Part shown: in pieces, positions 1 through 64,000 of the stretch
How the letters are laid out: every line of letters begins with the position of its first letter
Position numbering within the stretch: position 1 is the first letter of the stretch
Source of the DNA: Polynucleobacter sp. UK-Mo-2m-Kol15
GTDB lineage: Bacteria; Pseudomonadota; Gammaproteobacteria; Burkholderiales; Burkholderiaceae
Assembly: GCF_018881505.1 (NCBI RefSeq)
Contig: NZ_JACVQC010000001.1
Span: 1,037,927-1,101,926, forward strand
Direction of reading: 5' to 3'
Length of the DNA stretch: 64,000 nt
Notes under the pieces: model-generated
Database searches by the model: none
What the model was told of the DNA's origin: nothing
What the model saw: only the letters and a program-made list of their open reading frames with translations
Translations under genes and position numbers: made by a program

Positions 1-231
1 AACATCGGTGTGGCCGGCAAACATCAAGACTTCACCTTGATCTCCTGCAGCACCTTTTTTGATTGCCCATAGGTTGGTGACCTGAAAACCCTCAGGGCCA
101 CTAATCACATTCTCAGTGTGAAAGCCAATGGCTTGAAGGCGTTTGGCGATGAGCTCCTGACAGCCTCCGTCCGCAGGGGTTACCGAGCGGCAGGAGATGA
201 GGGCTTCAGTTAACTCTAGGGTGGCGCTCAT
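1..231 (-). CDS. dapE: Succinyl-diaminopimelate desuccinylase, N-terminal part (cut by window edge)
   Basis: Reading the minus strand from the ATG at 231 gives 77 codons, open to the window edge. The product begins [19 protein letters not shown] and ends with FAGHTDV, the first metal-ligand motif of the M20/DapE peptidase family. DapE removes succinate from N-succinyl-LL-diaminopimelate in the lysine and peptidoglycan-precursor pathway, in the cytoplasm. It lies 17 bases downstream of dapD on the same strand, so the two are probably co-transcribed. Only the N-terminal fifth is visible, so the rest of the active site cannot be checked. The identification rests on the motif plus the dapD neighbour. 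Confidence 0.9.
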
Positions 232-248
232 ATATTTAGCTGTTAGAC

Positions 249-1076
249 CTAATCGCGCAAGAGTTCGTTAATTGCAGTCTTGGCCCTAGTTTGGGCATCT
301 ACCTTCTTTACGATAACTGCAGCATACAGGCTGTATTTGCCGCAGGCAGAAGGTAGGGAGCCTGGCACCACAACTGAACCTGCTGGTACACGTCCGTAAT
401 GAATCTCGCCGGTTTCGCGGTCATAGATCTTGGTGCTTTGACCAATGTAGACGCCCATCGAGAGAACGGCGTTCTCTTCGATGATGACACCTTCCACAAC
501 CTCAGAACGGGCGCCGATAAAGCAGTTATCTTCAATAATCACTGGACCAGCTTGGATTGGCTCTAAAACACCGCCAATTCCAACGCCGCCAGAGAGGTGA
601 ACGTTTTTACCAATTTGGGCACATGAACCTACAGTTGCCCAAGTGTCAACCATGGTGCCTTCACCGACATAAGCGCCGATATTGACGTAGGAAGGCATTA
701 AAACGGCATTTTTGCCAATAAATGAGCCACGACGTGCCATTGCAGGGGGAACTACGCGAAAGCCACCGTTTGCAAAGTCTTCGGCAGTGTAGTGTTCAAA
801 CTTGCTAGGCACTTTGTCGTAAAACTGGGTGTAGCCACCAGCGCCCATAGGTTTGTTGTCCTCAAGGCGGAAAGACAACAAAACGGCCTTTTTTACCCAC
901 TGGTTGACTTCCCATTTGCCGACGCTAAGGCGCTCAGCCACGCGAATACTGCCTGTATTGAGGCCCTCTAGGACGGCGTTCACGGCGTTACGGATTTCCC
1001 CGGAAACGGCTTCAGGAGAGAGGTTTGCGCGGTTTTCCCAGGCTTGTTCGATGATGCTTTGTGGTGATTTGCTCAT
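249..1076 (-). CDS. dapD: 2,3,4,5-tetrahydropyridine-2,6-dicarboxylate N-succinyltransferase
   Basis: A 275-residue protein, the usual DapD length. It transfers succinyl from succinyl-CoA to tetrahydrodipicolinate, the step before amination and DapE in the succinylase branch of lysine/DAP synthesis. The N-terminal third is helical. The middle (about residues 105-215) has the isoleucine- and glycine-rich hexapeptide pattern of a left-handed beta-helix acyltransferase ([18 protein letters not shown], then [15 protein letters not shown]). The start is an ATG at 1076. The gene is followed closely by dapE on the same strand and is divergent from smc across a 173-base gap that must hold both promoters. 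Confidence 0.96.
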
Positions 1077-1249
1077 GCTTTTCAGTTAACTATCAGATTG
1101 TTAAGGGGTTTTGCCCCTGGATGAAGATTGTTCATTATATCGGTGGGGCAAAAACCCGTGTGAGTAACCCTAAGCTTGCTATCATCTTCTCACTTTAGTA
1201 ATAATTTTTACCCCTTATTTGAACCTCTTTTTTCCCTGCAAAGTACTCC

Positions 1250-4200
1250 GTGCAACTGAAATCCATCAAACTTTCCGGCTTTAAGTCATTTGTCGATCCA
1301 ACCCATTTTGAAATGCCAGGTCAATTGATCGGCGTTGTGGGCCCTAACGGTTGCGGAAAGTCAAACATTATTGATGCTGTACGCTGGGTTTTGGGTGAGT
1401 CCCGCGCAAGTGAATTGCGTGGCGAATCGATGCAGGACGTTATTTTTAATGGCTCTGGTTTACGTAAACCTTCCGGTCGCGCCAGTGTCGAGCTAATTTT
1501 TGATAATTCAGAAGGACGTGCTCAAGGTCAGTGGAGTGCTTTTACAGAGTTGGGTATCAAACGTGTTTTGACGCGTGATGGCAACTCTAGTTACTACGTA
1601 AATAATCAGGTAGTCCGTCGTAAAGACATTCAGGATATTTTCTTGGGAACTGGTATGGGCCCAAGAGGCTATGCCATTATTGGACAGGGCACAATCAACC
1701 GCATCCTTGAAGCCAAACCAGAAGAGTTACGCGTGTTCTTGGAAGAGGCTGCTGGTGTTTCTAAATACAAGGAGCGTCGTAAGGAAACAGCATCCCGCCT
1801 TGAAGATACAAGAGAAAATTTAGTACGTGTAGAAGATATCCTGCGTGAGCTTGATCAGCAGGTGGTTCGCTTGGAGAAGCAGGCAACGGTTGCTGAGCGT
1901 CATGCCGAACTTTCTACTGCAATGAAGTCACAACAGCAATTACTCTGGTTTGTCCGACAGACTGAGGCTGGTAAAGAGCAAGAGCGGCATGCCAACGGTA
2001 TTCGTGATACTCAGGTGAGTCTGGAGGAGCAGACCGCCAAAATGCGTCATGCTGAAACTGAGATTGAGGTTATGCGTACTGAGCAGTACGCTTTGCAAGA
2101 TAAGGTTTCTCAGGCTCAAGGTGATTTGTACCAAACCAATGCCGATGTGAGTCAGGTCGAGTCACAGATTCGTTATGTGCAAGAAGCACGTCAGCGTCTA
2201 CAACAGCAATCCCAAGATTTGCAGGCGCAACTACAGCGCTGGACTGTGCAAGAGACTGATGCTGCTCAAGCACAGCGCACTGCTGAGCAAGAGTTCAGTT
2301 TGGCTGCAGAAAAAGAACAAACATTAATTGCGGATTTATCTGGCTTGCAAGAGCAAATGCCAGCTCGCGAAGATGCCTATCAAGTTCATGCACGCGAACT
2401 CAACGATGCCCGTGAGAGTCTGGCTACGATTGACCAGCGCTTAGCTAGTTTGGGTGAGCGTGTCAAAGCAATTGCAGCTCAATTAGAGGAGCTTAAAGGG
2501 CGCGATACCCGTCTTGAAGCAGAACTTGCTGGAATGCGTAGACCAGATGCTGAAGCATTACAAATGGCTATTGATCGTCATGCAATGGCGCAGCGCAAAG
2601 TGGATGAAGCTCGTCAAAAAGCAGGTGAGGCTCAACAACGCGTACCAGCTGCTGATGAGGCTCGCAATACTGCACAACAGCAGATTCAATCGGCTAACCA
2701 AGAGTTGGCTCAAACTGAAGCAAAACTTACTGCATTAACTGCTTTGCAAGCTAGCGTTCAAGCTCAAGGCAAGATTGGCCCATGGCTTGAGAGCAAAGGA
2801 CTTAAAGAGAGCAAGCGTTTGTGGCAAGAACTCAAAGTGGAGAGTGGCTGGGAAGCTGCTTTGGAGTCTGTATTGCGCGAGCGCTTAGCTGCCGTTACAG
2901 CGAAGAGCGTTCAAGAAGCTCTAGTCTTGGCGAATGATGCTCCTCCAAGTCGTTTGGCTATTTTATTAACGGAAGATATTTCTCCAGCACACACAACTGT
3001 GCCAGCGGATTTCACGCCATTATTGACTCGTGTTCAAAGTGCAGGTGCACCACGCGTAACGGCTATTCTTCAAGAGTGGCTAGACAATATTTATATTGCC
3101 AACAGTTTAGAGGATGCACTGCATCGCCGTGAGAAGTTACCTGCTGGCGGCGCTTTTGTTACTCAACAGGGTCATTTAGTCAGTCGTGTGGGTGTGCAGC
3201 TATATGCGGCAGATTCAGAGCAGGCTGGCATGTTGGCGCGTGCTCAAGAGATGGAAGGTCTTGAGAAGCAACTGCGTGCACAGAAATTAATTCAGAGCGA
3301 GTTACAAGGTGAGTTGGATCAATGTACTGCTAATTACCAATCTGCCCATCAAACTGCTGAGCAAACCCGTATAGCTGCAGAACAGGCAGTGCAAGAAGTG
3401 CATGGCTTTGAAGTAGAAAGAATGCAATTAACTCAGGCTGAAGAAAAGTACAGTCAGCGCGCCGAACAAATTCAGGGAGAGTTAAGCGAGTTGCGTCAGC
3501 AAATGGAGCAATTAACTCTAACTCAAGAGCAGTCGGCAGAAGAGTTTGCTAAATCAGAAGAATCAAAAAAAGGTTTACAAGAAATTCTTGCCATTGCCCA
3601 AGAAAAACTAGAGTTGGCTACCCAAGAGCGCGATCGTCTCCGTGAGACCTTGCGCTCATCTGAGATGGCTGCACAAGAGGCAGCATTTGCAACTCGATCT
3701 TTGCAACAACGCATTGCTGATTTGCAGCGTGATCAAAGTACTGCTCGTGTACAGATCATGGAAATTCAGGATAAGCAGGCCACTTCTGAGCAAGAACTTG
3801 AAACTCTGAGTGATGAAGAGGCTCAAGATAAATTGCAAGGCCTCTTATTGGCACGCAGTGCTCGTGAAGCTGCATTGGCAAATGCACGTACAGAACAAGA
3901 TGCTTTATTGCATCAGTTACGTGAAGCGGACGAAGTGCGCTTACAGATTGAGCGCAGCCTTCAACCAATGCGTGACAAAGTGGTAGATCTTCAGTTGCGT
4001 GAACAGGCTGCTCGTTTGAACTTTGAACAGTTTGCAACTTTGTTGTCAGATGCGGAAGCAGACTTAACTGCATTGGAGGCTAGCTTTAGTCCTGATCTTA
4101 AGGTCGGAGCATTGCAAACTGAGGTAAGCCGCTTAAATTCCGAGATTCAATCCTTGGGTCCAGTCAATATGGCAGCCTTGGATGAGCTCTCAAGTTCACG

Positions 4201-4771
4201 TGAGCGCAAGCAGTTCTTAGATGCGCAATCTGCTGACTTGAATGAAGCGATGCAGACTTTGACAGATGCGATTGCGAAGATCGATGCGGAAACCCGTGAT
4301 CTCCTGCAAGGCACTTTTGATCAAGTCAATATGCATTTCGGCAAATTATTCCCTGAGCTGTTCGGTGGTGGTCATGCCGAATTGGTGATGACTGGTGAAG
4401 AAATCTTAGATGCTGGCGTTCAGGTGATGGCTCAGCCTCCAGGCAAGAAGAATAGTTCTATTTACTTACTTTCTGGAGGTGAAAAGGCCTTGACTGCGAT
4501 TGCCTTGGTCTTCTCCCTGTTCCTCCTAAATCCTGCACCGTTCTGCTTACTGGATGAGGTTGACGCACCATTGGATGATGCGAACACCTTGCGTTATTCG
4601 CAGATGGTTGCCAAAATGTCTAATAAGACTCAATTTGTATTCATTTCACATAATAAGATCACCATGGAAATCGCTCATCAGTTGATTGGTGTCACCATGC
4701 AAGAGCAGGGTGTATCTCGTATTGTGGCAGTGGATATTTCCTCTGCGGTTTCTATGGTGGAGGCAGCTTAA
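1250..4771 (+). CDS. smc: Chromosome segregation protein SMC
   Basis: A 1173-residue SMC ATPase. Walker A (GPNGCGKS) lies at residues 31-38. Long glutamine/glutamate-rich coiled coils flank a globular hinge at roughly 510-660. The C-terminal head carries the ABC signature LLSGGEKALTA followed by Walker B CLLDEVDAPLDD. SMC dimers bind and organise the origin region and help segregate daughter chromosomes, with ScpA/ScpB as partners (not in this window). The start is a GTG at 1250 with no strong Shine-Dalgarno sequence; it fits because the conserved N-terminus begins directly there (MQLKSIKLSGFKSFVDPT). The stop abuts the start of zipA, so smc-zipA-ligA form one transcription unit. Confidence 0.97.
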   Translation: MQLKSIKLSGFKSFVDPTHFEMPGQLIGVVGPNGCGKSNIIDAVRWVLGESRASELRGESMQDVIFNGSGLRKPSGRASVELIFDNSEGRAQGQWSAFTELGIKRVLTRDGNSSYYVNNQVVRRKDIQDIFLGTGMGPRGYAIIGQGTINRILEAKPEELRVFLEEAAGVSKYKERRKETASRLEDTRENLVRVEDILRELDQQVVRLEKQATVAERHAELSTAMKSQQQLLWFVRQTEAGKEQERHANGIRDTQVSLEEQTAKMRHAETEIEVMRTEQYALQDKVSQAQGDLYQTNADVSQVESQIRYVQEARQRLQQQSQDLQAQLQRWTVQETDAAQAQRTAEQEFSLAAEKEQTLIADLSGLQEQMPAREDAYQVHARELNDARESLATIDQRLASLGERVKAIAAQLEELKGRDTRLEAELAGMRRPDAEALQMAIDRHAMAQRKVDEARQKAGEAQQRVPAADEARNTAQQQIQSANQELAQTEAKLTALTALQASVQAQGKIGPWLESKGLKESKRLWQELKVESGWEAALESVLRERLAAVTAKSVQEALVLANDAPPSRLAILLTEDISPAHTTVPADFTPLLTRVQSAGAPRVTAILQEWLDNIYIANSLEDALHRREKLPAGGAFVTQQGHLVSRVGVQLYAADSEQAGMLARAQEMEGLEKQLRAQKLIQSELQGELDQCTANYQSAHQTAEQTRIAAEQAVQEVHGFEVERMQLTQAEEKYSQRAEQIQGELSELRQQMEQLTLTQEQSAEEFAKSEESKKGLQEILAIAQEKLELATQERDRLRETLRSSEMAAQEAAFATRSLQQRIADLQRDQSTARVQIMEIQDKQATSEQELETLSDEEAQDKLQGLLLARSAREAALANARTEQDALLHQLREADEVRLQIERSLQPMRDKVVDLQLREQAARLNFEQFATLLSDAEADLTALEASFSPDLKVGALQTEVSRLNSEIQSLGPVNMAALDELSSSRERKQFLDAQSADLNEAMQTLTDAIAKIDAETRDLLQGTFDQVNMHFGKLFPELFGGGHAELVMTGEEILDAGVQVMAQPPGKKNSSIYLLSGGEKALTAIALVFSLFLLNPAPFCLLDEVDAPLDDANTLRYSQMVAKMSNKTQFVFISHNKITMEIAHQLIGVTMQEQGVSRIVAVDISSAVSMVEAA

Positions 4772-5842
4772 GTGGCACTAGAGCAATTCATGACAATGCT
4801 AGGTTTGTCTGATTTGCAGTTCGCTTTGGCTGTTATTGGCCTACTGATTCTCATTTCAGTGGCCATCGTGAATATCAGATACGCTCGTGCACGCGGCAAG
4901 GCAAAAGCTGCTAGTGAATATCCTGCCGAGGAACGCTTCCCAAGAGAGCCCTCTTTAGGTCAAGGGTTTGCCGATATAGAAGAGCGTGCTGAACCCACAT
5001 TTGGTGATGTCAATTTTTCTGTACCCTTGATATCAGATAGTTTTTCAATTGACCCCCGCATTGATTGCGTTATTACTCTGCGCTTTGACGAGGCTATTAG
5101 TGGTGCTGAAATCTTAGAAGAAATCAATGCTTGGAACGATTTCCCCGCTACTTCAGGCGCGCGTTGGATGTGTGAAGGTTTGAATGCCGATATTGATGCT
5201 GCTGAGGATTGGGAAGCTTTGCGTCCAGAAGCGTCTTATTCTGAGTTGCAGCTAGCTATTCAATTGGCGAACCGTCGCGGACCGATTGGTGTATTGGAGT
5301 TATCTGATTTCTGTTCACGTGCCCAAGCGCTTGCAGAGACCCTAGGGTGCCAGATTGATATGCCAAGCGTCAATACGATGCTTGAGAGTGCTCAAGAGTT
5401 GGATGCTATGGCTGCTGAGAGTGATATTCAATTAAGTATTAATGTGTTGTTTGATGAGGCAAATCCTGGTGCTAACTTTGATGCATTGATGCGCAAGCGT
5501 GGTTTTAGACTTTCGCGTAATGGCCGTGCTTATGAGTTCTTTAGTAATGGCGCTCTGATTTTTACTAGTGCAGAGATAGATCCAAATGCACCGGTTAAGC
5601 AAGTCACTTTACTACTTGAGGTCCCCTTGGTATCGGATACAGAGCGTGCTTTTGAGCGCATGCTCGGCGAAGGTATGGAGATTGCACAAGCTGCTCATGG
5701 TCGCTTGGTAGATGACAACGGCATCAATTTGACTGAAGCTGCTGTCATAAGCATTCGTCAGCATCTAGATGTCTTGTATGCCAACCTCGAGAAGGGTGGC
5801 GTTCCCGCTGGCTCTTCTACTGCTAGCAGACTCTTTAGTTAA
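4772..5842 (+). CDS. zipA: ZipA-like cell division protein (FtsZ-binding C-terminal domain)
   Basis: A 356-residue protein with one N-terminal membrane segment (about residues 17-37, LAVIGLLILISVAIVN), then basic residues (RYARARGKAKA) that place the bulk in the cytoplasm. A charged linker follows, and a C-terminal domain of about 130 residues resembles the ZipA FtsZ-binding fold (GFRLSRNGRAYEFFSNG, later LFERML-type helices). ZipA anchors FtsZ to the membrane at division. The GTG start immediately follows the smc stop, and ligA begins 9 bases after its end. E. coli also has zipA next to ligA, which supports the call. The sequence is diverged from the enterobacterial protein, so the function is inferred from architecture plus synteny. 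Confidence 0.8.
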   Translation: MALEQFMTMLGLSDLQFALAVIGLLILISVAIVNIRYARARGKAKAASEYPAEERFPREPSLGQGFADIEERAEPTFGDVNFSVPLISDSFSIDPRIDCVITLRFDEAISGAEILEEINAWNDFPATSGARWMCEGLNADIDAAEDWEALRPEASYSELQLAIQLANRRGPIGVLELSDFCSRAQALAETLGCQIDMPSVNTMLESAQELDAMAAESDIQLSINVLFDEANPGANFDALMRKRGFRLSRNGRAYEFFSNGALIFTSAEIDPNAPVKQVTLLLEVPLVSDTERAFERMLGEGMEIAQAAHGRLVDDNGINLTEAAVISIRQHLDVLYANLEKGGVPAGSSTASRLFS

Positions 5843-7867
<2,025 letters not shown>

Positions 7868-7940
7868 GAGCATTCCTACTCAACAAGTAGCTTGGCGGTA
7901 ACTAATTCTTTTAATATGATTTCAATTTTTGTTTGCCCAT

Positions 7941-8435
7941 ATGCTTGATCTCATATCTTTCGCAGCTATTCATTCTTCATTTAAGTCTGTTTGTGATGAT
8001 GTTCTTTCCTCAAAAGATCCTTATTCACGCTCCACAAAGCAGGGTCACATCACAGCGAGTGGACTGGTAATTAAGGATGGCAAAGCGCTCCTTATATTTC
8101 ACCCTTTCATTAGGCAATGGTTTCAACCTGGTGGCCATATCGATGCGGGCGAGGAACCTATTCAAGCGGCTATTCGAGAGGTTTTTGAGGAGACTGGCGT
8201 GGTTTGTGTGTCTCTTAATGAATTCTTACATCCTATTGATATTGATTTGCACGAAATTCCTGCAAACCCTAAGAAAGGAGAGGGCTCGCACTTACACATC
8301 GACCTTTTATTCACTTTGAAGGCAGTTGGGGAGGGCGACTCTCCTGAAGACATCCAAAAGGCATGGATACCTGTTGATCAAATTGCTACTCCGCGTATTA
8401 AGCGAGCATTAAAAAAACTGCAAAGTCAGATCTAA
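7941..8435 (+). CDS. Nudix hydrolase
   Basis: A 164-residue Nudix protein. The complete Nudix box G-x5-E-x7-REVxEETGV is present at about residues 65-87 (GHIDAGEEPIQAAIREVFEE), including the metal-binding glutamates. Such enzymes hydrolyse a nucleoside diphosphate linked to another group; the substrate cannot be told from sequence. The ATG at 7941 is preferred; a TTG at 7929 in the same frame would add four residues. There is no clear Shine-Dalgarno sequence for either. The 3' end overlaps the 3' end of glnD by four bases, so the two genes converge with no room for a separate terminator. Confidence 0.85.
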   Translation: MLDLISFAAIHSSFKSVCDDVLSSKDPYSRSTKQGHITASGLVIKDGKALLIFHPFIRQWFQPGGHIDAGEEPIQAAIREVFEETGVVCVSLNEFLHPIDIDLHEIPANPKKGEGSHLHIDLLFTLKAVGEGDSPEDIQKAWIPVDQIATPRIKRALKKLQSQI

Positions 8436-11035
8436 GCCCCAAGCGCTTCGAGCAGATCCGTCTCCAGCAAGATTTGTAGTTTAGGGTTCTTACTCAAGTT
8501 AGCCGCATCCAATAGGAATACGTCCTCCACTCGCTCGCCCAGGGTGTTTATGCGCGCGGTATGCAAGGAAACTTGATGCTTGGCTAATACTCTAGAGATT
8601 GCATAGAGTAGGCCTGTACGGTCGTTTGCTGAAAGAGATAGGGCGTAGTAGCGTCCACGTTCATCTGGAGTCATATGGACGCGTGGCTGGATTGGGAAAG
8701 AGCGAGACTGTCTTGATAGACGACCCATACTTGGAGATGGCAAGGCATTATTATTTTGTAATGCTGCCGTTAGCTCATATTCCACCAGCTGGATCAGATC
8801 ACGATAACTTCCGCCTTCATCCACTAAGTTACTTCCTGAGATTTGGAAGGTATCCAATGCGTAGCCATGCTTCGTTGTATGAATGCGAGCATCCCAAATC
8901 GAGAAGCCATGACGCTCAAAGTAGGCACAAATTCTGGCGAAGAGATCTTCTTGGTCTTTGACATAGACAGCAATTTGCAGGCCTTCGCCTACTGGAGATA
9001 GGCGAGCACGTACAACTGGCACCTCACTATCTACTTTGTTAAAGAGATGTCTTGTAAGCCATGCGATATCAGCTGCATCTTGACGTAAGAAGAAGGCAAC
9101 ATCTAATTGCTTCCAGAGATTTTCATAGGCAGAATCTTCAATGCCATAAAGACGCAGCTTGGCGCGTGATTCTTCTTGATGTTGTGCGAGCTCAGAAGAG
9201 GCATCAGGTTTTGCGCCACCCAATACGCGTAAGGTTACGCGATAGAGATCCTCTAATAACTTACCTTTCCAGGCGTTCCATACCTTGGGACTAGTTCCAC
9301 GAACATCGGCAACTGTTAATAGATAGAGTGCCGTGAGATGACGCTCATCACCTACCTTTTTGGCAAATGCTTGCACTACTTCTGGATCGGTAATATCTTG
9401 TTTCTGAGCAACTTGACTCATATTCAGATGCTCTGCAACTAGCCAAATCAAGAGTTCGGTATCTGCCTTATCTAAGCCATGATCTTTTGCAAACTTGCGC
9501 ATATCTGCCTTGCCAAGCTCGGAGTGATCGCCACCACGTCCCTTAGCGATGTCATGGAAGAGTGCGGCAATAACCAATAACCAAGGTTTCTCAAAATGGG
9601 CAATCAGACTGCTGCAGAAAGGAAATTCATGGGTATGCTCAATCACCATAAAGCGTCGGACATTACGCAGCACCATCAAGATATGTTGATCCACTGTGTA
9701 GACATGGAATAAGTCATGCTGCATCTGACCAACAATTTTTCTAAAGGCTGGTAAATAGCGGCCAAGTACACTTGTGCGGTTCATGAGTTGGAAGGCGCGA
9801 CTTACACCCTCCGGCTCTTTCAGAATTTCAATAAAGAGTGCGCGGTTGACCGGATCTTTTCGCCATTGACTATCCATTTTCTGGCGAGCGTTATACAAGG
9901 CTCTGAAGATTGTTGCTGACAGGCTCTTGACGTTCGCTATCTGCGCAAAGACTAAAAAGGTACGCAAGATTTGTTCTGGATGCTTCTGAAATAATTGAGG
10001 ATCCGTAATATCCAAAACACCTTGGCGCTCAATAAAACACTCATTACCCTCGCCAGCAATGATATGGGTGGTTTTAGATTCCTGGGGAAAGAGAAGCGCC
10101 TCAATGTTTTGAATCAGTACGTCATTCAGCTGATTGACCGCCTTAGCAGCCCAGTAGTAGCGACGCATGATTGCTTCACTAGCTAGTCTGGAGGATTCTT
10201 CTTTGATGCCCATTGCCGCAGCAAGCGGTGCCTGCAAGTCAAAAGCCAATACATCTTGCCTACGTTTGGCAAGTAGATGCAAGTTTGCCCGCAAAGTTTC
10301 TAGAAAGCGCTGATTGCGATTGAGTTCAGTGAGCTCGCGTCGAGTTATTAGACCGGCAAGACTCAGATCCTTAAATGTATTACCTAGATGTGCAGCCTTG
10401 CTGACCCAAGCGATTACCTGGAGATCACGAAGACCGCCGGGACTTTCTTTGCAGTTGGGCTCCAAAGAATAAGGTGTGTCTTGATATTTATAGTGACGTT
10501 GAATTTGCTCTGCAAGCTTAGCCTGAAAGAATGATGTTGGATCTAAGGTTTTTTCGTAAACAGATTCAAATTCTTTGAAGAGTGCTTTCTTGCCGCAGAT
10601 CAATCTTGACTCAAGTAGGGAGGTGCGAACAGTAATATCTTGCTCTGACTCTGAAACACATTCGGCAACGGTGCGAACCGAAGAGCCAATTTCCAATCCA
10701 GTATCCCAGCATTGCGCTACAAATTTTTCAATCTTTGGCGCTAGCACTTCTTCAAAAAACTGCTTATCCTCAGGTAACAGAATCAGAATATCAATATCAG
10801 AATAAGGAAAGAGTGCGCCTCTGCCAAATCCACCTACTGCAACAAGAGCAGCATCTGAATTCAAATCAAAGGAATTCCATAAGCTGATGAGTAGTTCATC
10901 GCTGAGCTTACTCAACTGCTTCGTTAGTCGCCCAACAACTTGATGTTCGCGAAAATCAGCATAGGCCAGTTCTCGCGCAGATCTTAAGCTGGCAATATCT
11001 GCAATCGATTTTTTTGCGGCGAGAGTGTGACTCAT
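8432..11035 (-). CDS. glnD: Bifunctional [protein-PII] uridylyltransferase / uridylyl-removing enzyme GlnD
   Basis: An 867-residue sensor of nitrogen status that adds UMP to PII (GlnB/GlnK) when glutamine is low and removes it when glutamine is high. Domains in order: a nucleotidyltransferase core with GGFGRGALFPYSDIDILIL (catalytic Asp pair) around residue 70, a GlnD linker domain, an HD phosphohydrolase domain with LFHDIAKGRGGDHSELG, and two C-terminal ACT domains that bind glutamine (starting near VRARLSPVGEGLQIAVYV and YYALSLSANDRTGLLYAIS). Start ATG at 11035. It lies 22 bases after map on the same strand, so map-glnD are probably co-transcribed. Confidence 0.97.
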   Translation of the reverse strand: MSHTLAAKKSIADIASLRSARELAYADFREHQVVGRLTKQLSKLSDELLISLWNSFDLNSDAALVAVGGFGRGALFPYSDIDILILLPEDKQFFEEVLAPKIEKFVAQCWDTGLEIGSSVRTVAECVSESEQDITVRTSLLESRLICGKKALFKEFESVYEKTLDPTSFFQAKLAEQIQRHYKYQDTPYSLEPNCKESPGGLRDLQVIAWVSKAAHLGNTFKDLSLAGLITRRELTELNRNQRFLETLRANLHLLAKRRQDVLAFDLQAPLAAAMGIKEESSRLASEAIMRRYYWAAKAVNQLNDVLIQNIEALLFPQESKTTHIIAGEGNECFIERQGVLDITDPQLFQKHPEQILRTFLVFAQIANVKSLSATIFRALYNARQKMDSQWRKDPVNRALFIEILKEPEGVSRAFQLMNRTSVLGRYLPAFRKIVGQMQHDLFHVYTVDQHILMVLRNVRRFMVIEHTHEFPFCSSLIAHFEKPWLLVIAALFHDIAKGRGGDHSELGKADMRKFAKDHGLDKADTELLIWLVAEHLNMSQVAQKQDITDPEVVQAFAKKVGDERHLTALYLLTVADVRGTSPKVWNAWKGKLLEDLYRVTLRVLGGAKPDASSELAQHQEESRAKLRLYGIEDSAYENLWKQLDVAFFLRQDAADIAWLTRHLFNKVDSEVPVVRARLSPVGEGLQIAVYVKDQEDLFARICAYFERHGFSIWDARIHTTKHGYALDTFQISGSNLVDEGGSYRDLIQLVEYELTAALQNNNALPSPSMGRLSRQSRSFPIQPRVHMTPDERGRYYALSLSANDRTGLLYAISRVLAKHQVSLHTARINTLGERVEDVFLLDAANLSKNPKLQILLETDLLEALGA

Positions 11036-11057
11036 TACGCTTAAGGAGATTCAGTGA

Positions 11058-11894
11058 TTAAGCGTTAGCTAGGTTTGGTCTAAATGAAAGACCTTTCACG
11101 CAATCAGGAATTGGGTTGCTGCCCTCTGACCAAGTTAATACCTCAACGCCGGTAGCGGTTACCAAGAGGGTGTGCTCCCACTGAGCTGACAGGCTACGAT
11201 CTTTTGTTTTTACAGTCCATTGATCAGGCATCGTCCTAATATCGCGTTTGCCAGCATTAATCATTGGTTCAATGGTGAAGGTCATGCCTTCTTGTAATTT
11301 TTCACCAGTGCCGGGGCGACCATAGTGAAGAATCTGTGGGTCCTGATGAAACACTTTGCCGATCCCGTGGCCACAATATTCGCGAACAACTGAGTAACCC
11401 GCTTTTTCAGCGTGGGTCTGAATCACATGACCAATATCGCCTAGTGATGCACCGGGTTTGACTTGGGCAATGCCAAGCCACATACATTCAAAGGTAATTT
11501 GGGTTAGGCGCTTGGCTAATACTGAAACTTCACCAACCATAAACATGCGGCTGGTATCGCCGTAGTAGCCATCTGGAGTAATTACAGTGATATCAAGGTT
11601 TACAACGTCACCAGATTTAAGAACCTTCTCTCCAGGAATGCCATGGCAGATCACATCATTGACCGAGGTGCAGATCGATGCTGGAAAGGGTGGATAGCCA
11701 GGAGGTTGATAGTTGAGCGGGGCAGGAATGGTCTTTTGGATATCACGCATGTATTCGTGGCAGATGCGATCCAATTCGGCCGTGGTCACCCCGGCTTTGA
11801 CGTGTGGGGCAACGTGGTCAAGAACTTCACTGGCTAAGCGGCCAGCTTCGCGCATCCCTTGGATGTCTTTTTCGGCGGTAAATACACTATTCAT
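11058..11894 (-). CDS. map: Type I methionine aminopeptidase
   Basis: A 278-residue enzyme that removes the initiator methionine from nascent proteins. The five metal ligands of the pita-bread fold are visible in order: Asp in NLDITVITPDGYYGD (two Asp), His in CGHGIGKVFH, Glu in TIEPMIN, and Glu in QWEHTLLVT. Its position opposite rpsB, with a divergent promoter region between, is common in proteobacteria. The start is an ATG at 11894. The C-terminus is about 14 residues longer than the E. coli enzyme. Confidence 0.97.
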   Translation of the reverse strand: MNSVFTAEKDIQGMREAGRLASEVLDHVAPHVKAGVTTAELDRICHEYMRDIQKTIPAPLNYQPPGYPPFPASICTSVNDVICHGIPGEKVLKSGDVVNLDITVITPDGYYGDTSRMFMVGEVSVLAKRLTQITFECMWLGIAQVKPGASLGDIGHVIQTHAEKAGYSVVREYCGHGIGKVFHQDPQILHYGRPGTGEKLQEGMTFTIEPMINAGKRDIRTMPDQWTVKTKDRSLSAQWEHTLLVTATGVEVLTWSEGSNPIPDCVKGLSFRPNLANA

Positions 11895-12036
11895 GCCTTG
11901 ATTATCAACGACTTGGCAGTTTTTGGTAGATCTGTAATGCTCAAAAATTGGGCAAATAGTCCATTTGATGGCATTTCCCAGGGGATTTAGATTGCTTGAG
12001 TAGGGTATGAGGGGTCTAGGTGATTGATATTTAAGC

Positions 12037-12042
12037 TATAAT
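12037..12042 (+). promoter_or_regulatory. Probable -10 box of the rpsB promoter
   Basis: A perfect TATAAT hexamer lies 109 bases before the rpsB ATG, in the divergent map/rpsB gap. No convincing -35 element is seen at 16-18 bases upstream, so the assignment rests on the -10 match and position alone. Confidence 0.45.
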
Positions 12043-12075
12043 TTCGGAATCAGATCAATTTTGAACTGAAATAGC

Positions 12076-12138
12076 GGGTTGAGCCTTCCAGGGTGGCGCT
12101 TTTTAGCGCAGCTAGGACTCAATCTCAGAAACCAACCC
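12076..12138 (+). promoter_or_regulatory. Structured rpsB leader, candidate S2 autoregulatory element
   Basis: The untranslated leader of rpsB contains a tight hairpin GCGCT-TTTT-AGCGC (12096-12109), enclosed by TTGAG (12079-12083) pairing with CTCAA (12118-12122). A competing pairing also exists: GGGTTG (12076-12081) with CAACCC (12133-12138), which ends just before the AGGAG ribosome site at 12141. In enterobacteria the rpsB leader is known to mediate feedback by S2. That this leader does the same is an inference from the fold. Confidence 0.4.
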
Positions 12139-12150
12139 TTAGGAGAAGTT

Positions 12151-12900
12151 ATGTCAGTAACTATGCGTCAAATGCTGGAAGCCGGTTGCCATTTTGGTCA
12201 CCAAACCCGTTTCTGGTCCCCAAGAATGGCCCCTTATATCTTCGGCCATCGCAACAAAATTCATATCATCAACTTGGAAAAAACTTTGCCGATGTTTCAG
12301 GATGCCCTGAAATTTGCAAAACAAGTTGCTGCTAACCGTGGAACCATCTTATTCGTTGGTACTAAGCGTCAATCACGCGAGATCATTGCTGAAGAAGCTG
12401 CTCGTGCTGGAATGCCTTACATCGACAGCCGTTGGTTGGGCGGCACGCTCACCAATTTCAAAACTGTTAAGGGCTCCCTAAAGCGTTTGAAGGATATGGC
12501 GGTTGCTAAAGAAGCTGGTGATTGGGAAAAGCTCTCGAAGAAAGAGGCTTTGACTAATGATCGCGATCTTGACAAGTTGCAAAAAGCGCTTGGCGGTATT
12601 CAAGATTTGAACGGCGTTCCTGATGCGATTTTCGTGGTTGACGTTGGCTATCACAAGATTGCTATTACCGAAGCTAACAAGCTTGGTATTCCTGTGATCG
12701 CGGTAGTGGATACCAACCATTCACCTGAAGGCGTTGATTACATCATTCCTGGTAATGATGACTCTAGTAAAGCTGTTCTTCTCTACGCTCGTGGTATTGC
12801 TGATGCAATTCTCGAAGGTAAGGCGAATTCTGTTCAAGAAATCTTGACTGCCGTTAAAGAAGGCGAAGAAGAGTTTGTTGAAGAAGGGAAAGCTGAATAA
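12151..12900 (+). CDS. rpsB: 30S ribosomal protein S2
   Basis: A 249-residue S2, normal length, beginning [21 protein letters not shown]2 is assembled late on the small subunit and is needed for S1 binding. The ATG at 12151 follows AGGAG at 12141-12145 at good spacing. An in-frame upstream start at 12079 would add 24 residues with no S2 homology and would run through the leader hairpin, so it is rejected. The stop codon overlaps the ATG of tsf (TAATG), giving tight translational coupling of the classic rpsB-tsf pair. Confidence 0.98.
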
Positions 12901-13778
12901 TGGCTGCTATTACCGCTGCAATGGTTGGCGAGTTACGCGCCAAGACTGATGCTCCGATGATGGAGTGCAAAAAAGCATTGACTGAGGCTGATGGTGATAT
13001 GGCTCGCGCAGAAGAAATTCTGCGTGTAAAGCTCGGTAGTAAGGCTGGTAAAGCAGCATCCCGCGTCACTGCTGAAGGTATTGTTGCTTCAGCAATCAAT
13101 GGCACTACAGGTACCTTGCTCGAAGTGAACTGTGAAACTGACTTCGTTTCTAAAAATGATGATTTCTTAGCGTTCACACAAGCCTGCGCAAATCTAATTT
13201 CCGAAAAGAATCCAGCTGACGTTGCTGCATTACTTGCATTGCCAATGAATGGTCAAACTGTTGATGAAGTTCGTAGCGCCTTGATCGGTAAGATCGGCGA
13301 GAACATCATGCCACGTCGCTTCAAGCGTTTTGCTGGTAGCAACAAGTTGGTTTCTTACCTCCACGGCACTCGTATTGGTGTGATGGTTGAGTTTGAAGGC
13401 GACGAGACTGCAGCTAAAGACGTGGCAATGCATATTGCTGCAATGAAGCCAGTGGCTTTGTCGATGGCCGATGTTCCTGCTGAAGCAATTGCGGTTGAGC
13501 GTAGTGTTGCTGTTCAAAAAGCTGCTGAATCTGGCAAACCACCAGAAATCGTTGAGAAGATGGTTGAAGGTTCTATTCAGAAGTACCTCAAAGAAGTTTC
13601 TTTATTGAACCAAACTTTCGTTAAAAACGATAAGCAGACTGTTGAACAAATGCTCAAAGCTGCCAACACCACAATCAAGGGTTTTACTATGTTTGTCGTG
13701 GGCGAGGGCATTGAGAAGCGTCAGGATGACTTTGCGGCTGAAGTTGCTGCTCAGGTTGCCGCTGCTAAAGGCGCTTAA
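12900..13778 (+). CDS. tsf: Elongation factor Ts
   Basis: A 292-residue EF-Ts, the guanine nucleotide exchange factor for EF-Tu. The N-terminal UBA-like motif ([20 protein letters not shown]) and the [10 protein letters not shown] signature are both present. The length matches the proteobacterial two-subdomain core form. The ATG overlaps the rpsB stop by one base. A strong hairpin terminator follows about 46 bases after the stop, ending the rpsB-tsf unit before pyrH. Confidence 0.98.
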
Positions 13779-13824
13779 TTAGCTTCAAGCTTGGCTGGGC
13801 TTCCCCAGCAAGGCTGTGATACCC

Positions 13825-13864
13825 AAAAGGGCATAGAAACCAAGGTTTCCATGCCCTTTTGTTT
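13825..13864 (+). terminator. Rho-independent terminator after tsf
   Basis: The arms at 13825-13841 and 13844-13860 (AAAAGGGCATAGAAACC and GGTTTCCATGCCCTTTT) pair over 17 positions with one mismatch around a two-base AA gap. In practice this gives a 15-bp stem with a small loop. It ends in a T-rich tract (TTTTGTTT). Its position between tsf and pyrH fits termination of the ribosomal unit. Confidence 0.85.
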
Positions 13865-13882
13865 GATCTGTCCTAAGCCCTT

Positions 13883-13888
13883 TATAAT
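13883..13888 (+). promoter_or_regulatory. Possible -10 box for pyrH-frr operon
   Basis: A TATAAT hexamer, flanked by the inverted pair AAGCCC (13875-13880) and GGGCT (13891-13895), lies about 80 bases before the pyrH start and just after the tsf terminator. No good -35 box is seen at standard spacing, so this is tentative. Confidence 0.35.
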
Positions 13889-13968
13889 TTGGGCTAGATA
13901 TTAAAAAGTACTTAAAGATCAATAAGCTAAGAAAGTAAATTGCTTAGCAAATTACGGAAAATAAAACG

Positions 13969-14679
13969 ATGCCAGCCTATAAACGTGTTCTCTTAAAACT
14001 CTCTGGTGAAGCCCTTATGGGAGACGATGCTTTTGGCATCAATCCAATCACTATTGATTCCATGGTGAAAGAAATTGCTGATGTAGTGAATAGCGGTGTT
14101 CAACTGGCTATCGTGATCGGTGGGGGAAATATTTTCCGCGGTGTAGCGGGTGGTGCGGCTGGTATGGATCGTGCAACAGCTGACTACATGGGAATGCTAG
14201 CTACCATGATGAACTCTCTTGCATTGCAGGATGCTTTGCGTCAAAAAGGCGTGGAAGCTCGCGTGCAGTCCGCCTTAAGAATGGATCAAGTAGTTGAGCC
14301 CTATATTCGTCCACGCGCAATTCGGGCCTTGAGTGAGGGTAAGGTGGTGATCTTCGCTGCCGGAACAGGCAATCCCTTTTTTACTACCGACACTGCAGCA
14401 GCCTTGCGAGGCGCAGAGATGGGTGTAGAGATCGTGCTGAAGGCCACTAAGGTGGATGGTATCTACAGCGCAGATCCAATGAAGGACTCAACCGCAACCC
14501 TTTACAAAACCATGACTTTTGATGAGGCAATTATTAAAAACTTGCAGGTGATGGATGCAACTGCCTTTGCATTGTGTCGTGATCGCAAATTACCAATCAA
14601 AGTATTTTCGATTCTTAAGCCGGGCGCGCTCATGCGTGTGGTTCAAGGTGAATCTGAAGGTACTTTAGTACACGTTTAA
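13969..14679 (+). CDS. pyrH: UMP kinase
   Basis: A 236-residue amino-acid-kinase-fold UMP kinase that converts UMP to UDP, the entry to all pyrimidine nucleotides for RNA, DNA and cell-wall sugars. Visible motifs are KLSGEALMG near the N-terminus, the glycine-rich [11 protein letters not shown], the hexamer-interface/UMP segment [16 protein letters not shown], and [17 protein letters not shown]. It heads the run pyrH-frr-uppS-cdsA-dxr-rseP-bamA, an order conserved in many proteobacteria. Confidence 0.98.
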
Positions 14680-14690
14680 TAGGAGGCTTG

Positions 14691-15251
14691 ATGTCCGCAG
14701 CAGAAATTAAAACCACTACCGATCAAAAGATGCAGAAGTCTCTGGATGCTTTGAAAGCTAATTTGGCTAAGATTCGCTCTGGTCGTGCAAATCCCGGAAT
14801 TTTGGAGCATATCCAAGTGGATTACTACGGCAATCCAACCCCGCTAAGCCAAGTGGCTAGCCTAGGTTTGGCTGATGCCAGAACGATTAACGTACAGCCA
14901 TTTGAAAAGACTATGGTTGCTGTAGTTGAAAAAGCAATCCGTGATTCTGACTTGGGTCTCAATCCCGCTTCTCAGGGCACTGTAATTCGAGTGCCAATGC
15001 CTGCATTAACTGAAGAACGCCGCCGTGATCTAACTAAGGTTGTCAAAAACGAAGGTGAAGATACGAAGATCGCCGTACGTAATTTGCGCCGCGATGCCAA
15101 TGAGCATTTAAAGCGCCTCACCAAAGATAAAGAAATTTCCGAGGATGATGAGCGTCGTGCTACTGACGATATTCAGAAGATGACTGATCGTGCAGTGATT
15201 GAGATCGATAAGATCGTCTCTGAAAAAGAAAAAGAGATCATGACGGTTTAA
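14691..15251 (+). CDS. frr: Ribosome recycling factor
   Basis: A 186-residue RRF, which with EF-G splits the post-termination ribosome. The conserved C-terminal region includes [20 protein letters not shown] and NLRRDANE. The ATG at 14691 is preceded by a full AGGAGG at 14681-14686. A TTG at 14688 in frame is too close to that site to be the start. It begins 11 bases after pyrH and is clearly co-transcribed. Confidence 0.98.
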
Positions 15252-15281
15252 TCGTCAGGTCGATTGCTCATTATCCGCTCT

Positions 15282-16055
15282 ATGACACAGCACACCAGCT
15301 CTACCTTAGTTGTTCCAGAGGTGAGCGCTATTCCTCGCCACGTTGCCATCATCATGGATGGTAATGGGCGTTGGGCTAGTAAGCGCTTCATGCCGCGTGT
15401 TGCAGGGCACTCCGAGGGATTAGGCGCTGTTCGTAAGATCGTTCAAGAATGTCGTCAACTAGGGGTGCAATATCTCACTCTGTTTGCCTTCAGTTCTGAA
15501 AATTGGCGTCGTCCCCCAGAAGAGATCAGCTTTTTAATGAAGCTATTCCTGAAGTCCTTAAAGGGCGAAGTATCTCGTTTAGCTGAAAACGATATCCGTC
15601 TTCGCCTTATTGGGGATTTAAGTCGTTTTGATTCTGGGATTCAGGAGATGGTGCAGTTCTCCGAAGAAAAAACATCTGCTTGCAAGGGACTTACTCTCAC
15701 TATTGCCGCTAACTATGGTGGACGCTGGGATATTTTGCAGGCGATGCGCCAATCTTTGGCTGCCAATCCTGGCTTGACTTCGGATCAAGTATCAGAGGAG
15801 TTATTGCAACCCTATCTCTCCATGGCTTATGCGCCAGAGCCGGATTTATTTATTCGTACTGGTGGTGAACAGCGGGTCAGCAACTTTTTACTATGGCAAC
15901 TTGCCTATACTGAGTTGTACTTTACGGATACCCTTTGGCCTGATTTTGATGCAATTCAATTGCATAAAGCATTTGATTGGTTTAGCCACCGCGAGCGTCG
16001 CTTTGGACGTACTAGTGCTCAGCTAGCCTCTGAGTCATTGAGCGACGCTGTTTAA
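15282..16055 (+). CDS. uppS: (2E,6E)-farnesyl-diphosphate-specific di-trans,poly-cis-undecaprenyl diphosphate synthase
   Basis: A 257-residue cis-prenyltransferase that extends farnesyl diphosphate with eight isopentenyl units to make the C55 carrier for peptidoglycan and O-antigen. The Z-type signature [13 protein letters not shown] is present, with the catalytic Asp, and the C-terminal region has [20 protein letters not shown]. The ATG at 15282 is chosen; a TTG at 15264 in frame would add six residues without homology. A 30-base gap separates it from frr. Confidence 0.96.
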
Positions 16056-16067
16056 GCGCCTCCTTAT

Positions 16068-16895
16068 ATGCTAAAAACTCGAATCATCACCGCCACTATT
16101 TTGATGGCAGTGCTATTGCCGATCTTGTTTTTATTGCCACCAATCTATTTAGGTATATTTTTCCTGGTTGCATTATTGGCTGCTGCCTGGGAGTGGAGCC
16201 GTATGATAGCTCCGGAGGCGAAGAAGTCCGCTTGGCTCTACGCTGTATTTTGTTTGATCATTATTTTATTTTTACTGGGCATGCAAGCGATAGCATGGCA
16301 GTTTTCTTTGCTGATGATGGCCGTCTTATTTTGGTTTTTCCTGGCGCCATTTATTTTGGCTAAGGGCATGAATCTCTCACTCCAAAAATTCAAGCCTTTT
16401 TATAGTATTTTGGGCTTGATTATTCTTCCGGCAACCTGGTTTGCTTTGGCCTTCTTGCGCGAGTTGGGCTTAGTCTTTTTATTAACTAGCATGGCTTTAG
16501 TTTGGGTTGCTGACATTGGCGCCTATTTTGTGGGTAAAGCTTTTGGTAGGCATAAGTTAGCTGTGAGCATTAGTCCAGGAAAATCAATTGAGGGCGCGCT
16601 GGGTGGTTTGCTGCTTTGTTATCTCTATGCATTCTTATGTGTCACGTATTTACCTTTAGGCGATACTTTATTTGGCGCTTGGGCTATCCGATTTGGCTGG
16701 GTGCCAATGTTTTTGATGGTTACAGTGTTGGTGGCTTTCAGCATTTTTGGTGATTTATTTGAGTCTCAGTTAAAGCGCCTAGCTGGCGTTAAGGACAGTA
16801 GTCATTTATTGCCTGGCCATGGCGGTGTTCTGGATCGGGTTGACGCACTCATTCCAACCATGCCGATTGCCGCATTACTAGCAGGATTGGTTTAA
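16068..16895 (+). CDS. cdsA: Phosphatidate cytidylyltransferase (CDP-diglyceride synthase)
   Basis: A 275-residue polytopic inner-membrane protein with about seven or eight hydrophobic segments. It makes CDP-diacylglycerol from phosphatidate and CTP, the branch point for all phospholipids. The C-terminal family signature is clear: [20 protein letters not shown] followed by [10 protein letters not shown]. It starts 12 bases after uppS, and its stop overlaps the dxr start (TAATG). Confidence 0.96.
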
Positions 16896-18085
16896 TGTCT
16901 ATAAAACAGCTTGCCATCTTGGGATCTACAGGATCGATCGGTGTGAACACCCTAGATGTCATTCGCGCTCATCCGGATCGTTTCAAAGTAGTAGCCCTGA
17001 CTGCCGCAAAACAAATTGAGCGCTTAGCTGAGCAATGTATTGAATTTAAACCCTCTATTGCAGTAGTTGCTGATGCGAATGGCGCCGCTCAATTGAGTCG
17101 ACTTTTGCAGGACAAAAAGATTGCCACCCAAGTTCTCTATGGCCCTCAAGCCTTAGTCAGCGCCGTTACTGAATCTGGTTGCGATACTGTCATGGCGGCG
17201 ATTGTTGGGGCAGCTGGTCTAGTGCCGACTCTGGCTGCTGCGCAAGCGGGTAAGCGCGTATTGCTGGCCAATAAAGAAGCGCTGGTGATGTCTGGAAATT
17301 TATTCATGCAGGCCATGAAAGTCGGTGGCGGTGAATTGCTTCCCATCGATAGTGAACACAATGCGATTTTTCAATGTCTACCAGATCGTTTCACTAAAAA
17401 TCCATCCGATCATTTAGGCGTTGAAGAGCTGTGGTTAACAGCCTCTGGCGGACCATTTAGAGATAGACCGCTTGCGGACTTAGTAAGCATTACTCCTGAT
17501 CAGGCTTGTGCACACCCAAACTGGGTGATGGGTCGAAAGATTTCGGTTGATTCTGCAACGATGATGAATAAAGGGCTTGAAGTTATTGAAGCCTTTTGGT
17601 TGTTTGGTTTGCCGTTAGAAAAGATTAAAGTACTAATTCATCCGCAGAGTGTTGTCCACTCTATGGTGCGTTATCGAGATGGTTCAGTGCTAGCTCAAAT
17701 GGGTCAGCCCGATATGCGTACACCGATTGCTTATGGCTTGGCTTGGCCTGCGCGTATTGATGCTGGTGTTACCCCCTTAAATCTGACTCAGTTAGCTGGC
17801 CTTAGTTTCACGGAGCCGAATTTCTCCCAATTTCCTTGTTTGAGCTTAGCTTTTGTTGCTGCAAAAGCAGGCGGTACGGCTCCTGCCGTATTGAATGCCG
17901 CCAACGAAGTCGCGGTTGCAGCTTTCTTGGATGAAGGCTTGCCATACTTAAGTATTCCAAGTGTAGTGGAGCATTGCTTAAATACCTTAGCTCCAGTTCC
18001 TGCGGATTCCTTAGAAATCATTCTTGAAGCAGATGCTTTGGCACGCCAAACTGCAACTCAGTTCATTCGTGCACTACAGAAATAA
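16895..18085 (+). CDS. dxr: 1-deoxy-D-xylulose 5-phosphate reductoisomerase
   Basis: A 396-residue enzyme of the non-mevalonate isoprenoid pathway that turns DXP into MEP using NADPH. The N-terminal Rossmann motif is [13 protein letters not shown]. The metal-binding and substrate loop regions are present ([14 protein letters not shown], then [10 protein letters not shown] and [20 protein letters not shown]). Its start overlaps the cdsA stop by one base. Its product feeds UppS encoded two genes upstream. Confidence 0.97.
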
Positions 18086-18097
18086 ATTGGCGGGTTT

Positions 18098-19231
18098 GTG
18101 CAGGCTTTAATCACTCTTGCAGCGTTCTTAGTGACATTGGGTGTATTGGTCAGTTTTCATGAGTACGGCCATTTTTTGGCGGCCCGTTTGTGCGGCGTCA
18201 AGGTTCTCCGTTTTGCCTTAGGGTTTGGTAAGCCTTTATTTACTTATCGTGCTGCCAATGGAACCGAGTGGGTTCTTGCTTCCATTCCTTTGGGGGGTTA
18301 TGTCAAATTACTGGATGGTCGGGATAGTCAGCAAACCATTTCCATTGAGGAGCGTCCTGAATCATTCGATATAAAGCCTTTGTGGCAACGTTCTCTGATC
18401 GTGGCTGCTGGACCTTTTGCTAATTTCCTTCTGTCTATTATTTTATTTTCAGTAATTTATGTTGCTGGAGTACCTCAGTTGCCTGCGCGCCTTCAGGCTC
18501 CTCCTGAGCAATCTATCGCCGCAAAACTGGGGGTAGCAGCAGGGGATCAGGTTATTGGTTGGCAATACCTGTCATCCGACCACAACGGTACGCCGATTCT
18601 TGAGGAGTTTGACCCAGTTCCTAGTTGGAATGCGCTTCGTTGGCTCCTTTTGGATGCACTGACTGGTGAACACGGCTTCGCCCTAGAGATGAAAGATATC
18701 TCCGGCGATCGATACATTCAATCCTTTAGGCAAGATCAGTTACCCTCAATTACCCCTGAATCTGATCCATTCAAAGCGCTGGGTTTGTTGCCTCAGGTTA
18801 GCCTACCTTCAGAGTGGCAGGAGCTTAAATTAGACCCTATCGATGCCTTAGGTTTTGCTGGTCAGAGGGTCTATTTGATAACTAAGGTCTCCCTAAGGCT
18901 GATGTTAGGTTTATTTACCGGAAAAACGACCTTAAAACAGCTTGGTGGCCCCTTAAGTATTGCTGATATGGCGGGGAAGTCTGCTCAGGTCGGCTGGCAG
19001 CCATTTGTAGCCTTCCTGGCCCTCATGAGTATCAGTATTGGACTCCTGAATTTAGTGCCCCTACCAATGCTGGATGGGGGGCAGCTCCTGTATGATGCAT
19101 GGGAGTTGGTTGCTGGTAAGAGAATTTCATTATCACTGCAGGAAAAGCTCCAAAAAGTGGGTTTTTTGTTGCTGATATCACTTTCTTTGCTGGCCTTGTT
19201 TAACGATTTGCAACGCTACCTTTCACCTTGA
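18098..19231 (+). CDS. rseP: Site-2 intramembrane metalloprotease RseP
   Basis: A 377-residue inner-membrane zinc protease of the RIP family. The active site HEYGH is at residues 21-25, inside the first membrane segment. The second conserved motif NLVPLPMLDGGQ is near the C-terminus, and at least three further hydrophobic segments are seen. Such proteases cut anti-sigma factor RseA and clear signal peptides. The protein is clearly shorter than the roughly 450-residue E. coli enzyme: the periplasmic region between the halves has room for only one clear PDZ domain. GTG start at 18098. The TGA stop overlaps the bamA start. Confidence 0.93.
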   Translation: MQALITLAAFLVTLGVLVSFHEYGHFLAARLCGVKVLRFALGFGKPLFTYRAANGTEWVLASIPLGGYVKLLDGRDSQQTISIEERPESFDIKPLWQRSLIVAAGPFANFLLSIILFSVIYVAGVPQLPARLQAPPEQSIAAKLGVAAGDQVIGWQYLSSDHNGTPILEEFDPVPSWNALRWLLLDALTGEHGFALEMKDISGDRYIQSFRQDQLPSITPESDPFKALGLLPQVSLPSEWQELKLDPIDALGFAGQRVYLITKVSLRLMLGLFTGKTTLKQLGGPLSIADMAGKSAQVGWQPFVAFLALMSISIGLLNLVPLPMLDGGQLLYDAWELVAGKRISLSLQEKLQKVGFLLLISLSLLALFNDLQRYLSP

Positions 19232-21576
19232 ATTTTTTGACCCCTTCTTTTCGTGCCGTAACTCGATTTGTTGCTCAAGTCGCTCTAATCCTCGCAGCGA
19301 GTTTTTGCGTAAACGCTCAGACAAACAATTCTTTTGTCATCAAAGATATTCGAATTGAGGGATTACAGCGAGTGGAGCCGGGTACCGTATTTAGCTATTT
19401 GCCAGTTCAGGTAGGGGATACATTTTCCGAGGATAAGAGCACTGAGGCTATTAAGGCTTTATACACTACCGGCTTTTTCCGAGATGTACAGATCCAGGCT
19501 CAAGGCAATATCTTGATTGTGATTGTTGAAGAGCGTCCCACCATCTCCCGTATCGAATTTACGGGCATGAAGGAGTTTGATCAGGAGGTAGTGCGTAAAT
19601 CCTTAAGAGCGGTAGGGGTAGCCGAAGCCCGTTTCTATGACAAGGCCTTAATTGACAAAGCAGAGCAAGAACTGAAACGCCAATATGTTGGCAAGGGTAT
19701 GTATGCGGCTGAGGTAGTTGCAACCGTTACTCCTGTAGAGCGTAATCAAGTGGCGATTTATTTCAATATCGATGAAGGTCCTGTGGCCAAGATTCAAGAG
19801 ATTAATTTCATCGGTAATAAGGTATTTAGCGAGAGCACACTAAAAAGTGAGATGCAGCTGAAAACTGGTGGCTGGCTTTCTTGGTATAGCAAAGATAATT
19901 TATATTCAAAACAAAAGCTCACCGCTGACTTGGAGAACATACGTTCCTACTATCTCAATCGTGGCTATCTTGAGTTTGTCATTGAATCTACCCAAGTTTC
20001 GATTACCCCAGACAAAAAAGGTATTTATCTCACTATAAGCATTATTGAGGGTAATAAATTTACCGTGAAAGATATGCGCTTAGCTGGTGAGTTGCTGGGT
20101 AAAGAGGCCGAGTTGATTCAACTGGTGAAGCTCAAGCCGGGCGATACATTCTCTTCTGCAAAATTAACTGAGAGCACCAAGGCGATTGCAGAAATTCTGG
20201 GTTCATACGGCTATGCATTTGCTACGATTAACCCGCAGCCCGATATTCGTCGCGACCTGAGCGAAGTGGACTTAACCCTTGTTATTGATCCGGGGCGTCG
20301 CGTTTATGTGCGCCAAGTAAATGTCACTGGCAATGCAAAGACACGTGACATGGTCATTCGTCGCGAGGTACGTCAGTTTGAGAGCTCCTGGTTTGATAGC
20401 GAAAAGATTGATTTATCTAAAAAACGCTTAGGTCGCTTGGGTTACTTCACCGAGACTGATGTATCGACACAAGATGTCCCAGGGTCACCTGATCAGGTTG
20501 ATGTCAACGTTAAAGTTACCGAGAAGCCAACCGGCGCTATTACTATTGGAGCTGGCTTTTCATCCACAGAAAAATTAATTCTATCGGCTGGTATTAATCA
20601 AGATAATGCCTTTGGAACGGGCACGGCAGTAGGCCTCAATTTTTCTGTTGGTAAGATTAATCAAAGTTTAGCCTTATCCAACTATGATCCTTACTTCACT
20701 GAGGATGGCATCAGCCGTTTCACCGATCTCTACTATCGTTCATCTAAGCCGCTTTACTATACCGGCGATCCAGACTATCAAATCAAGTCTGTAGGTAGCA
20801 ATATTAAGTTTGGCGTCCCTTATACCGAAGTGGATCGTGTTTTCTTTGGTACTGGGTTTGAGGTATTTCAGATTCAGTCAAGCTCTAGTACGCCAACTCC
20901 ATATTTGAATTACATGATGGATTATGGTGTCGCATCGCCTGGTTACCCTGCAACCCTAAATACCTATAACGTTCCAATTACAGTTGGTTGGTCACGTGAT
21001 GGTCGCGATAGTACTTTGATTCCATCGACAGGTTCTTTGCAGCAACTCAATGCTGAAGTGGGAACTCCAGTTGGAAACATGATGTTCTATCGACTGTTTG
21101 GGCAGTATCAAAAGTACCACTCCTTCTCAAAGGGTAATATTCTGTCCTTTAACGGCGAGGTTGGTTATGGTGAGGCTTACGGCAAATATCCATTTCCGAT
21201 TACGAAAAACTACTATGTTGGTGGTATCGGATCAGTTCGCGGCTACGCTCCAGGATCTCTCGGGCCAACTTTCTATAATCAAACTACAGGCCTTAATCAG
21301 CCAACGGGTGGACAATCAAAAATTGTCACCAACGTGGAATATACCGTTCCCGTTCCTGGATCAGGTATCGATAAAACCCTGCGGGTATTTGGTTTCGTTG
21401 ATGGCGGTAATGTTTATGGCGAAAATATCAACCTTGTCTTGCGATATTCTTACGGCCTAGGTTTATCATGGATATCACCACTGGGCCCGCTCAAGTTCAG
21501 TTATGGTATTCCGGTCCAAGCCTTGCCAACGGATAATATCCAGCGTTTGCAGTTCCAGGTGGGTACGGCGTTTTAA
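19228..21576 (+). CDS. bamA: Outer membrane protein assembly factor BamA
   Basis: A 782-residue Omp85 protein, the central insertase for beta-barrel proteins. An N-terminal signal peptide ends near residue 30 (ILAASFCVNAQ). Five POTRA repeats follow to about residue 430; conserved pieces include FVIKDIRIEGLQRVEPGTVF and RRVYVRQVNVTGN. A 16-strand barrel forms the rest and contains the conserved VRGY motif (GGIGSVRGYAPGSLGP). It ends in phenylalanine (VGTAF), the outer-membrane C-terminal signature. The start is a TTG at 19228, overlapping the rseP stop by four bases. Confidence 0.97.
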   Translation: MNFLTPSFRAVTRFVAQVALILAASFCVNAQTNNSFVIKDIRIEGLQRVEPGTVFSYLPVQVGDTFSEDKSTEAIKALYTTGFFRDVQIQAQGNILIVIVEERPTISRIEFTGMKEFDQEVVRKSLRAVGVAEARFYDKALIDKAEQELKRQYVGKGMYAAEVVATVTPVERNQVAIYFNIDEGPVAKIQEINFIGNKVFSESTLKSEMQLKTGGWLSWYSKDNLYSKQKLTADLENIRSYYLNRGYLEFVIESTQVSITPDKKGIYLTISIIEGNKFTVKDMRLAGELLGKEAELIQLVKLKPGDTFSSAKLTESTKAIAEILGSYGYAFATINPQPDIRRDLSEVDLTLVIDPGRRVYVRQVNVTGNAKTRDMVIRREVRQFESSWFDSEKIDLSKKRLGRLGYFTETDVSTQDVPGSPDQVDVNVKVTEKPTGAITIGAGFSSTEKLILSAGINQDNAFGTGTAVGLNFSVGKINQSLALSNYDPYFTEDGISRFTDLYYRSSKPLYYTGDPDYQIKSVGSNIKFGVPYTEVDRVFFGTGFEVFQIQSSSSTPTPYLNYMMDYGVASPGYPATLNTYNVPITVGWSRDGRDSTLIPSTGSLQQLNAEVGTPVGNMMFYRLFGQYQKYHSFSKGNILSFNGEVGYGEAYGKYPFPITKNYYVGGIGSVRGYAPGSLGPTFYNQTTGLNQPTGGQSKIVTNVEYTVPVPGSGIDKTLRVFGFVDGGNVYGENINLVLRYSYGLGLSWISPLGPLKFSYGIPVQALPTDNIQRLQFQVGTAF

Positions 21577-21594
21577 TTGTTTAAGGAAAGTTTT

Positions 21595-22122
21595 ATGAAG
21601 CTTCATCACTCTTGTAAATGGATTCAATGCAGCTTAATTGCTGTTTCATCACTTATTGCATTGCCACAAGCAATTGCTCAAGATGCTGGAACACGAGTTG
21701 CTGCTATCAATGTTGAAAAAGTATTCAACGAATCTAATATGGCCAAAGCAAGCCAAACTAAATTGCAAAATGAATTTATGAAGCGGCAGAACGAAATTCG
21801 TGACAGCGCTCAAAAAATTAAGTCTGCAGCAGAAAAATTAGATCGTGACTCAGCAGTGATGACTGAGGCGGACCGCGTCCGTCGTCAACGCGAGTTGTCA
21901 GATCAAGATCGCGAATTACAACGCAAACAACGCGAATACACAGAAGATCTAAATCAGCGTAACTTTGAAGAGCGTGCCAAGATTGCTGAGAAAGCGAATC
22001 AAGCTCTTAAACAGATTGCTGACCAAAGAAAAATTGATGTCATTATTCAAGATCCAGCCTATGCCAATCCCAAGGTTGACGTTACTGATGATGTCATCAA
22101 GGCCTTGAACAGTCTCAAGTAA
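21595..22122 (+). CDS. skp: Periplasmic chaperone Skp/OmpH
   Basis: A 175-residue secreted protein. It has a signal peptide (about 30 residues, ending ALPQAIAQ), a short conserved core ([14 protein letters not shown]), and a long charged coiled coil rich in Lys, Gln and Glu, ending in [12 protein letters not shown]. Skp trimers hold unfolded outer-membrane proteins on their way to BamA, encoded directly upstream. The ATG at 21595 has AAGGAA at 21583-21588. An in-frame TTG at 21577 touches the bamA stop and has no ribosome site. Confidence 0.93.
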
Positions 22123-22127
22123 GATTT

Positions 22128-23183
22128 ATGCCCACCGCCATCGAGCTGGCCGAACAGTTTCAAGTAAGCTTGATGGGGGATGGCTCTCTTGCGTTTCAGG
22201 GCCTTGCTCCTCTCGAGCGAGCCCAACCAAGTCAGATCTCCTTCCTTTCCAATCCGCTTTATCGACAGCAGGCCAGTGATAGTGCTGCAGGTGGATTAAT
22301 TGTTAGCCAGGCAGACCTCGATTTTCTTCTAGCAAATCCTGGAAGCAACTCATCTGGGCGCGTATATTTTGTTTCAAAGAATCCCTACGCTACCTTTGCC
22401 AGAATGGCGCAGTACTTTGCTGCAGCAACATCGCCGGTCTATTTGCCTGGAGTGCACCCTAGCGCTGCTATCGACCCTTCCGCAATTATTCCTGCCTCTT
22501 GTCATATCGGACCATTTGTGCAAATCGGACCTGGAGTGACATTAGGTGAACGCGTTGTGTTGTTAAGTAATACGTCTATAGCAATAAATTCCACTATTGG
22601 CAGCGATACTTTGATTTACCCTAATGTATCTCTTTATTCGGAGACTACGATTGGCGAGCGCTGCATTATTCACAGTGGCGCTGTGATTGGTGCGGATGGC
22701 TTTGGTTTTGCTCCTGACTTTTCAGCTAGTGGTGGTGAGTGGGTAAAAATCCCCCAAACTGGATCAGTTGTTATTGGTAATGATGTTGAAATTGGTGCGT
22801 CAAGCACAATTGATCGTGGTGCCATGAGTAATACCATTATCGGCAACGGTACAAAGATTGATAACCAAGTTCAAATCGCGCATAACGTAGTAGTGGGTAA
22901 TTGCTGTGTGATTGCTGGATGTGCCGCTATTTCAGGAAGTACTAAAATTGGAAACTTTTGCATTATTGGTGGCGCAGCCAATTTTGCTGGACATCTTACG
23001 ATTGCCGATAGAACTACGGTATCTGGTAATACATCGATTATTCGCTCCATTACTGAGTCGGGACAGCATTATACGGGCGTTTATCCATCAATGCTCCATA
23101 GCGCTTGGGAAAAAAACGCAGCAATTCTGCGGGGCCTCGATAAAATACGGCAAAGACTGCGATTATTAGATAAATCTAAATAA
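22128..23183 (+). CDS. lpxD: UDP-3-O-(3-hydroxyacyl)glucosamine N-acyltransferase
   Basis: A 351-residue acyltransferase for the third step of lipid A synthesis. The N-terminal LpxD-type uridine-binding domain is followed by a long left-handed beta-helix of hexapeptide repeats (about residues 110-310). The catalytic His segment is [15 protein letters not shown], and [10 protein letters not shown] is also typical. A C-terminal helix ([13 protein letters not shown]) completes the trimer. It begins five bases after skp. The order skp-lpxD-fabZ-lpxA-lpxB-rnhB matches E. coli. Confidence 0.97.
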
Positions 23184-23232
23184 ACTCGTCATCACATTTA
23201 AAAATTAGAAACTTTATTCAGCAGGCAAATAC

Positions 23233-23682
23233 ATGAGCAAACCCATCGCTATCGACATCAATCAAATTTTGAAGTTGTTGCCACATCGTTATCCGTTTTT
23301 ATTGGTTGATCGTGTATTAGAGCTTGAGCCGCGTCAAAGCATTACGGCGCTAAAGAACGTTACGATGAATGAGCCATTCTTTCAAGGACACTTCCCAGAT
23401 TTTCCGGTAATGCCAGGTGTGTTAATTATTGAAGCGCTTGCTCAAACTGCGGCACTACTGACTTTTTCAGAAGTCCGCGAAGAGAATGCTATCTATTATT
23501 TTGCTGGTATCGATGGTGCCCGCTTTAAGAAGCCTGTATTGCCCGGTGATCAACTCATTATGACGGCTAAATTAGAACGTGAACGTGCTGGTATTTATAA
23601 GTTCCAAGTGCAAGCTACTGTTGATGGTGAACTTGCTGCTGAAGCAAATATTACTTGTGCTGTTCGTACGAAAGGCGCTTAA
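23233..23682 (+). CDS. fabZ: 3-hydroxyacyl-[acyl-carrier-protein] dehydratase FabZ
   Basis: A 149-residue hot-dog-fold dehydratase of fatty acid elongation. The catalytic His is in the motif [21 protein letters not shown] and the partner Glu is in the same helix. [15 protein letters not shown] near the N-terminus is diagnostic. FabZ competes with LpxA for 3-hydroxyacyl-ACP, which fits its place inside the lipid A cluster. Its stop codon overlaps the lpxA ATG (TAATG). Confidence 0.97.
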
Positions 23683-24479
23683 TGACTCGAATACATGCAT
23701 CCGCTGTAGTTGATAGTAAGGCTGAAATCGCTAGTGACGTGGAGATTGGTCCATTCTCAGTAATTGGTCCAAATGTCAAAATCGGCGGCGGTAGCAAGAT
23801 TGGTTCCCATACTGTGATCGAGGGTTGTACTACGATTGGCAGAGAGAATACCTTTGCTAACTTTGCTGCAATTGGCGGCGCTCCTCAGGACATGAAATAC
23901 CGTGGTGAGCCTACTCAATTGATTATTGGTGATCGCAACACGATTCGTGAGTTCACGACGATTCATACTGGCACCACACAGGATGAGGGCATTACTAGAA
24001 TTGGTGATGACAACTGGATCATGGCTTATGTGCACATTGCACATGATTGCCAGATAGGTAACCACACGATTTTCTCAAGCAACGCACAAATTGCTGGTCA
24101 CGTTAAAGTCAGCGACTGGGCGATTATGGGTGGCATGTCTGGCGTGCATCAATTTGTTCGTATTGGACAACATGCCATGTTAGGCGGTGCCTCTGCATTA
24201 GTGCAAGATATTCCACCATTTGTGATTGCGGCGGGAGATAAAGCGTCCCCGCATGGTATTAACGTGGAAGGCCTGAAGCGCCGTGGTTTCTCCAGTGAGA
24301 CGATTTCTGCATTGCGTCTCGCCTACAAGGTTCTCTATAAAGATGGGCTTAGTTTCGAAGAGGCTAAAGTAGAGATTCAGAAGATGGCGCTAGCTAGTGC
24401 TTCAGATGCAGCTACTGCTGAAAAGCTGACAGAGTTCCATGACTTTATTGCCGCCTCAACGCGCGGCATCATTCGATAG
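23682..24479 (+). CDS. lpxA: UDP-N-acetylglucosamine O-acyltransferase LpxA
   Basis: A 265-residue acyltransferase, the first committed step of lipid A synthesis. Hexapeptide repeats run from residue 5 to about 190 ([20 protein letters not shown] and onward). The catalytic His is in [13 protein letters not shown], and [13 protein letters not shown] is typical. A C-terminal helical domain follows. The ATG at 23682 is used because it starts at the conserved N-terminus and overlaps the fabZ stop by one base. Confidence 0.97.
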
Positions 24480-24489
24480 AGTAAACCGA

Positions 24490-25692
24490 GTGTCCAAACT
24501 TGCTTGTGTCGCCGGAGAGCCTTCGGGTGACTTGTTGGCGGCTCCAGTATTAAGTGCACTAAAACAGATCCCTGATACCTCCAATCTGGAGGTGTACGGT
24601 ATTGGTGGTCCACGTTTGCAGGCAGAGGGTCTGCGCTCAGATTGGCCCATGGAGACATTGAGTGTCCGTGGCTACGTTGAGGCAATTAAACAGTTGCCCG
24701 CTATTCTGAAGTTGCGTAAAGAATTGATTGCCAATCTCACGGGTGCGGGCCGCCCAGATGTATATCTAGGTGTTGATGCGCCAGATTTTAATTTAGGTGT
24801 TGAGTTGGCTGTGCGCAAAGCAGGGATTCCGACTCTGCATTTTGTTTCTCCATCGATTTGGGCCTGGAGAGCGGGGCGTATCACTAAGATTAAGCAAGCA
24901 GTTGAACGAATGCTCTGCATCTTCCCCTTTGAAACTGAGATTTATGAGCGTGCTGGCATCAGTGCATCTTATGTTGGACACCCGTTAGCGAGTGAGATTC
25001 CACTGGAGTCCAACCCGGCAAGCGCTAGGCAAAGAATAGAAAAAATCTTAAATCTGCCAAGCAATATATTGAGTGGAATTATTGTCTCGGTATTGCCGGG
25101 TAGTCGCGGTTCTGAGATTGAGCTGATTGCGCCAGTCTTTTTTGAAACGATGGCAGAGCTGACAAAACGTATGCCAGGACAAGCCCTATCTTTTGTAATC
25201 CCGGTGGCAACACCACGCCTGCGTCAACCCTTAGAGGCCTTACTCAAAAATACACTCAATAAAAATCCAGATCTTCGTATTTATCTCATTGATGGCGAGG
25301 CCGACGCAGTGCTTGAGGCTGCCGATGTTGTGTTGATTGCCAGTGGCACAGCGACATTACAAGCGGCGCTCTGGAAAAAGCCGATGGTGATTTCTTATAA
25401 GGTGCCCTGGTTGACTGCGCAGATTATGAAGCGACAGGGTTACTTACCCTATGTCGGTTTGCCCAATATCCTCTGTGGCGAGTTCGTTGTCCCAGAGCTT
25501 TTGCAAGATGATGCAACTCCGAAGAACTTGGCTGACGCTTTGCTAGTCTGGTTAAATAATCCCACTAAAGTGACTCAACTCAAAACCCGCTTTGCAGAAA
25601 TGCATGAGACCTTGCGTAGACCAACTGGTTTATTGGTTGCGCAGGCGGTTGCTCAAACTATTGCCCTCAGCAAGAAGCGGGTCGGTGCGTGA
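24490..25692 (+). CDS. lpxB: Lipid-A-disaccharide synthase
   Basis: A 400-residue family-19 glycosyltransferase that joins UDP-diacylglucosamine and lipid X to make the lipid A disaccharide, at the inner membrane. Motifs are [12 protein letters not shown] at the N-terminus, [25 protein letters not shown] and [11 protein letters not shown]. The GTG at 24490 gives the family-length N-terminus and starts ten bases after lpxA. An in-frame ATG at 24439 would overlap lpxA by 41 bases and add 17 residues, and is less likely. Confidence 0.94.
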
Positions 25693-26282
25693 ACTTCATC
25701 TGGGTATGTGGTGTGGATGAAGCAGGGCGAGGTCCACTGGCAGGCGCGGTTGTCGCTGGCGCGGTTGTGCTTGATCCTGATAACCCGATCGCTGGATTAA
25801 AAGATTCTAAGAAGCTATCAGCCGCAAGACGTGAATTTTTATTTGAACAAATTCAGCTTAAGGCCAAAGCCTGGGGCATTGGTGAGGCGAGTCCAGCCGA
25901 GATTGATGAGATCAATATCTTGCAAGCGACCATGTTAGCAATGCGCCGTGCAATTGAAGATCTCACTACCCGTTTAGGTGCCTGGCCAGATAAAGCCTTG
26001 ATTGATGGCAATCGCTGTCCCGAACTACCAATCTCGGCAGAAGCTATTGTGAAGGGTGATGCCAAAGAGCCAGCAATATCAGCCGCCTCTATCTTGGCAA
26101 AGGTCACGCGTGATCGTCAAATGATGGCCTTGCATGAATTACATCCCCAGTATGGTTTTGCTCAACATATGGGATATCCAACAGAGGCGCATTTCGCTGC
26201 ATTGAAGGAATTTGGTGCATGTGATCAACACCGTCGCAGCTTTTCACCTGTTCGCAATGTATTAGCTCTTCATAGTCGATAA
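25689..26282 (+). CDS. rnhB: Ribonuclease HII
   Basis: A 197-residue RNase H type 2 that cuts RNA in RNA-DNA hybrids and starts removal of misincorporated ribonucleotides. Catalytic acidic residues are visible in [13 protein letters not shown] (Asp-Glu) and [11 protein letters not shown] (Asp). The conserved segment [16 protein letters not shown] is present. The GTG start overlaps the lpxB stop by four bases. Confidence 0.96.
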
Positions 26283-26290
26283 TCCCAGCT

Positions 26291-27115
26291 ATGAAAATGG
26301 AATTTATCAGTTCAAAAGACAACTCCCTATTTAAGGAGATTCGTCAATTGCAAGCCACCGGCCCTAAAGGTCAAAAGGCCCGATTTGCTAGCGGTCAGGC
26401 TTTGCTGGAGGGTATTCATTTAGTGCAAACCTGGGTGGGTAGCCCATCACTCAAGAAATTAATCACCTCCGAGCTAGGTTTGCAAAACCCAGAAATTGCC
26501 CAAGCTGTTTACGACCATGTAGAAATTTGTCCAGAGACTCGCGTTTATCAATTGGATCAGGGTTTATGGGATTTGCTGTCTGATTTAGTCAATGCTCCGC
26601 AGATTGCAGGCTTGCTTGACCTTCCACAATCTGCATTAAACCCTCAAAAGTCGGTTGCTACGATTGAAGGGGATGTGATTATTTTGGATCGCATTCAAGA
26701 TGCGGGGAATGTGGGCTCTATCTTGCGTACTGCAGCTGCAGCTGGCTTTACTCAAGTGATTGCATTAACAGGTTGCGCCCACCTATGGTCAAGTAAGGTA
26801 TTGCGTGCCGGTATGGGCGCCCATCGATTGCTAGATTTTTACGAAGGTTGGTCATCCCAGCAAGTTCTCAGTGCAGTCACTGCACCTTTACTGGCAACTA
26901 CCGCCGATGGTGAGCTTGATCTCTTTAATATGTCTAAGGTATTAATGCATCCGGTTGCCTGGGTAATGGGGAGTGAAGGCCAAGGTGTTTCTGAAGACCT
27001 CATGGCTCAAGCCAAGGGCGTATCCATTCCGATTGATCCGAGAGTCGAATCGCTCAATGTATCTACCGCTGCTGCAGTTTGCTTATTTGAGACTTTAAGG
27101 GTGAGACGTACTTAA
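26291..27115 (+). CDS. TrmH-family (SpoU) RNA 2'-O-methyltransferase
   Basis: A 274-residue SPOUT methyltransferase. An N-terminal substrate-binding domain (RQLQATGPKGQKARFASGQA) is followed by the trefoil-knot catalytic domain. Its three SpoU motifs are all present: QDAGNVGSILRTAAAAGF, WVMGSEGQGVS and IPIDPRVESLNVSTAAAV. The target (tRNA or 23S rRNA ribose) cannot be told from sequence. It begins eight bases after rnhB and closes the long plus-strand cluster; a lone tail gene of this type after rnhB is common in beta-proteobacteria. Confidence 0.88.
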   Translation: MKMEFISSKDNSLFKEIRQLQATGPKGQKARFASGQALLEGIHLVQTWVGSPSLKKLITSELGLQNPEIAQAVYDHVEICPETRVYQLDQGLWDLLSDLVNAPQIAGLLDLPQSALNPQKSVATIEGDVIILDRIQDAGNVGSILRTAAAAGFTQVIALTGCAHLWSSKVLRAGMGAHRLLDFYEGWSSQQVLSAVTAPLLATTADGELDLFNMSKVLMHPVAWVMGSEGQGVSEDLMAQAKGVSIPIDPRVESLNVSTAAAVCLFETLRVRRT

Positions 27116-27244
27116 ATGACAGTCGTTTCCTGATGATCTGCTTTCGGTCAATAGCGGCTATTAGAGCAGGAGAATGAGATCGTAGGATAGAGGCTTGAAT
27201 GACTCTACACAATGGGATCTAAATTGGTTGCGAACCATTACCCC

Positions 27245-27282
27245 GCAATTTCGAAATCTATTGACTCTCAGCAATTTCGAAA
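27245..27282. repeat. Pair of short direct repeats
   Basis: GCAATTTCGAAA occurs at 27245-27256 and again at 27271-27282, 26 bases apart, at the junction between the housekeeping cluster and the accessory insert. The element could be a protein-binding site or a scar. Nothing further supports either reading. Confidence 0.4.
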
Positions 27283-27283
27283 A

Positions 27284-27307
27284 TTTAAAAAACGGCATCA
27301 ACCGTTT
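27284..27307 (-). terminator. Terminator of the serine hydrolase gene
   Basis: On the minus strand AAACGG (27307-27302) pairs with CCGTTT (27295-27290) around a six-base loop and is followed by more T residues. It lies about 27 bases after the minus-strand serine hydrolase stop. The stem is only six base pairs, so strength is uncertain. Confidence 0.55.
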
Positions 27308-27333
27308 CCCTTTAAATGATGCTGTTAATCTTT

Positions 27334-28455
27334 TTACCTGTTGTCTTGCCAGCTAGAGAACAATTTATAAACGGTGCCCATATAGTCTTCCCTATAACTT
27401 GTTAAAACAATTATTTTTTCTGACTGTGGATCAATCCCAACGCGCTGGCCCCCATAGCCGACCCACCAGTAACTATTTTTTCCACCAAAATTAGCAATCC
27501 ATGTTTGATATCCATATCCTTTAAATGCCTTACCTACCCTCTTGCTGGAGTTGGGAAGTTGCTCCGAAGTAGCTTCCCTCATAAAATTTTGCATACATGT
27601 ACTACCGCGCTTGAGCTCATTGAGTGAGTACATTGCGAGCCTTCCCCAATCTCGAGCGATAAAGCTAGTGCCAGAGGCTGATTGTGCATGTTTAGAGCTG
27701 TCATGCAGCCAGTAACCGCTGCTTTGGGGACGACTCTCCTTCCAAACAGTATTTTCAAATGTAGCAAAGAATCCCCCGGCATGATCTGCAACATGCTCTA
27801 AAGCATAGGTATCTACTGCCTTGTATCTAAATTCAGCGCCCCCAGCTAGAGGGCTGCCAAAAAAAGTAACATCTCTTTGCCCATACTTTTTAAGAATTTC
27901 TTCGGTTGTGATGCCTTTAAATACGATATCCTGCCACTCACCCAAATACGTTTGACCGGAGGTAATCGCATCTTTAGCTCCACTACTCATAGTTAGAAGA
28001 TCTTTGATTTTAGCTTCACCAAAAACAGTCCCTTTAAGCTCAGGAGCATAAAAGTCGGCACGATCATCTAATGACTTAATTTTGCCTTCGCACAGTAGGT
28101 TACCAATTGTGTAGGCGGTAAGACTTTTGCTCATTGATTGGGAAAATAAGGGAGAATAAATGCCCGCTGGAAGTTTGTACTTTTCAAAGACAATCTCTCC
28201 TTTTTCAATAAGCAAAATGGATGTAGTGGCATTTGAGTCAATAATTTGATTGGCTAAATTGGCAATATTTTTATCGCCCTCGGTAAGCGTTTTATTTGGC
28301 AGCGGGATGGGATCTGCGCTTGGAGGGAATATTTTATTATTGGTTAATTTGGCAAATCCTCCTGAATGGCGCTCTGGATTCACGGTTGCAATTTCTTCAG
28401 CTATCGCTAGTTCAAAGGCTACTTGCATGAAAATAAGGACGATCATTTTTTTCAT
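27334..28455 (-). CDS. Secreted serine hydrolase of the class C beta-lactamase family
   Basis: A 373-residue protein with a short signal peptide (MKKMIVLIFMQVAFELAIA). The SxxK catalytic motif is SMSK at residues 107-110, in the typical context FSQSMSKSLTAYTIG. A Tyr candidate lies in FRYKAVDTYALE (where the family has YxN), and the GYGGQ segment near the C-terminus stands for the KTG/HxG motif. Family members include esterases, D-aminopeptidases and penicillin-binding-like proteins. The substrate is unknown, and true beta-lactamase activity should not be assumed. It is divergent from the caspase-like operon across a 196-base gap. Confidence 0.8.
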   Translation of the reverse strand: MKKMIVLIFMQVAFELAIAEEIATVNPERHSGGFAKLTNNKIFPPSADPIPLPNKTLTEGDKNIANLANQIIDSNATTSILLIEKGEIVFEKYKLPAGIYSPLFSQSMSKSLTAYTIGNLLCEGKIKSLDDRADFYAPELKGTVFGEAKIKDLLTMSSGAKDAITSGQTYLGEWQDIVFKGITTEEILKKYGQRDVTFFGSPLAGGAEFRYKAVDTYALEHVADHAGGFFATFENTVWKESRPQSSGYWLHDSSKHAQSASGTSFIARDWGRLAMYSLNELKRGSTCMQNFMREATSEQLPNSSKRVGKAFKGYGYQTWIANFGGKNSYWWVGYGGQRVGIDPQSEKIIVLTSYREDYMGTVYKLFSSWQDNR

Positions 28456-28651
28456 GGATGCTCCTAGATATACAAAATATCTATCAAGAATACATTTTTT
28501 TTAGATTGGGGGTATTAATGAATCTGAGATCTTCAGAAACAAGATTATCTCCTAGGCATAATATCTTGCATTCAAAGCTAAGTTTTATGTAGGCATTAAA
28601 CTATATATCATAGGGTTGGCATGAAATATATATTTTTAGGGATCATAAGAA

Positions 28652-30238
28652 ATGATGAGTAAAAGTAATAGACCAACTCAGGAATTTTTAGAATCTAGTC
28701 GTCGCCTATGGTTAAAGCGGGTAGGTTCTGTGGCATCTATTATTGCATTTCCAGCTATGGTGAAAGAGGCTCTGGCCGAAGCACCCTCAACCCTGAACGC
28801 GATACCACGAATTGCCCTGGTAATTGGAAACGCTAAATATAGAGATGCTCCCCTCAAGAACCCTATTAACGATGCACAATCTATCTCTAATGAGTTACAG
28901 AAGGTTGGATTCAAGGTCACTATGCAATTAGATGCTGGCCGCGTTACCCTTGTTGATGCAATAGAAAAATTTAGTGCTGAGCTAGCCAAGAGCAGAGGTG
29001 TGGGTATGTTTTATTATGCTGGCCATGGCGCTCAGCTTGGGTGGAGGAATTATTTGATTCCAGTTGACGCAGAAATTGATAAATTAGAAGACATGAAAAC
29101 CAAAACAGTTGATTTATCAAGTCTGTTGGGAGGAATTTCAAAAGCAGCTAACCCTATGAATGTAATTATTCTGGACGCTTGTCGTGATAATCCATTTGGA
29201 ACGAGGGTGCCTACTGAGCAAAAAGGCCTCTCTCAATTTGATGCGCCCCCAGGATCGCTGATCGCTTACGCCACTGCTCCGGGAAATACTGCAGCAGATG
29301 GCAATGGCAGCAACGGTCTATTCACCGAAAACTTATTGCGGGAAATTCGAGTTCCAGATGCCAAGATTGAGGATGTATTAAAGCGCGTTCGTTTAGGTGT
29401 TCGGCGCTCATCTCAGGGCGCACAAATTCCATGGGAAACAACCTCTTTAGAAGAAGATTTTTATTTCCTGCCTCCCGCTTCCATTAAGAAAAAATCTGAA
29501 GCAGAGTTGGACAGGCAGTATACAGAGCAAAAGAAGGAGTGGGACAAGTTAAAGGATAGTAAGAATGTTGATGATTTTTATGCTTTTTTAAATAAGTACC
29601 CGAGTGGCTTCATAACAGAGCAGGCAACATATCAAATTGAACAACTACAAAAAGCAAAGATTTCATTGCAGGCTGGCAAAAATGCTGTTGCTCAAAAATA
29701 TGGAGAAAAGCGTTTTCGCGTCGGCGATACTTTTATAGGCCGCACAACTGATGGGTTGACCGGCAAATTAATCTCGGAGACCTTCAATAAGGTTGAAAAA
29801 ATTGAGAACGGCTTGGTTTACATTAACAATAAAAGCAAAGATGGAAAGTATGTAATCAGAACGATAGATGGCGGCTTAGTTCGTACCGGGGGTGTCCAGG
29901 GCCCTGTCATATTTGATCCGCCAAGAACAGATATGCCTGGAGATATCTTGGAGGTGGGGAAGCGTTGGACTAGTAGAAATACGGTTACCTTGGAAACAAG
30001 CAAAGAATCTTTTGATGAGCAGGTATCAATTGGAATTGTTGCTTATGAAGAGGTCGAGGTGCCGTTTGGCCGCTTTTGGGCATACAAGTTTGAAGTAAAA
30101 CGACGCGGTTTTACGAGAACCTTTTGGGCTGAGCCTGGCTGGGGAATTGAGCTCAAGTCGATCACAACCAACACAAATAGAGGGTACAAAACAATTTGGG
30201 AGCTGGTTTCTCGTACTCGGGGCAAAGATATTAGCTAA
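28652..30238 (+). CDS. Caspase-family (peptidase C14, metacaspase-like) protein with Tat-like leader
   Basis: A 528-residue protein. The leader has SRRLWLK at residues 16-22, close to the twin-arginine consensus, then a hydrophobic stretch (VGSVASIIAFPAMV) and a likely cut after ALAEA, so export to the periplasm is inferred. Residues 53-275 form a caspase domain: RIALVIGNAKY, catalytic His125 in YYAGHG, and catalytic Cys177 in ILDACRDNPF. A charged helical linker with the repeat-like piece FYAFLNKYPSG follows. The C-terminal domain of about 180 residues (from RFRVGDTFIGRTTDG) is unrecognised and beta-rich. It is the first gene of a three-gene unit; the next gene begins 69 bases on. Confidence 0.85.
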   Translation: MMSKSNRPTQEFLESSRRLWLKRVGSVASIIAFPAMVKEALAEAPSTLNAIPRIALVIGNAKYRDAPLKNPINDAQSISNELQKVGFKVTMQLDAGRVTLVDAIEKFSAELAKSRGVGMFYYAGHGAQLGWRNYLIPVDAEIDKLEDMKTKTVDLSSLLGGISKAANPMNVIILDACRDNPFGTRVPTEQKGLSQFDAPPGSLIAYATAPGNTAADGNGSNGLFTENLLREIRVPDAKIEDVLKRVRLGVRRSSQGAQIPWETTSLEEDFYFLPPASIKKKSEAELDRQYTEQKKEWDKLKDSKNVDDFYAFLNKYPSGFITEQATYQIEQLQKAKISLQAGKNAVAQKYGEKRFRVGDTFIGRTTDGLTGKLISETFNKVEKIENGLVYINNKSKDGKYVIRTIDGGLVRTGGVQGPVIFDPPRTDMPGDILEVGKRWTSRNTVTLETSKESFDEQVSIGIVAYEEVEVPFGRFWAYKFEVKRRGFTRTFWAEPGWGIELKSITTNTNRGYKTIWELVSRTRGKDIS

Positions 30239-30307
30239 TCGCATTTTAATTAGTTGCTTTATTATTTGATCAGATTATGTTTTATCAATTTTAAAAAAGG
30301 CGGGGTT

Positions 30308-30748
30308 ATGGGCACTTTTAATAACATTTTGAAATTTTCAGCGCTATGTTTGATTTATCAAGGCAGTTTATCTGCTGCCCCATTAATTACCGCCAAGGAA
30401 GCTGCATTGCCACCAGCAACAAAAGTGGTAACTCGTGGTATTTCGAGAGGCCCATCGATTAAATTTATTGCCCCAATTTCAGACTCGACCGTTAATTCTC
30501 CATTTGATTTCAAGGTAGCATTTGAGCCGCGCGGCGACTCTAAAGTCGATATAAATTCGGTAAAAGTTACCTATTTAAAGTTCCCATATGTTGATCTCAC
30601 CCCAAGGCTTAAGTCGGCAATCTCTGCGAGCGGAATCAATTTTCAAAATGCTGAAGTGCCCGCAGGCGAACATTCTGTAAGACTCACCGTTCAAGATACT
30701 GATGGTCGAGAAACAAACTCAGTGTTCAATCTAATTGTGGCTAAGTAA
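30308..30748 (+). CDS. Small exported protein of unknown function, Ig-like C-terminal region
   Basis: A 146-residue protein not assigned to a named family. It has a probable signal peptide (ILKFSALCLIYQGSLSAA), a short linker (ITAKEAALPPATK), and then about 95 residues with alternating beta pattern (PSIKFIAPISDSTVNSPFDF, later AGEHSVRLTVQDTDGRETNS) that resemble a bacterial Ig-like fold. The ATG at 30308 is preceded by GGCGGGG; an in-frame TTG at 30254 is less likely. Its stop overlaps the next start (TAATG), and it follows the caspase-like gene. It may be an accessory or partner of that protease, which is an inference from position only. Confidence 0.6.
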   Translation: MGTFNNILKFSALCLIYQGSLSAAPLITAKEAALPPATKVVTRGISRGPSIKFIAPISDSTVNSPFDFKVAFEPRGDSKVDINSVKVTYLKFPYVDLTPRLKSAISASGINFQNAEVPAGEHSVRLTVQDTDGRETNSVFNLIVAK

Positions 30749-31536
30749 TGAATTGCCCATATTGCCTGTCTGATGTAAATGAAGAGGCATTAGTTTGCAG
30801 AACATGTTCTCGCGATCTGTATCTTTTTAAGCCAATGATGACAAAAGTAGCCGACTTAGAGAGGCGACTAGAGGAGATTCCGAATTCAGAGGCATATGAA
30901 AAGCGTATTGCTGAACTGGAAGCAGTATTAGATGAGCAAGAGCAAGGCCAGCTAAAGCCCAGATCCGCTTGGAAGGAATTGCGTGACATCGTTGTCTATT
31001 TATTAGTTCCGCTGATACTTCTTTTGCTGGCGCATGCATTAATTACTATCGTGTATGACACAAGCATGGTTTATCTAAGACTTATCTCTATGGCAATACC
31101 ATTGCCATTTGGATACTTCTTATTTAAAGGGCATCAACATAAACTCTTTCCGTGGTTTATAGGCGTTATCTTTTTAGCAATATCTTCAGTGATTGGAATG
31201 AGTTGGATCACTAGTCTTGTAGATGGTTCATCGGTTTGGCCGCGAAGTACTGTTGAATGGCGTGAAGTATTGGAATATGCCGCGAGCATTTCATTTAGCT
31301 TTCTAACGGGAATGCTTTTGGGTGGAGTTGCATTTGCCAATAAACGGCGTCATCGACGTTCCGCATTAATTAATCCAATGCTAAGGGCGGCGGCAACTGG
31401 GCTGGGTGAGGGTAAGCTGTCCCCAGGCAATTTGTACATCTTAATGAAAAACATACAAGAGTATGGCGCAACAGTCATTGCTCTTGGAACAACAGCGCTG
31501 TCTATATATACGGGCCTCAAGGGAATAATAAGCTGA
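30748..31536 (+). CDS. Zinc-ribbon, coiled-coil, multi-pass membrane protein of unknown function
   Basis: A 262-residue protein. The N-terminus has two CxxC knuckles (MNCPYCLSDVNEEALVCRTC), a zinc ribbon. A charged coiled coil follows (about residues 28-72, LERRLEEIPNSEAYEKRIAEL), then four or five membrane segments (about 77-100, 108-125, 132-150, 170-195, and perhaps 236-258). A positively charged loop NKRRHRRSA lies before the last. The ribbon and coil are probably cytoplasmic. It is coupled to the small exported protein upstream, so the operon links a periplasmic protease to a membrane protein with a cytosolic sensor-like domain. Function unknown. Confidence 0.65.
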   Translation: MNCPYCLSDVNEEALVCRTCSRDLYLFKPMMTKVADLERRLEEIPNSEAYEKRIAELEAVLDEQEQGQLKPRSAWKELRDIVVYLLVPLILLLLAHALITIVYDTSMVYLRLISMAIPLPFGYFLFKGHQHKLFPWFIGVIFLAISSVIGMSWITSLVDGSSVWPRSTVEWREVLEYAASISFSFLTGMLLGGVAFANKRRHRRSALINPMLRAAATGLGEGKLSPGNLYILMKNIQEYGATVIALGTTALSIYTGLKGIIS

Positions 31537-31805
31537 TCATTGAGTCGGACGCAATCAACTGAAGCCTCTGGATCGTTGGGGTGAGGTGCCCGAAAATTCA
31601 GGGGTATGTTTTAAAAGAAGCATCAGGATACCCATTGAACTAAAAATGTTACTCAAAATAATGGGTAGTTGCACTTAATTTCAGTGACAAAGCCAGTTGG
31701 CGCTGATTTAAATATTGATTTAAGTCAATTGAATAAAGATTGTAAATTTAGTGTAAATTTGAGTTCAATGAGCGACGCATAATATTTAGATGTTAATGTC
31801 AGCTA
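31537..31805. other. Non-coding stretch between the caspase-like operon and the tRNA-like remnant
   Basis: No open frame with coding character is seen. The only structures are an eight-base inverted repeat, TACCCATT (31629-31636) with AATGGGTA (31660-31667), and two TGATTTAA copies at 31704 and 31716. The stretch is AT-rich and together with the tRNA remnant forms the longest gene-free gap in the window (31537-31968). Confidence 0.5.
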
Positions 31806-31881
31806 ACAGCCAATAGTGAGTCAGTAAATCAGGGGATTGAAAATCCTTGTGTCGGTGGTTTGATTCCATCCAGATCCACCA
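31806..31881 (+). pseudogene. Degenerate tRNA-Phe-like sequence
   Basis: The 3' part reads as a tRNA with GAA anticodon. The anticodon arm is GGGGA-TTGAAAA-TCCTT, the variable loop GTGTC, the T arm GGTGG-TTTGATT-CCATC, then an acceptor strand CAGATCC and ACCA ending at 31881. The 5' half still resembles a D arm (TAGTGAGTCAGTAAATCA), but the 5' acceptor does not pair with CAGATCC and the D stem is reduced to about three pairs. A functional cloverleaf is therefore unlikely. It is most likely a decayed tRNA-Phe copy or an old integration target. Confidence 0.6.
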
Positions 31882-31968
31882 AGAAAAACCAAAACTACCT
31901 TCGGGTATTTTTTCATATAGTCGACATCGGCTAGACTCTTAAGATTGAGGTTTAAATTGGAGTCAATT

Positions 31969-32415
31969 GTGAAGTATTTAATTTCATTGTTATTGGTTTG
32001 TCTTTCGATGCCTATATTTGCGCAATCAAAAGATAATGATGCGAGCGTCAATCAAAATTTAGTCGAAATAAAGGTTACGCAAATACTTAAAGCTGCTAAA
32101 CAATGGGATGGAAGTCCGTTGCCCCCCTATCCTTCAAAAAACCCAGAAATTACTATTCTTAGTTATGAAATACCACCAGGCATAAGATTGCCAATGCATA
32201 AGCACCCAGTTATCAACGCTGGAGTTGTGTTGCAGGGAAAGCTAACAGTCATTGCTAAGGATGGAAAGCAGCTAATTCTCAATTCTGGAGACTCGATTGT
32301 TGAGTTAGTTGATAAGTGGCACTATGGAGAGAATCAAGGAGTTTCACCTGTAAAGCTCATCATGTTTTATGCAGGAGAGGTTGGAGTTCCCTTGGTGATT
32401 AAAGAAGAGGAATAG
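31969..32415 (+). CDS. Secreted cupin-domain protein
   Basis: A 148-residue protein with a signal peptide (LISLLLVCLSMPIFAQ) and one cupin domain. Cupin motif 1 is PPGIRLPMHKHPVINAGVVL (metal-ligand His pair HKH), and motif 2 is near NSGDSIVELVDKWHYGEN. Role unknown; such single exported cupins may bind a metal and a small ligand. The GTG at 31969 has GGAG at 31959-31962 and starts at the signal peptide. The in-frame TTG at 31945 is a weaker choice. It is convergent with ppsR. Confidence 0.7.
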   Translation: MKYLISLLLVCLSMPIFAQSKDNDASVNQNLVEIKVTQILKAAKQWDGSPLPPYPSKNPEITILSYEIPPGIRLPMHKHPVINAGVVLQGKLTVIAKDGKQLILNSGDSIVELVDKWHYGENQGVSPVKLIMFYAGEVGVPLVIKEEE

Positions 32416-32418
32416 CAT

Positions 32419-32441
32419 ACTAGGCACTGGACGATCCTAGT
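32419..32441. terminator. Hairpin between convergent cupin and ppsR genes
   Basis: ACTAGG (32419-32424) pairs with CCTAGT (32436-32441) around an 11-base loop, in the 48-base gap between two converging genes. There is no T-run on either side, so intrinsic termination is only possible, not shown. Confidence 0.3.
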
Positions 32442-32463
32442 CTGGGCTCGGCAAGGAACCAAT

Positions 32464-33291
32464 CTAGCCAAGGATTGTTTTATCTGACCCAATTGATTGC
32501 AAGATAGTAGTAGCAATCTCTTCAATGGATTTACTAGTCGTCGCCACCCAAGGAATAGACTCCTTCTTCATCATGGCAGTAGCTTCATTGATCTCGTAAC
32601 GGCAGTTTTCTAGCTTGGCATAGTTGCTACCAGGACGCCTTTCATTACGAATTTCTGACAAACGTTCAGCATCGATCATTAAGCCAAAAATCTTATTGCG
32701 GTAAGGAGTTAAATCTTTAGGTAACTGGCTGCGCTCAAAGTCTTCGGGAATGAGGGGGTAGTTAGCTGCTTTCATCCCATATTGCATAGCCAAGTACAGG
32801 CTAGTTGGTGTTTTGCCAACACGGGAGATGCCTACTAGGATGACATCCGCTTCAGCTAGATTCTTATTAGACTGACCATCATCATGGGCTAAGGAATAAT
32901 TGATAGCCTCAATTCGGTTTTTATAAGCCTCAGTATCGGCATTATGGTGGAGTCGGTTCATCGCATGGGTTGATTTAACTCCTAGGGCCTGCTCCAAAGG
33001 TGCGACAAAAGTTTGGAACATGTCCAAAATCAGGCCATTTGCTTTACCGACGATCTGATTTAATTCAGGGTTGACCAGGGTCGTGAAAACAATCGGTTGA
33101 ACTGCATATTTTGAGGCTGCTTGATTAATGCTAGAAACAGCGTCATGCGCTTTTTCAGGGCTATCTACGAAAGGGACCCGAATGTGCTTAAAAGTGGCCT
33201 CAAATTGAGCCAAAATCGACTGGCTGAAGTTCTCGGCAGTAATGCCGGTGCCATCAGAAACGATAAAAACAATGCGTGTTTGGGTAGACAT
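32464..33291 (-). CDS. ppsR: Phosphoenolpyruvate synthase regulatory protein (kinase/pyrophosphorylase, DUF299)
   Basis: A 275-residue protein of the DUF299 family. It switches PEP synthase on and off by ADP-dependent phosphorylation of a threonine and Pi-dependent removal. The P-loop-like motif is LVGISRVGKTPTSLYLA, and IVFIVSDGTGITAE begins the protein, both typical. It is divergent from ppsA, its known target, with 106 bases between the starts. That gap contains the short inverted pair GCCG-N9-CGGC around 33343-33360. Confidence 0.95.
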   Translation of the reverse strand: MSTQTRIVFIVSDGTGITAENFSQSILAQFEATFKHIRVPFVDSPEKAHDAVSSINQAASKYAVQPIVFTTLVNPELNQIVGKANGLILDMFQTFVAPLEQALGVKSTHAMNRLHHNADTEAYKNRIEAINYSLAHDDGQSNKNLAEADVILVGISRVGKTPTSLYLAMQYGMKAANYPLIPEDFERSQLPKDLTPYRNKIFGLMIDAERLSEIRNERRPGSNYAKLENCRYEINEATAMMKKESIPWVATTSKSIEEIATTILQSIGSDKTILG

Positions 33292-33397
33292 GAGATTGGC
33301 CTAAAAGTCGTGGTCAGCACTACAATATGCAGTTAATGAAGTATGCCGTATTTTATTCGGCCGCTCGACCAGTTTCCTTATCTTTAGAGAGTATTTT

Positions 33398-35800
33398 ATG
33401 TCCAACCAACAGCAACAAAGTAGCGATGTAGCAAATGCCTATGTTTTACCTTTTGAGCAACTCCGGATGACTGATGTTGAGTCGGTCGGCGGTAAAAATG
33501 CCTCACTTGGTGAAATGATTTCTCAGTTGTCATCTACGGGGGTACGCGTCCCGACTGGATTTGCAACGACCTCATTGGCATTTCGTGATTTCTTAGAGCA
33601 CAATAACTTGACTGAGCGTATTCAAAAGCGCTTAGAAAATCTCAATATTGATGATGTTCGTGCGCTGGCTGAAGCCGGAAAAGAAATTCGCGGCTGGATT
33701 GAGACTGCTCCATTTCAATCACGTCTTGATGAAGAGATCCGTACAGCGTTTAAAAAATTGGATGATTCTGGCAAAGGCTCTTTTGCGGTTCGCTCTTCAG
33801 CAACCGCTGAAGACTTGCCGGATGCTTCATTTGCTGGACAGCAAGAAACCTTCCTGAACGTCGAAGGTATTGATGATGTTTTGAAGAAGATTCGTGAAGT
33901 ATTTGCTTCTTTGTATAACGACCGCGCGATCTCATATCGCGTTCATAAGGGTTTTGCTCACGCTGAAGTTGCCTTGTCTGCTGGTATCCAGCGCATGGTG
34001 CGCTCTGACCTCGGTGCGGCTGGTGTGATGTTTACTCTCGATACTGAATCTGGCTTCGAGGATGTGGTGTTTATTACTTCAAGCTATGGCTTGGGTGAGA
34101 CAGTCGTACAGGGCGCAGTGAATCCTGATGAGTTCTATGTTTTCAAAACGACTTTAGCGCAAGACAAGAAGGCGATTATTCGTCGCTCCTTAGGTTCTAA
34201 GTTGATTCAGATGCAATTCGCTCCAGCAGGTTCTGCTGAAAAGGTAATGACTGTAGATGTAGCTCCAGAAAAGCGTAATCGTTTTTCATTGGAAGATGCA
34301 GACATTACTGAATTAGCAAAATATGCCGTCATTATTGAAAAGCACTACGGTCGTCCAATGGATATCGAGTGGGGTAAAGATGGGCAAGATGGTCGTATTT
34401 ACATCTTGCAAGCACGCCCAGAGACAGTAAAGAGCCAAGCGGCCGGTCAAGTGGAGATGCGCTATAAGTTAAAAGGCAGCTCAAAGGTATTGGCTAAAGG
34501 TCGTGCGATTGGTCAAAAGATTGGTGCGGGCCCAGTTCGTGTGATTCGTGATCCAAGCGAGATGGATCGAGTGCAGCCAGGCGATGTATTGGTAGCTGAT
34601 ATGACTGACCCCAACTGGGAGCCGGTAATGAAGCGCGCCTCTGCGATTGTGACCAATCGTGGTGGCCGTACTTGTCATGCTGCGATTATTGCCCGTGAAT
34701 TAGGTGTTCCTGCAGTAGTAGGATGTGGCGATGCGACTGAGCATTTGCAAGACGGCATGATGGTTACCGTCTCATGTGCAGAAGGCGATGAAGGTCACAT
34801 TTATGATGGCTTGATTGAAACTGAGGTGACAGAAGTTTCTCGTGGCGTATTGCCAGAGATCCCAGTCAAGATCACTATGAATATCGGTAATCCTCAGTTG
34901 GCCTTTGATTTCTGTCAAATCCCCAACGCCGGCGTTGGTTTAGCTCGACTCGAGTTCATCATTAATAACTATATTGGTGTGCATCCACGCGCTGTATTGG
35001 AATATCCAAACATCGATCCCGATCTCAAGCGCGCCGTAGAAAGCGTCGCTCGTGGTTATGCAAGCCCACGTCAGTTCTATGAGGATAAATTGGTTGAAGG
35101 CGTGGCAACGATTGCCGCAGCTTTTTATCCAAAGCCGGTGATCGTGCGTCTTTCTGACTTCAAGTCAAATGAGTATAAAAAGCTTATCGGTGGTTCACGC
35201 TATGAGCCGGACGAAGAGAACCCGATGCTTGGTTTCCGGGGTGCATCCCGTTACGTATCGGCGGATTTCGGCGAAGCCTTTGCTTTAGAGTGCGCTGCCA
35301 TGAAGCGTGTACGTGAAGATATGGGCCTGGATAACGTGGAGATCATGGTGCCTTTTGTTCGTACGATTAAGCAAGCTGAGCGCGTCATCGATATGATGGC
35401 GAAATTCGGTCTTAAACGTGGTGAAAAAGGTTTGCGCCTAATTATGATGTGCGAGATTCCATCCAACGCGATTTTGGCTGACCAATTCCTTGAGCATTTC
35501 GATGGATTCTCGATCGGTTCAAACGATATGACTCAGCTAACGCTGGGCCTAGATCGTGACTCCGGCATGGAATTACTGGCAATTGACTTTGATGAGCGCG
35601 ATCCTGCAGTGGAGTTCATGATTGCTCGCTCTATTGAGGCTTGTCTTAAGCAAAATAAATACGTCGGTATCTGTGGGCAAGGGCCTTCGGATCATCCTGA
35701 CTTTGCGCGTTGGTTGGTTGCAAAAGGCATTACTTCAATCTCTCTCAATCCGGATAGCGTAGTGGCTACCTGGGAAATGTTGGGTAAGAAAGAGGCGTAA
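33398..35800 (+). CDS. ppsA: Phosphoenolpyruvate synthase
   Basis: An 800-residue enzyme that makes PEP from pyruvate and ATP (AMP and phosphate released), needed for gluconeogenesis from organic acids. An N-terminal ATP-grasp domain ([32 protein letters not shown]) is followed by the swivelling phosphohistidine domain, with His427 in [22 protein letters not shown]-terminal PEP-utiliser barrel carries [16 protein letters not shown] and the Cys motif GICGQGPS. The divergent ppsR gene makes its regulator. A hairpin terminator follows about 30 bases after the stop. Confidence 0.98.
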
Positions 35801-35829
35801 TTCTCAGCTGCTAATTATTGGCAGGATGT

Positions 35830-35862
35830 AAAAAAGACCTAGGTGCGAATCTAGGCCTTTTG
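35830..35862 (+). terminator. Rho-independent terminator after ppsA
   Basis: AAAAGACCTAG pairs with CTAGGCCTTTT with one mismatch around an eight-base loop (GTGCGAAT), giving a stem closed by A/T runs. It can act in both directions and lies between converging ppsA and smpB. Confidence 0.8.
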
Positions 35863-35917
35863 CACTTTATTGGTGCAGTGATTCTTAGCTTTGATGGCTA
35901 AGCCCCCATTTTTTCAA

Positions 35918-36370
35918 TCAAGCGTTAAGGTCGCCTCGAGCAATTCGCCCTTTTTGGACTTCCCATTCACGCTCTTTGGTTGCTGCACGCTTGTCATGCT
36001 GCTTTTTGCCTCGTGCTAGTCCAATCTCACACTTCACATTGCCCTTGGAGAAATGGAGGTCCAATGGGACAAGGGTGTAGCCTTTTTGCTCTACTTTGCC
36101 GATGAGTTTTTTAATCTCAATCGCATTAAGAAGGAGTTTGCGTGTTCGGGTACTGTCAGGAAGTATATGTGTGGATGCGGATAGAAGTGGGGTGATATGG
36201 CAGCCGATCAGGAATAGCTCCGCCCGACGGATGACAACATACGCTTCTTTGATGTGGACTCGACCAGCGCGGATGGCTTTTACTTCCCAGCCCTCCAGCA
36301 CCAGTCCTGCCTCAAACCGTTCCTCGATAAAATAATCGAAGAAGGCTTTTTTGTTATCGACGATACTCAT
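35918..36370 (-). CDS. smpB: SsrA-binding protein SmpB
   Basis: A 150-residue protein that binds tmRNA and brings it to stalled ribosomes. It opens with the family pattern [21 protein letters not shown] followed by [12 protein letters not shown]. The OB-fold core and the basic tail ([17 protein letters not shown]) are present. Length is normal. It is divergent from ratA, an arrangement seen in many proteobacteria (smpB-ratA-rnfH). Confidence 0.96.
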
Positions 36371-36396
36371 AGTTATTTAGCTTCTCAAGATCGATT

Positions 36397-36828
36397 ATGG
36401 CAGACGTCTACAAGACCGTTTTAATTGGCCAATCAGCCGACCGCATGTACGGCCTGGTCACTGATGTTGCGCGCTACCCGGATTTCCTGCCCTGGTGCGG
36501 CGGCGTAGAAATTTTTGAGCAATCTGAGACGGTTTTGGACGCCAAAATCAATATCCACTTTAAGGGTATTAATCAGTACTTTCATACTCGAAACTTGAAT
36601 CACCGCCCTGAAAGCATCGATATGGTCTTCGTAGATGGCCCATTTAAGCATTTTTCAGGGCAGTGGAACTTTATCCCGCTCAAGGAAGATGCTTGTAAAG
36701 TGGAATTTAAGCTTCACTGGGAGTTTAAGAGCAGCATCCTGGATAAGATTATTGGCCCAGTGTTTGGCCATATAGCGGGCACTTTTGTTGACTGCTTTGT
36801 CAAGCGGGCTGAAGACCTATATGGCTAA
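36397..36828 (+). CDS. ratA: RatA/COQ10-type START-domain protein
   Basis: A 143-residue polyketide-cyclase/START-like protein. Conserved pieces are RMYGLVTDVARYPDFLPWCG near the N-terminus and the C-terminal amphipathic helix (FGHIAGTFVDCFVKRAEDLY). In E. coli the family member was named a ribosome-association toxin, while in mitochondria the related COQ10 binds ubiquinone; which role applies here is unknown. It overlaps rnfH by eight bases. Confidence 0.85.
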   Translation: MADVYKTVLIGQSADRMYGLVTDVARYPDFLPWCGGVEIFEQSETVLDAKINIHFKGINQYFHTRNLNHRPESIDMVFVDGPFKHFSGQWNFIPLKEDACKVEFKLHWEFKSSILDKIIGPVFGHIAGTFVDCFVKRAEDLYG

Positions 36829-37171
36829 TCAATCTATAGAGATTTTGATTTGCGATGCCCGCCTAGGTGAGCCTCAATTACACCCCTTCACCCTCTATTT
36901 ATCGCCATCTGAGACTCCTACAGCAGGTCTGGCCTTGCTTAAAGCTGGAATCGCCCAAGGTTCTGATGATCCTATCTTAGCCAGAAAAGGCTGTTTTGGC
37001 GTATTTGGCAAGCGTAAGGATTGGGATAGCCCTATTTATGATGGTGATCGCCTAGAGCTCTATTCAGCCCTCCTGGTAGACCCCAAAGCGGTTCGTCGCA
37101 AGAAGGCTAATCAGAACCAAGACGCCAAATTCCAGGCTGCCGCAGCTAAACGAAAGGCTAGAAGGCTATAA
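36821..37171 (+). CDS. rnfH: RnfH-family ubiquitin-like protein
   Basis: A 116-residue protein of the RnfH/UPF0125 family with a beta-grasp fold (IEILICDARLGEPQLHPFTL, and a C-terminal DGDRLELYSALLVDPKAVRR). The role is not established; the neighbour ratA is a stable companion. The ATG at 36821 is chosen inside the ratA end; an in-frame upstream TTG at 36785 would overlap ratA more and add no homology. The tail is basic and Lys/Gln rich. Confidence 0.85.
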   Translation: MANQSIEILICDARLGEPQLHPFTLYLSPSETPTAGLALLKAGIAQGSDDPILARKGCFGVFGKRKDWDSPIYDGDRLELYSALLVDPKAVRRKKANQNQDAKFQAAAAKRKARRL

Positions 37172-37188
37172 TCGGTTTTTGCGACTAG

Positions 37189-38664
<1,476 letters not shown>

Positions 38665-38700
38665 GAAGTAAAAGCAGGCTGAATTTAAGGTAATCCTTTC

Positions 38701-40308
38701 GTGCACGACAAAATACTGATTCTTGACTTTGGTTCACAAGTCACCCAATTAATTGCAAGGCGCGTGCGTGATGCTCGTGTCTATTCTGAAATCCATCCTT
38801 ACGATTGCGATCCAGAATTCATCCGCAAATTTATTCAAGAGCAGGGTGGTAAGGGAATTATTCTTTCTGGTGGGCCAAGCTCCGTTACAGAAGCTGAAAG
38901 TCCCCGTGCACCGCAAATTGTTTTTGAATTAGGTGTCCCTGTTTTGGGTATTTGCTACGGCATGCAAACCATGGCAACCCAACTCGGTGGTGCCGTTGCC
39001 TCTGCTGAATCGCTAGGTAAGGCTCGTGAGTTTGGTTATTCCGAAGTACGTGCCCATGGCCATACTAATCTGTTGAAAGGTATTCAGGACTTCTCGACTG
39101 CCGAAGGTCATGGCATGCTGAAGGTGTGGATGAGTCATGGTGATTCAGTGACAACTTTGCCACCAGCATTCAAGTTAATGGCATCAACAGAGTCTTGCCC
39201 GATTGCCGGCATGGCTGATGAAGAGCGCAGTTTCTATGCATTCCAGTTTCACCCTGAGGTAACCCATACATTGCAAGGTGAGGCTATCTTAAGTCGGTTT
39301 GTACATGAGATCTGCCACTGCAAACCTGACTGGGTCATGGGAGACTACATTAGCGAAGCAGTTGCACATATTCGTAAGCAAGTTGGTGGCGAGGAAGTTA
39401 TTCTCGGTTTATCTGGTGGCGTTGACTCTAGCGTAGCGGCAGCATTAATTCATCGTGCGATTGGTGAGCAGCTTACCTGCGTATTTGTCGACCATGGTTT
39501 ACTTCGTTTAAACGAAGGCGACATGGTGATGGAGATGTTTGCACGCAACCTCGGCGTCAAAGTGATTCGGGTGGACGCTAAAGAAAAGTTTATGTCCGAG
39601 CTAGCTGGTGTTGCTGATCCAGAAGCCAAACGCAAAATTATTGGAAAAGAGTTTGTAGAGATTTTCCAAGCTGAGTCTGGCAAGATTGCAAATGCCAAGT
39701 GGCTTGCTCAAGGAACCATTTACCCGGATGTGATTGAGTCTGCCGGTAAAGGTAAGAAGGGTGCCCATACGATTAAGAGTCATCACAATGTGGGTGGCTT
39801 ACCTGAAGATATGCATCTCAAGCTGCTTGAGCCCTTGCGTGAATTATTTAAAGATGAGGTGCGTGAACTTGGTGTGGCTTTAGGTTTGCCTCGTGAGATG
39901 GTTTACCGCCACCCATTCCCAGGACCTGGTCTTGGTGTGCGCATCTTGGGTGAAGTCAAAGCAGAATTTGCTACCCTCTTAAAACGTGCTGATGCTATCT
40001 TCATCGAAGAGTTGCGCAATACGATTGACGAAGTTAGTCAAAAATCTTGGTATGACCTCACTAGCCAAGCCTTCGCCGTGTTCTTGCCAGTGAAATCGGT
40101 AGGCGTCATGGGTGATGGTAGAACCTATGAGTACGTAGTTGCTCTCAGGGCAGTCCAAACACAAGACTTTATGACTGCACACTGGGCTCACTTGCCACAT
40201 GATCTGTTAGGCAAGGTATCGAACCGCATCATCAATGAAGTGCGTGGCATTAATCGCGTGGTCTACGACATTAGTGGAAAACCACCAGCCACCATTGAGT
40301 GGGAGTGA
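38701..40308 (+). CDS. guaA: GMP synthase (glutamine-hydrolysing)
   Basis: A 535-residue enzyme that aminates XMP to GMP. The class I amidotransferase domain carries Cys85 in [10 protein letters not shown] with the later [10 protein letters not shown] (His, Glu). The ATP pyrophosphatase domain carries the P-loop [11 protein letters not shown]. The C-terminal dimerisation domain ends with the conserved PPATIEWE. The start is a GTG at 38701. The 3' end of guaA is a known integration site for genomic islands, and here a recombinase remnant follows 160 bases downstream. Confidence 0.98.
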
Positions 40309-40360
40309 CTTTTGTAACGTAAGTTGTTGATTTATATAGGTTTTTTACTTACACAAAAGT
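40308..40360. repeat. Imperfect inverted repeat at the guaA 3' end
   Basis: ACTTTTGT-aac-GTAAG (40308-40323) faces CTTACACAAAAGT (40348-40360). The arms match over 13 bases except for a three-base bulge. It begins on the last base of the guaA stop codon. It may terminate guaBA or be part of an old attachment region; neither is shown. Confidence 0.45.
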
Positions 40361-40467
40361 TTCACGCAAAACGCTAAGTCGTTGCTTTTAAACGCTTTTG
40401 GGTTTTCAGTTGCACAAAGAGTCGCACAGCGTTGCGGCTACTCAAAACTGTAGTTACTCAAAGCCTT

Positions 40468-40885
40468 ATGACGCTCAAAAAAAAGCAATTTAGCGACGAC
40501 GAAATTCCGCTGTTTGACAACGCCGTTGGGCAGCAAAGCAGGGACAGTATTTGTCAGCGAAAAGCTCCGTAAAGAACTACAGACTTATGTGAAATCAGTG
40601 CCACCAAAATCACTCACTGACAAGCTGTTTTATTCCCAAAAGCGTCCGCAAGAGGGCTGGAACAGCAACACGCTCTGCCAGTTCTACCATTACTTGTTTA
40701 AGAGCGTTGGCATTGAAGGCGCTAGCAGTCACAGCCCAAGACGTACGCTAATCACCAATTTGGCAGATAAAGGTGTCAGCGTTAGGGTGTTGCAAAGCAT
40801 CGCGAGGCACGCGAATATCTCAACTACACAGGCATACATTGACGTCAATGATGCGATGAAACGCAAGGCGATTGAATTGATTTGA
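40468..40885 (+). pseudogene. Tyrosine recombinase (phage/island integrase) remnant with internal deletion
   Basis: An ATG at 40468 opens a frame of 34 codons beginning MTLKKKQFSDDEIPLFDNAV, like the N-terminus of island integrases, then runs into a stop. From about 40533 a different frame encodes the C-terminal catalytic half: VFVSEKLRKELQTYVKSV, then SHSPRRT (the HxxR motif) and ARHANISTTQAYIDV (His and the nucleophilic Tyr). The middle, with the first catalytic Arg, is missing, and the two parts are out of frame, so the gene is dead. Position just after guaA marks a former island boundary. Confidence 0.8.
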
Positions 40886-40890
40886 GCAGG

Positions 40891-41979
40891 TTAATTGATA
40901 GAATTTAAAAAATTAAGTATATCAATTCTTAATTTTTTGGTTACATCTATGTCTGCGCAAAAGTCAGCCTTTGGCGCACCTATACAATTACCAGTGGCTG
41001 AGTCTCTCCCACCTGACGCCGTGCACCAATATGGATTAGCACTATACCAGCACCGATTTACTGGTTTGTCAGGAGGTGTTTCCGAGTCAAAGGCATGAGT
41101 TGTATTAGGTAAATGTATATATTTTGCAGCCCATTTAACCAAATTAGGGTTACATGAATTTATATCGGTTCCACTTCCTGGCGGCTCAAGTTCTGCTGTG
41201 ACTAGAAAGACTGGTGCGTAAAATGGGCCGAGTTTAGGGTTAAGTGTCTCGGATACATTTTTCCCATGATTGCCTGGTGTTAGTTGCCAACTCCAGCAGT
41301 AAGGGTAGATAGAAACGCCTGCTCGATATAATTCCCTATGTTTTTCGGTAATCGATTTCTCATCTGTGAATGCACGCAATACACCCCATCCGCCTTGACT
41401 CCCGCCCATTAGAAAAATACGACTTGCATCAACTTGGGGTTGCTCTCGTAACCAACGCGCAGCTGCAAAAGCATCACGCGCACGGGTGTTTGCTCCTAGT
41501 GTTGAAAATGCAGGCCGGTGCTCGGTAACACTCGCATCAATCTTTCGCCAATTCGCAATAAATCCGCGACTCCAGTGACTATCTAAAATTAATACATTAA
41601 ATCCTTGAGTAAGGAACCAACGTGCGTGTCCATACTCGATATCGCTAGGCCCTCCAACGCCACCATGCTGGAGCACGATTGTCGGATGCTTGCCATCTTT
41701 TTTTGTTGGATTCCAGCTTGCCAGTAATTTCCCGGATTTAGCTTCACTCCAATCTGGAACAACTGGTATATGGCGTGCAAGCCCAAATCTTTTAGGCTGC
41801 TCGTTGAAGGCTAAGTTGCCGAATTTTAGCTTTTGGACTTCTTCTAAATTGGGTGGCTCAGTTCGTACAATAGGAGGTGGTTCTTCGTATTCCTTGCCCC
41901 AAAATGCGCATACGGGCGCAGAAAAAAATAAAATTAAACTAGCTATTGCAATAATGAAATTGCTTTTAAATAAAGTCAT
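40891..41979 (-). CDS. Secreted alpha/beta hydrolase (dienelactone hydrolase-like)
   Basis: A 362-residue protein with a signal peptide (IIAIASLILFFSAPVCA) and an alpha/beta-hydrolase core. The strand-loop VLQHGGVGGPSDIEYG precedes the nucleophile elbow LMGGSQGGWG (GxSxG). An acid in a later loop and a His in LPNTTHAFDSE complete a likely Ser-Asp-His triad. Extra cysteines near the C-terminus (NRCWYSANPYWC) may form disulfides in the periplasm. It is most like the dienelactone hydrolase group, but the substrate is unknown. The stop lies six bases from the integrase remnant end. Confidence 0.75.
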   Translation of the reverse strand: MTLFKSNFIIAIASLILFFSAPVCAFWGKEYEEPPPIVRTEPPNLEEVQKLKFGNLAFNEQPKRFGLARHIPVVPDWSEAKSGKLLASWNPTKKDGKHPTIVLQHGGVGGPSDIEYGHARWFLTQGFNVLILDSHWSRGFIANWRKIDASVTEHRPAFSTLGANTRARDAFAAARWLREQPQVDASRIFLMGGSQGGWGVLRAFTDEKSITEKHRELYRAGVSIYPYCWSWQLTPGNHGKNVSETLNPKLGPFYAPVFLVTAELEPPGSGTDINSCNPNLVKWAAKYIHLPNTTHAFDSETPPDKPVNRCWYSANPYWCTASGGRDSATGNCIGAPKADFCADIDVTKKLRIDILNFLNSIN

Positions 41980-42074
41980 ATTTTGTGTTTAATTTATTCT
42001 AATATTGAAATAATTCAATGACTCAACGACTTCTATGATTTATTTAAGAACAAGGAAATGGATTTTATGTTGAG

Positions 42075-42095
42075 AGTTTTATCATCAATAAAACT
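42075..42095. other. Perfect stem-loop after a Bug receptor gene
   Basis: AGTTTTAT-CATCA-ATAAAACT is an eight-base perfect stem with a five-base loop, about 35 bases past the minus-strand Bug receptor stop. The stem is AT-rich and has no T-run, so it is a weak terminator candidate or an mRNA-end stabiliser. Confidence 0.35.
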
Positions 42096-42129
42096 TCGTT
42101 CATTTCTTTCATGGCCTCGGTTATAAAGC

Positions 42130-43110
42130 TTATGGTAGCTCGATTTCAATCTCTCGAACTGCTTTTCCCCAGCGGCTTGTTTCAGCTTTAACATAGGCCC
42201 CAAACGCTTCAGGCGAAGGGCTTCCTGCAGCAATAGTGCCACTTGTGGCCAGTTTTTCCTGAACAGATTTTTGAGCCAACACCTTAGTTAAAGCGGTAAA
42301 CAAGGTATTTACTATTTCGGGTGGGGTATCGCGCGGCGCAAAAATACCTTGCCACGACGAGGAAACCCTTGAAGGATATCCTTGCTCAATAAGCGTGGGT
42401 ACCGATGGGAGCTGTTCAAGACGATTGGTGGATGTCACTGCCAGCGCTTTAATTTTATTGGATTTGATATATCCAATAGCAGAGGGCAAGGTAACAAACA
42501 TAACATCTATTTGACCGCCAATAAGATTTGTTATGGCTTGGCCTGCACCGCTCTTATAGGGCACTTGAGTCATGTTTATCTTGGCCTCTTTCATTAAAGA
42601 TAGCATCTCTAGACTATTTAGACTTCCACTGCCTGAAGATCCAAAATTTAGCTCTCTTTTCTGCGTCTTGGCGTAATTAACAAATTCTTTTACTGTTGAG
42701 CTTGGAATCTCGGAATTGACTACTAAGACGGAAGGGACGTCAACCACTTTGGTTATGGGAATAAAGTCCTCCGCAGGCTTAACCTTTAAAGTAGCACCAA
42801 AAACACTTGGATTGATTGATATGGTCCCGACATTCCCAAAAAAAAGCGTGTAGCCATCAGGCGTTGCTCTTGCAGCGGCCTCCATGCCGATGTTACCGGC
42901 AGCTCCACCTTTATTGTCTATCACAACACTCTGTTTTAATTCCTCGCTAAGAGCTTGGCTGATGATTCGAGCTGAAAAGTCTGATGCACCTCCTGGGGCA
43001 AAAGGTACGATTAAGCGTATCGTCCTTTGAGGATAGTTTTGCTGAGCATTCACTCCTGTAGTAAGTGCAAGCAATGGCACGCAAAACAGGGCAACAATAA
43101 AATTCTTCAT
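42130..43110 (-). CDS. Bug-family tripartite tricarboxylate transporter substrate-binding protein (1)
   Basis: A 326-residue periplasmic binding protein with a signal peptide (VALFCVPLLALTTGVNAQ). Family marks are the N-terminal YPQRTIRLIVPFAPGGASDF, KPGA-like VVIDNKGGAAGNIG, ATPDGYTLFFGN and VPYKSGAGQAITNLIGGQID. These proteins capture carboxylates or other small acids for TctA/TctB permeases. No TctA/TctB gene lies nearby, as is usual for the expanded Bug family of Burkholderiales. The ligand is unknown. It is 43 bases downstream of a cupin gene on the same strand. Confidence 0.88.
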   Translation of the reverse strand: MKNFIVALFCVPLLALTTGVNAQQNYPQRTIRLIVPFAPGGASDFSARIISQALSEELKQSVVIDNKGGAAGNIGMEAAARATPDGYTLFFGNVGTISINPSVFGATLKVKPAEDFIPITKVVDVPSVLVVNSEIPSSTVKEFVNYAKTQKRELNFGSSGSGSLNSLEMLSLMKEAKINMTQVPYKSGAGQAITNLIGGQIDVMFVTLPSAIGYIKSNKIKALAVTSTNRLEQLPSVPTLIEQGYPSRVSSSWQGIFAPRDTPPEIVNTLFTALTKVLAQKSVQEKLATSGTIAAGSPSPEAFGAYVKAETSRWGKAVREIEIELP

Positions 43111-43153
43111 CTCAATTTACCTTCAAGAGAATGGGCGCAAATGAGCAAATTAA

Positions 43154-43627
43154 TTATTTAACCGCTTTCTTTGCTGCACGGCGAGGTTTGGGCTCAAATC
43201 CAGGTTCGTAGTGAGCACCAGACATTTTGCCGTCGATGGCCTTTCCAATAATGCCCTGAGATAGATCTTTTAGCGCAAGAAAAATGACATCCTCATCAGG
43301 ATCGGAGATGAGGCAGTGAGGTGCATTTGCCGGAATGTAGACTAGAGTTCCTGCAGGCGCAACTACTTTCTTGCCATTAACCCAGCCTCGTAATGTCCCT
43401 TCAATCACATAATTGAATTGTTCATTTTTGTGGCTATGCATACGTGATCCTGTGCCACGCGGCTTGTGTATATAACCTACCAGCATTCGAGCGCCTTCCA
43501 CAACGCCGCCATGTGCCGTGGAATAACCAGTTCCAGCCGCTATTTTTTTTAACTTTGCGATCTTAAAGGCATACTTGCCATCTCCTGCTGCAATTGCACC
43601 TTCAGTCTTAGTTTTTTGTTTTGGCAT
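43154..43627 (-). CDS. Single-domain cupin protein
   Basis: A 157-residue cytoplasmic cupin. Motif 1 is GTGSRMHSHKNEQFNYVIEG, with the two His and Glu metal ligands. Motif 2 is PAGTLVYIPANAPHCLIS with the last His. The tail is basic (EPKPRRAAKKAVK). Such cupins may be isomerases, dioxygenases or ligand-binding proteins. The same unit holds a Bug receptor downstream, so it probably acts on or senses the imported acid. The exact reaction is unknown. Confidence 0.75.
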   Translation of the reverse strand: MPKQKTKTEGAIAAGDGKYAFKIAKLKKIAAGTGYSTAHGGVVEGARMLVGYIHKPRGTGSRMHSHKNEQFNYVIEGTLRGWVNGKKVVAPAGTLVYIPANAPHCLISDPDEDVIFLALKDLSQGIIGKAIDGKMSGAHYEPGFEPKPRRAAKKAVK

Positions 43628-43771
43628 TATCTGTGCTCGCTTTTTTATTATTCGGATTTTTAGATTAAGTAATTCAGAATTTTTAAATGATGATTTCTTA
43701 AAGTCTAAACTTGATAAAGACTATGCGCCTATAAAAATACTTTGTCATGCGGATTAATACCTAGCATTAAG

Positions 43772-43806
43772 AGTTCGCATCGATGGATTGGATAGTTCGC
43801 ATCGAT
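43772..43806. repeat. Direct repeat of 13 bases
   Basis: AGTTCGCATCGAT occurs at 43772-43784 and 43794-43806, a 22-base period (about two helical turns). It lies between the cupin promoter region and the end of the next Bug gene. It could be a binding site for a regulator or a replication slip. Confidence 0.5.
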
Positions 43807-43815
43807 AGCGATGGC

Positions 43816-44799
43816 TTAATCAGGGCTTACTCCCACTTCCTTGACAACTTTGCTCCACTTCTGAATTTCACTGCTTAAAAATTCTTTAGCAGCTTCCGGT
43901 GATTTGCTCGTTATCACAATAGCACCTTGTTTATCAAAGCTCTCTTTAATCTCAGGCATGCTTAAGGTTTTGATAGCGGCGCTGTAGATTTTATTGATGA
44001 TCTCTTTTGGAGTGCCGGCAGGGGCTGCCAACATTGTCCAAGATCCGCCAACCAATTCAGGGTAACCAAGCTCAACAACTGTGGGTATGTTTGGAAATTC
44101 AGGCAAACGTTCTGTCGTCGTAATAGCAAGACCTTTTAATTTTCCAGAATTGAGAAATGCTCGAGCAGAGGAGATATTTAAAAATGCCATTTCCGTCTCA
44201 CCACTTACTAGACCTATTGATGCAGGTCCAGCACCGCCTTTATAGGGAACATGTACTAATGATGCATTGATAGATCTGATATACCTCTCTGCTTGCAAAC
44301 GGTTTACGCTTCCCGAGCCTGGTGATGCAAAGTTAAATTTTCCTGGATTAGCTTTTAGTAGGGTAGTTAATTCGGCAATATTGTTAACCGGTAATGCTTG
44401 AGGAACTGCGAGCACTCCTGGCAAATCTGCCACTAAGGTAATGGGAGTGAGGTCTCGTAAAGTATTAATTTTGAGATTAGGTAAAAGGGATGGGTTGATT
44501 GCTAGTGCACCGATATTCCCTAGATAGATCGTATAACCATCCGGCGCAGCTTTGGCAACATAATCTAGCCCAATATTCCCAGAGGCACCTGGCTTATTGT
44601 CAATTATTATTGGCTGACCTAAGGCCTCACCTAATTTATTTTGCAATACCCTAGCAACTAAATCGGAAGTTCCCCCAGGTGCAAAAGAAACAACTAAATG
44701 AATTGATTTGTTCGGATAATTTTGCGCAAAGGAGTTATGAGTAGCTCCTAAGAGTAGTAAAGAAAAAAATAAGTAGTAACCCTTAAATAATCTTTTCAT
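43816..44799 (-). CDS. Bug-family tripartite tricarboxylate transporter substrate-binding protein (2)
   Basis: A 327-residue receptor with signal peptide (YYLFFSLLLLGATHNSFAQ) and the family pattern YPNKSIHLVVSFAPGGTSDL, IIIDNKPGASGNIGLDYV, AAPDGYTIYLGN and VPYKGGAGPASIGLVSG. The ATG at 44799 is preferred to the GTG two codons upstream. It is divergent from the bicupin gene. Its ligand is unknown; the neighbours suggest a hydroxy- or keto-acid. Confidence 0.88.
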   Translation of the reverse strand: MKRLFKGYYLFFSLLLLGATHNSFAQNYPNKSIHLVVSFAPGGTSDLVARVLQNKLGEALGQPIIIDNKPGASGNIGLDYVAKAAPDGYTIYLGNIGALAINPSLLPNLKINTLRDLTPITLVADLPGVLAVPQALPVNNIAELTTLLKANPGKFNFASPGSGSVNRLQAERYIRSINASLVHVPYKGGAGPASIGLVSGETEMAFLNISSARAFLNSGKLKGLAITTTERLPEFPNIPTVVELGYPELVGGSWTMLAAPAGTPKEIINKIYSAAIKTLSMPEIKESFDKQGAIVITSKSPEAAKEFLSSEIQKWSKVVKEVGVSPD

Positions 44800-44940
44800 C
44801 AACACAGTGCACCTCGCTTAACTGCTATAGTAGATTTGGAACGAGAAAAGGATAGATTTAAACTAATCTTATCGTACATCAACAACCTCATTAATACTAG
44901 CATCGACTTATTGGCGGTGATAGAGCAAGGAATTTTATAT

Positions 44941-45780
44941 ATGCCATTTTATAGATTTGAGAAATTGCAAAGTAAGGCGCTTACTCCGGATTTATCCTCC
45001 GCGCGTGGGCCAGTAATTGAGGGTGAGTATATTTATTTCTGCCAAGTCAATAAAGCGGCTGGAACAGGTTCAGAGCTGCATTACCATCCAAATGAACTTC
45101 TCATCTTTCCTACCAGCGGGCAAATTAATGCGATTGTTGGCAAAGATAGACGTGTTGTAGATCCGGGTACATTTGTGCATGCTCCCGCATATGCCCGCCA
45201 TTCGATGAAGGCTACTGAAAGTGGGGATCTTTCTTACTTGTATATCAAAGATAAGACTTGGACTGTAGTTGGATTGGCTGCAGATCAAGCTGTGCCCGAT
45301 AAAGCTTTTACCGTAGATGAAATTAATTCATTGATCAATAAAGGTGGAAAGCGTAATGCTGCCACTGGGAACTCTGAGGCTGTTATTGAAGGGCTGCATA
45401 ATAGTTATTACCCTATGCTTGATTCCCTTGATGCACCACAATTTTCTACTCGAAGAGTATATTGGGTTGAAGGTGAGAGGATGGGTTTTGGTTTAATTGA
45501 TATGCCAAAAAACTATCAAGAACCTACAATTCAATCTCAGCATGAAGTTTTTATCTATGTCATCTCTGGGGTAATGAATGCCAAAGTAGGCGCCAAGAGC
45601 AAAACTGTAAAATCAGGTGATGTCATTCACATACCACGCGGTCAATCCTATAAGCTTGATAGCAAATCTAGCTTTGTTCGATATGCGATGGCTTGCTCAA
45701 CGCCATACTTGGAGGCCAGAATCGATGGAATGAGTAAAAAAGAGCGAGATCAAGCCCGAATTCACAATAAGGCAAATTAA
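44941..45780 (+). CDS. Two-domain cupin (bicupin) protein
   Basis: A 279-residue protein with two cupin domains. The first has GTGSELHYHPNELLIFPTSG (His-x-His, then Glu) and HAPAYARHSMKA. The second has QSQHEVFIYVISGVMNAKVG and HIPRGQSYKLD and looks less complete in metal ligands. Architecture resembles gentisate-dioxygenase-type bicupins, but the sequence is not close enough to assign a reaction. The ATG at 44941 has AAGGA about nine bases upstream. A TTG at 44836 in the same frame adds 35 residues outside the cupin fold. It is 15 bases before the next dehydrogenase gene. Confidence 0.7.
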   Translation: MPFYRFEKLQSKALTPDLSSARGPVIEGEYIYFCQVNKAAGTGSELHYHPNELLIFPTSGQINAIVGKDRRVVDPGTFVHAPAYARHSMKATESGDLSYLYIKDKTWTVVGLAADQAVPDKAFTVDEINSLINKGGKRNAATGNSEAVIEGLHNSYYPMLDSLDAPQFSTRRVYWVEGERMGFGLIDMPKNYQEPTIQSQHEVFIYVISGVMNAKVGAKSKTVKSGDVIHIPRGQSYKLDSKSSFVRYAMACSTPYLEARIDGMSKKERDQARIHNKAN

Positions 45781-45795
45781 ATTTATTAATTTGTT

Positions 45796-46677
45796 ATGAA
45801 CAATAATCTTTCGGTAGCGTTTATTGGTCTGGGCCAGATGGGACTTCCTATGGTCATGAGTTTATTGCGAGCCAATATTGAGGTTCATGTTTATGATGTC
45901 GCTGCCGCTGGGAGCATTCAATTAGCAAAAAATGCAGGTGCAAAACACGAAGATAGCTTAGAAAAGCTTGCTTCCTCTGCCATGTTCATTATTACTATGC
46001 TTCCAAGTGGAGAGGTGCTAAGGGATATTTTATTCGGGGAGCCTAATCTAAAGTCATTTATTCGCCCTGGATCTGTCCTACTGGATATGAGTACATCCAA
46101 TCCAAAGCATACGCAATTAACTCATGCAGAACTGGCCTCGCTAAATATCTCAATGATGGATGCGCCTGTAATGGGTGGAGTTGCTTTTGCAAAGGATGCA
46201 AGCCTGGATTTCTTGGTTGGTGGAGATAAGGACCTTATAGAGAAATGTAAGCCAATTTTTGACGCCATAGGAAGATCGGTTACTTACTGCGGGCCGATTG
46301 GTTCTGGACATGCGCTTAAGGCTTTAACTAATTATGTAAATGCAGCGGCAATGATGACTGCAGTTGAGGCGCTTAGTATTGGAAGAGCATTTGGCATGGA
46401 TGAGGATGTAATGTCTAAATCACTCATTGGGACATGTACAGGCAGAAATCATCCGATTATAAAAAAGGTTATTCCAAAAATATTAACTGGAACTTACGAT
46501 TCGGGGATGGCAATAGGCTTGCTAGAAAAAGACTTAAAGATTGCCGCAGATATTGCCTTACAGGCTCAATCTGAGCACCCACTTTTAGATGAATCTTTAG
46601 GAATTCTGAGTAAGATGGTCCAATCTATTGGTACCTCCAAAGATCAAACTGAGATTGCTAAGTACTGGCGAAAATAA
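45796..46677 (+). CDS. NAD(P)-dependent beta-hydroxyacid dehydrogenase (3-hydroxyisobutyrate dehydrogenase family)
   Basis: A 293-residue enzyme. The N-terminal Rossmann motif is FIGLGQMGLPMVMSLLRAN. The substrate-binding signature is DAPVMGGVAFAKDASLDFLV (family DAPVSGG), and the catalytic Lys is in GSGHALKALTNYVNAA. Members oxidise 3-hydroxyisobutyrate, tartronate semialdehyde or similar beta-hydroxyacids. It follows the bicupin gene and is likely co-transcribed, so it may act on a product of that protein. It converges with the FAD-linked oxidase gene. Confidence 0.85.
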   Translation: MNNNLSVAFIGLGQMGLPMVMSLLRANIEVHVYDVAAAGSIQLAKNAGAKHEDSLEKLASSAMFIITMLPSGEVLRDILFGEPNLKSFIRPGSVLLDMSTSNPKHTQLTHAELASLNISMMDAPVMGGVAFAKDASLDFLVGGDKDLIEKCKPIFDAIGRSVTYCGPIGSGHALKALTNYVNAAAMMTAVEALSIGRAFGMDEDVMSKSLIGTCTGRNHPIIKKVIPKILTGTYDSGMAIGLLEKDLKIAADIALQAQSEHPLLDESLGILSKMVQSIGTSKDQTEIAKYWRK

Positions 46678-46764
46678 TTTCAGCGTGGGCGAATAATGTT
46701 GCCACTTAAATCGTTTGGTGGCTCACTCGGACCAAAGGGTAAGGGGGTCATTGCCCCAAATTGG

Positions 46765-48177
46765 TTAAAGAAGTATCTTTTTGGGGTTAAAGATTCCATG
46801 TGGATCAAGACCTGCCTTAATCTTTTTCATCAAATTGAGCTCGGTTGAAGTTTTATACTTAATGAGTTCTTGAGCTTTATTTGCACCGATCCCATGCTCG
46901 GCTGAGATGGATCCTCCCATTTCATTTACCAAATCGTGTATCCACTCGTTCACTAAATATTTGTTTTTCATAAATATGTCGGGATTCTCCCCGCTAGGGG
47001 CGGCAACGTTGTAATGTAGATTGCCATCACCCAAATGACCAAAATCAATAATGCGAGCAGTTGGAAGTTCTTTGTTAATGATTTTTTTTGCTTCCTCTAT
47101 GAATTCAGGTATTTTTGAAATAGGCAAAGAAATATCATGTTTTATATTTTTTCCATCCTCCACTTGCGAGAGAGGGATGTGCTCTCGAATTTCCCAAAAG
47201 CGCTTAGATTGGGCTAGTGATTGTGGGATGATGGCATCGGTAATTAAATTCATCTCGAATGCCTCTTCAAGAATAGCATTTAGTAGTGTGTATGCATGCT
47301 CCTCACTTTCATTATCGCTAATTTCAATCAGGATGCAGTAAGGAACTTTTGTTGAAAACGGGTAAGCAAATTGTGGAAAATACTGGTCCACTAGACTAAG
47401 ACAGGTATCAGAAATCAGTTCAAATGCAGTCAGTTGGGAGTTGGCCTTAGTTTGCACAAACTCCAAAAGTTGTATTGCTAGGCTAGGGGAATCCAAGCTC
47501 AGTAATGCTGAGAGTCGTGCCTTTGGAAGTGGGACTAATTTAAGAACCGCTCCAGTAATAATGCCTAGGGTTCCTTCTGCTCCAATAAAGATATCTCTTA
47601 AGTCATAACCGGTATTGTCTTTTCGTAAACTTCTTAAGCCATTCCATATCTCGCCTTCAGCGGTAATCACCTCGAGACCTAAGCACAAGTCTCTAGCATT
47701 TCCGTAGCGCAATACGGCCGTACCGCCAGCATTGGTCGACAAGAGTCCCCCAACGGTTGCGCTACCTTGTGAGCCCATAGTGAGTGGGAATTCCAGTCCA
47801 TGCTCATGAGCATAATTATGTAAATTTTCTAATACGACTCCAGCATCAACCGTGATGGTTTTGCCAAGAGCATCTAGGGATCGAATTTTATTGATTCGTT
47901 CAAGGGAAATCACTAACTCTTGACCGCTATCATCTGGCAATCCGCCTCCCACTAAACCTGTGTTGCCGCCCTGAGGAACAATTGAAATATGGTGTTTTGC
48001 CGATAATTTAACAATGCTAGCAATCTCTTCAGCATTCCCTGGCTTTGCGACTGCAAGCGCACTCCCACTTGCTCTGCCAAACCAATCACATACATATTTT
48101 TTTTGGTCTGCGGGGTCAATAAGAATATTGTTTTCGCCAATTAACTTGGCTAGCTCTTGAAGGAATGGGGTTTGCAA
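46765..48177 (-). CDS. FAD-linked 2-hydroxyacid oxidase/dehydrogenase (GlcD / D-lactate dehydrogenase family)
   Basis: A 470-residue flavoprotein with a PCMH-type FAD-binding domain (SIVPQGGNTGLVGGGLPDDS, later GSQGSATVGGLLSTNAGGTA) and a C-terminal substrate domain with HLGDGNLHYNVAAP and SAEHGIGANK. Both histidine motifs are typical of D-2-hydroxyglutarate or D-lactate dehydrogenases; the true substrate is unknown. The start is a TTG at 48177; no ATG fits better. It is divergent from the LysR gene, and the palindrome ATAGAC-N3-GTCTAT lies in the shared gap, so LysR control is likely. Confidence 0.85.
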   Translation of the reverse strand: MQTPFLQELAKLIGENNILIDPADQKKYVCDWFGRASGSALAVAKPGNAEEIASIVKLSAKHHISIVPQGGNTGLVGGGLPDDSGQELVISLERINKIRSLDALGKTITVDAGVVLENLHNYAHEHGLEFPLTMGSQGSATVGGLLSTNAGGTAVLRYGNARDLCLGLEVITAEGEIWNGLRSLRKDNTGYDLRDIFIGAEGTLGIITGAVLKLVPLPKARLSALLSLDSPSLAIQLLEFVQTKANSQLTAFELISDTCLSLVDQYFPQFAYPFSTKVPYCILIEISDNESEEHAYTLLNAILEEAFEMNLITDAIIPQSLAQSKRFWEIREHIPLSQVEDGKNIKHDISLPISKIPEFIEEAKKIINKELPTARIIDFGHLGDGNLHYNVAAPSGENPDIFMKNKYLVNEWIHDLVNEMGGSISAEHGIGANKAQELIKYKTSTELNLMKKIKAGLDPHGIFNPKKILL

Positions 48178-48255
48178 AATAGGGCTTTCTGTATTATTTC
48201 TTTAAAAATAACTGGTATAACATAATAGATCAATACCTATATTTCAATACTTTTC

Positions 48256-48270
48256 ATAGACTATGTCTAT
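48256..48270. promoter_or_regulatory. LysR-type operator: ATAGAC-TAT-GTCTAT palindrome
   Basis: A perfect six-base inverted repeat with three-base spacer, containing the T-N11-A core of LysR boxes. A direct repeat ACTATGT overlaps it (48260-48266 and 48271-48277, 11-base period). It ends 11 bases before the lysR start codon, a position that suits autorepression, and about 80 bases before the divergent oxidase gene. Two near-identical palindromes occur at 54711-54742. Confidence 0.65.
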
Positions 48271-48281
48271 ACTATGTACCT

Positions 48282-49181
48282 ATGGAAATACGACATCTCA
48301 AATACTTCTTAACTGTATCCCGCCTTGGTAGCTTTACAAAGGCCTCAGAAGAGCTTTATGTCACACAGCCAACCTTATCGCATCAGATGAGGCAGCTAGA
48401 AACGGAGTTAGGTTGCGAACTATTGGATCGATCATCGCGTTCTATTAGGTTGACGGGGGCAGGAGAAATATTTGCCCGTTACGCCAATCAGGCAATGAAG
48501 GAAATAGAGGATGGAAAAGCAGCAATTCAGGGCTATCAAGGATTGCAGGTTGGTAGTGTAGTGATTGGTGCTATTTCTGCATTCACGAATAATTTACTTC
48601 CGCCAATTCTTTCAGAGTTTTCTCAGTCATACCCCGGCATCAAGGTCAAGATTGTTGAATTACCCACCGGTGAAATGCAAAAACAAATTAGGGATGGCGA
48701 TTTGGCATTTGGCTTAGGTTATGGGCCAGAATCAACCGAGCTCATTGCTGGTGAAGAATTATTTCGTGAAGATTTAATGTTGATTGTTTCTAAACAGCAC
48801 CCTCTGTCAAAGAGTGCCTCTGTGAGCGTTAAGGATATTGCGCGCACAAAGCTTGCTTTATTGTCATCCGAATACATGTCTAGAAAATTGATTGACATGG
48901 CATTTTTGGAAATTATGACTGTGCCCGATATTGCGATGGAGATGAACTCTATTGACGCAATATTAGAGACCATCGGTGATTCACAGCTAGCTACCATCAT
49001 GACCAAAAGGATGATGCTCAATTACAAAAAATTGGTAGCTATACCAATTCGCCCAGAAATACTAAGATCTGCTGCAATATTTAGACGTGAAAATGCCAAT
49101 TTGTCGCCTGCAGCCCAGATTTTGGTCGATATGCTGATTGCAAAATACAGAAAGCATGCAAAAAATAGTAGTCAGAATTAA
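48282..49181 (+). CDS. LysR-family transcriptional regulator
   Basis: A 299-residue regulator with the N-terminal winged helix-turn-helix (MEIRHLKYFLTVSRLGSFTK, then TQPTLSHQMRQLETELGCEL) and a periplasmic-binding-protein-like effector domain from about residue 90. It is divergent from the FAD-linked oxidase gene. The palindrome at 48256-48270 is a likely own site, and the same motif in the 54.7-kb divergent promoter suggests it also controls the two large catabolic operons. The inducer is unknown, probably an acid of the pathway. Confidence 0.92.
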   Translation: MEIRHLKYFLTVSRLGSFTKASEELYVTQPTLSHQMRQLETELGCELLDRSSRSIRLTGAGEIFARYANQAMKEIEDGKAAIQGYQGLQVGSVVIGAISAFTNNLLPPILSEFSQSYPGIKVKIVELPTGEMQKQIRDGDLAFGLGYGPESTELIAGEELFREDLMLIVSKQHPLSKSASVSVKDIARTKLALLSSEYMSRKLIDMAFLEIMTVPDIAMEMNSIDAILETIGDSQLATIMTKRMMLNYKKLVAIPIRPEILRSAAIFRRENANLSPAAQILVDMLIAKYRKHAKNSSQN

Positions 49182-49190
49182 AGGAAATTT

Positions 49191-49946
49191 TTAAATCATA
49201 GTGGCGCCACCATTGACATCCATGGTGATTCCTGTGACATAACTTGCTTTTCGGCTGGCAAGAAAAATAATCGCATTTGCAATTTCCTCTGGCTCGGCGA
49301 GTCTACCCACTGGCGTTGATTTTTGGATGTGCGCTATTCTTTCTGGGCTTCGTATCGCATTTGTTCTCGGTGTGGCAACGTTTGCTGGGGCAACTGCATT
49401 GACTGTAATGCCATAAGGACCAAGATCTTTTGCCGCTTGTCTAGTTAGTGCAAGCATTCCGCCTTTTGCTGCGGTGTAATGGGGTGGGTTTGGGTTGGTC
49501 CCACTGCGAGCAGCCATACTTGAAACAGATACAAATCTTCCATACTGTTGTTTAATCATGTGTGGTGCAACTGCTTTGAGAAGAAAAAACATGGAACGTA
49601 GGTTTGAATTAACCACCGAATCCCATGCATCAATTGGGCAGTCTAGAAGGTTTACATAGTTTGGAAATCCACCGGCGCTATGGATTAATGCGTGTATAGC
49701 TTTTTCTGATTTTGCAATTTCATCAATCTTACTTTGCGTTGCTTCCCAAGAGTTAAGGTCAGCCACTGCAACTATAGACTTGCCTCCAAATGCTTTAATC
49801 TTTTGATGCACATCCTCTGCGCCTTGTTTATTAAAATCCATAATCACTACGTTGGCACCTTCTTTGGCTAACTCAATTGCACAAGCTTCACCGATCCCGG
49901 TGGCGGAACCTGTAACAACAACGCATTGATCTTCAAAGCTCTTCAT
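49191..49946 (-). CDS. Short-chain dehydrogenase/reductase (FabG-like)
   Basis: A 251-residue classical SDR. The NAD(P) motif is TGSATGIGEACAIEL, and the catalytic Tyr-Lys pair is in PHYTAAKGGMLAL (YxxxK), with Ser in VSVSSMAA. The usual NNAG motif is changed to HSAG (ALIHSAGGFP). The C-terminus carries the VTGITMDVNGG motif. It is the last gene of the minus-strand catabolic operon, 12 bases after a Bug gene, and converges with lysR with only nine bases between. Confidence 0.88.
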   Translation of the reverse strand: MKSFEDQCVVVTGSATGIGEACAIELAKEGANVVIMDFNKQGAEDVHQKIKAFGGKSIVAVADLNSWEATQSKIDEIAKSEKAIHALIHSAGGFPNYVNLLDCPIDAWDSVVNSNLRSMFFLLKAVAPHMIKQQYGRFVSVSSMAARSGTNPNPPHYTAAKGGMLALTRQAAKDLGPYGITVNAVAPANVATPRTNAIRSPERIAHIQKSTPVGRLAEPEEIANAIIFLASRKASYVTGITMDVNGGATMI

Positions 49947-49958
49947 AACTTCTTCCTT

Positions 49959-50936
49959 TTATTCTGCAGTGATATTCGCATCTTTGATGATTTTTGACCA
50001 GCGACGTTGTTCATCCCTGAGATCTTTTTCAAATTCAGCGATAGAGCTGCTCACGCTAATTTCAAGGCCAGCTCGATTTGCTTTGGCGCGTACATCGGAA
50101 TTTTTAGCAACATCGGAAATATCATTAAATAATTTTTCACGAATACTCATCGGGGTATTTTTTGGGGTAAAAAAACCCGCCCAATTACTAATTGATAGGC
50201 CTGGGATTGTTTCATTGATAGCTGGAAGGTTTGGTAAAAATTGTTGACGAGAGCTTGTTAGTACAGCCAGAGCTTTAATTTTCCCAGAGCCCAATACCGC
50301 GCTTGCTGCAGCATAAGTTGTAAAGCTCACGTCTATATCGCCTGCGGCTAAATCAATCATGGCGGGTCCACCACCCTTGTATGGAACATGGATTAGATCT
50401 ATACCAGTTATTTGTTTAAAAAATTCAGCAACTAGATGGTCAGCAGAACCAATACCAGAGCTTCCATATCTAATAGGCTCTTTACGACTTTTTGCCCAAG
50501 TTAGGAATTCATTTACAGAGTTGATGTTACGGCTGGTGGGCACCACCATAATGTTGACAATTTCGGCAACGCGCATGAGCGGTAAAAGATCTTTATCAGG
50601 CGAGTAATTGAGCTTGCTTACCAATAAAGGAGCCATGGTAGTTGAGGCTGGGGTGGCAATTAAAAGGGTGTAACCGTCACCAGCTGAATTTGCGACAATT
50701 TCAGTACCTAAACGAGATCCTGCACCGGGCTTGTTTTCGAGAACAATAGTTTGTTTAAGTTTTTCACCCAAGGGTTCGCTAATAGCTCTCGCTGCAGCAT
50801 CAAGAGCTCCTGCTGCTGGAAAGGGAATAATGACTTTAATAGGTTTACTTGGATATTTCTCTGCAGATTGAGAATAACAATAAAAAGATAGTGTCATTCC
50901 GAGCAAGAGTGATATGAACTTTATTTTTTTTAACAT
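49959..50936 (-). CDS. Bug-family tripartite tricarboxylate transporter substrate-binding protein (3)
   Basis: A 325-residue receptor. Signal peptide (FISLLLGMTLSFYCYSQ), then YPSKPIKVIIPFPAAGALDA, IVLENKPGAGSRLGTEIV and HVPYKGGGPAMIDLAAGDID. Translation most likely starts at the ATG at 50936, which has GAGAG upstream. A start at 50966 in the same frame would add ten residues and overlap the GST gene by 11 bases. It is one of two Bug genes in this operon. Confidence 0.88.
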   Translation of the reverse strand: MLKKIKFISLLLGMTLSFYCYSQSAEKYPSKPIKVIIPFPAAGALDAAARAISEPLGEKLKQTIVLENKPGAGSRLGTEIVANSAGDGYTLLIATPASTTMAPLLVSKLNYSPDKDLLPLMRVAEIVNIMVVPTSRNINSVNEFLTWAKSRKEPIRYGSSGIGSADHLVAEFFKQITGIDLIHVPYKGGGPAMIDLAAGDIDVSFTTYAAASAVLGSGKIKALAVLTSSRQQFLPNLPAINETIPGLSISNWAGFFTPKNTPMSIREKLFNDISDVAKNSDVRAKANRAGLEISVSSSIAEFEKDLRDEQRRWSKIIKDANITAE

Positions 50937-50955
50937 ATATTTTCTCTCAAGATGA

Positions 50956-51603
50956 TTAGACTGCATTTAATGCATATTGTGCGACGCAATTAAAGTAATC
51001 TTTACGTTCTAGCAGGCGATCGTAGTAAAGACTCAGATTCAGAAAATTGGATTTTTTTTGGTCAATCTTTTCCCATTTATCAATCAGTACACCTAATGGG
51101 ATATCGGCCATAGAAAATGCCTTTCCTGCAATGAATGGCGCTTGTCCTAGCTGGTCATTAGCGATCTTCATTAATGGCTCAATTGAATTAAATAATTGAC
51201 TTACTTTAGCTTCACTAAAGTTTTCGGGTGGTGTACGGGCAAAGTAAAGAAAAAATTCTCGGAATAGGGGGTAATACAAGGTCGCTGACGTCCAATCCAT
51301 CCATTGATCTTGGTGGGACCAAGATTGAAGATGTTCGCTTGTACAGTCAGATGGAAAAGTCTTTGCCCATAGATAGCGAATAATGGCATTTGATTCATAA
51401 AGAATAAAACCATCATCGTCAATTACTGGAATACGCCCATTTGGATTCATCTTCAAAAAATGAGCCTCTTTGATTACTCCATAGTGTTGCCCAGCTACAT
51501 TATTTGTATAGCTCAGCCCCAACTCTTGTGCGCACCAGAGAATTTTTTGGACATTGAGGGCAGCAGGCCGCCCCCAAATGATGAGATTGGATTTGATGAT
51601 CAT
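50956..51603 (-). CDS. Glutathione S-transferase family protein
   Basis: A 215-residue protein with a thioredoxin-like N-terminal domain (LIIWGRPAALNVQKILWCAQ, GRIPVIDDDGFILYESNAII) and an all-helical C-terminal domain. The cis-Pro and the Glu-Ser of the glutathione site are present. The N-terminal stretch that often carries the catalytic Ser (family TSSNVQK or TSINVQK) reads AALNVQK, so the catalytic hydroxyl may be missing. Its start overlaps the end of the dioxygenase gene by four bases. Role in the operon unknown; GSTs in such clusters can isomerise ring-cleavage products. Confidence 0.82.
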   Translation of the reverse strand: MIIKSNLIIWGRPAALNVQKILWCAQELGLSYTNNVAGQHYGVIKEAHFLKMNPNGRIPVIDDDGFILYESNAIIRYLWAKTFPSDCTSEHLQSWSHQDQWMDWTSATLYYPLFREFFLYFARTPPENFSEAKVSQLFNSIEPLMKIANDQLGQAPFIAGKAFSMADIPLGVLIDKWEKIDQKKSNFLNLSLYYDRLLERKDYFNCVAQYALNAV

Positions 51604-52499
51604 CCCCTAGAGTGTGGTTTCAGTGTATGCGCCTCTTTTGCCATGAAAGGCTTATGCCCCTTTACTTGGGCGGCATGCAAAATACGATCATGGCTCGAGT
51701 TAAAGGGGCCGCGACGATGAATTACGCATCGGTTGTCCCAAAGTACGACATCATTCTCTGCCCACTCATGACGATAGATGTAGCGTTCTTGGGTGGCATG
51801 CTCCCATAGACGATCTAATATTTCCTCTGACTTCTCTAGCGACTCTCCCATGATGTAGTGGGCTAGCCTTCTACCCAAAAATAAGGAGTTGCAATTGCTC
51901 TCTGGATGGGTTGATACCATAGGATGAATGGGCCCTTTGCCTTGAGTTGGATCTGTTACAGGTGTGGCTCCCATACGTAGGGCTCGGTTAGTGTCGTAGG
52001 CAATATCGTGTTTTATAGAATGATTTAATGCGTAATCTTTTAAGTCTGTAGGTAGGTCATTGAATGCTGCGTACATATTGGCAAATTCAGTGCTACCACC
52101 CGCTGTCGATGGAGGAATCTTGATGCCGTGCAAAATTCGCATTCCTCCAACCACCTCTTTAAAGGAATAATCGCTATGCCAGATTACTTCGCCATCACCT
52201 AGTTCTCCAATCGGCACACCGTCAATTTTTACGTTTGAAACTACGGTAATTTCTGGCGCAGCATCGCTCTTCTGGATGCCGGAGCGCTCATGTTGTGCTG
52301 GCGGAAGCATTAATTCACCGAAGATAGAGGACACCCGAATCAAGTCATTGTCATGAATGTTTTGATTTCGAAAGAGCAGTAATAGGTGGTCTAGATAAGC
52401 TTCTTTTAATACTTGAGCATCATCGCTGGATAACGGCAAGCTAAGATCTAGCCCAATGACTTCAGCACCTAAAGAGCGAGGAAGGGGAATAATTTTCAT
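51600..52499 (-). CDS. TauD/TfdA-family Fe(II)/2-oxoglutarate-dependent dioxygenase
   Basis: A 299-residue oxygenase. The facial triad is visible: His-x-Asp in VIWHSDYSF and the distal His in NRCVIHRRGPF, with the following Arg of the 2-oxoglutarate site. The N-terminus GAEVIGLDLSLPLS is also typical. Relatives hydroxylate taurine, 2,4-D and other sulfonates, ethers or acids, which makes the substrate unstable so that it breaks down. The reaction here is unknown. It overlaps the GST gene by four bases and follows the enolase-family gene by 15 bases. Confidence 0.88.
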   Translation of the reverse strand: MKIIPLPRSLGAEVIGLDLSLPLSSDDAQVLKEAYLDHLLLLFRNQNIHDNDLIRVSSIFGELMLPPAQHERSGIQKSDAAPEITVVSNVKIDGVPIGELGDGEVIWHSDYSFKEVVGGMRILHGIKIPPSTAGGSTEFANMYAAFNDLPTDLKDYALNHSIKHDIAYDTNRALRMGATPVTDPTQGKGPIHPMVSTHPESNCNSLFLGRRLAHYIMGESLEKSEEILDRLWEHATQERYIYRHEWAENDVVLWDNRCVIHRRGPFNSSHDRILHAAQVKGHKPFMAKEAHTLKPHSRG

Positions 52500-52514
52500 T
52501 TTTACCTCCTTGAA

Positions 52515-53624
52515 TTACTTCAGTGTAAATTTTTGAATTAGCGTCTCATTTACCTCAATACCAAGCCCAGGTTTTCTATCTAAAGTGAAGACCCCATTTA
52601 TGGTGGCGATTGGATGTTGGACAACATCTTCTGCCAAGTATTGATTTGTGACGCTGATACCCCAGTCAAGATTGGGTAATACCGCGCCAGTTTGGAATAA
52701 AGATGCCGCTGCAATACTAGATTCTGCAACCTTGCAAGCGAGGTTGACTGAGAGACCGATATTTTCGCAAAGTACTGCAGCATTGACTACCGAGCTGATG
52801 CCACCGAGTTTGATAATTTTTAAGTTTGCTCCCTCTATCGCCTTGGCATTACTGAGTGTGACTATATCTTCAACCGAGGTAATGGATTCATCTCCACATA
52901 GTGGCACGGAGATTCGGCTTGCTAGCTGAGCCATACCATTTAGGTTGCCGCTTCTTAATGGCTGTTCAAAAAATAGCAGGTTTACGCTCTCTGTTGCTTG
53001 GAAATAGGAAACGGTTTCGCTTGCCGTTAAGCCCATATTGGCATCTGCACATAAAATCGCTTTTGATCCTAGCTCTTTTCGCAAGCGTAGGGTATGAGCT
53101 ATGTCTTCTTCAATGGCTCGCGCACCAACTTTAATTTTAAAAAATTGGGTGCCCATTTTTTGTTTCGCTAGTGCATCGGCTATGTCTTGATCACTACTTC
53201 CACTTCCAAGCAGAGTCATAGGTGAGAATTGCTGTCGCCTTGCTCCCCCTATCAAGTCAAATACGGGTACATCCAGGTGTTTGCCGCAGAGATCTAGTAG
53301 GGCGCACTCAATTGCACATTTTGCTCCCGTATTACGATAAATTTCTGTTGAGACTTTCGCCATCAACTGAGCATGATTCAGCGCATCTTCATTGATCAGC
53401 AAAGGGGCAAGATAGTCTTCAACTGCTGCAAGCATTCCAGGCAGAAGATCGCCTGTCATAGTTGGAGCAGAGGCAGATTCACCCCATCCGACAAGTCCGT
53501 TCTGGGCTTCAATGCGAACAATTAAGTTGTAAGCTTTGGTAATCACGACGCCAGCCATATGCATCGGCTTTAAGAGTGGTAGGGCAACTGGAATTGCCTC
53601 AACTTTTTTAATAATTAGACTCAT
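52515..53624 (-). CDS. Enolase-superfamily muconate cycloisomerase / mandelate racemase-like enzyme
   Basis: A 369-residue protein of the MLE group. The capping domain is N-terminal. The barrel shows the catalytic Lys pair in FFKIKVGA (KxK), the metal ligands Asp in CADANMGLT, Glu in FFEQPL and Asp in CGDESIT, and a later Lys in NLKIIKLGGIS. This pattern fits muconate cycloisomerase, o-succinylbenzoate synthase or dipeptide epimerase groups. Its setting among acid-uptake and oxygenase genes favours cycloisomerisation or racemisation of an acid. It follows Bug gene 4 by 24 bases. Confidence 0.85.
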   Translation of the reverse strand: MSLIIKKVEAIPVALPLLKPMHMAGVVITKAYNLIVRIEAQNGLVGWGESASAPTMTGDLLPGMLAAVEDYLAPLLINEDALNHAQLMAKVSTEIYRNTGAKCAIECALLDLCGKHLDVPVFDLIGGARRQQFSPMTLLGSGSSDQDIADALAKQKMGTQFFKIKVGARAIEEDIAHTLRLRKELGSKAILCADANMGLTASETVSYFQATESVNLLFFEQPLRSGNLNGMAQLASRISVPLCGDESITSVEDIVTLSNAKAIEGANLKIIKLGGISSVVNAAVLCENIGLSVNLACKVAESSIAAASLFQTGAVLPNLDWGISVTNQYLAEDVVQHPIATINGVFTLDRKPGLGIEVNETLIQKFTLK

Positions 53625-53648
53625 GTTTTAGCTTGCTCTTAAAGTAAT

Positions 53649-54629
53649 TTACGGCTGAGCACGAATTTGTAACTCATTTGCTATATTCACCCAGCGATTA
53701 ATGTCTGCCTCTAAAAATAATTTAGCCTGACTAGGTGTTAATGGCATTCCGGTGGCTCCTACTCTTTGGAGGCCTGCTTGAAATTCAGGATCCTTAAGGG
53801 CTTGTAATATACTAGTGGACAATTTATTCAGGATGGCTGGCGGTAAATCTTTAGGCCCAAAAAGTCCATACCAAGATCCCATAACGAAATTTGTTCCGCT
53901 AGCTTCAGCAATGGTTGGAATCTCAGGCAAAGCTGGGGAGCGCTCTTTGCTGCCAATAGCAATACATTTTATTTTTCCCGCCTTCATATGTGGCATTGCG
54001 CTTGGTATCGAGTCATAAGTCATTGAAATCTGCCCACCCATGACATCAACCATTGCTGCTGGCAAACCTTTGTATGGGATGTGAGTAACATCAATCCCCA
54101 GCGTTTTCTTAAGGGCTTCAAACCCCAGATGCGGAGAGCTTCCAATACCGGATGATCCATGGGTCAGTTTTCCAGGATTTGCTTTTGCAAAACGCACTAG
54201 TTCTGCAATGGAGTTAATGCCTAATTGTGGATTTAAGCAAAGCAAGAAGGGCGCATCGCTAAAAATAGCAATCGTCGTAAAGTCTTTTATAGGGTGGTAA
54301 GGCAAGTTGGGGATGGTTGCAAAATTAGTAGAGTGAGTCCCAGTCGTGCCCAGTAGCAAGGTGTAGCCATCCGGCTTACTTTGAGCCACATATTGACTTC
54401 CGATTACTCCAGATGCTCCCAATTTATTCTCAACAATAAATGGTTGCTTCAGTATTTCACTGAGCTTTTGTGACATTACTCTGCCCATAAAATCAGCGCC
54501 ACCACCAGCAGTAAAAGTGACTATGACCTTTACTGGGCTTGATGGATAGTTTTCTTGTGCTAACGCCGGGCTCACATGGGTAAGGAGGGATACAAAAAAT
54601 AGGATGGTTAAACCAATTCTTCTCAGCAT
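53649..54629 (-). CDS. Bug-family tripartite tricarboxylate transporter substrate-binding protein (4)
   Basis: A 326-residue receptor and the first gene of the minus-strand catabolic operon. Signal peptide (GLTILFFVSLLTHVSPALAQ), then YPSSPVKVIVTFTAGGGADF, FIVENKLGASGVIGSQYV, KPDGYTLLLGTTG and HIPYKGLPAAMVDVMGGQIS. A GGGGA ribosome site lies upstream of the ATG. The divergent gap with the CobW gene carries the tandem LysR-type palindromes. Confidence 0.88.
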   Translation of the reverse strand: MLRRIGLTILFFVSLLTHVSPALAQENYPSSPVKVIVTFTAGGGADFMGRVMSQKLSEILKQPFIVENKLGASGVIGSQYVAQSKPDGYTLLLGTTGTHSTNFATIPNLPYHPIKDFTTIAIFSDAPFLLCLNPQLGINSIAELVRFAKANPGKLTHGSSGIGSSPHLGFEALKKTLGIDVTHIPYKGLPAAMVDVMGGQISMTYDSIPSAMPHMKAGKIKCIAIGSKERSPALPEIPTIAEASGTNFVMGSWYGLFGPKDLPPAILNKLSTSILQALKDPEFQAGLQRVGATGMPLTPSQAKLFLEADINRWVNIANELQIRAQP

Positions 54630-54710
54630 ATAGTTCCCCTTTTTTTGGTTGTTGGTACCAAATTAGTCCGATCTTAGTATTCACGCAAATGATATTTTTA
54701 GATATTTAAT

Positions 54711-54742
54711 ATAGATAGCATCTATTAATAGATATCATCTAT
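54711..54742. promoter_or_regulatory. Tandem operator: two ATAGAT-N3-ATCTAT palindromes
   Basis: Two perfect 15-base palindromes, ATAGAT-agc-ATCTAT (54711-54725) and ATAGAT-atc-ATCTAT (54728-54742), sit side by side with a 17-base period. They lie midway between the divergent starts at 54629 and 54802. Their likeness to the palindrome before lysR (ATAGAC-N3-GTCTAT) suggests one regulator binds all three. The surrounding region is very AT-rich, which is usual for divergent promoters. Confidence 0.65.
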
Positions 54743-54801
54743 CATTTATATAAATATATATCATTTGATCTATATATTTAGGAGGTATACATTCAGTACT
54801 C

Positions 54802-55992
54802 ATGTTTGATACCCAAGACCTCCAGTTCCCCCATGCTTCATCATCTGAGGCCAAGCCTTTGCCTGTAACTATTCTCACAGGTTTTTTGGGCAGTGGAAAA
54901 TCGACATTTCTAAATGCCCTATTGAGAAACCCAGATTTTCAAAAAACACTTGTCATAGTGAATGAGTTTGGTGAAATTGGCTTAGATCACCTGTTGATTG
55001 AAAGGCCTGAAGAAAACATAGTGTTGCTAGAGGGCGGGTGTCTTTGCTGTGAAGTACGCGGTGATTTAGTTCAAACTTTGGGCGATATTCATCAGCGTCG
55101 AAGCAGTGGTACCTTAGCTGAATTTGATCGCATTGTGATTGAGACAACGGGTTTATCAAATCCAGTACCCATTATTCAATCGATTCTTTGTGATTTTGAA
55201 TTGAGAGCTCATTATGAGCTTTGTAAGGTCATAACAATTGTTGACTCTAGAGAGATTCAATCGCAGATAGAGAAATTTACAGAGGCAGTAGAGCAGGTTG
55301 CTGTTGCAGATGTGTTACTGGTGAGTAAGACCGATCTTCAGGATCATCTACCAATGGATCAACTTGAGTCAATTTTGCGACCTGTAAACCCAGGCTCTCC
55401 AATCGTGATTAATAATCGCGGCGTTCTAAGTGATTTTAATTTAATTGAATTCTTGAAGGCAGAATCTAGTACGGAACATGATGCATTTATGGGCTGGCTC
55501 GATCGAGGTGAGAGCTTTATTCTCGCAAATCAATCTTCTCGCTCCCCAGATACAAATGTACGCTCCGCACTTCATCCCATGCATGGCAAGGGAATTTCTT
55601 TGTTCTCTGAGAGTAATCGAGTCCATACCTTCTCCCTTCGGCGTGATGGAGTGATTACCGGTAACAGTTTTGTAGTTTGGTTGAATCTATTGACAACGAT
55701 GAAGGGTGAAAATCTTCTTCGGCTGAAGGCTATTCTAAATGTTGAAGGAATGCCGGTAGCTCTTCATGGAACCCACACCATCATTCATGAGCCAATTCAG
55801 ATGTCTGAATGGCCAAGCTCTGATCACTCTTCAAGATTTGTGGTGATTGCCAATGGGCCCATACAAAAACAGTTTGAAAGATCACTTGAATTGCTGGATT
55901 TTAATGTTCAGACTCACAATGAAGTCTCTCTCATTAATCCAGACTCGTACCAGAATTTTTTAAAGCTAGCAGAATCATTTAGTCGTGTTTGA
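54802..55992 (+). CDS. CobW-family GTP-dependent metallochaperone
   Basis: A 396-residue P-loop GTPase of the COG0523 family. Walker A is GFLGSGKST (residues 27-35). The metal-binding CxCC is at residues 80-83 (GGCLCCEVRGD). The guanine motif is in VSKTDL. A CobW C-terminal domain runs from about 285 and includes LLRLKAILNVEGMPVALHGT. These proteins deliver zinc, cobalt or other metals to enzymes. It is the first gene of the plus-strand catabolic operon and is followed at once by a metal-dependent amidohydrolase, which is the natural client. No cobalamin biosynthesis genes are adjacent. Confidence 0.88.
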   Translation: MFDTQDLQFPHASSSEAKPLPVTILTGFLGSGKSTFLNALLRNPDFQKTLVIVNEFGEIGLDHLLIERPEENIVLLEGGCLCCEVRGDLVQTLGDIHQRRSSGTLAEFDRIVIETTGLSNPVPIIQSILCDFELRAHYELCKVITIVDSREIQSQIEKFTEAVEQVAVADVLLVSKTDLQDHLPMDQLESILRPVNPGSPIVINNRGVLSDFNLIEFLKAESSTEHDAFMGWLDRGESFILANQSSRSPDTNVRSALHPMHGKGISLFSESNRVHTFSLRRDGVITGNSFVVWLNLLTTMKGENLLRLKAILNVEGMPVALHGTHTIIHEPIQMSEWPSSDHSSRFVVIANGPIQKQFERSLELLDFNVQTHNEVSLINPDSYQNFLKLAESFSRV

Positions 55993-56018
55993 TATTTTTA
56001 TTTATTGGAGGAGTTAAA

Positions 56019-57380
56019 TTGGGCGAACTATATAAAAAATACATCCCACCAGAGCAAGAGGGTCCAGTTGTATACATCAAAGGCGCTCGCTTAATAGATG
56101 TGGTTAAAGCTAAGGTGATCGAGTCCCCAGTCATTGCAATACAAGGTAAGCGCATTGTCCAGGTCGGTACTGATAAAGAGATTCATATACCTGAGGGTGC
56201 GCAAGTGACGGATTGCAGTGGCCTGACTTTAATGCCCGGCATGATCGATAGTCATCTTCATACGATGATGTTCAATTGTTTAACTTTCCATAATTATCGA
56301 GTTTCTCAATGGGAGATTACGCCAGAGCTGCAGCAAATGTATGGCTTATTCCATGCTCAACTGTGTTTTGATATGGGTTTTACTACTCTACGTGACCTTG
56401 GCTTAGCATCAAGTCGCGGACTGATGACTGCCCACCTTTGTGCGGTTAGGGACTCAATTAATGCAGGCGTCCTAGAGGGGCCCCGAATGTTTATCGGTGG
56501 ATTTACTTCGATTACCGGCTCTCATTTAGATTTAATTAACCCGCGCGCAATGCAGCGATATGGTTTTCAGACTGCCGATGGCCCATGGGAACTTCGAAAG
56601 TTAGCGCGTCAAAATATGTTGGTGGGTTGTGATGTTGTTAAGACTTGTGCAACTGGTGGCGGAGGTACCGATAAGGAAGAACCAGATATTCGCAATATGA
56701 CGCAAGAGGAAATTGATGCGATTGTGGATGAGGCTCATGCTTTCCATAAGATTGCAGCTGTGCATTGCTTTACTCCTGCGGGGCAAAAAATGGCATTGAA
56801 TGCAGGGGCTGACACTATTGAACATATGGTGTTTTCTGATCAGGAGACAGCTGACCTTATCGCGGATTCTAATGTCTATATGACTCCAACTCTATTGCAT
56901 CGTACTGATCATGCAATTGAAATGAGGCGGATGCAAGGCACCTCTTTGTTTGTGATCAACAAAATGAAATCAATACAGTCCAGTTGTTTTGACACGTTCC
57001 AAAGAATGCATAAGACTGGCGTGAAAATTGCGATGGGGACAGACATGGGCTTTGATCCTGAAATGGGGACGAATGCAAAAGAGCTGTCTATTTATGTTGA
57101 TTTGGGCATGTCTACTATGGAGGCACTCCAGTCTGCAACCATTAACGGCGCTAATGCAATCAGAGCCTCTAAGGATTTAGGTAGCATTGAGGTTGGTAAG
57201 TATGCAGATATCCTAGCGATTAACGGCGACCCTACCAAGGATATTAATTGTCTTCAAGAGAAGAAAAATATTCAGATGGTCATGAAGGAGGGGCGAATTT
57301 ATGCCGATCGTCGAGAAGGAAAAAATAAAAATGTAGTGTCGGTCAATCCTGGTGAATGGAAGAAAATTGATTACCTATGA
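56019..57380 (+). CDS. Metal-dependent amidohydrolase family protein
   Basis: A 453-residue amidohydrolase of the imidazolonepropionase/prolidase-like group. The metal ligands are seen in order: His-x-His in MIDSHLHTMM, a Lys in DVVKTCATGGGG that may be carbamylated, His in AAVHCF, His in DTIEHMVF, and Asp in MGTDMGFDPE. It probably opens an amide, lactam or lactone. The TTG at 56019 is preferred because GGAGGAG lies five bases upstream. A TTG at 55989 in frame overlaps the CobW stop and lacks a site. The stop overlaps the SDR start by four bases. Confidence 0.87.
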   Translation: MGELYKKYIPPEQEGPVVYIKGARLIDVVKAKVIESPVIAIQGKRIVQVGTDKEIHIPEGAQVTDCSGLTLMPGMIDSHLHTMMFNCLTFHNYRVSQWEITPELQQMYGLFHAQLCFDMGFTTLRDLGLASSRGLMTAHLCAVRDSINAGVLEGPRMFIGGFTSITGSHLDLINPRAMQRYGFQTADGPWELRKLARQNMLVGCDVVKTCATGGGGTDKEEPDIRNMTQEEIDAIVDEAHAFHKIAAVHCFTPAGQKMALNAGADTIEHMVFSDQETADLIADSNVYMTPTLLHRTDHAIEMRRMQGTSLFVINKMKSIQSSCFDTFQRMHKTGVKIAMGTDMGFDPEMGTNAKELSIYVDLGMSTMEALQSATINGANAIRASKDLGSIEVGKYADILAINGDPTKDINCLQEKKNIQMVMKEGRIYADRREGKNKNVVSVNPGEWKKIDYL

Positions 57381-58135
57381 GCGTCCAAAATACCGATGAT
57401 TTTTTGACGATTGTTACAGGTGCTAGTTCGGGTCTTGGTGCAGCTACTGCTCATAAATTAGCGCTTGAGGGCCGGAGAGTGCTTACTTTACAAAGGCGCC
57501 CTCCTGAGAATTTAATGCGTGAAAGTTATCGTTACCCCATTGAGTTTATGGAGGTCGATTTGTATGATCAAGTTGCTATAGATCAGGTAACCCAGCTAAT
57601 TAATCAAAAGTATCAGGTCGGCTATTTGGTGAATAATGCCGGTGTTAATCGCCCGGGTAGTATCGAGGCAGTCACTGAAGATGATTTGGACGCCGTGTGG
57701 CAGCTCAATATTAAGGCTCCTATTCAGCTGATACAAGCTTTTTTACCGCAAATGAAAGCCAATCGCTTTGGAAGAATCGTCAACATTTCTTCAAGGGCTA
57801 TCTTAGGTAAAACAGAGCGCATTGCTTATGTATCTTCCAAAATGGGCGTAGTGGGTTTGACCTTAAGTCTTTCGCTAGAGCTTGCCCCTTTTGGAATTAC
57901 TGTTAACGTAATTGCGCCCGGACCTGTAGAGACTGAATTATTTACACGCGGACACCCTGTTGGTAGCGAAAGAAGGGCCTTTGTTATTGATAGCGTGCCC
58001 ATGAAGCGATTAGGAACGCCGGAGGATGTTGCAAGAGGCATCAGCTTCTTTCTATCTCCAGAAAATGGTTTTATCACAGGCCAGTTGCTGTATGTCTGCG
58101 GCGGCATTAGCGTCAGCGGCTCCGGAGGCTTATAA
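57377..58135 (+). CDS. Short-chain dehydrogenase/reductase
   Basis: A 252-residue classical SDR with TGASSGLGAATAHKL, the structural VNNAGVNRPG, Ser in NISSRAI and the catalytic YVSSK. The C-terminal FITGQLLYVCGG is typical. Substrate unknown. It overlaps the amidohydrolase by four bases (ATGA) and is followed after two bases by the Gfo/Idh gene, so the whole operon is tightly coupled. Confidence 0.9.
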   Translation: MSVQNTDDFLTIVTGASSGLGAATAHKLALEGRRVLTLQRRPPENLMRESYRYPIEFMEVDLYDQVAIDQVTQLINQKYQVGYLVNNAGVNRPGSIEAVTEDDLDAVWQLNIKAPIQLIQAFLPQMKANRFGRIVNISSRAILGKTERIAYVSSKMGVVGLTLSLSLELAPFGITVNVIAPGPVETELFTRGHPVGSERRAFVIDSVPMKRLGTPEDVARGISFFLSPENGFITGQLLYVCGGISVSGSGGL

Positions 58136-58137
58136 AG

Positions 58138-59193
58138 ATGATTAATTTAGGCATTATTGGCTTAGGAAAATGGGCTTCAGTGTTAGCAACGGCGAGCACC
58201 CATTCTTCAAAAATTCGTATTATTTCTGCATACTCAAGATCTCAAGAGACGCGAGAGAAATTCACAGCCAAACATCATATTCCGCATACCAATACTGTAG
58301 AGGAGTTGCTAGGTAACCCTGAAATTCAGGGCGTCATTTTGACGGTGCCCAATGAGCTACATTTTGAGTATGCGAAATTATGCGCTGAGCATGGCAAGCC
58401 TGTATATATTGAAAAGCCAATCACCAATAGTTTGGTTGAGGGAATCAAATTAAAAGAGATCTGTGATCGTCTCGGTGTGGGTGTATTTATTGGACATGTT
58501 GCAAAGTTATTGTCCGGCATTCAAATAATGTCTGAAGAGATTCAAAGTGGGAAGTTGGGTGAGTTGTGCTTAATTGAGGGAAATTTTTCCAATGAACGCG
58601 CCTTATCATTAACTTCAGATAACTGGCGCTGGTATCAATCTAAAGCGCCAGGCGGACCTTTAAGCCAAATTGCCATTCATATGTTTGATGTATTTCGCTT
58701 TTTGGGTGGTTCCGTCGCAGAAATTAGCGCAATGTCATCCAGGAAATCTCCAGTAGGAGCCGAAGTTGAGGATCAGTGGCTAGTTAATATGCAATTTGAG
58801 AGTGGCACTCTAGGATCGATTGCAAGCTCGTGGACGTCTCCCGGTGTTTTTGAGGTGAGGGTGGTTGGCACAAAAGGCTTAATGCACTATCGCTTGGATC
58901 AGACCAAATGGGGTGAGCCAGAGTTCCTCTACAAAGATGCAAGTTTGATTTTTCAGAAGGTCGGGGAGTCTTTTATGCATGCAGTTGAGTATCCCTTGCC
59001 TCCTGATAATATGTTTCAAAAAGAGTTAGAGTTGTTCGGTGAAATGATTTCTGGCCACAGTCAGCCACTCTTTGATGCAAGCTACGGTATAGAAATTTTG
59101 GGATTAGTGGAGGCAAGTAGGTTATCAGCAGCCCAAAATTGCGCTAAGATTAATTTAAAAAGTTTCCTCTCAAAGACAGAAGGTAGTAGATGA
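58138..59193 (+). CDS. Gfo/Idh/MocA-family oxidoreductase
   Basis: A 351-residue NAD(P)-dependent dehydrogenase. The Rossmann motif is LGIIGLGKWASVLATA, the family EKP motif is in PVYIEKPITNS, and the C-terminal alpha/beta domain carries GGPLSQIAIHMFDVFRFLG, with the His near the active site. Family members act on sugars, inositols and related polyols; here the acid-uptake setting suggests another substrate. It overlaps the aldolase start by four bases. Confidence 0.9.
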   Translation: MINLGIIGLGKWASVLATASTHSSKIRIISAYSRSQETREKFTAKHHIPHTNTVEELLGNPEIQGVILTVPNELHFEYAKLCAEHGKPVYIEKPITNSLVEGIKLKEICDRLGVGVFIGHVAKLLSGIQIMSEEIQSGKLGELCLIEGNFSNERALSLTSDNWRWYQSKAPGGPLSQIAIHMFDVFRFLGGSVAEISAMSSRKSPVGAEVEDQWLVNMQFESGTLGSIASSWTSPGVFEVRVVGTKGLMHYRLDQTKWGEPEFLYKDASLIFQKVGESFMHAVEYPLPPDNMFQKELELFGEMISGHSQPLFDASYGIEILGLVEASRLSAAQNCAKINLKSFLSKTEGSR

Positions 59194-59972
59194 CAATCCC
59201 AAACAGTACATTACAGACTGAAAATATCTTTAAAAATCGCCTTTTAAAAGGTGATATTTGCTATGGCGGTTGGTCTACCATGGGTTCAACCGTTGCTACA
59301 GAGCTTTTGGGTCTGAGTGGTTTTGATTGGGTCTTAATTGATGGTGAGCATGGTGCCAATGACTATCGAAGTTGTGTAGAACAGCTACTGGCTCTAAATG
59401 GTACTTCGGCTGCAGCCTTTATTAGGCCTGATGCTAATGATCCCGTGACTTTAAAGAGACTCTTGGATTTTGGTTTTTATAATTTTCTGATTCCCATGGT
59501 TGAAAGTGCTCAATCTGCTGAATCAGCAGTTAGGGCAACAAGATATCCCCCTGATGGTATCCGGGGCGTCTCAGTTTCAACTCGCAGCAATCGTTTTGGT
59601 TCTCAGCTCGACTATTTCAAGCAAATCAACCAATCTATTTGTATGATTGTGCAAATTGAGTCTCCTTTGGGCATACAAAATGTGAAAGAAATTACCGAGA
59701 CTCCGGGTGTTGATTGCGTCTTCATAGGCCCACAAGATATTGCTGCCTCACTAGGTTTTATAGCCAATCCAAGTGCTAAAGAAGTTCAGGATGTTATGAA
59801 AGATCTAGCGAAAAAAATCATTAGTTATGGAAAGCCTGTTGGCATCTTGGCTGCAAGTCAGGTTGATGCAAAGATTTATCGGGATTGGGGAATTCAATTC
59901 ATTGGGGTTGGGTCAGATCAGGCTTATATTAAAAAAAGTGCCGCTACTATTTTGAGTGATCTGAAAAGTTGA
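59190..59972 (+). CDS. HpcH/HpaI-family class II aldolase
   Basis: A 260-residue metal-dependent aldolase. Motifs are FDWVLIDGEHGANDYRS (catalytic His and a metal-adjacent Glu), the substrate loop FIRPDANDPVTLKRLLDFG, VQIESPLGIQNVKEI (metal Glu) and VFIGPQDIAASLG (metal Asp). Such enzymes cleave 4-hydroxy-2-oxo acids to pyruvate and an aldehyde, the usual last step of a catabolic pathway. Together with the SDR and Gfo/Idh enzymes it gives this operon a pyruvate exit. Confidence 0.9.
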   Translation: MTIPNSTLQTENIFKNRLLKGDICYGGWSTMGSTVATELLGLSGFDWVLIDGEHGANDYRSCVEQLLALNGTSAAAFIRPDANDPVTLKRLLDFGFYNFLIPMVESAQSAESAVRATRYPPDGIRGVSVSTRSNRFGSQLDYFKQINQSICMIVQIESPLGIQNVKEITETPGVDCVFIGPQDIAASLGFIANPSAKEVQDVMKDLAKKIISYGKPVGILAASQVDAKIYRDWGIQFIGVGSDQAYIKKSAATILSDLKS

Positions 59973-60017
59973 TAGTTGATGTTAAGCATAATTAAATAAG
60001 TATTTCTGGAGAAAAAA

Positions 60018-60998
60018 ATGAAAACTACGAATGTCTTAAAATTATTTCAAAGCTTGATTCTATGCATTACCTTCTTATTGCCGGGTGTAGCTTTCTCTCA
60101 GGCTTTTCCAAATAAGCCCGTTAAATTTGTGCTGACTTACCCACCTGGGGGTAGCTCAGATTCCATTGCAAGGGGAATTGCTGTTAGGTTAAGCAAAATT
60201 TGGGGGCAGCCTGTTGTTATTGACTACAAACCAGGTGCTAATGGAGCAATCGGCATGGATTATGTTTTGAGTCAGCCTGCTGATGGCTACACTATGGTGC
60301 TAGGAAATTTTGGGCCGTCTTTAGTTAATCCCTTGATTAGTAAAGTTAACTTCAATATGGAAAGGGATTTTGCTCCAATAGCGCTAACTACTGTTGCAAC
60401 TAGCGTATTAGTTGTTCCTGAGAATTCGCCATATAAAACACTCGCTGATCTTGTGGCAGCCGCAAAGAGCAAGCCCAATGGATTAACTTTTGCTACCAGT
60501 GGTTCTGGAAGCATTTCAGATATTTCCACCGAGTTGCTGATGAGGGAGGCGGGTATTAAGATGGTCAAAGTGCCATATAAAGGAACCGCTCCAGCCATCA
60601 ACGATATTCTTGGTAATCAAGTAGATTTGATGATTTCAGATGTAGCCCCTGTGACACAATTTATTAAGGCAGGTAAATTGAGAGCTTTGGCTGTTACTAG
60701 CCCTACTAGATCAAAATTCTTGTCGAATGTTCCTACATTTGTAGAGCAGGGATATCCAGGCGTTGTTACTTTAACTTGGTGGGGCATCTATGTGGCTGCT
60801 AAAACACCACAGGCTATTCAAGAGAAGTACTCTAAAGATCTTATTACCGTCATGAAGGATCCAGAGCTCAGAGATAATTTTGCCGGCTTTAGTGTGGAAG
60901 CAGCTTCCAGTACTCAAGAGGAATTCAAAGCCTTTTTGGCAAATGAAACTGCCAAATATAGCAAGCTAATCTCAGATAATAATATTAAGGGCAATTAA
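60018..60998 (+). CDS. Bug-family tripartite tricarboxylate transporter substrate-binding protein (5)
   Basis: A 326-residue receptor and the last gene of the plus-strand operon. Signal peptide (LILCITFLLPGVAFSQ), then FPNKPVKFVLTYPPGGSSDS, VVIDYKPGANGAIGMDYV, QPADGYTMVLGN and KVPYKGTAPAINDILGNQVD. A CTGGAG ribosome site precedes the ATG. The 45-base gap after the aldolase suggests co-transcription. Confidence 0.88.
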   Translation: MKTTNVLKLFQSLILCITFLLPGVAFSQAFPNKPVKFVLTYPPGGSSDSIARGIAVRLSKIWGQPVVIDYKPGANGAIGMDYVLSQPADGYTMVLGNFGPSLVNPLISKVNFNMERDFAPIALTTVATSVLVVPENSPYKTLADLVAAAKSKPNGLTFATSGSGSISDISTELLMREAGIKMVKVPYKGTAPAINDILGNQVDLMISDVAPVTQFIKAGKLRALAVTSPTRSKFLSNVPTFVEQGYPGVVTLTWWGIYVAAKTPQAIQEKYSKDLITVMKDPELRDNFAGFSVEAASSTQEEFKAFLANETAKYSKLISDNNIKGN

Positions 60999-61043
60999 TT
61001 TTTTTGTATTTGCCGCAGTAATTTCAATACTAAATACCGGTAA

Positions 61044-61080
61044 GCTTGCTCTGTTTTCTAGTATAGATTTCAGAGCAAGC
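61044..61080. terminator. Strong inverted repeat between converging genes
   Basis: GCTTGCTCTG (61044-61053) and CAGAGCAAGC (61071-61080) form a perfect ten-base stem with a 17-base loop; TACC and GGTA can extend it outward after a short bulge. It lies between the converging Bug gene and the VWA gene and probably ends both, although no clear T-run follows on the plus strand. Confidence 0.5.
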
Positions 61081-61096
61081 GGGTATCCTAGCTAAC

Positions 61097-62824
61097 TTAG
61101 ATTTTTGTAGTCTTGAGTTCCTTGTACCAATTGATAAGGCATTCTGTAAGATCCTCGGTTTCTTGATTCCAGCTCAAGCGGTTTGGAAAGTATGGCCTTA
61201 GTTCATCTCCAATTCCGCACCCCCACAGCTCAAAATGATTTTGTTGTTTGCACCATTCCACTGCCTGTAACAGGTGATTTTTAAGAAAATATTCCCCATT
61301 CGCCTCAATAGTGGCTCTGTCCATGGGGCAGCCATCAGAAAATAAAATGAGTTTTTTATGGAGATCGCCATGACCTCCTTCTTTTTGCAGTCGTTGGGCT
61401 GCCCAAAGTACTGCTTCACCATCGACACTCTCTGCATAGATCTCGGGTCTTAGGAGTGCGGCAATACCGGGTCTTGCTTTACGCCAGTGTGTCTGAAAGT
61501 CCTTAAAGATCCAGTGAGCACGTTCGTTTAGTCTTCCGGGATTGGGGATTTGCCCGCCTTTTCGCCATTCCTTAAATGGTCTTCCACCTTGCCAAGTCTT
61601 CGTACTATAACCAAGCACTTCAGTTTGAATATGTGCCTGCTCCAATATTCTGACAAGAGCGTCTACGCAAATGGCAATCTTCAGTCTTTGATCCTTCATT
61701 GAGCCGGAGCAGTCAATTAATAGCGTAACCCTTCCTAAAGCCTCTATCTTTTTAGAGGGATGCTGATAAAGAACAGGGTCAAGCGGGGCAGTTGCAATGT
61801 GGGTAAGGTAGCGTCGGTCTATTAGACCCTCAGTCTGGGTAGTCTCACGCCTTTTGAGTGTTGTTGTATTGAAAATATTTTGATACGACCTGATCAATTT
61901 CCCCCAGGGAATATCTAGCTTTGCAATTGCTTCGTTAAGCTCATTCTGGTAAATGGCGAGTTGGGCTTGGCGAATACTTTTTTTGGCCTCAATTTCAATG
62001 TCATAGGCAGGATTAAATACTTTATATTGCCCCAATGATCTTTCTAAAGATTGTTTGGCATGTGATGTAGAAGCATGTCCCCGTTTTTCAGATTGAGAGC
62101 TATGGCTTGGAGGTTGAGTCCACTCAATCTTCAAGAATGTATTGCTAATATTTTTTTGTTTTGTTCGGATGCTAGGAACATTCTGATATTCCTTATTGAT
62201 TAGTTTGGAAACCAGTTGAGCAAGTCCCAAGGAAATCTTTGCATAGCTAACTTGGTCAGATTGATTATCTTTAAGCTGGACTAAATAAGGTCCAATATCC
62301 TCTGCAAGTCCTGCGCGAGTAGCTTCTACTACATCCTGCATCAACTCTGGGATAGGCCTTTGGTTTAGTTTGACCCATACCATGCAGAAAATAGAGAGTA
62401 ATAGCAGGCCAATGCTGCCTTCTACACCGCCATTGGCCATGAATTCTTGCATCCAGGCGATAAACTGTTTTTGAACATTCTCTTTGCTACCCTTTAGCTC
62501 GGCTGGGCAGGTACTTTCTACGCGGATTTGTTCAAGAACTTCAAATACAAATGACTCAATAAAGGTGGCCGGGGAATGAGCGAGGTGCAAATCATAGTTG
62601 GAGTAAAGAAGGCGCAATGCAACGCCATCAAGTATGCCTCTTGGGTGAGCCCATGAGGCTTGTAAATAATCTATATTGAGGTGGGGGGCTAAGGCATTAA
62701 GTGCAAGGCCTTGATGAAATAGTTGCCAATCCCGAATTTGAAGATGGATATCGCCTGACAGGGAGCGAATGATAGCGCTATATTGATTTTGCAACTCTAC
62801 TTCATGGTGGGATTCGTTTTGCAA
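61097..62824 (-). CDS. cobT: CobT-like VWA-domain protein (cobaltochelatase-subunit family)
   Basis: A 575-residue protein. The N-terminal 350 residues are helical and poorly conserved, with a Ser/Lys/Gln-rich linker (about 235-265). The C-terminal von Willebrand A domain begins at about 365; the MIDAS motif is DCSGS at 371-375. Conserved CobT pieces are EVLGYSTKTWQGG, NPGRLNERAHWIFKDF, ARPGIAALLRPEIYAESVDG and ILFSDGCPMDRA. In aerobic B12 synthesis CobS-CobT drive cobalt insertion with CobN, but no cob genes other than cobS are present here, so a MoxR-like remodelling role is an alternative. It follows cobS by 20 bases. Confidence 0.75.
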   Translation of the reverse strand: MQNESHHEVELQNQYSAIIRSLSGDIHLQIRDWQLFHQGLALNALAPHLNIDYLQASWAHPRGILDGVALRLLYSNYDLHLAHSPATFIESFVFEVLEQIRVESTCPAELKGSKENVQKQFIAWMQEFMANGGVEGSIGLLLLSIFCMVWVKLNQRPIPELMQDVVEATRAGLAEDIGPYLVQLKDNQSDQVSYAKISLGLAQLVSKLINKEYQNVPSIRTKQKNISNTFLKIEWTQPPSHSSQSEKRGHASTSHAKQSLERSLGQYKVFNPAYDIEIEAKKSIRQAQLAIYQNELNEAIAKLDIPWGKLIRSYQNIFNTTTLKRRETTQTEGLIDRRYLTHIATAPLDPVLYQHPSKKIEALGRVTLLIDCSGSMKDQRLKIAICVDALVRILEQAHIQTEVLGYSTKTWQGGRPFKEWRKGGQIPNPGRLNERAHWIFKDFQTHWRKARPGIAALLRPEIYAESVDGEAVLWAAQRLQKEGGHGDLHKKLILFSDGCPMDRATIEANGEYFLKNHLLQAVEWCKQQNHFELWGCGIGDELRPYFPNRLSWNQETEDLTECLINWYKELKTTKI

Positions 62825-62844
62825 GGTTAATGAATAACAAAATT

Positions 62845-63822
62845 TTAGTTTGTATTGATGGGTAACTCGGTGGCAAAGCAGCGTTGGTAGTATTCAGCAA
62901 CTAAAGCTTTTTCTTCTGATGCGCACTTATTTAAAAAGGCTAAAGTAAAGCCTAATTGCAAGTCCTTGAAGATGCGCCAGTTTTCTCCCCAGGTAATAAG
63001 TGTTCGAGTTGACATTAATGTAGAGACATCGCCAGCCTCAAATCCCTTTCTAGTGAGATTGGCAAGGGCAATCATTTGCTTTGCAGTGTTTGGCAAAAGC
63101 TCTGGAACTTTGGCAATTAATATTTTTTCCTCCTCCGGGGGTTCCAGATAATTAAGTGCAGCAACAATATCCCAGCGGTCCATTTGCCCATGATTTAGCA
63201 ATTGAGTCCCTTGGTATAGCCCATTCCAATTACCTAGGCCAACCGTATTGCTTGTTGCAAAAATTCGAAATGCTAGGTTTGGTTCAATGACTTTATTCTG
63301 ATCCAATAGAGTGAGACGTCCTTCTCGTTCAAGCATGCGCTGAATCACAAACATCACATCAGCTTGACCGGCATCGTATTCATCTAGTATCAGTGCAATT
63401 GATCTTTGCAGGCTCCATGGAATCAATCCCTCCTGAAATTGGGTGACTTGCTTGCCATCTTCAAGGGTAATGATCTCTTTCCCAATCAGGTCCATGCGGG
63501 TAATTTGGCCATCTAGATTAATGCGTAAACAGGGCCAATTTAAGCGAGCAGCGATCTGCTCTAAGTGCGTCGACTTTCCAGTCCCATGCATACCTTGCAG
63601 CATGACCCGCCGGTTATAAGCAAACCCAGCCAGAATTGCCACGCTTGCCTCCGGATTAAGTTGATAGCTTGGATCAACAAGGGGTACTAGGCTGGATCTT
63701 TGACTAAAAGCGGGGATTTGAAAATCGGCAAATCTTTTACATTCTGGAAAGGCGGAATGCAGTGAAACCAACTTATCTGGCTTAAAACCGAGTAAATCAA
63801 TGGATGAGGAGTCTGCTGCCAT
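62845..63822 (-). CDS. cobS: CobS-like AAA+ ATPase (cobaltochelatase-subunit family)
   Basis: A 325-residue AAA+ ATPase. Walker A is GMHGTGKST (77-85) and Walker B is LILDEYD (144-150). The surrounding sequence matches the CobS pattern closely: ASVAILAGFAYNRRVMLQG, ARLNWPCLRINLDGQITRMD, DVMFVIQRMLEREGRLTLLD and IFATSNTVGLG. Such ATPases work with a VWA partner, here the gene directly downstream. The two are a clear functional pair. The client is not visible in the window. Confidence 0.8.
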   Translation of the reverse strand: MAADSSSIDLLGFKPDKLVSLHSAFPECKRFADFQIPAFSQRSSLVPLVDPSYQLNPEASVAILAGFAYNRRVMLQGMHGTGKSTHLEQIAARLNWPCLRINLDGQITRMDLIGKEIITLEDGKQVTQFQEGLIPWSLQRSIALILDEYDAGQADVMFVIQRMLEREGRLTLLDQNKVIEPNLAFRIFATSNTVGLGNWNGLYQGTQLLNHGQMDRWDIVAALNYLEPPEEEKILIAKVPELLPNTAKQMIALANLTRKGFEAGDVSTLMSTRTLITWGENWRIFKDLQLGFTLAFLNKCASEEKALVAEYYQRCFATELPINTN

Positions 63823-63923
63823 GATGCGTCCTTAAAAAGTCTTAATGCATTGCCAAATATATTCCATATTCGGGTTTATCTGCTTGACAGCAACGAAAAT
63901 ACGCGATTAATATTGATATTGTA

Positions 63924-63936
63924 GAACAAAATGTTC
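63924..63936. promoter_or_regulatory. Palindrome GAACA-AAA-TGTTC in a divergent promoter
   Basis: A perfect five-base inverted repeat with a three-base spacer, 28 bases before the start of the gene that runs off the right edge. It may be an operator for that gene or for the divergent cobS-cobT pair. The short arms make it a tentative call. Confidence 0.4.
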
Positions 63937-63964
63937 CGTTTAATTGAATAACTAGGAGAGCTAA

Positions 63965-64000
63965 ATGTCTAAAGCTGGTGCAAATTTGCCTGTTGGCCCA
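63965..64000 (+). CDS. Unidentified gene, first 12 codons only
   Basis: An ATG at 63965 is preceded by AGGAGAG (63954-63960), a strong ribosome site at five bases' spacing. The 12 visible codons read MSKAGANLPVGP. This is too short to name a family. It is divergent from the cobS-like gene. Confidence 0.6.
   Translation, partial: MSKAGANLPVGP

Follow-up and report, generated by a model that had tools for sequence, protein, structure and literature searches.

The window, by which we mean the whole 64,000-nucleotide stretch of DNA that was analysed, comes from a freshwater bacterium and contains three plus-strand open reading frames between positions 28652 and 31536, referred to here as A, B and C. 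An earlier note on this DNA, made from the letters alone, had proposed an operon of a metacaspase, a small exported protein and a zinc-ribbon membrane protein, with coupled genes. The B–C junction is TAATG, and base 30748 is common to both genes. A lies upstream of B across a gap of 69 nt, so the coupling holds for B and C only; with that correction the observation as a whole is confirmed. Purifying selection acts on each of A, B and C, with dN/dS ratios of 0.07 for A (against relative L092), 0.13 for B and 0.09 for C (against L107), rough values given that synonymous sites are nearly saturated for A and saturated for C, and the set is genuine coding sequence. Promoter and terminator scans found fewer sites than in shuffles. 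The features are collected in Table 1.

Table 1. Features of the A–B–C locus, in coordinates of the window
Feature	Position	Strand	Basis
Gene A, predicted exported C14 (caspase/paracaspase-like) protease, 528 aa	28652..30238	+	PF00656, MALT1 matches, dyad
Putative twin-arginine type leader of A (SRRLWLK ... ALA)	28652..28783	+	conserved RRxxLK; TatC in own genome
Caspase domain of A, aa 51-275	28802..29476	+	Pfam, MALT1 match, structure model; dN/dS 0.019 vs L092
Helical stretch of A, aa 283-344, weakly CpoB/TPR-like	29498..29683	+	helices in structure model
Beta-rich C-terminal domain of A, aa 346-528, related to DUF3108-like domains	29687..30235	+	
Gene B, predicted exported Ig-like protein, 146 aa	30308..30748	+	AlphaFold2, fold matches
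Conserved N-terminal tail of mature B, aa 24-49; candidate protease site	30377..30454	+	
Predicted Ig-like domain of B, aa 50-146	30455..30745	+	AlphaFold2 model and fold matches
Gene C, zinc-ribbon, coiled-coil, four-helix inner-membrane protein, 262 aa	30748..31536	+	alignment, hydropathy
Zinc ribbon of C (CPYC ... CRTC)	30748..30819	+	four Cys invariant, 23 rows
Membrane region of C, aa 81-99, 108-126, 133-151, 178-196	30988..31335	+	hydropathy maxima
Predicted periplasmic loop of C, aa 152-177, with E170-x-[RK]-E173 stretch	31201..31278	+	topology inferred

The product of gene A matches Peptidase_C14 (PF00656) over residues 53–271 with an E value of 4.9e-39 (134.8 bits, against a Pfam cut-off of 21.4), and every row of a 19-row alignment keeps its residues H125 and C177, in agreement with the caspase fold and intact His–Cys dyad that had been proposed. 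With a domain above the Pfam cut-off and this dyad, A can be assigned by its sequence to the C14 family. MALT1 is its best match both by sequence and by fold, and in the fold search the model of A aligned with MALT1 over 200 residues (Z 26.4, rmsd 2.0). The residues D74, D175 and D216, also invariant in the 19 rows, align with D365, D462 and E500 of MALT1 (numbering counted in the alignment), which we take to be the lining of its acidic S1 pocket; these acidic S1-type residues predict that A cleaves after Arg or Lys. The sequence around the catalytic Cys is DACR, and A, in which Pfam found the C14 domain alone, appears to be of the p20-only, MALT1-like kind and not a classical metacaspase. The DxCR motif fails to separate paracaspases or orthocaspases from metacaspases in bacteria, according to PMC5756287, the source of the type definitions.

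The N terminus of A carries the SRRLWLK sequence that had been described as a Tat-like leader, and this description is upheld: RRxxLK is kept in the window copy and in 6/6 relatives with an intact start, and TatC is encoded in the window genome. The peak 12-residue hydropathy near the start was 1.3–2.0 in these seven RRxxLK copies; for the remaining 16 full caspases on the list it was 2.2–3.1, with the maximum falling after the leader core in L092 and L096. Given an RR leader, a weakly hydrophobic start and the machinery in the same genome, A is predicted to be exported as a Tat substrate. Beyond the caspase domain, a profile of eight C-terminal regions of the A family matched CpoB with an E value of 0.0081. 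The C-terminal domain itself had been called unrecognised, which does not stand for the wider set, because three of eight members match DUF3108 (PF11306; best E 4e-6); the window copy is not one of the three. The window domain shares 86% identity with that of L092, one of the seven other rows, and 19–26% with the remaining six, and in three relatives (L093, L096 and L097) the domain is a gene of its own directly after the caspase. The whole-A fold search was little informative on this domain, where model confidence is low in places.

Gene B begins at TTG 30254 in the ORF list, and the ATG at 30308 is the best fit to its relatives. AlphaFold2 modelled the protein as an Ig-like beta sandwich (pLDDT 84.3), and the fold search returned Ig-like matches with a best Z of 8.7, which supports the earlier description of an exported Ig-like protein. 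One such match was to residues 936–1051 of latent PorU (Z 8.5, rmsd 2.9, 98 residues), a clan CD protease. Sequence models for the Ig fold matched weakly (PKD, E 0.039; He_PIG in 1/28). Between the leader, whose cut before residue 24 was placed by eye, and the Ig-like domain lies a conserved tail that ends in R43-G-I-S-R47-G-P49. This RGxxRGP tail is present in 98/98 distinct C-adjacent copies of B and absent from 9 of the 13 copies found away from C, the other four being in genomes that carry C elsewhere. The dN/dS of the tail is 0.08 over 26 codons, a constraint similar to that of the Ig domain. The motif marks a sub-family of B.

Gene C encodes a protein in which C3, C6, C17, C20, H96, D104, R111, D159 and P165 are invariant across 23 wide alignment rows. 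The four Cys residues, together with four hydropathy segments, bear out the zinc ribbon and membrane location that had been claimed for it; Pfam zinc-ribbon models match some C members weakly. Charges read from the sequence place the N terminus and the KRRHRR tail inside, and in the predicted periplasmic loop E170 and E173 are found in at least 90% of the 23 rows, alongside the invariant D159 and P165. No gasdermin model among the Pfam, NCBIfam and PADLOC sequence models matched B or C.

We then asked how the three genes are distributed elsewhere. In the genus, C is patchily distributed (56/186 genomes), and all but one of the genomes that carry it have B as well (55/56). Within 5 kb of the 56 C loci we found a TPR-CHAT protease in 42 cases, a C14 caspase in nine and neither in five, after dropping one of two rows of a broken C gene (G216), weak CHAT rows that overlie a C14 domain (G285 and G338) and one 88-residue C14 fragment row (G359). 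A CHAT or C14 protease thus lies near 51/56 C loci, against 0.41 expected from random placement. Linkage to a protease was also seen in 14/15 fetched loci that have a true B or C and come from further genera of the order. When named genomes were scanned, 69/80 loci had a protease near C and 78/80 had B in the flanks of C; 39 of the 80 were new to both earlier sets, and 33 of these had a protease. The linkage recurs in other families of the order and in Alphaproteobacteria. On the C tree the protease type switches seven times, or six without the doubtful label of L111, in which the C14 gene is three genes from C. The CHAT residues H903 and C954 are conserved in 84/84 rows (63 distinct stretches). 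The link among the three genes, which had been drawn from operon layout, therefore holds in the sense that B and C recur together with a predicted exported protease of the caspase fold. The C14 caspase itself is not obligatory, because a TPR-CHAT protease replaces it in most C-bearing genomes of the genus, and we rejected the idea that A must accompany B and C.

Several features qualify these counts. One common chromosomal site, between housekeeping-looking genes, holds 32/55 C loci, so the loci are not independent; the other 23 lack marker genes of this main site, some owing to short contigs. The link is one-sided in the genus, as 20/64 CHAT and 31/47 C14 matches lie more than 5 kb from B or C. 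In one genome (G222) an A–B pair has no C beside it, and another C is found elsewhere in the genome. Profiles detected neither CHAT nor C14 at six B–C loci with at least 5 kb of upstream sequence present (L251, L265, L277, L278, L279 and L292). Reading the neighbours at such loci by eye, we recognised no third protease family. Four neighbours were compared with Pfam: those from L278, L292 and L265 had no match, and the one from L277 matched TPR only. Among the ORFs of part of the loci, no fused B–protease, C–protease or B–C protein carried both profiles.

The recurrence of B and C beside caspase-fold enzymes in relatives points to an undescribed protein-cutting envelope module. We conclude that A–B–C is almost certainly the local form of a widespread cell-envelope module, of which B and C are the fixed part. 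That its protease slot is filled by varying exported caspase-fold (clan CD) cysteine proteases is well supported. In the window the slot holds a C14 caspase predicted to be exported by Tat; most relatives have a TPR-CHAT protease.

The computed elements (the module, the protease exchange, the export-type N termini, the intact dyads, the tail and the topology signals) can be joined into a route. A would fold in the cytosol, pass through Tat and mature in the periplasm. B would be exported by Sec and present its RGISRGP tail as a linear site recognized by the protease, which would probably cut after Arg and before Gly. Cut or uncut, B may then act on the conserved periplasmic loop of C, and C may change state and signal to its own cytosolic zinc ribbon and coiled coil. 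The topology allows the connection from a periplasmic protease to a cytosolic sensor that the earlier note had suggested. We hold the whole route, in which the protease would work on B in the periplasm and C would relay the outcome across the inner membrane, as a tentative proposal whose chances fall somewhat short of even. The tail may alternatively be a binding site for C and no cut site. Generalizing further, B and C could be a hitherto undescribed transmembrane signalling core of Beta- and Alphaproteobacteria: plug-in proteases from several caspase-fold families, exported through Tat or Sec, would cleave the Ig-like ligand at its constant RGxxRGP site, and C would read this cut on the outer side and report to the cytosol; this we regard as doubtful. 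The CHAT protease Csx29 has Lys in place of the separase Asp that reads a P1 Arg, and the cut in Csx30 falls after Leu (PMC9729208); CHAT specificity thus varies from member to member, which counts against the route.

A different reading is that B and C form a membrane anchor and chaperone for exported caspase-fold proteases whose substrates are other envelope proteins, with C in the inner membrane and B bridging or inhibiting the protease. The Ig domains of MALT1 bridge or inhibit their own protease, and Ig domains occur with clan CD proteases elsewhere, in MALT1 chains with Ig3 and in PorU 936–1051. Different caspase-fold proteases take the slot, and several cassettes also contain OmpA-family genes, which hints at a function in the envelope. 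On its own, however, this reading leaves the zinc ribbon of C, predicted to be cytosolic, and the RGxxRGP tail of B unexplained, and B–C loci without a detected protease exist. We consider it possible, with the balance against it.

A role in cell death or defence, in which a triggered protease would cut B or C and C would permeabilize the membrane in the manner of a gasdermin, is unlikely. Gasdermin systems are cytosolic, whereas the protease and B bear export signals here, and the housekeeping-flanked main site is unlike a defence island. For B and C of the window, the sole PADLOC match was a weak one of LmuB to C (E 0.0055); the PADLOC 'caspase' model matched A at an E value of 3.4e-11, a generic caspase match, and annotation as a defence system was rejected. 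Such a role would fit a membrane protein with invariant charged residues, and C14 and CHAT caspase-like proteases adjoin bacterial gasdermins (PMC9612521). Envelope housekeeping, a quality control of cell wall or lipoproteins in which the caspases would degrade damaged exported proteins with C as a structural partner, has a small chance of being correct. OmpA-family proteins adjoin CASP2 in several loci, the C-terminal domain has relatives of the DUF3108 kind, and some genomes have alpha/beta hydrolases with export-like starts after C (clusters c15 and c21, the c15 match being below the Pfam cut-off), but these OmpA and hydrolase neighbours are inconstant and the module is patchy in the genus. 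Chance neighbourhood or shared history alone, in favour of which stands the synteny of many loci, is highly improbable and was rejected on the random-placement expectation and on recurrence outside the main site, in other families of the order and in Alphaproteobacteria, with six to seven protease switches.

Consistent with the earlier claim that no named system has this set, our literature search, which had most subscription papers and preprints outside its scope, found no paper on A–B–C. Bacterial gasdermin operons resemble the module in having a fixed partner gene beside proteases counted as C14 and CHAT, and their cut sites resemble the one proposed here: according to PMC9612521, cleavage occurs after Leu or Arg, and Gly beside the cut was required in the one gasdermin tested. 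They differ in that the partner here is a pair without a Pfam or NCBIfam gasdermin match, and the protease and B have export leaders. Craspase (type III-E CRISPR, Cas7-11) pairs the TPR-CHAT protease Csx29 with an adjacent substrate gene, Csx30 (PMC9729208), but is RNA-activated, and the window genome has no CHAT domain (0 matches). The MALT1 system offers the best sequence and fold match to A, the DxCR motif, an Ig-like partner and, in the CARD-coiled coil/Bcl10/MALT1 complex (PMC5978004), a coiled-coil partner. The MALT1 Ig domains are fused, however, and a Pfam search with A, B and C returned neither a death domain nor Bcl10; the likeness of B and C to this system is one of analogy and not homology. 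Among exported prokaryotic metacaspases and orthocaspases, PMC3501461 reports 46 sequences in which one N-terminal helix, perhaps serving as a signal peptide, precedes a caspase domain that stands alone, an arrangement resembling A; by term counts, the words Tat, CHAT, periplasm and Burkholder are absent from its main text. EACC1/EACC2-type caspase conflict systems also keep a caspase constant in a multi-gene system (PMC8195603 and PMC7159879). Against the EACC1-type caspase model (NF047832), A scored 43.6 bits, below the NCBIfam cut-off of 140, and A, B and C had no match to an NTPase model of Pfam or NCBIfam.

Discussion of caspase homologues in prokaryotes often centres on cell death or defence, and many of these proteins have neither a known substrate nor a known regulator. 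B and C are two unrecognised families that mark a module of interchangeable C14 and CHAT proteases at the cell envelope, where two Pfam families of one fold swap in the same slot. In this module B is a candidate for the substrate or regulator, its tail for the cut site, and C for the receiver in the membrane. If the broader signalling reading is true, bacteria would have an extracytoplasmic parallel to caspase signalling in which the protease is a plug-in part.

A phage origin of A was rejected, as no match to A was found among phage records. Two further sequences, L206 and L207, share with C the zinc ribbon alone within another layout and were not counted as relatives; at L206, a CHAT gene lies approximately 2 kb away.

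The feature in this region is a B–C pair with a plug-in caspase-fold protease. In the window, gene A encodes the C14 caspase-fold protease, gene B an Ig-like protein and gene C a zinc-ribbon membrane protein. An earlier note had described these as a metacaspase operon with a Tat-like leader. Its observation of the three genes was sound, except that it called the C-terminal domain of A unrecognised: three of eight such regions match DUF3108 (Pfam, best E 4e-6), with no match for the window copy. Its outline, an exported protease linked to B and C, stands, but its scope was too narrow. TAATG joins B to C and 69 nt separate A from B, so strict coupling applies to B–C only. The G+C content at 28–32 kb is 0.41 against 0.44–0.45 in the flanking 2-kb blocks, a dip that says little because some blocks at 44–64 kb are equally low. 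A profile search of the window's own genome (2.18 Mb, 10 contigs) found no TPR-CHAT (CHAT) protease, the other family that occupies the protease slot.

Genes of the B–C locus in the window
Gene	Position	Strand	Length
A	28652-30238	+	528 aa
B	ATG 30308 to 30748	+	146 aa
C	30748-31536	+	262 aa

The association proposed in the earlier note held in other genomes, as B–C with a caspase-fold protease recurs in the genus, the order and a wider scan. Among 186 genomes of the genus (G numbers; their loci have L numbers), C was found in 56, B in 59, CHAT proteases in 54 and C14 in 34. B accompanies C in 55/56 genomes, the exception, G094, being decayed; four genomes (G232, G252, G287 and G291) have B without C. 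A protease lies within 5 kb of C at 51 of 56 loci (42 CHAT, 9 C14), against 0.41 expected by random placement. The other five comprise three loci at contig ends (G103, G314 and G337), the decayed G094 and one true exception, G279. CHAT or C14 occurs in 54/56 genomes with C versus 18/130 without, an association whose p-value is meaningless because the genomes are related. The reverse link is weaker: B or C lies no farther than 5 kb from 44/64 CHAT and 16/47 C14 matches. Thirty-two of 55 mapped C loci lie at a common site, recognised by three conserved families of neighbouring genes; the other 23 lack these markers, some because the contig is short.

Across the order, the C profile matched in 14/399 genomes (two false) and B in 13/300, both counts including the window's own genome. 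Fifteen of 17 stretches from the order carry a true B or C, and CHAT or a caspase lies nearby in 14 of them; the fifteenth, L201, has no protease nearby and is close to a contig end. A scan of 84,980 species genomes with one peptide pattern, which makes the count a lower bound, gave 81 relatives of C (80 kept), from Polynucleobacter, Curvibacter, Hylemonella, Azospira, Oryzomicrobium, Accumulibacter, Sulfuritalea, Comamonas, Afipia, Bradyrhizobium and others. B flanks C in 78/80 and CHAT or C14 in 69/80, about half of these loci being in genomes already in the genus or order counts; among the 39 in neither set, 33 have a protease. Contig ends truncate five of the eleven protease-less loci (L238, L248, L258, L286 and L303), and no CHAT or C14 was found at six with at least 5 kb upstream: L251 (G279 again), L265 (only 1.5 kb downstream), L277, L278, L279 and L292. 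At L278 and L292 (Rhodocyclaceae, Sulfuritalea), the gene directly upstream of B–C encodes a protein of ~278 aa that starts like an exported protein and matches nothing in Pfam; it may be a partner of a different kind for the pair. A Variovorax plasmid has the same gene set, annotated as CHAT domain-containing protein, hypothetical protein and zinc ribbon domain-containing protein, with CHAT on the opposite strand.

The protease partner changes along the phylogeny of C. In a tree of 64 C proteins built by a quick method, with some long branches, 59 were labelled by neighbouring protease (45 CHAT, 14 C14), and the label changes seven times, at least six on well-supported branches. The count falls to six when L111 is dropped, whose label is doubtful because its C14 neighbour lies three genes away from C; it stays at six once broken, edge and long-branch rows are removed as well. 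The well-supported pairs L096/L146 and L100/L138 have unlike proteases. The His–Cys pair of CHAT is kept in 84/84 rows (63 distinct). The module resembles bacterial gasdermin operons in that a constant partner accompanies C14 or CHAT proteases; no gasdermin model of Pfam or NCBIfam matched B or C. We found no paper on the B–C pair in a search that covered few subscription journals.

Gene A certainly holds a caspase domain (PF00656, E 4.9e-39, Pfam). Its closest solved structure is the MALT1 paracaspase, both by sequence (E 5.1e-16) and by fold (Z 26.4, rmsd 2.0, 200 residues aligned; AlphaFold2 model, whole-model pLDDT 68.6). Across 19 aligned caspases there is no variation at H125, at C177 or at the acidic residues D74, D175 and D216. 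Because these acidic residues align opposite MALT1 D365, D462 and E500 (numbered by counting from the catalytic pair in the alignment), which we take to form the Arg-binding S1 pocket, A would probably cut after Arg or Lys. A is also a predicted Tat-type export substrate: its leader is of the Tat type, the RRxxLK motif is retained by the window copy and by 6/6 same-clade relatives with an intact start (L092, L093, L096, L097, L099 and L100; L098 is truncated at its contig edge), and the genome encodes TatC. Its C-terminal part consists of a helical stretch and then a beta-rich domain. At L093, L096 and L097 this part is encoded on its own, by a leaderless gene that directly follows the caspase gene and abuts or overlaps it, an arrangement that suggests that the domain may bind the caspase and pass through Tat together with it. 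By the NCBIfam cut-off for EACC1, which A does not reach, the module is not a system of that type. Exported bacterial caspases are already known in general (PMC3501461).

B starts with a signal peptide, followed by a conserved tail and an Ig-like sandwich (predicted model, pLDDT 84.3), whose best fold matches have Z of 8.7 and 8.5 (the latter PorU residues 936–1051); values near 8 can reflect a common arrangement alone. C has an N-terminal zinc ribbon with four invariant Cys, a coiled-coil-like stretch and four membrane segments; H96, D104, R111, D159 and P165 are invariant in 23 members. Judged by its charges, C is predicted to have the ribbon and the basic tail on the inside and the D159–P165 loop on the outside. 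In Pfam and NCBIfam, any one model matches at most 1/28 B members and at most 4/23 C members (short zinc-ribbon models), weakly in both cases. In Afipia (L285, L287-L291, L293, L295 and L306), an extra gene of ~71-74 aa between B and C matches the zinc-ribbon part of C. A zinc-ribbon protein ~2 kb from a CHAT gene in L206, a 16-kb stretch of G386, was left out of the C counts, as its layout differs.

The tail of B carries a motif, R-[GAS]-[GILV]-x-R-G-[PL], that precedes the Ig domain in 98/98 distinct C-adjacent B proteins (the pattern was widened once; its first version matched 89/98). Among 13 distinct B proteins not adjoining C, it is absent in nine (L154-L157, L203-L205 and the second B of L197 and of L299) and present in four (L092, L153, L194 and L196), whose genomes have C elsewhere. 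Constraint is similar in the tail (dN/dS 0.08 over 26 codons) and the Ig domain (0.09 over 97). Bacterial gasdermins are reported to be cleaved after Leu or Arg, with an adjacent Gly needed in one tested (PMC9612521), and substrates of CHAT proteases tend to be encoded next to the protease (PMC9729208). These parallels make the tail a candidate protease cut site, although it could equally serve for binding to C.

What the computations show for the module are its export signals and active sites, the signals of topology, the linkage and the exchange of proteases. The most likely route runs from protease to B tail to C: the exported protease would act in the envelope, B would be its substrate or regulator, engaged at the tail, and C would be the receiver in the membrane; the cutting, the contact with C and the signalling are what we infer. 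The main rival is that B–C would instead anchor and regulate the protease, for which there is a parallel in MALT1, where Ig domains regulate the protease. A role as death effector is conceivable but less probable in view of the export signals on the protease and B and the common chromosomal site.

Several loci are broken or carry additional genes. CHAT is broken with B and C still open at L119 (G230) and L132 (G231), and both CHAT and C are broken at L095 (G094); L151 (G216) has a tandem pair of TPR-CHAT genes ahead of B, and its C is split in two. Some cassettes (L197-L200, L202 and L274) contain two caspases and an OmpA-family gene (that of L274 by Pfam). Other CHAT proteases (L210-L216) lie in a different repeated cassette in which neither B nor C was detected, with a ~250 aa protein and larger ones following CHAT and sometimes a very large gene preceding it. 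L092 (G222) shares with the window both the A–B pair and the flanking families (beta-lactamase-like on the upstream side, cupin on the downstream side), but neither C nor a clear C remnant was found beside the pair; G222 has a separate B–C–CHAT locus elsewhere in its genome.
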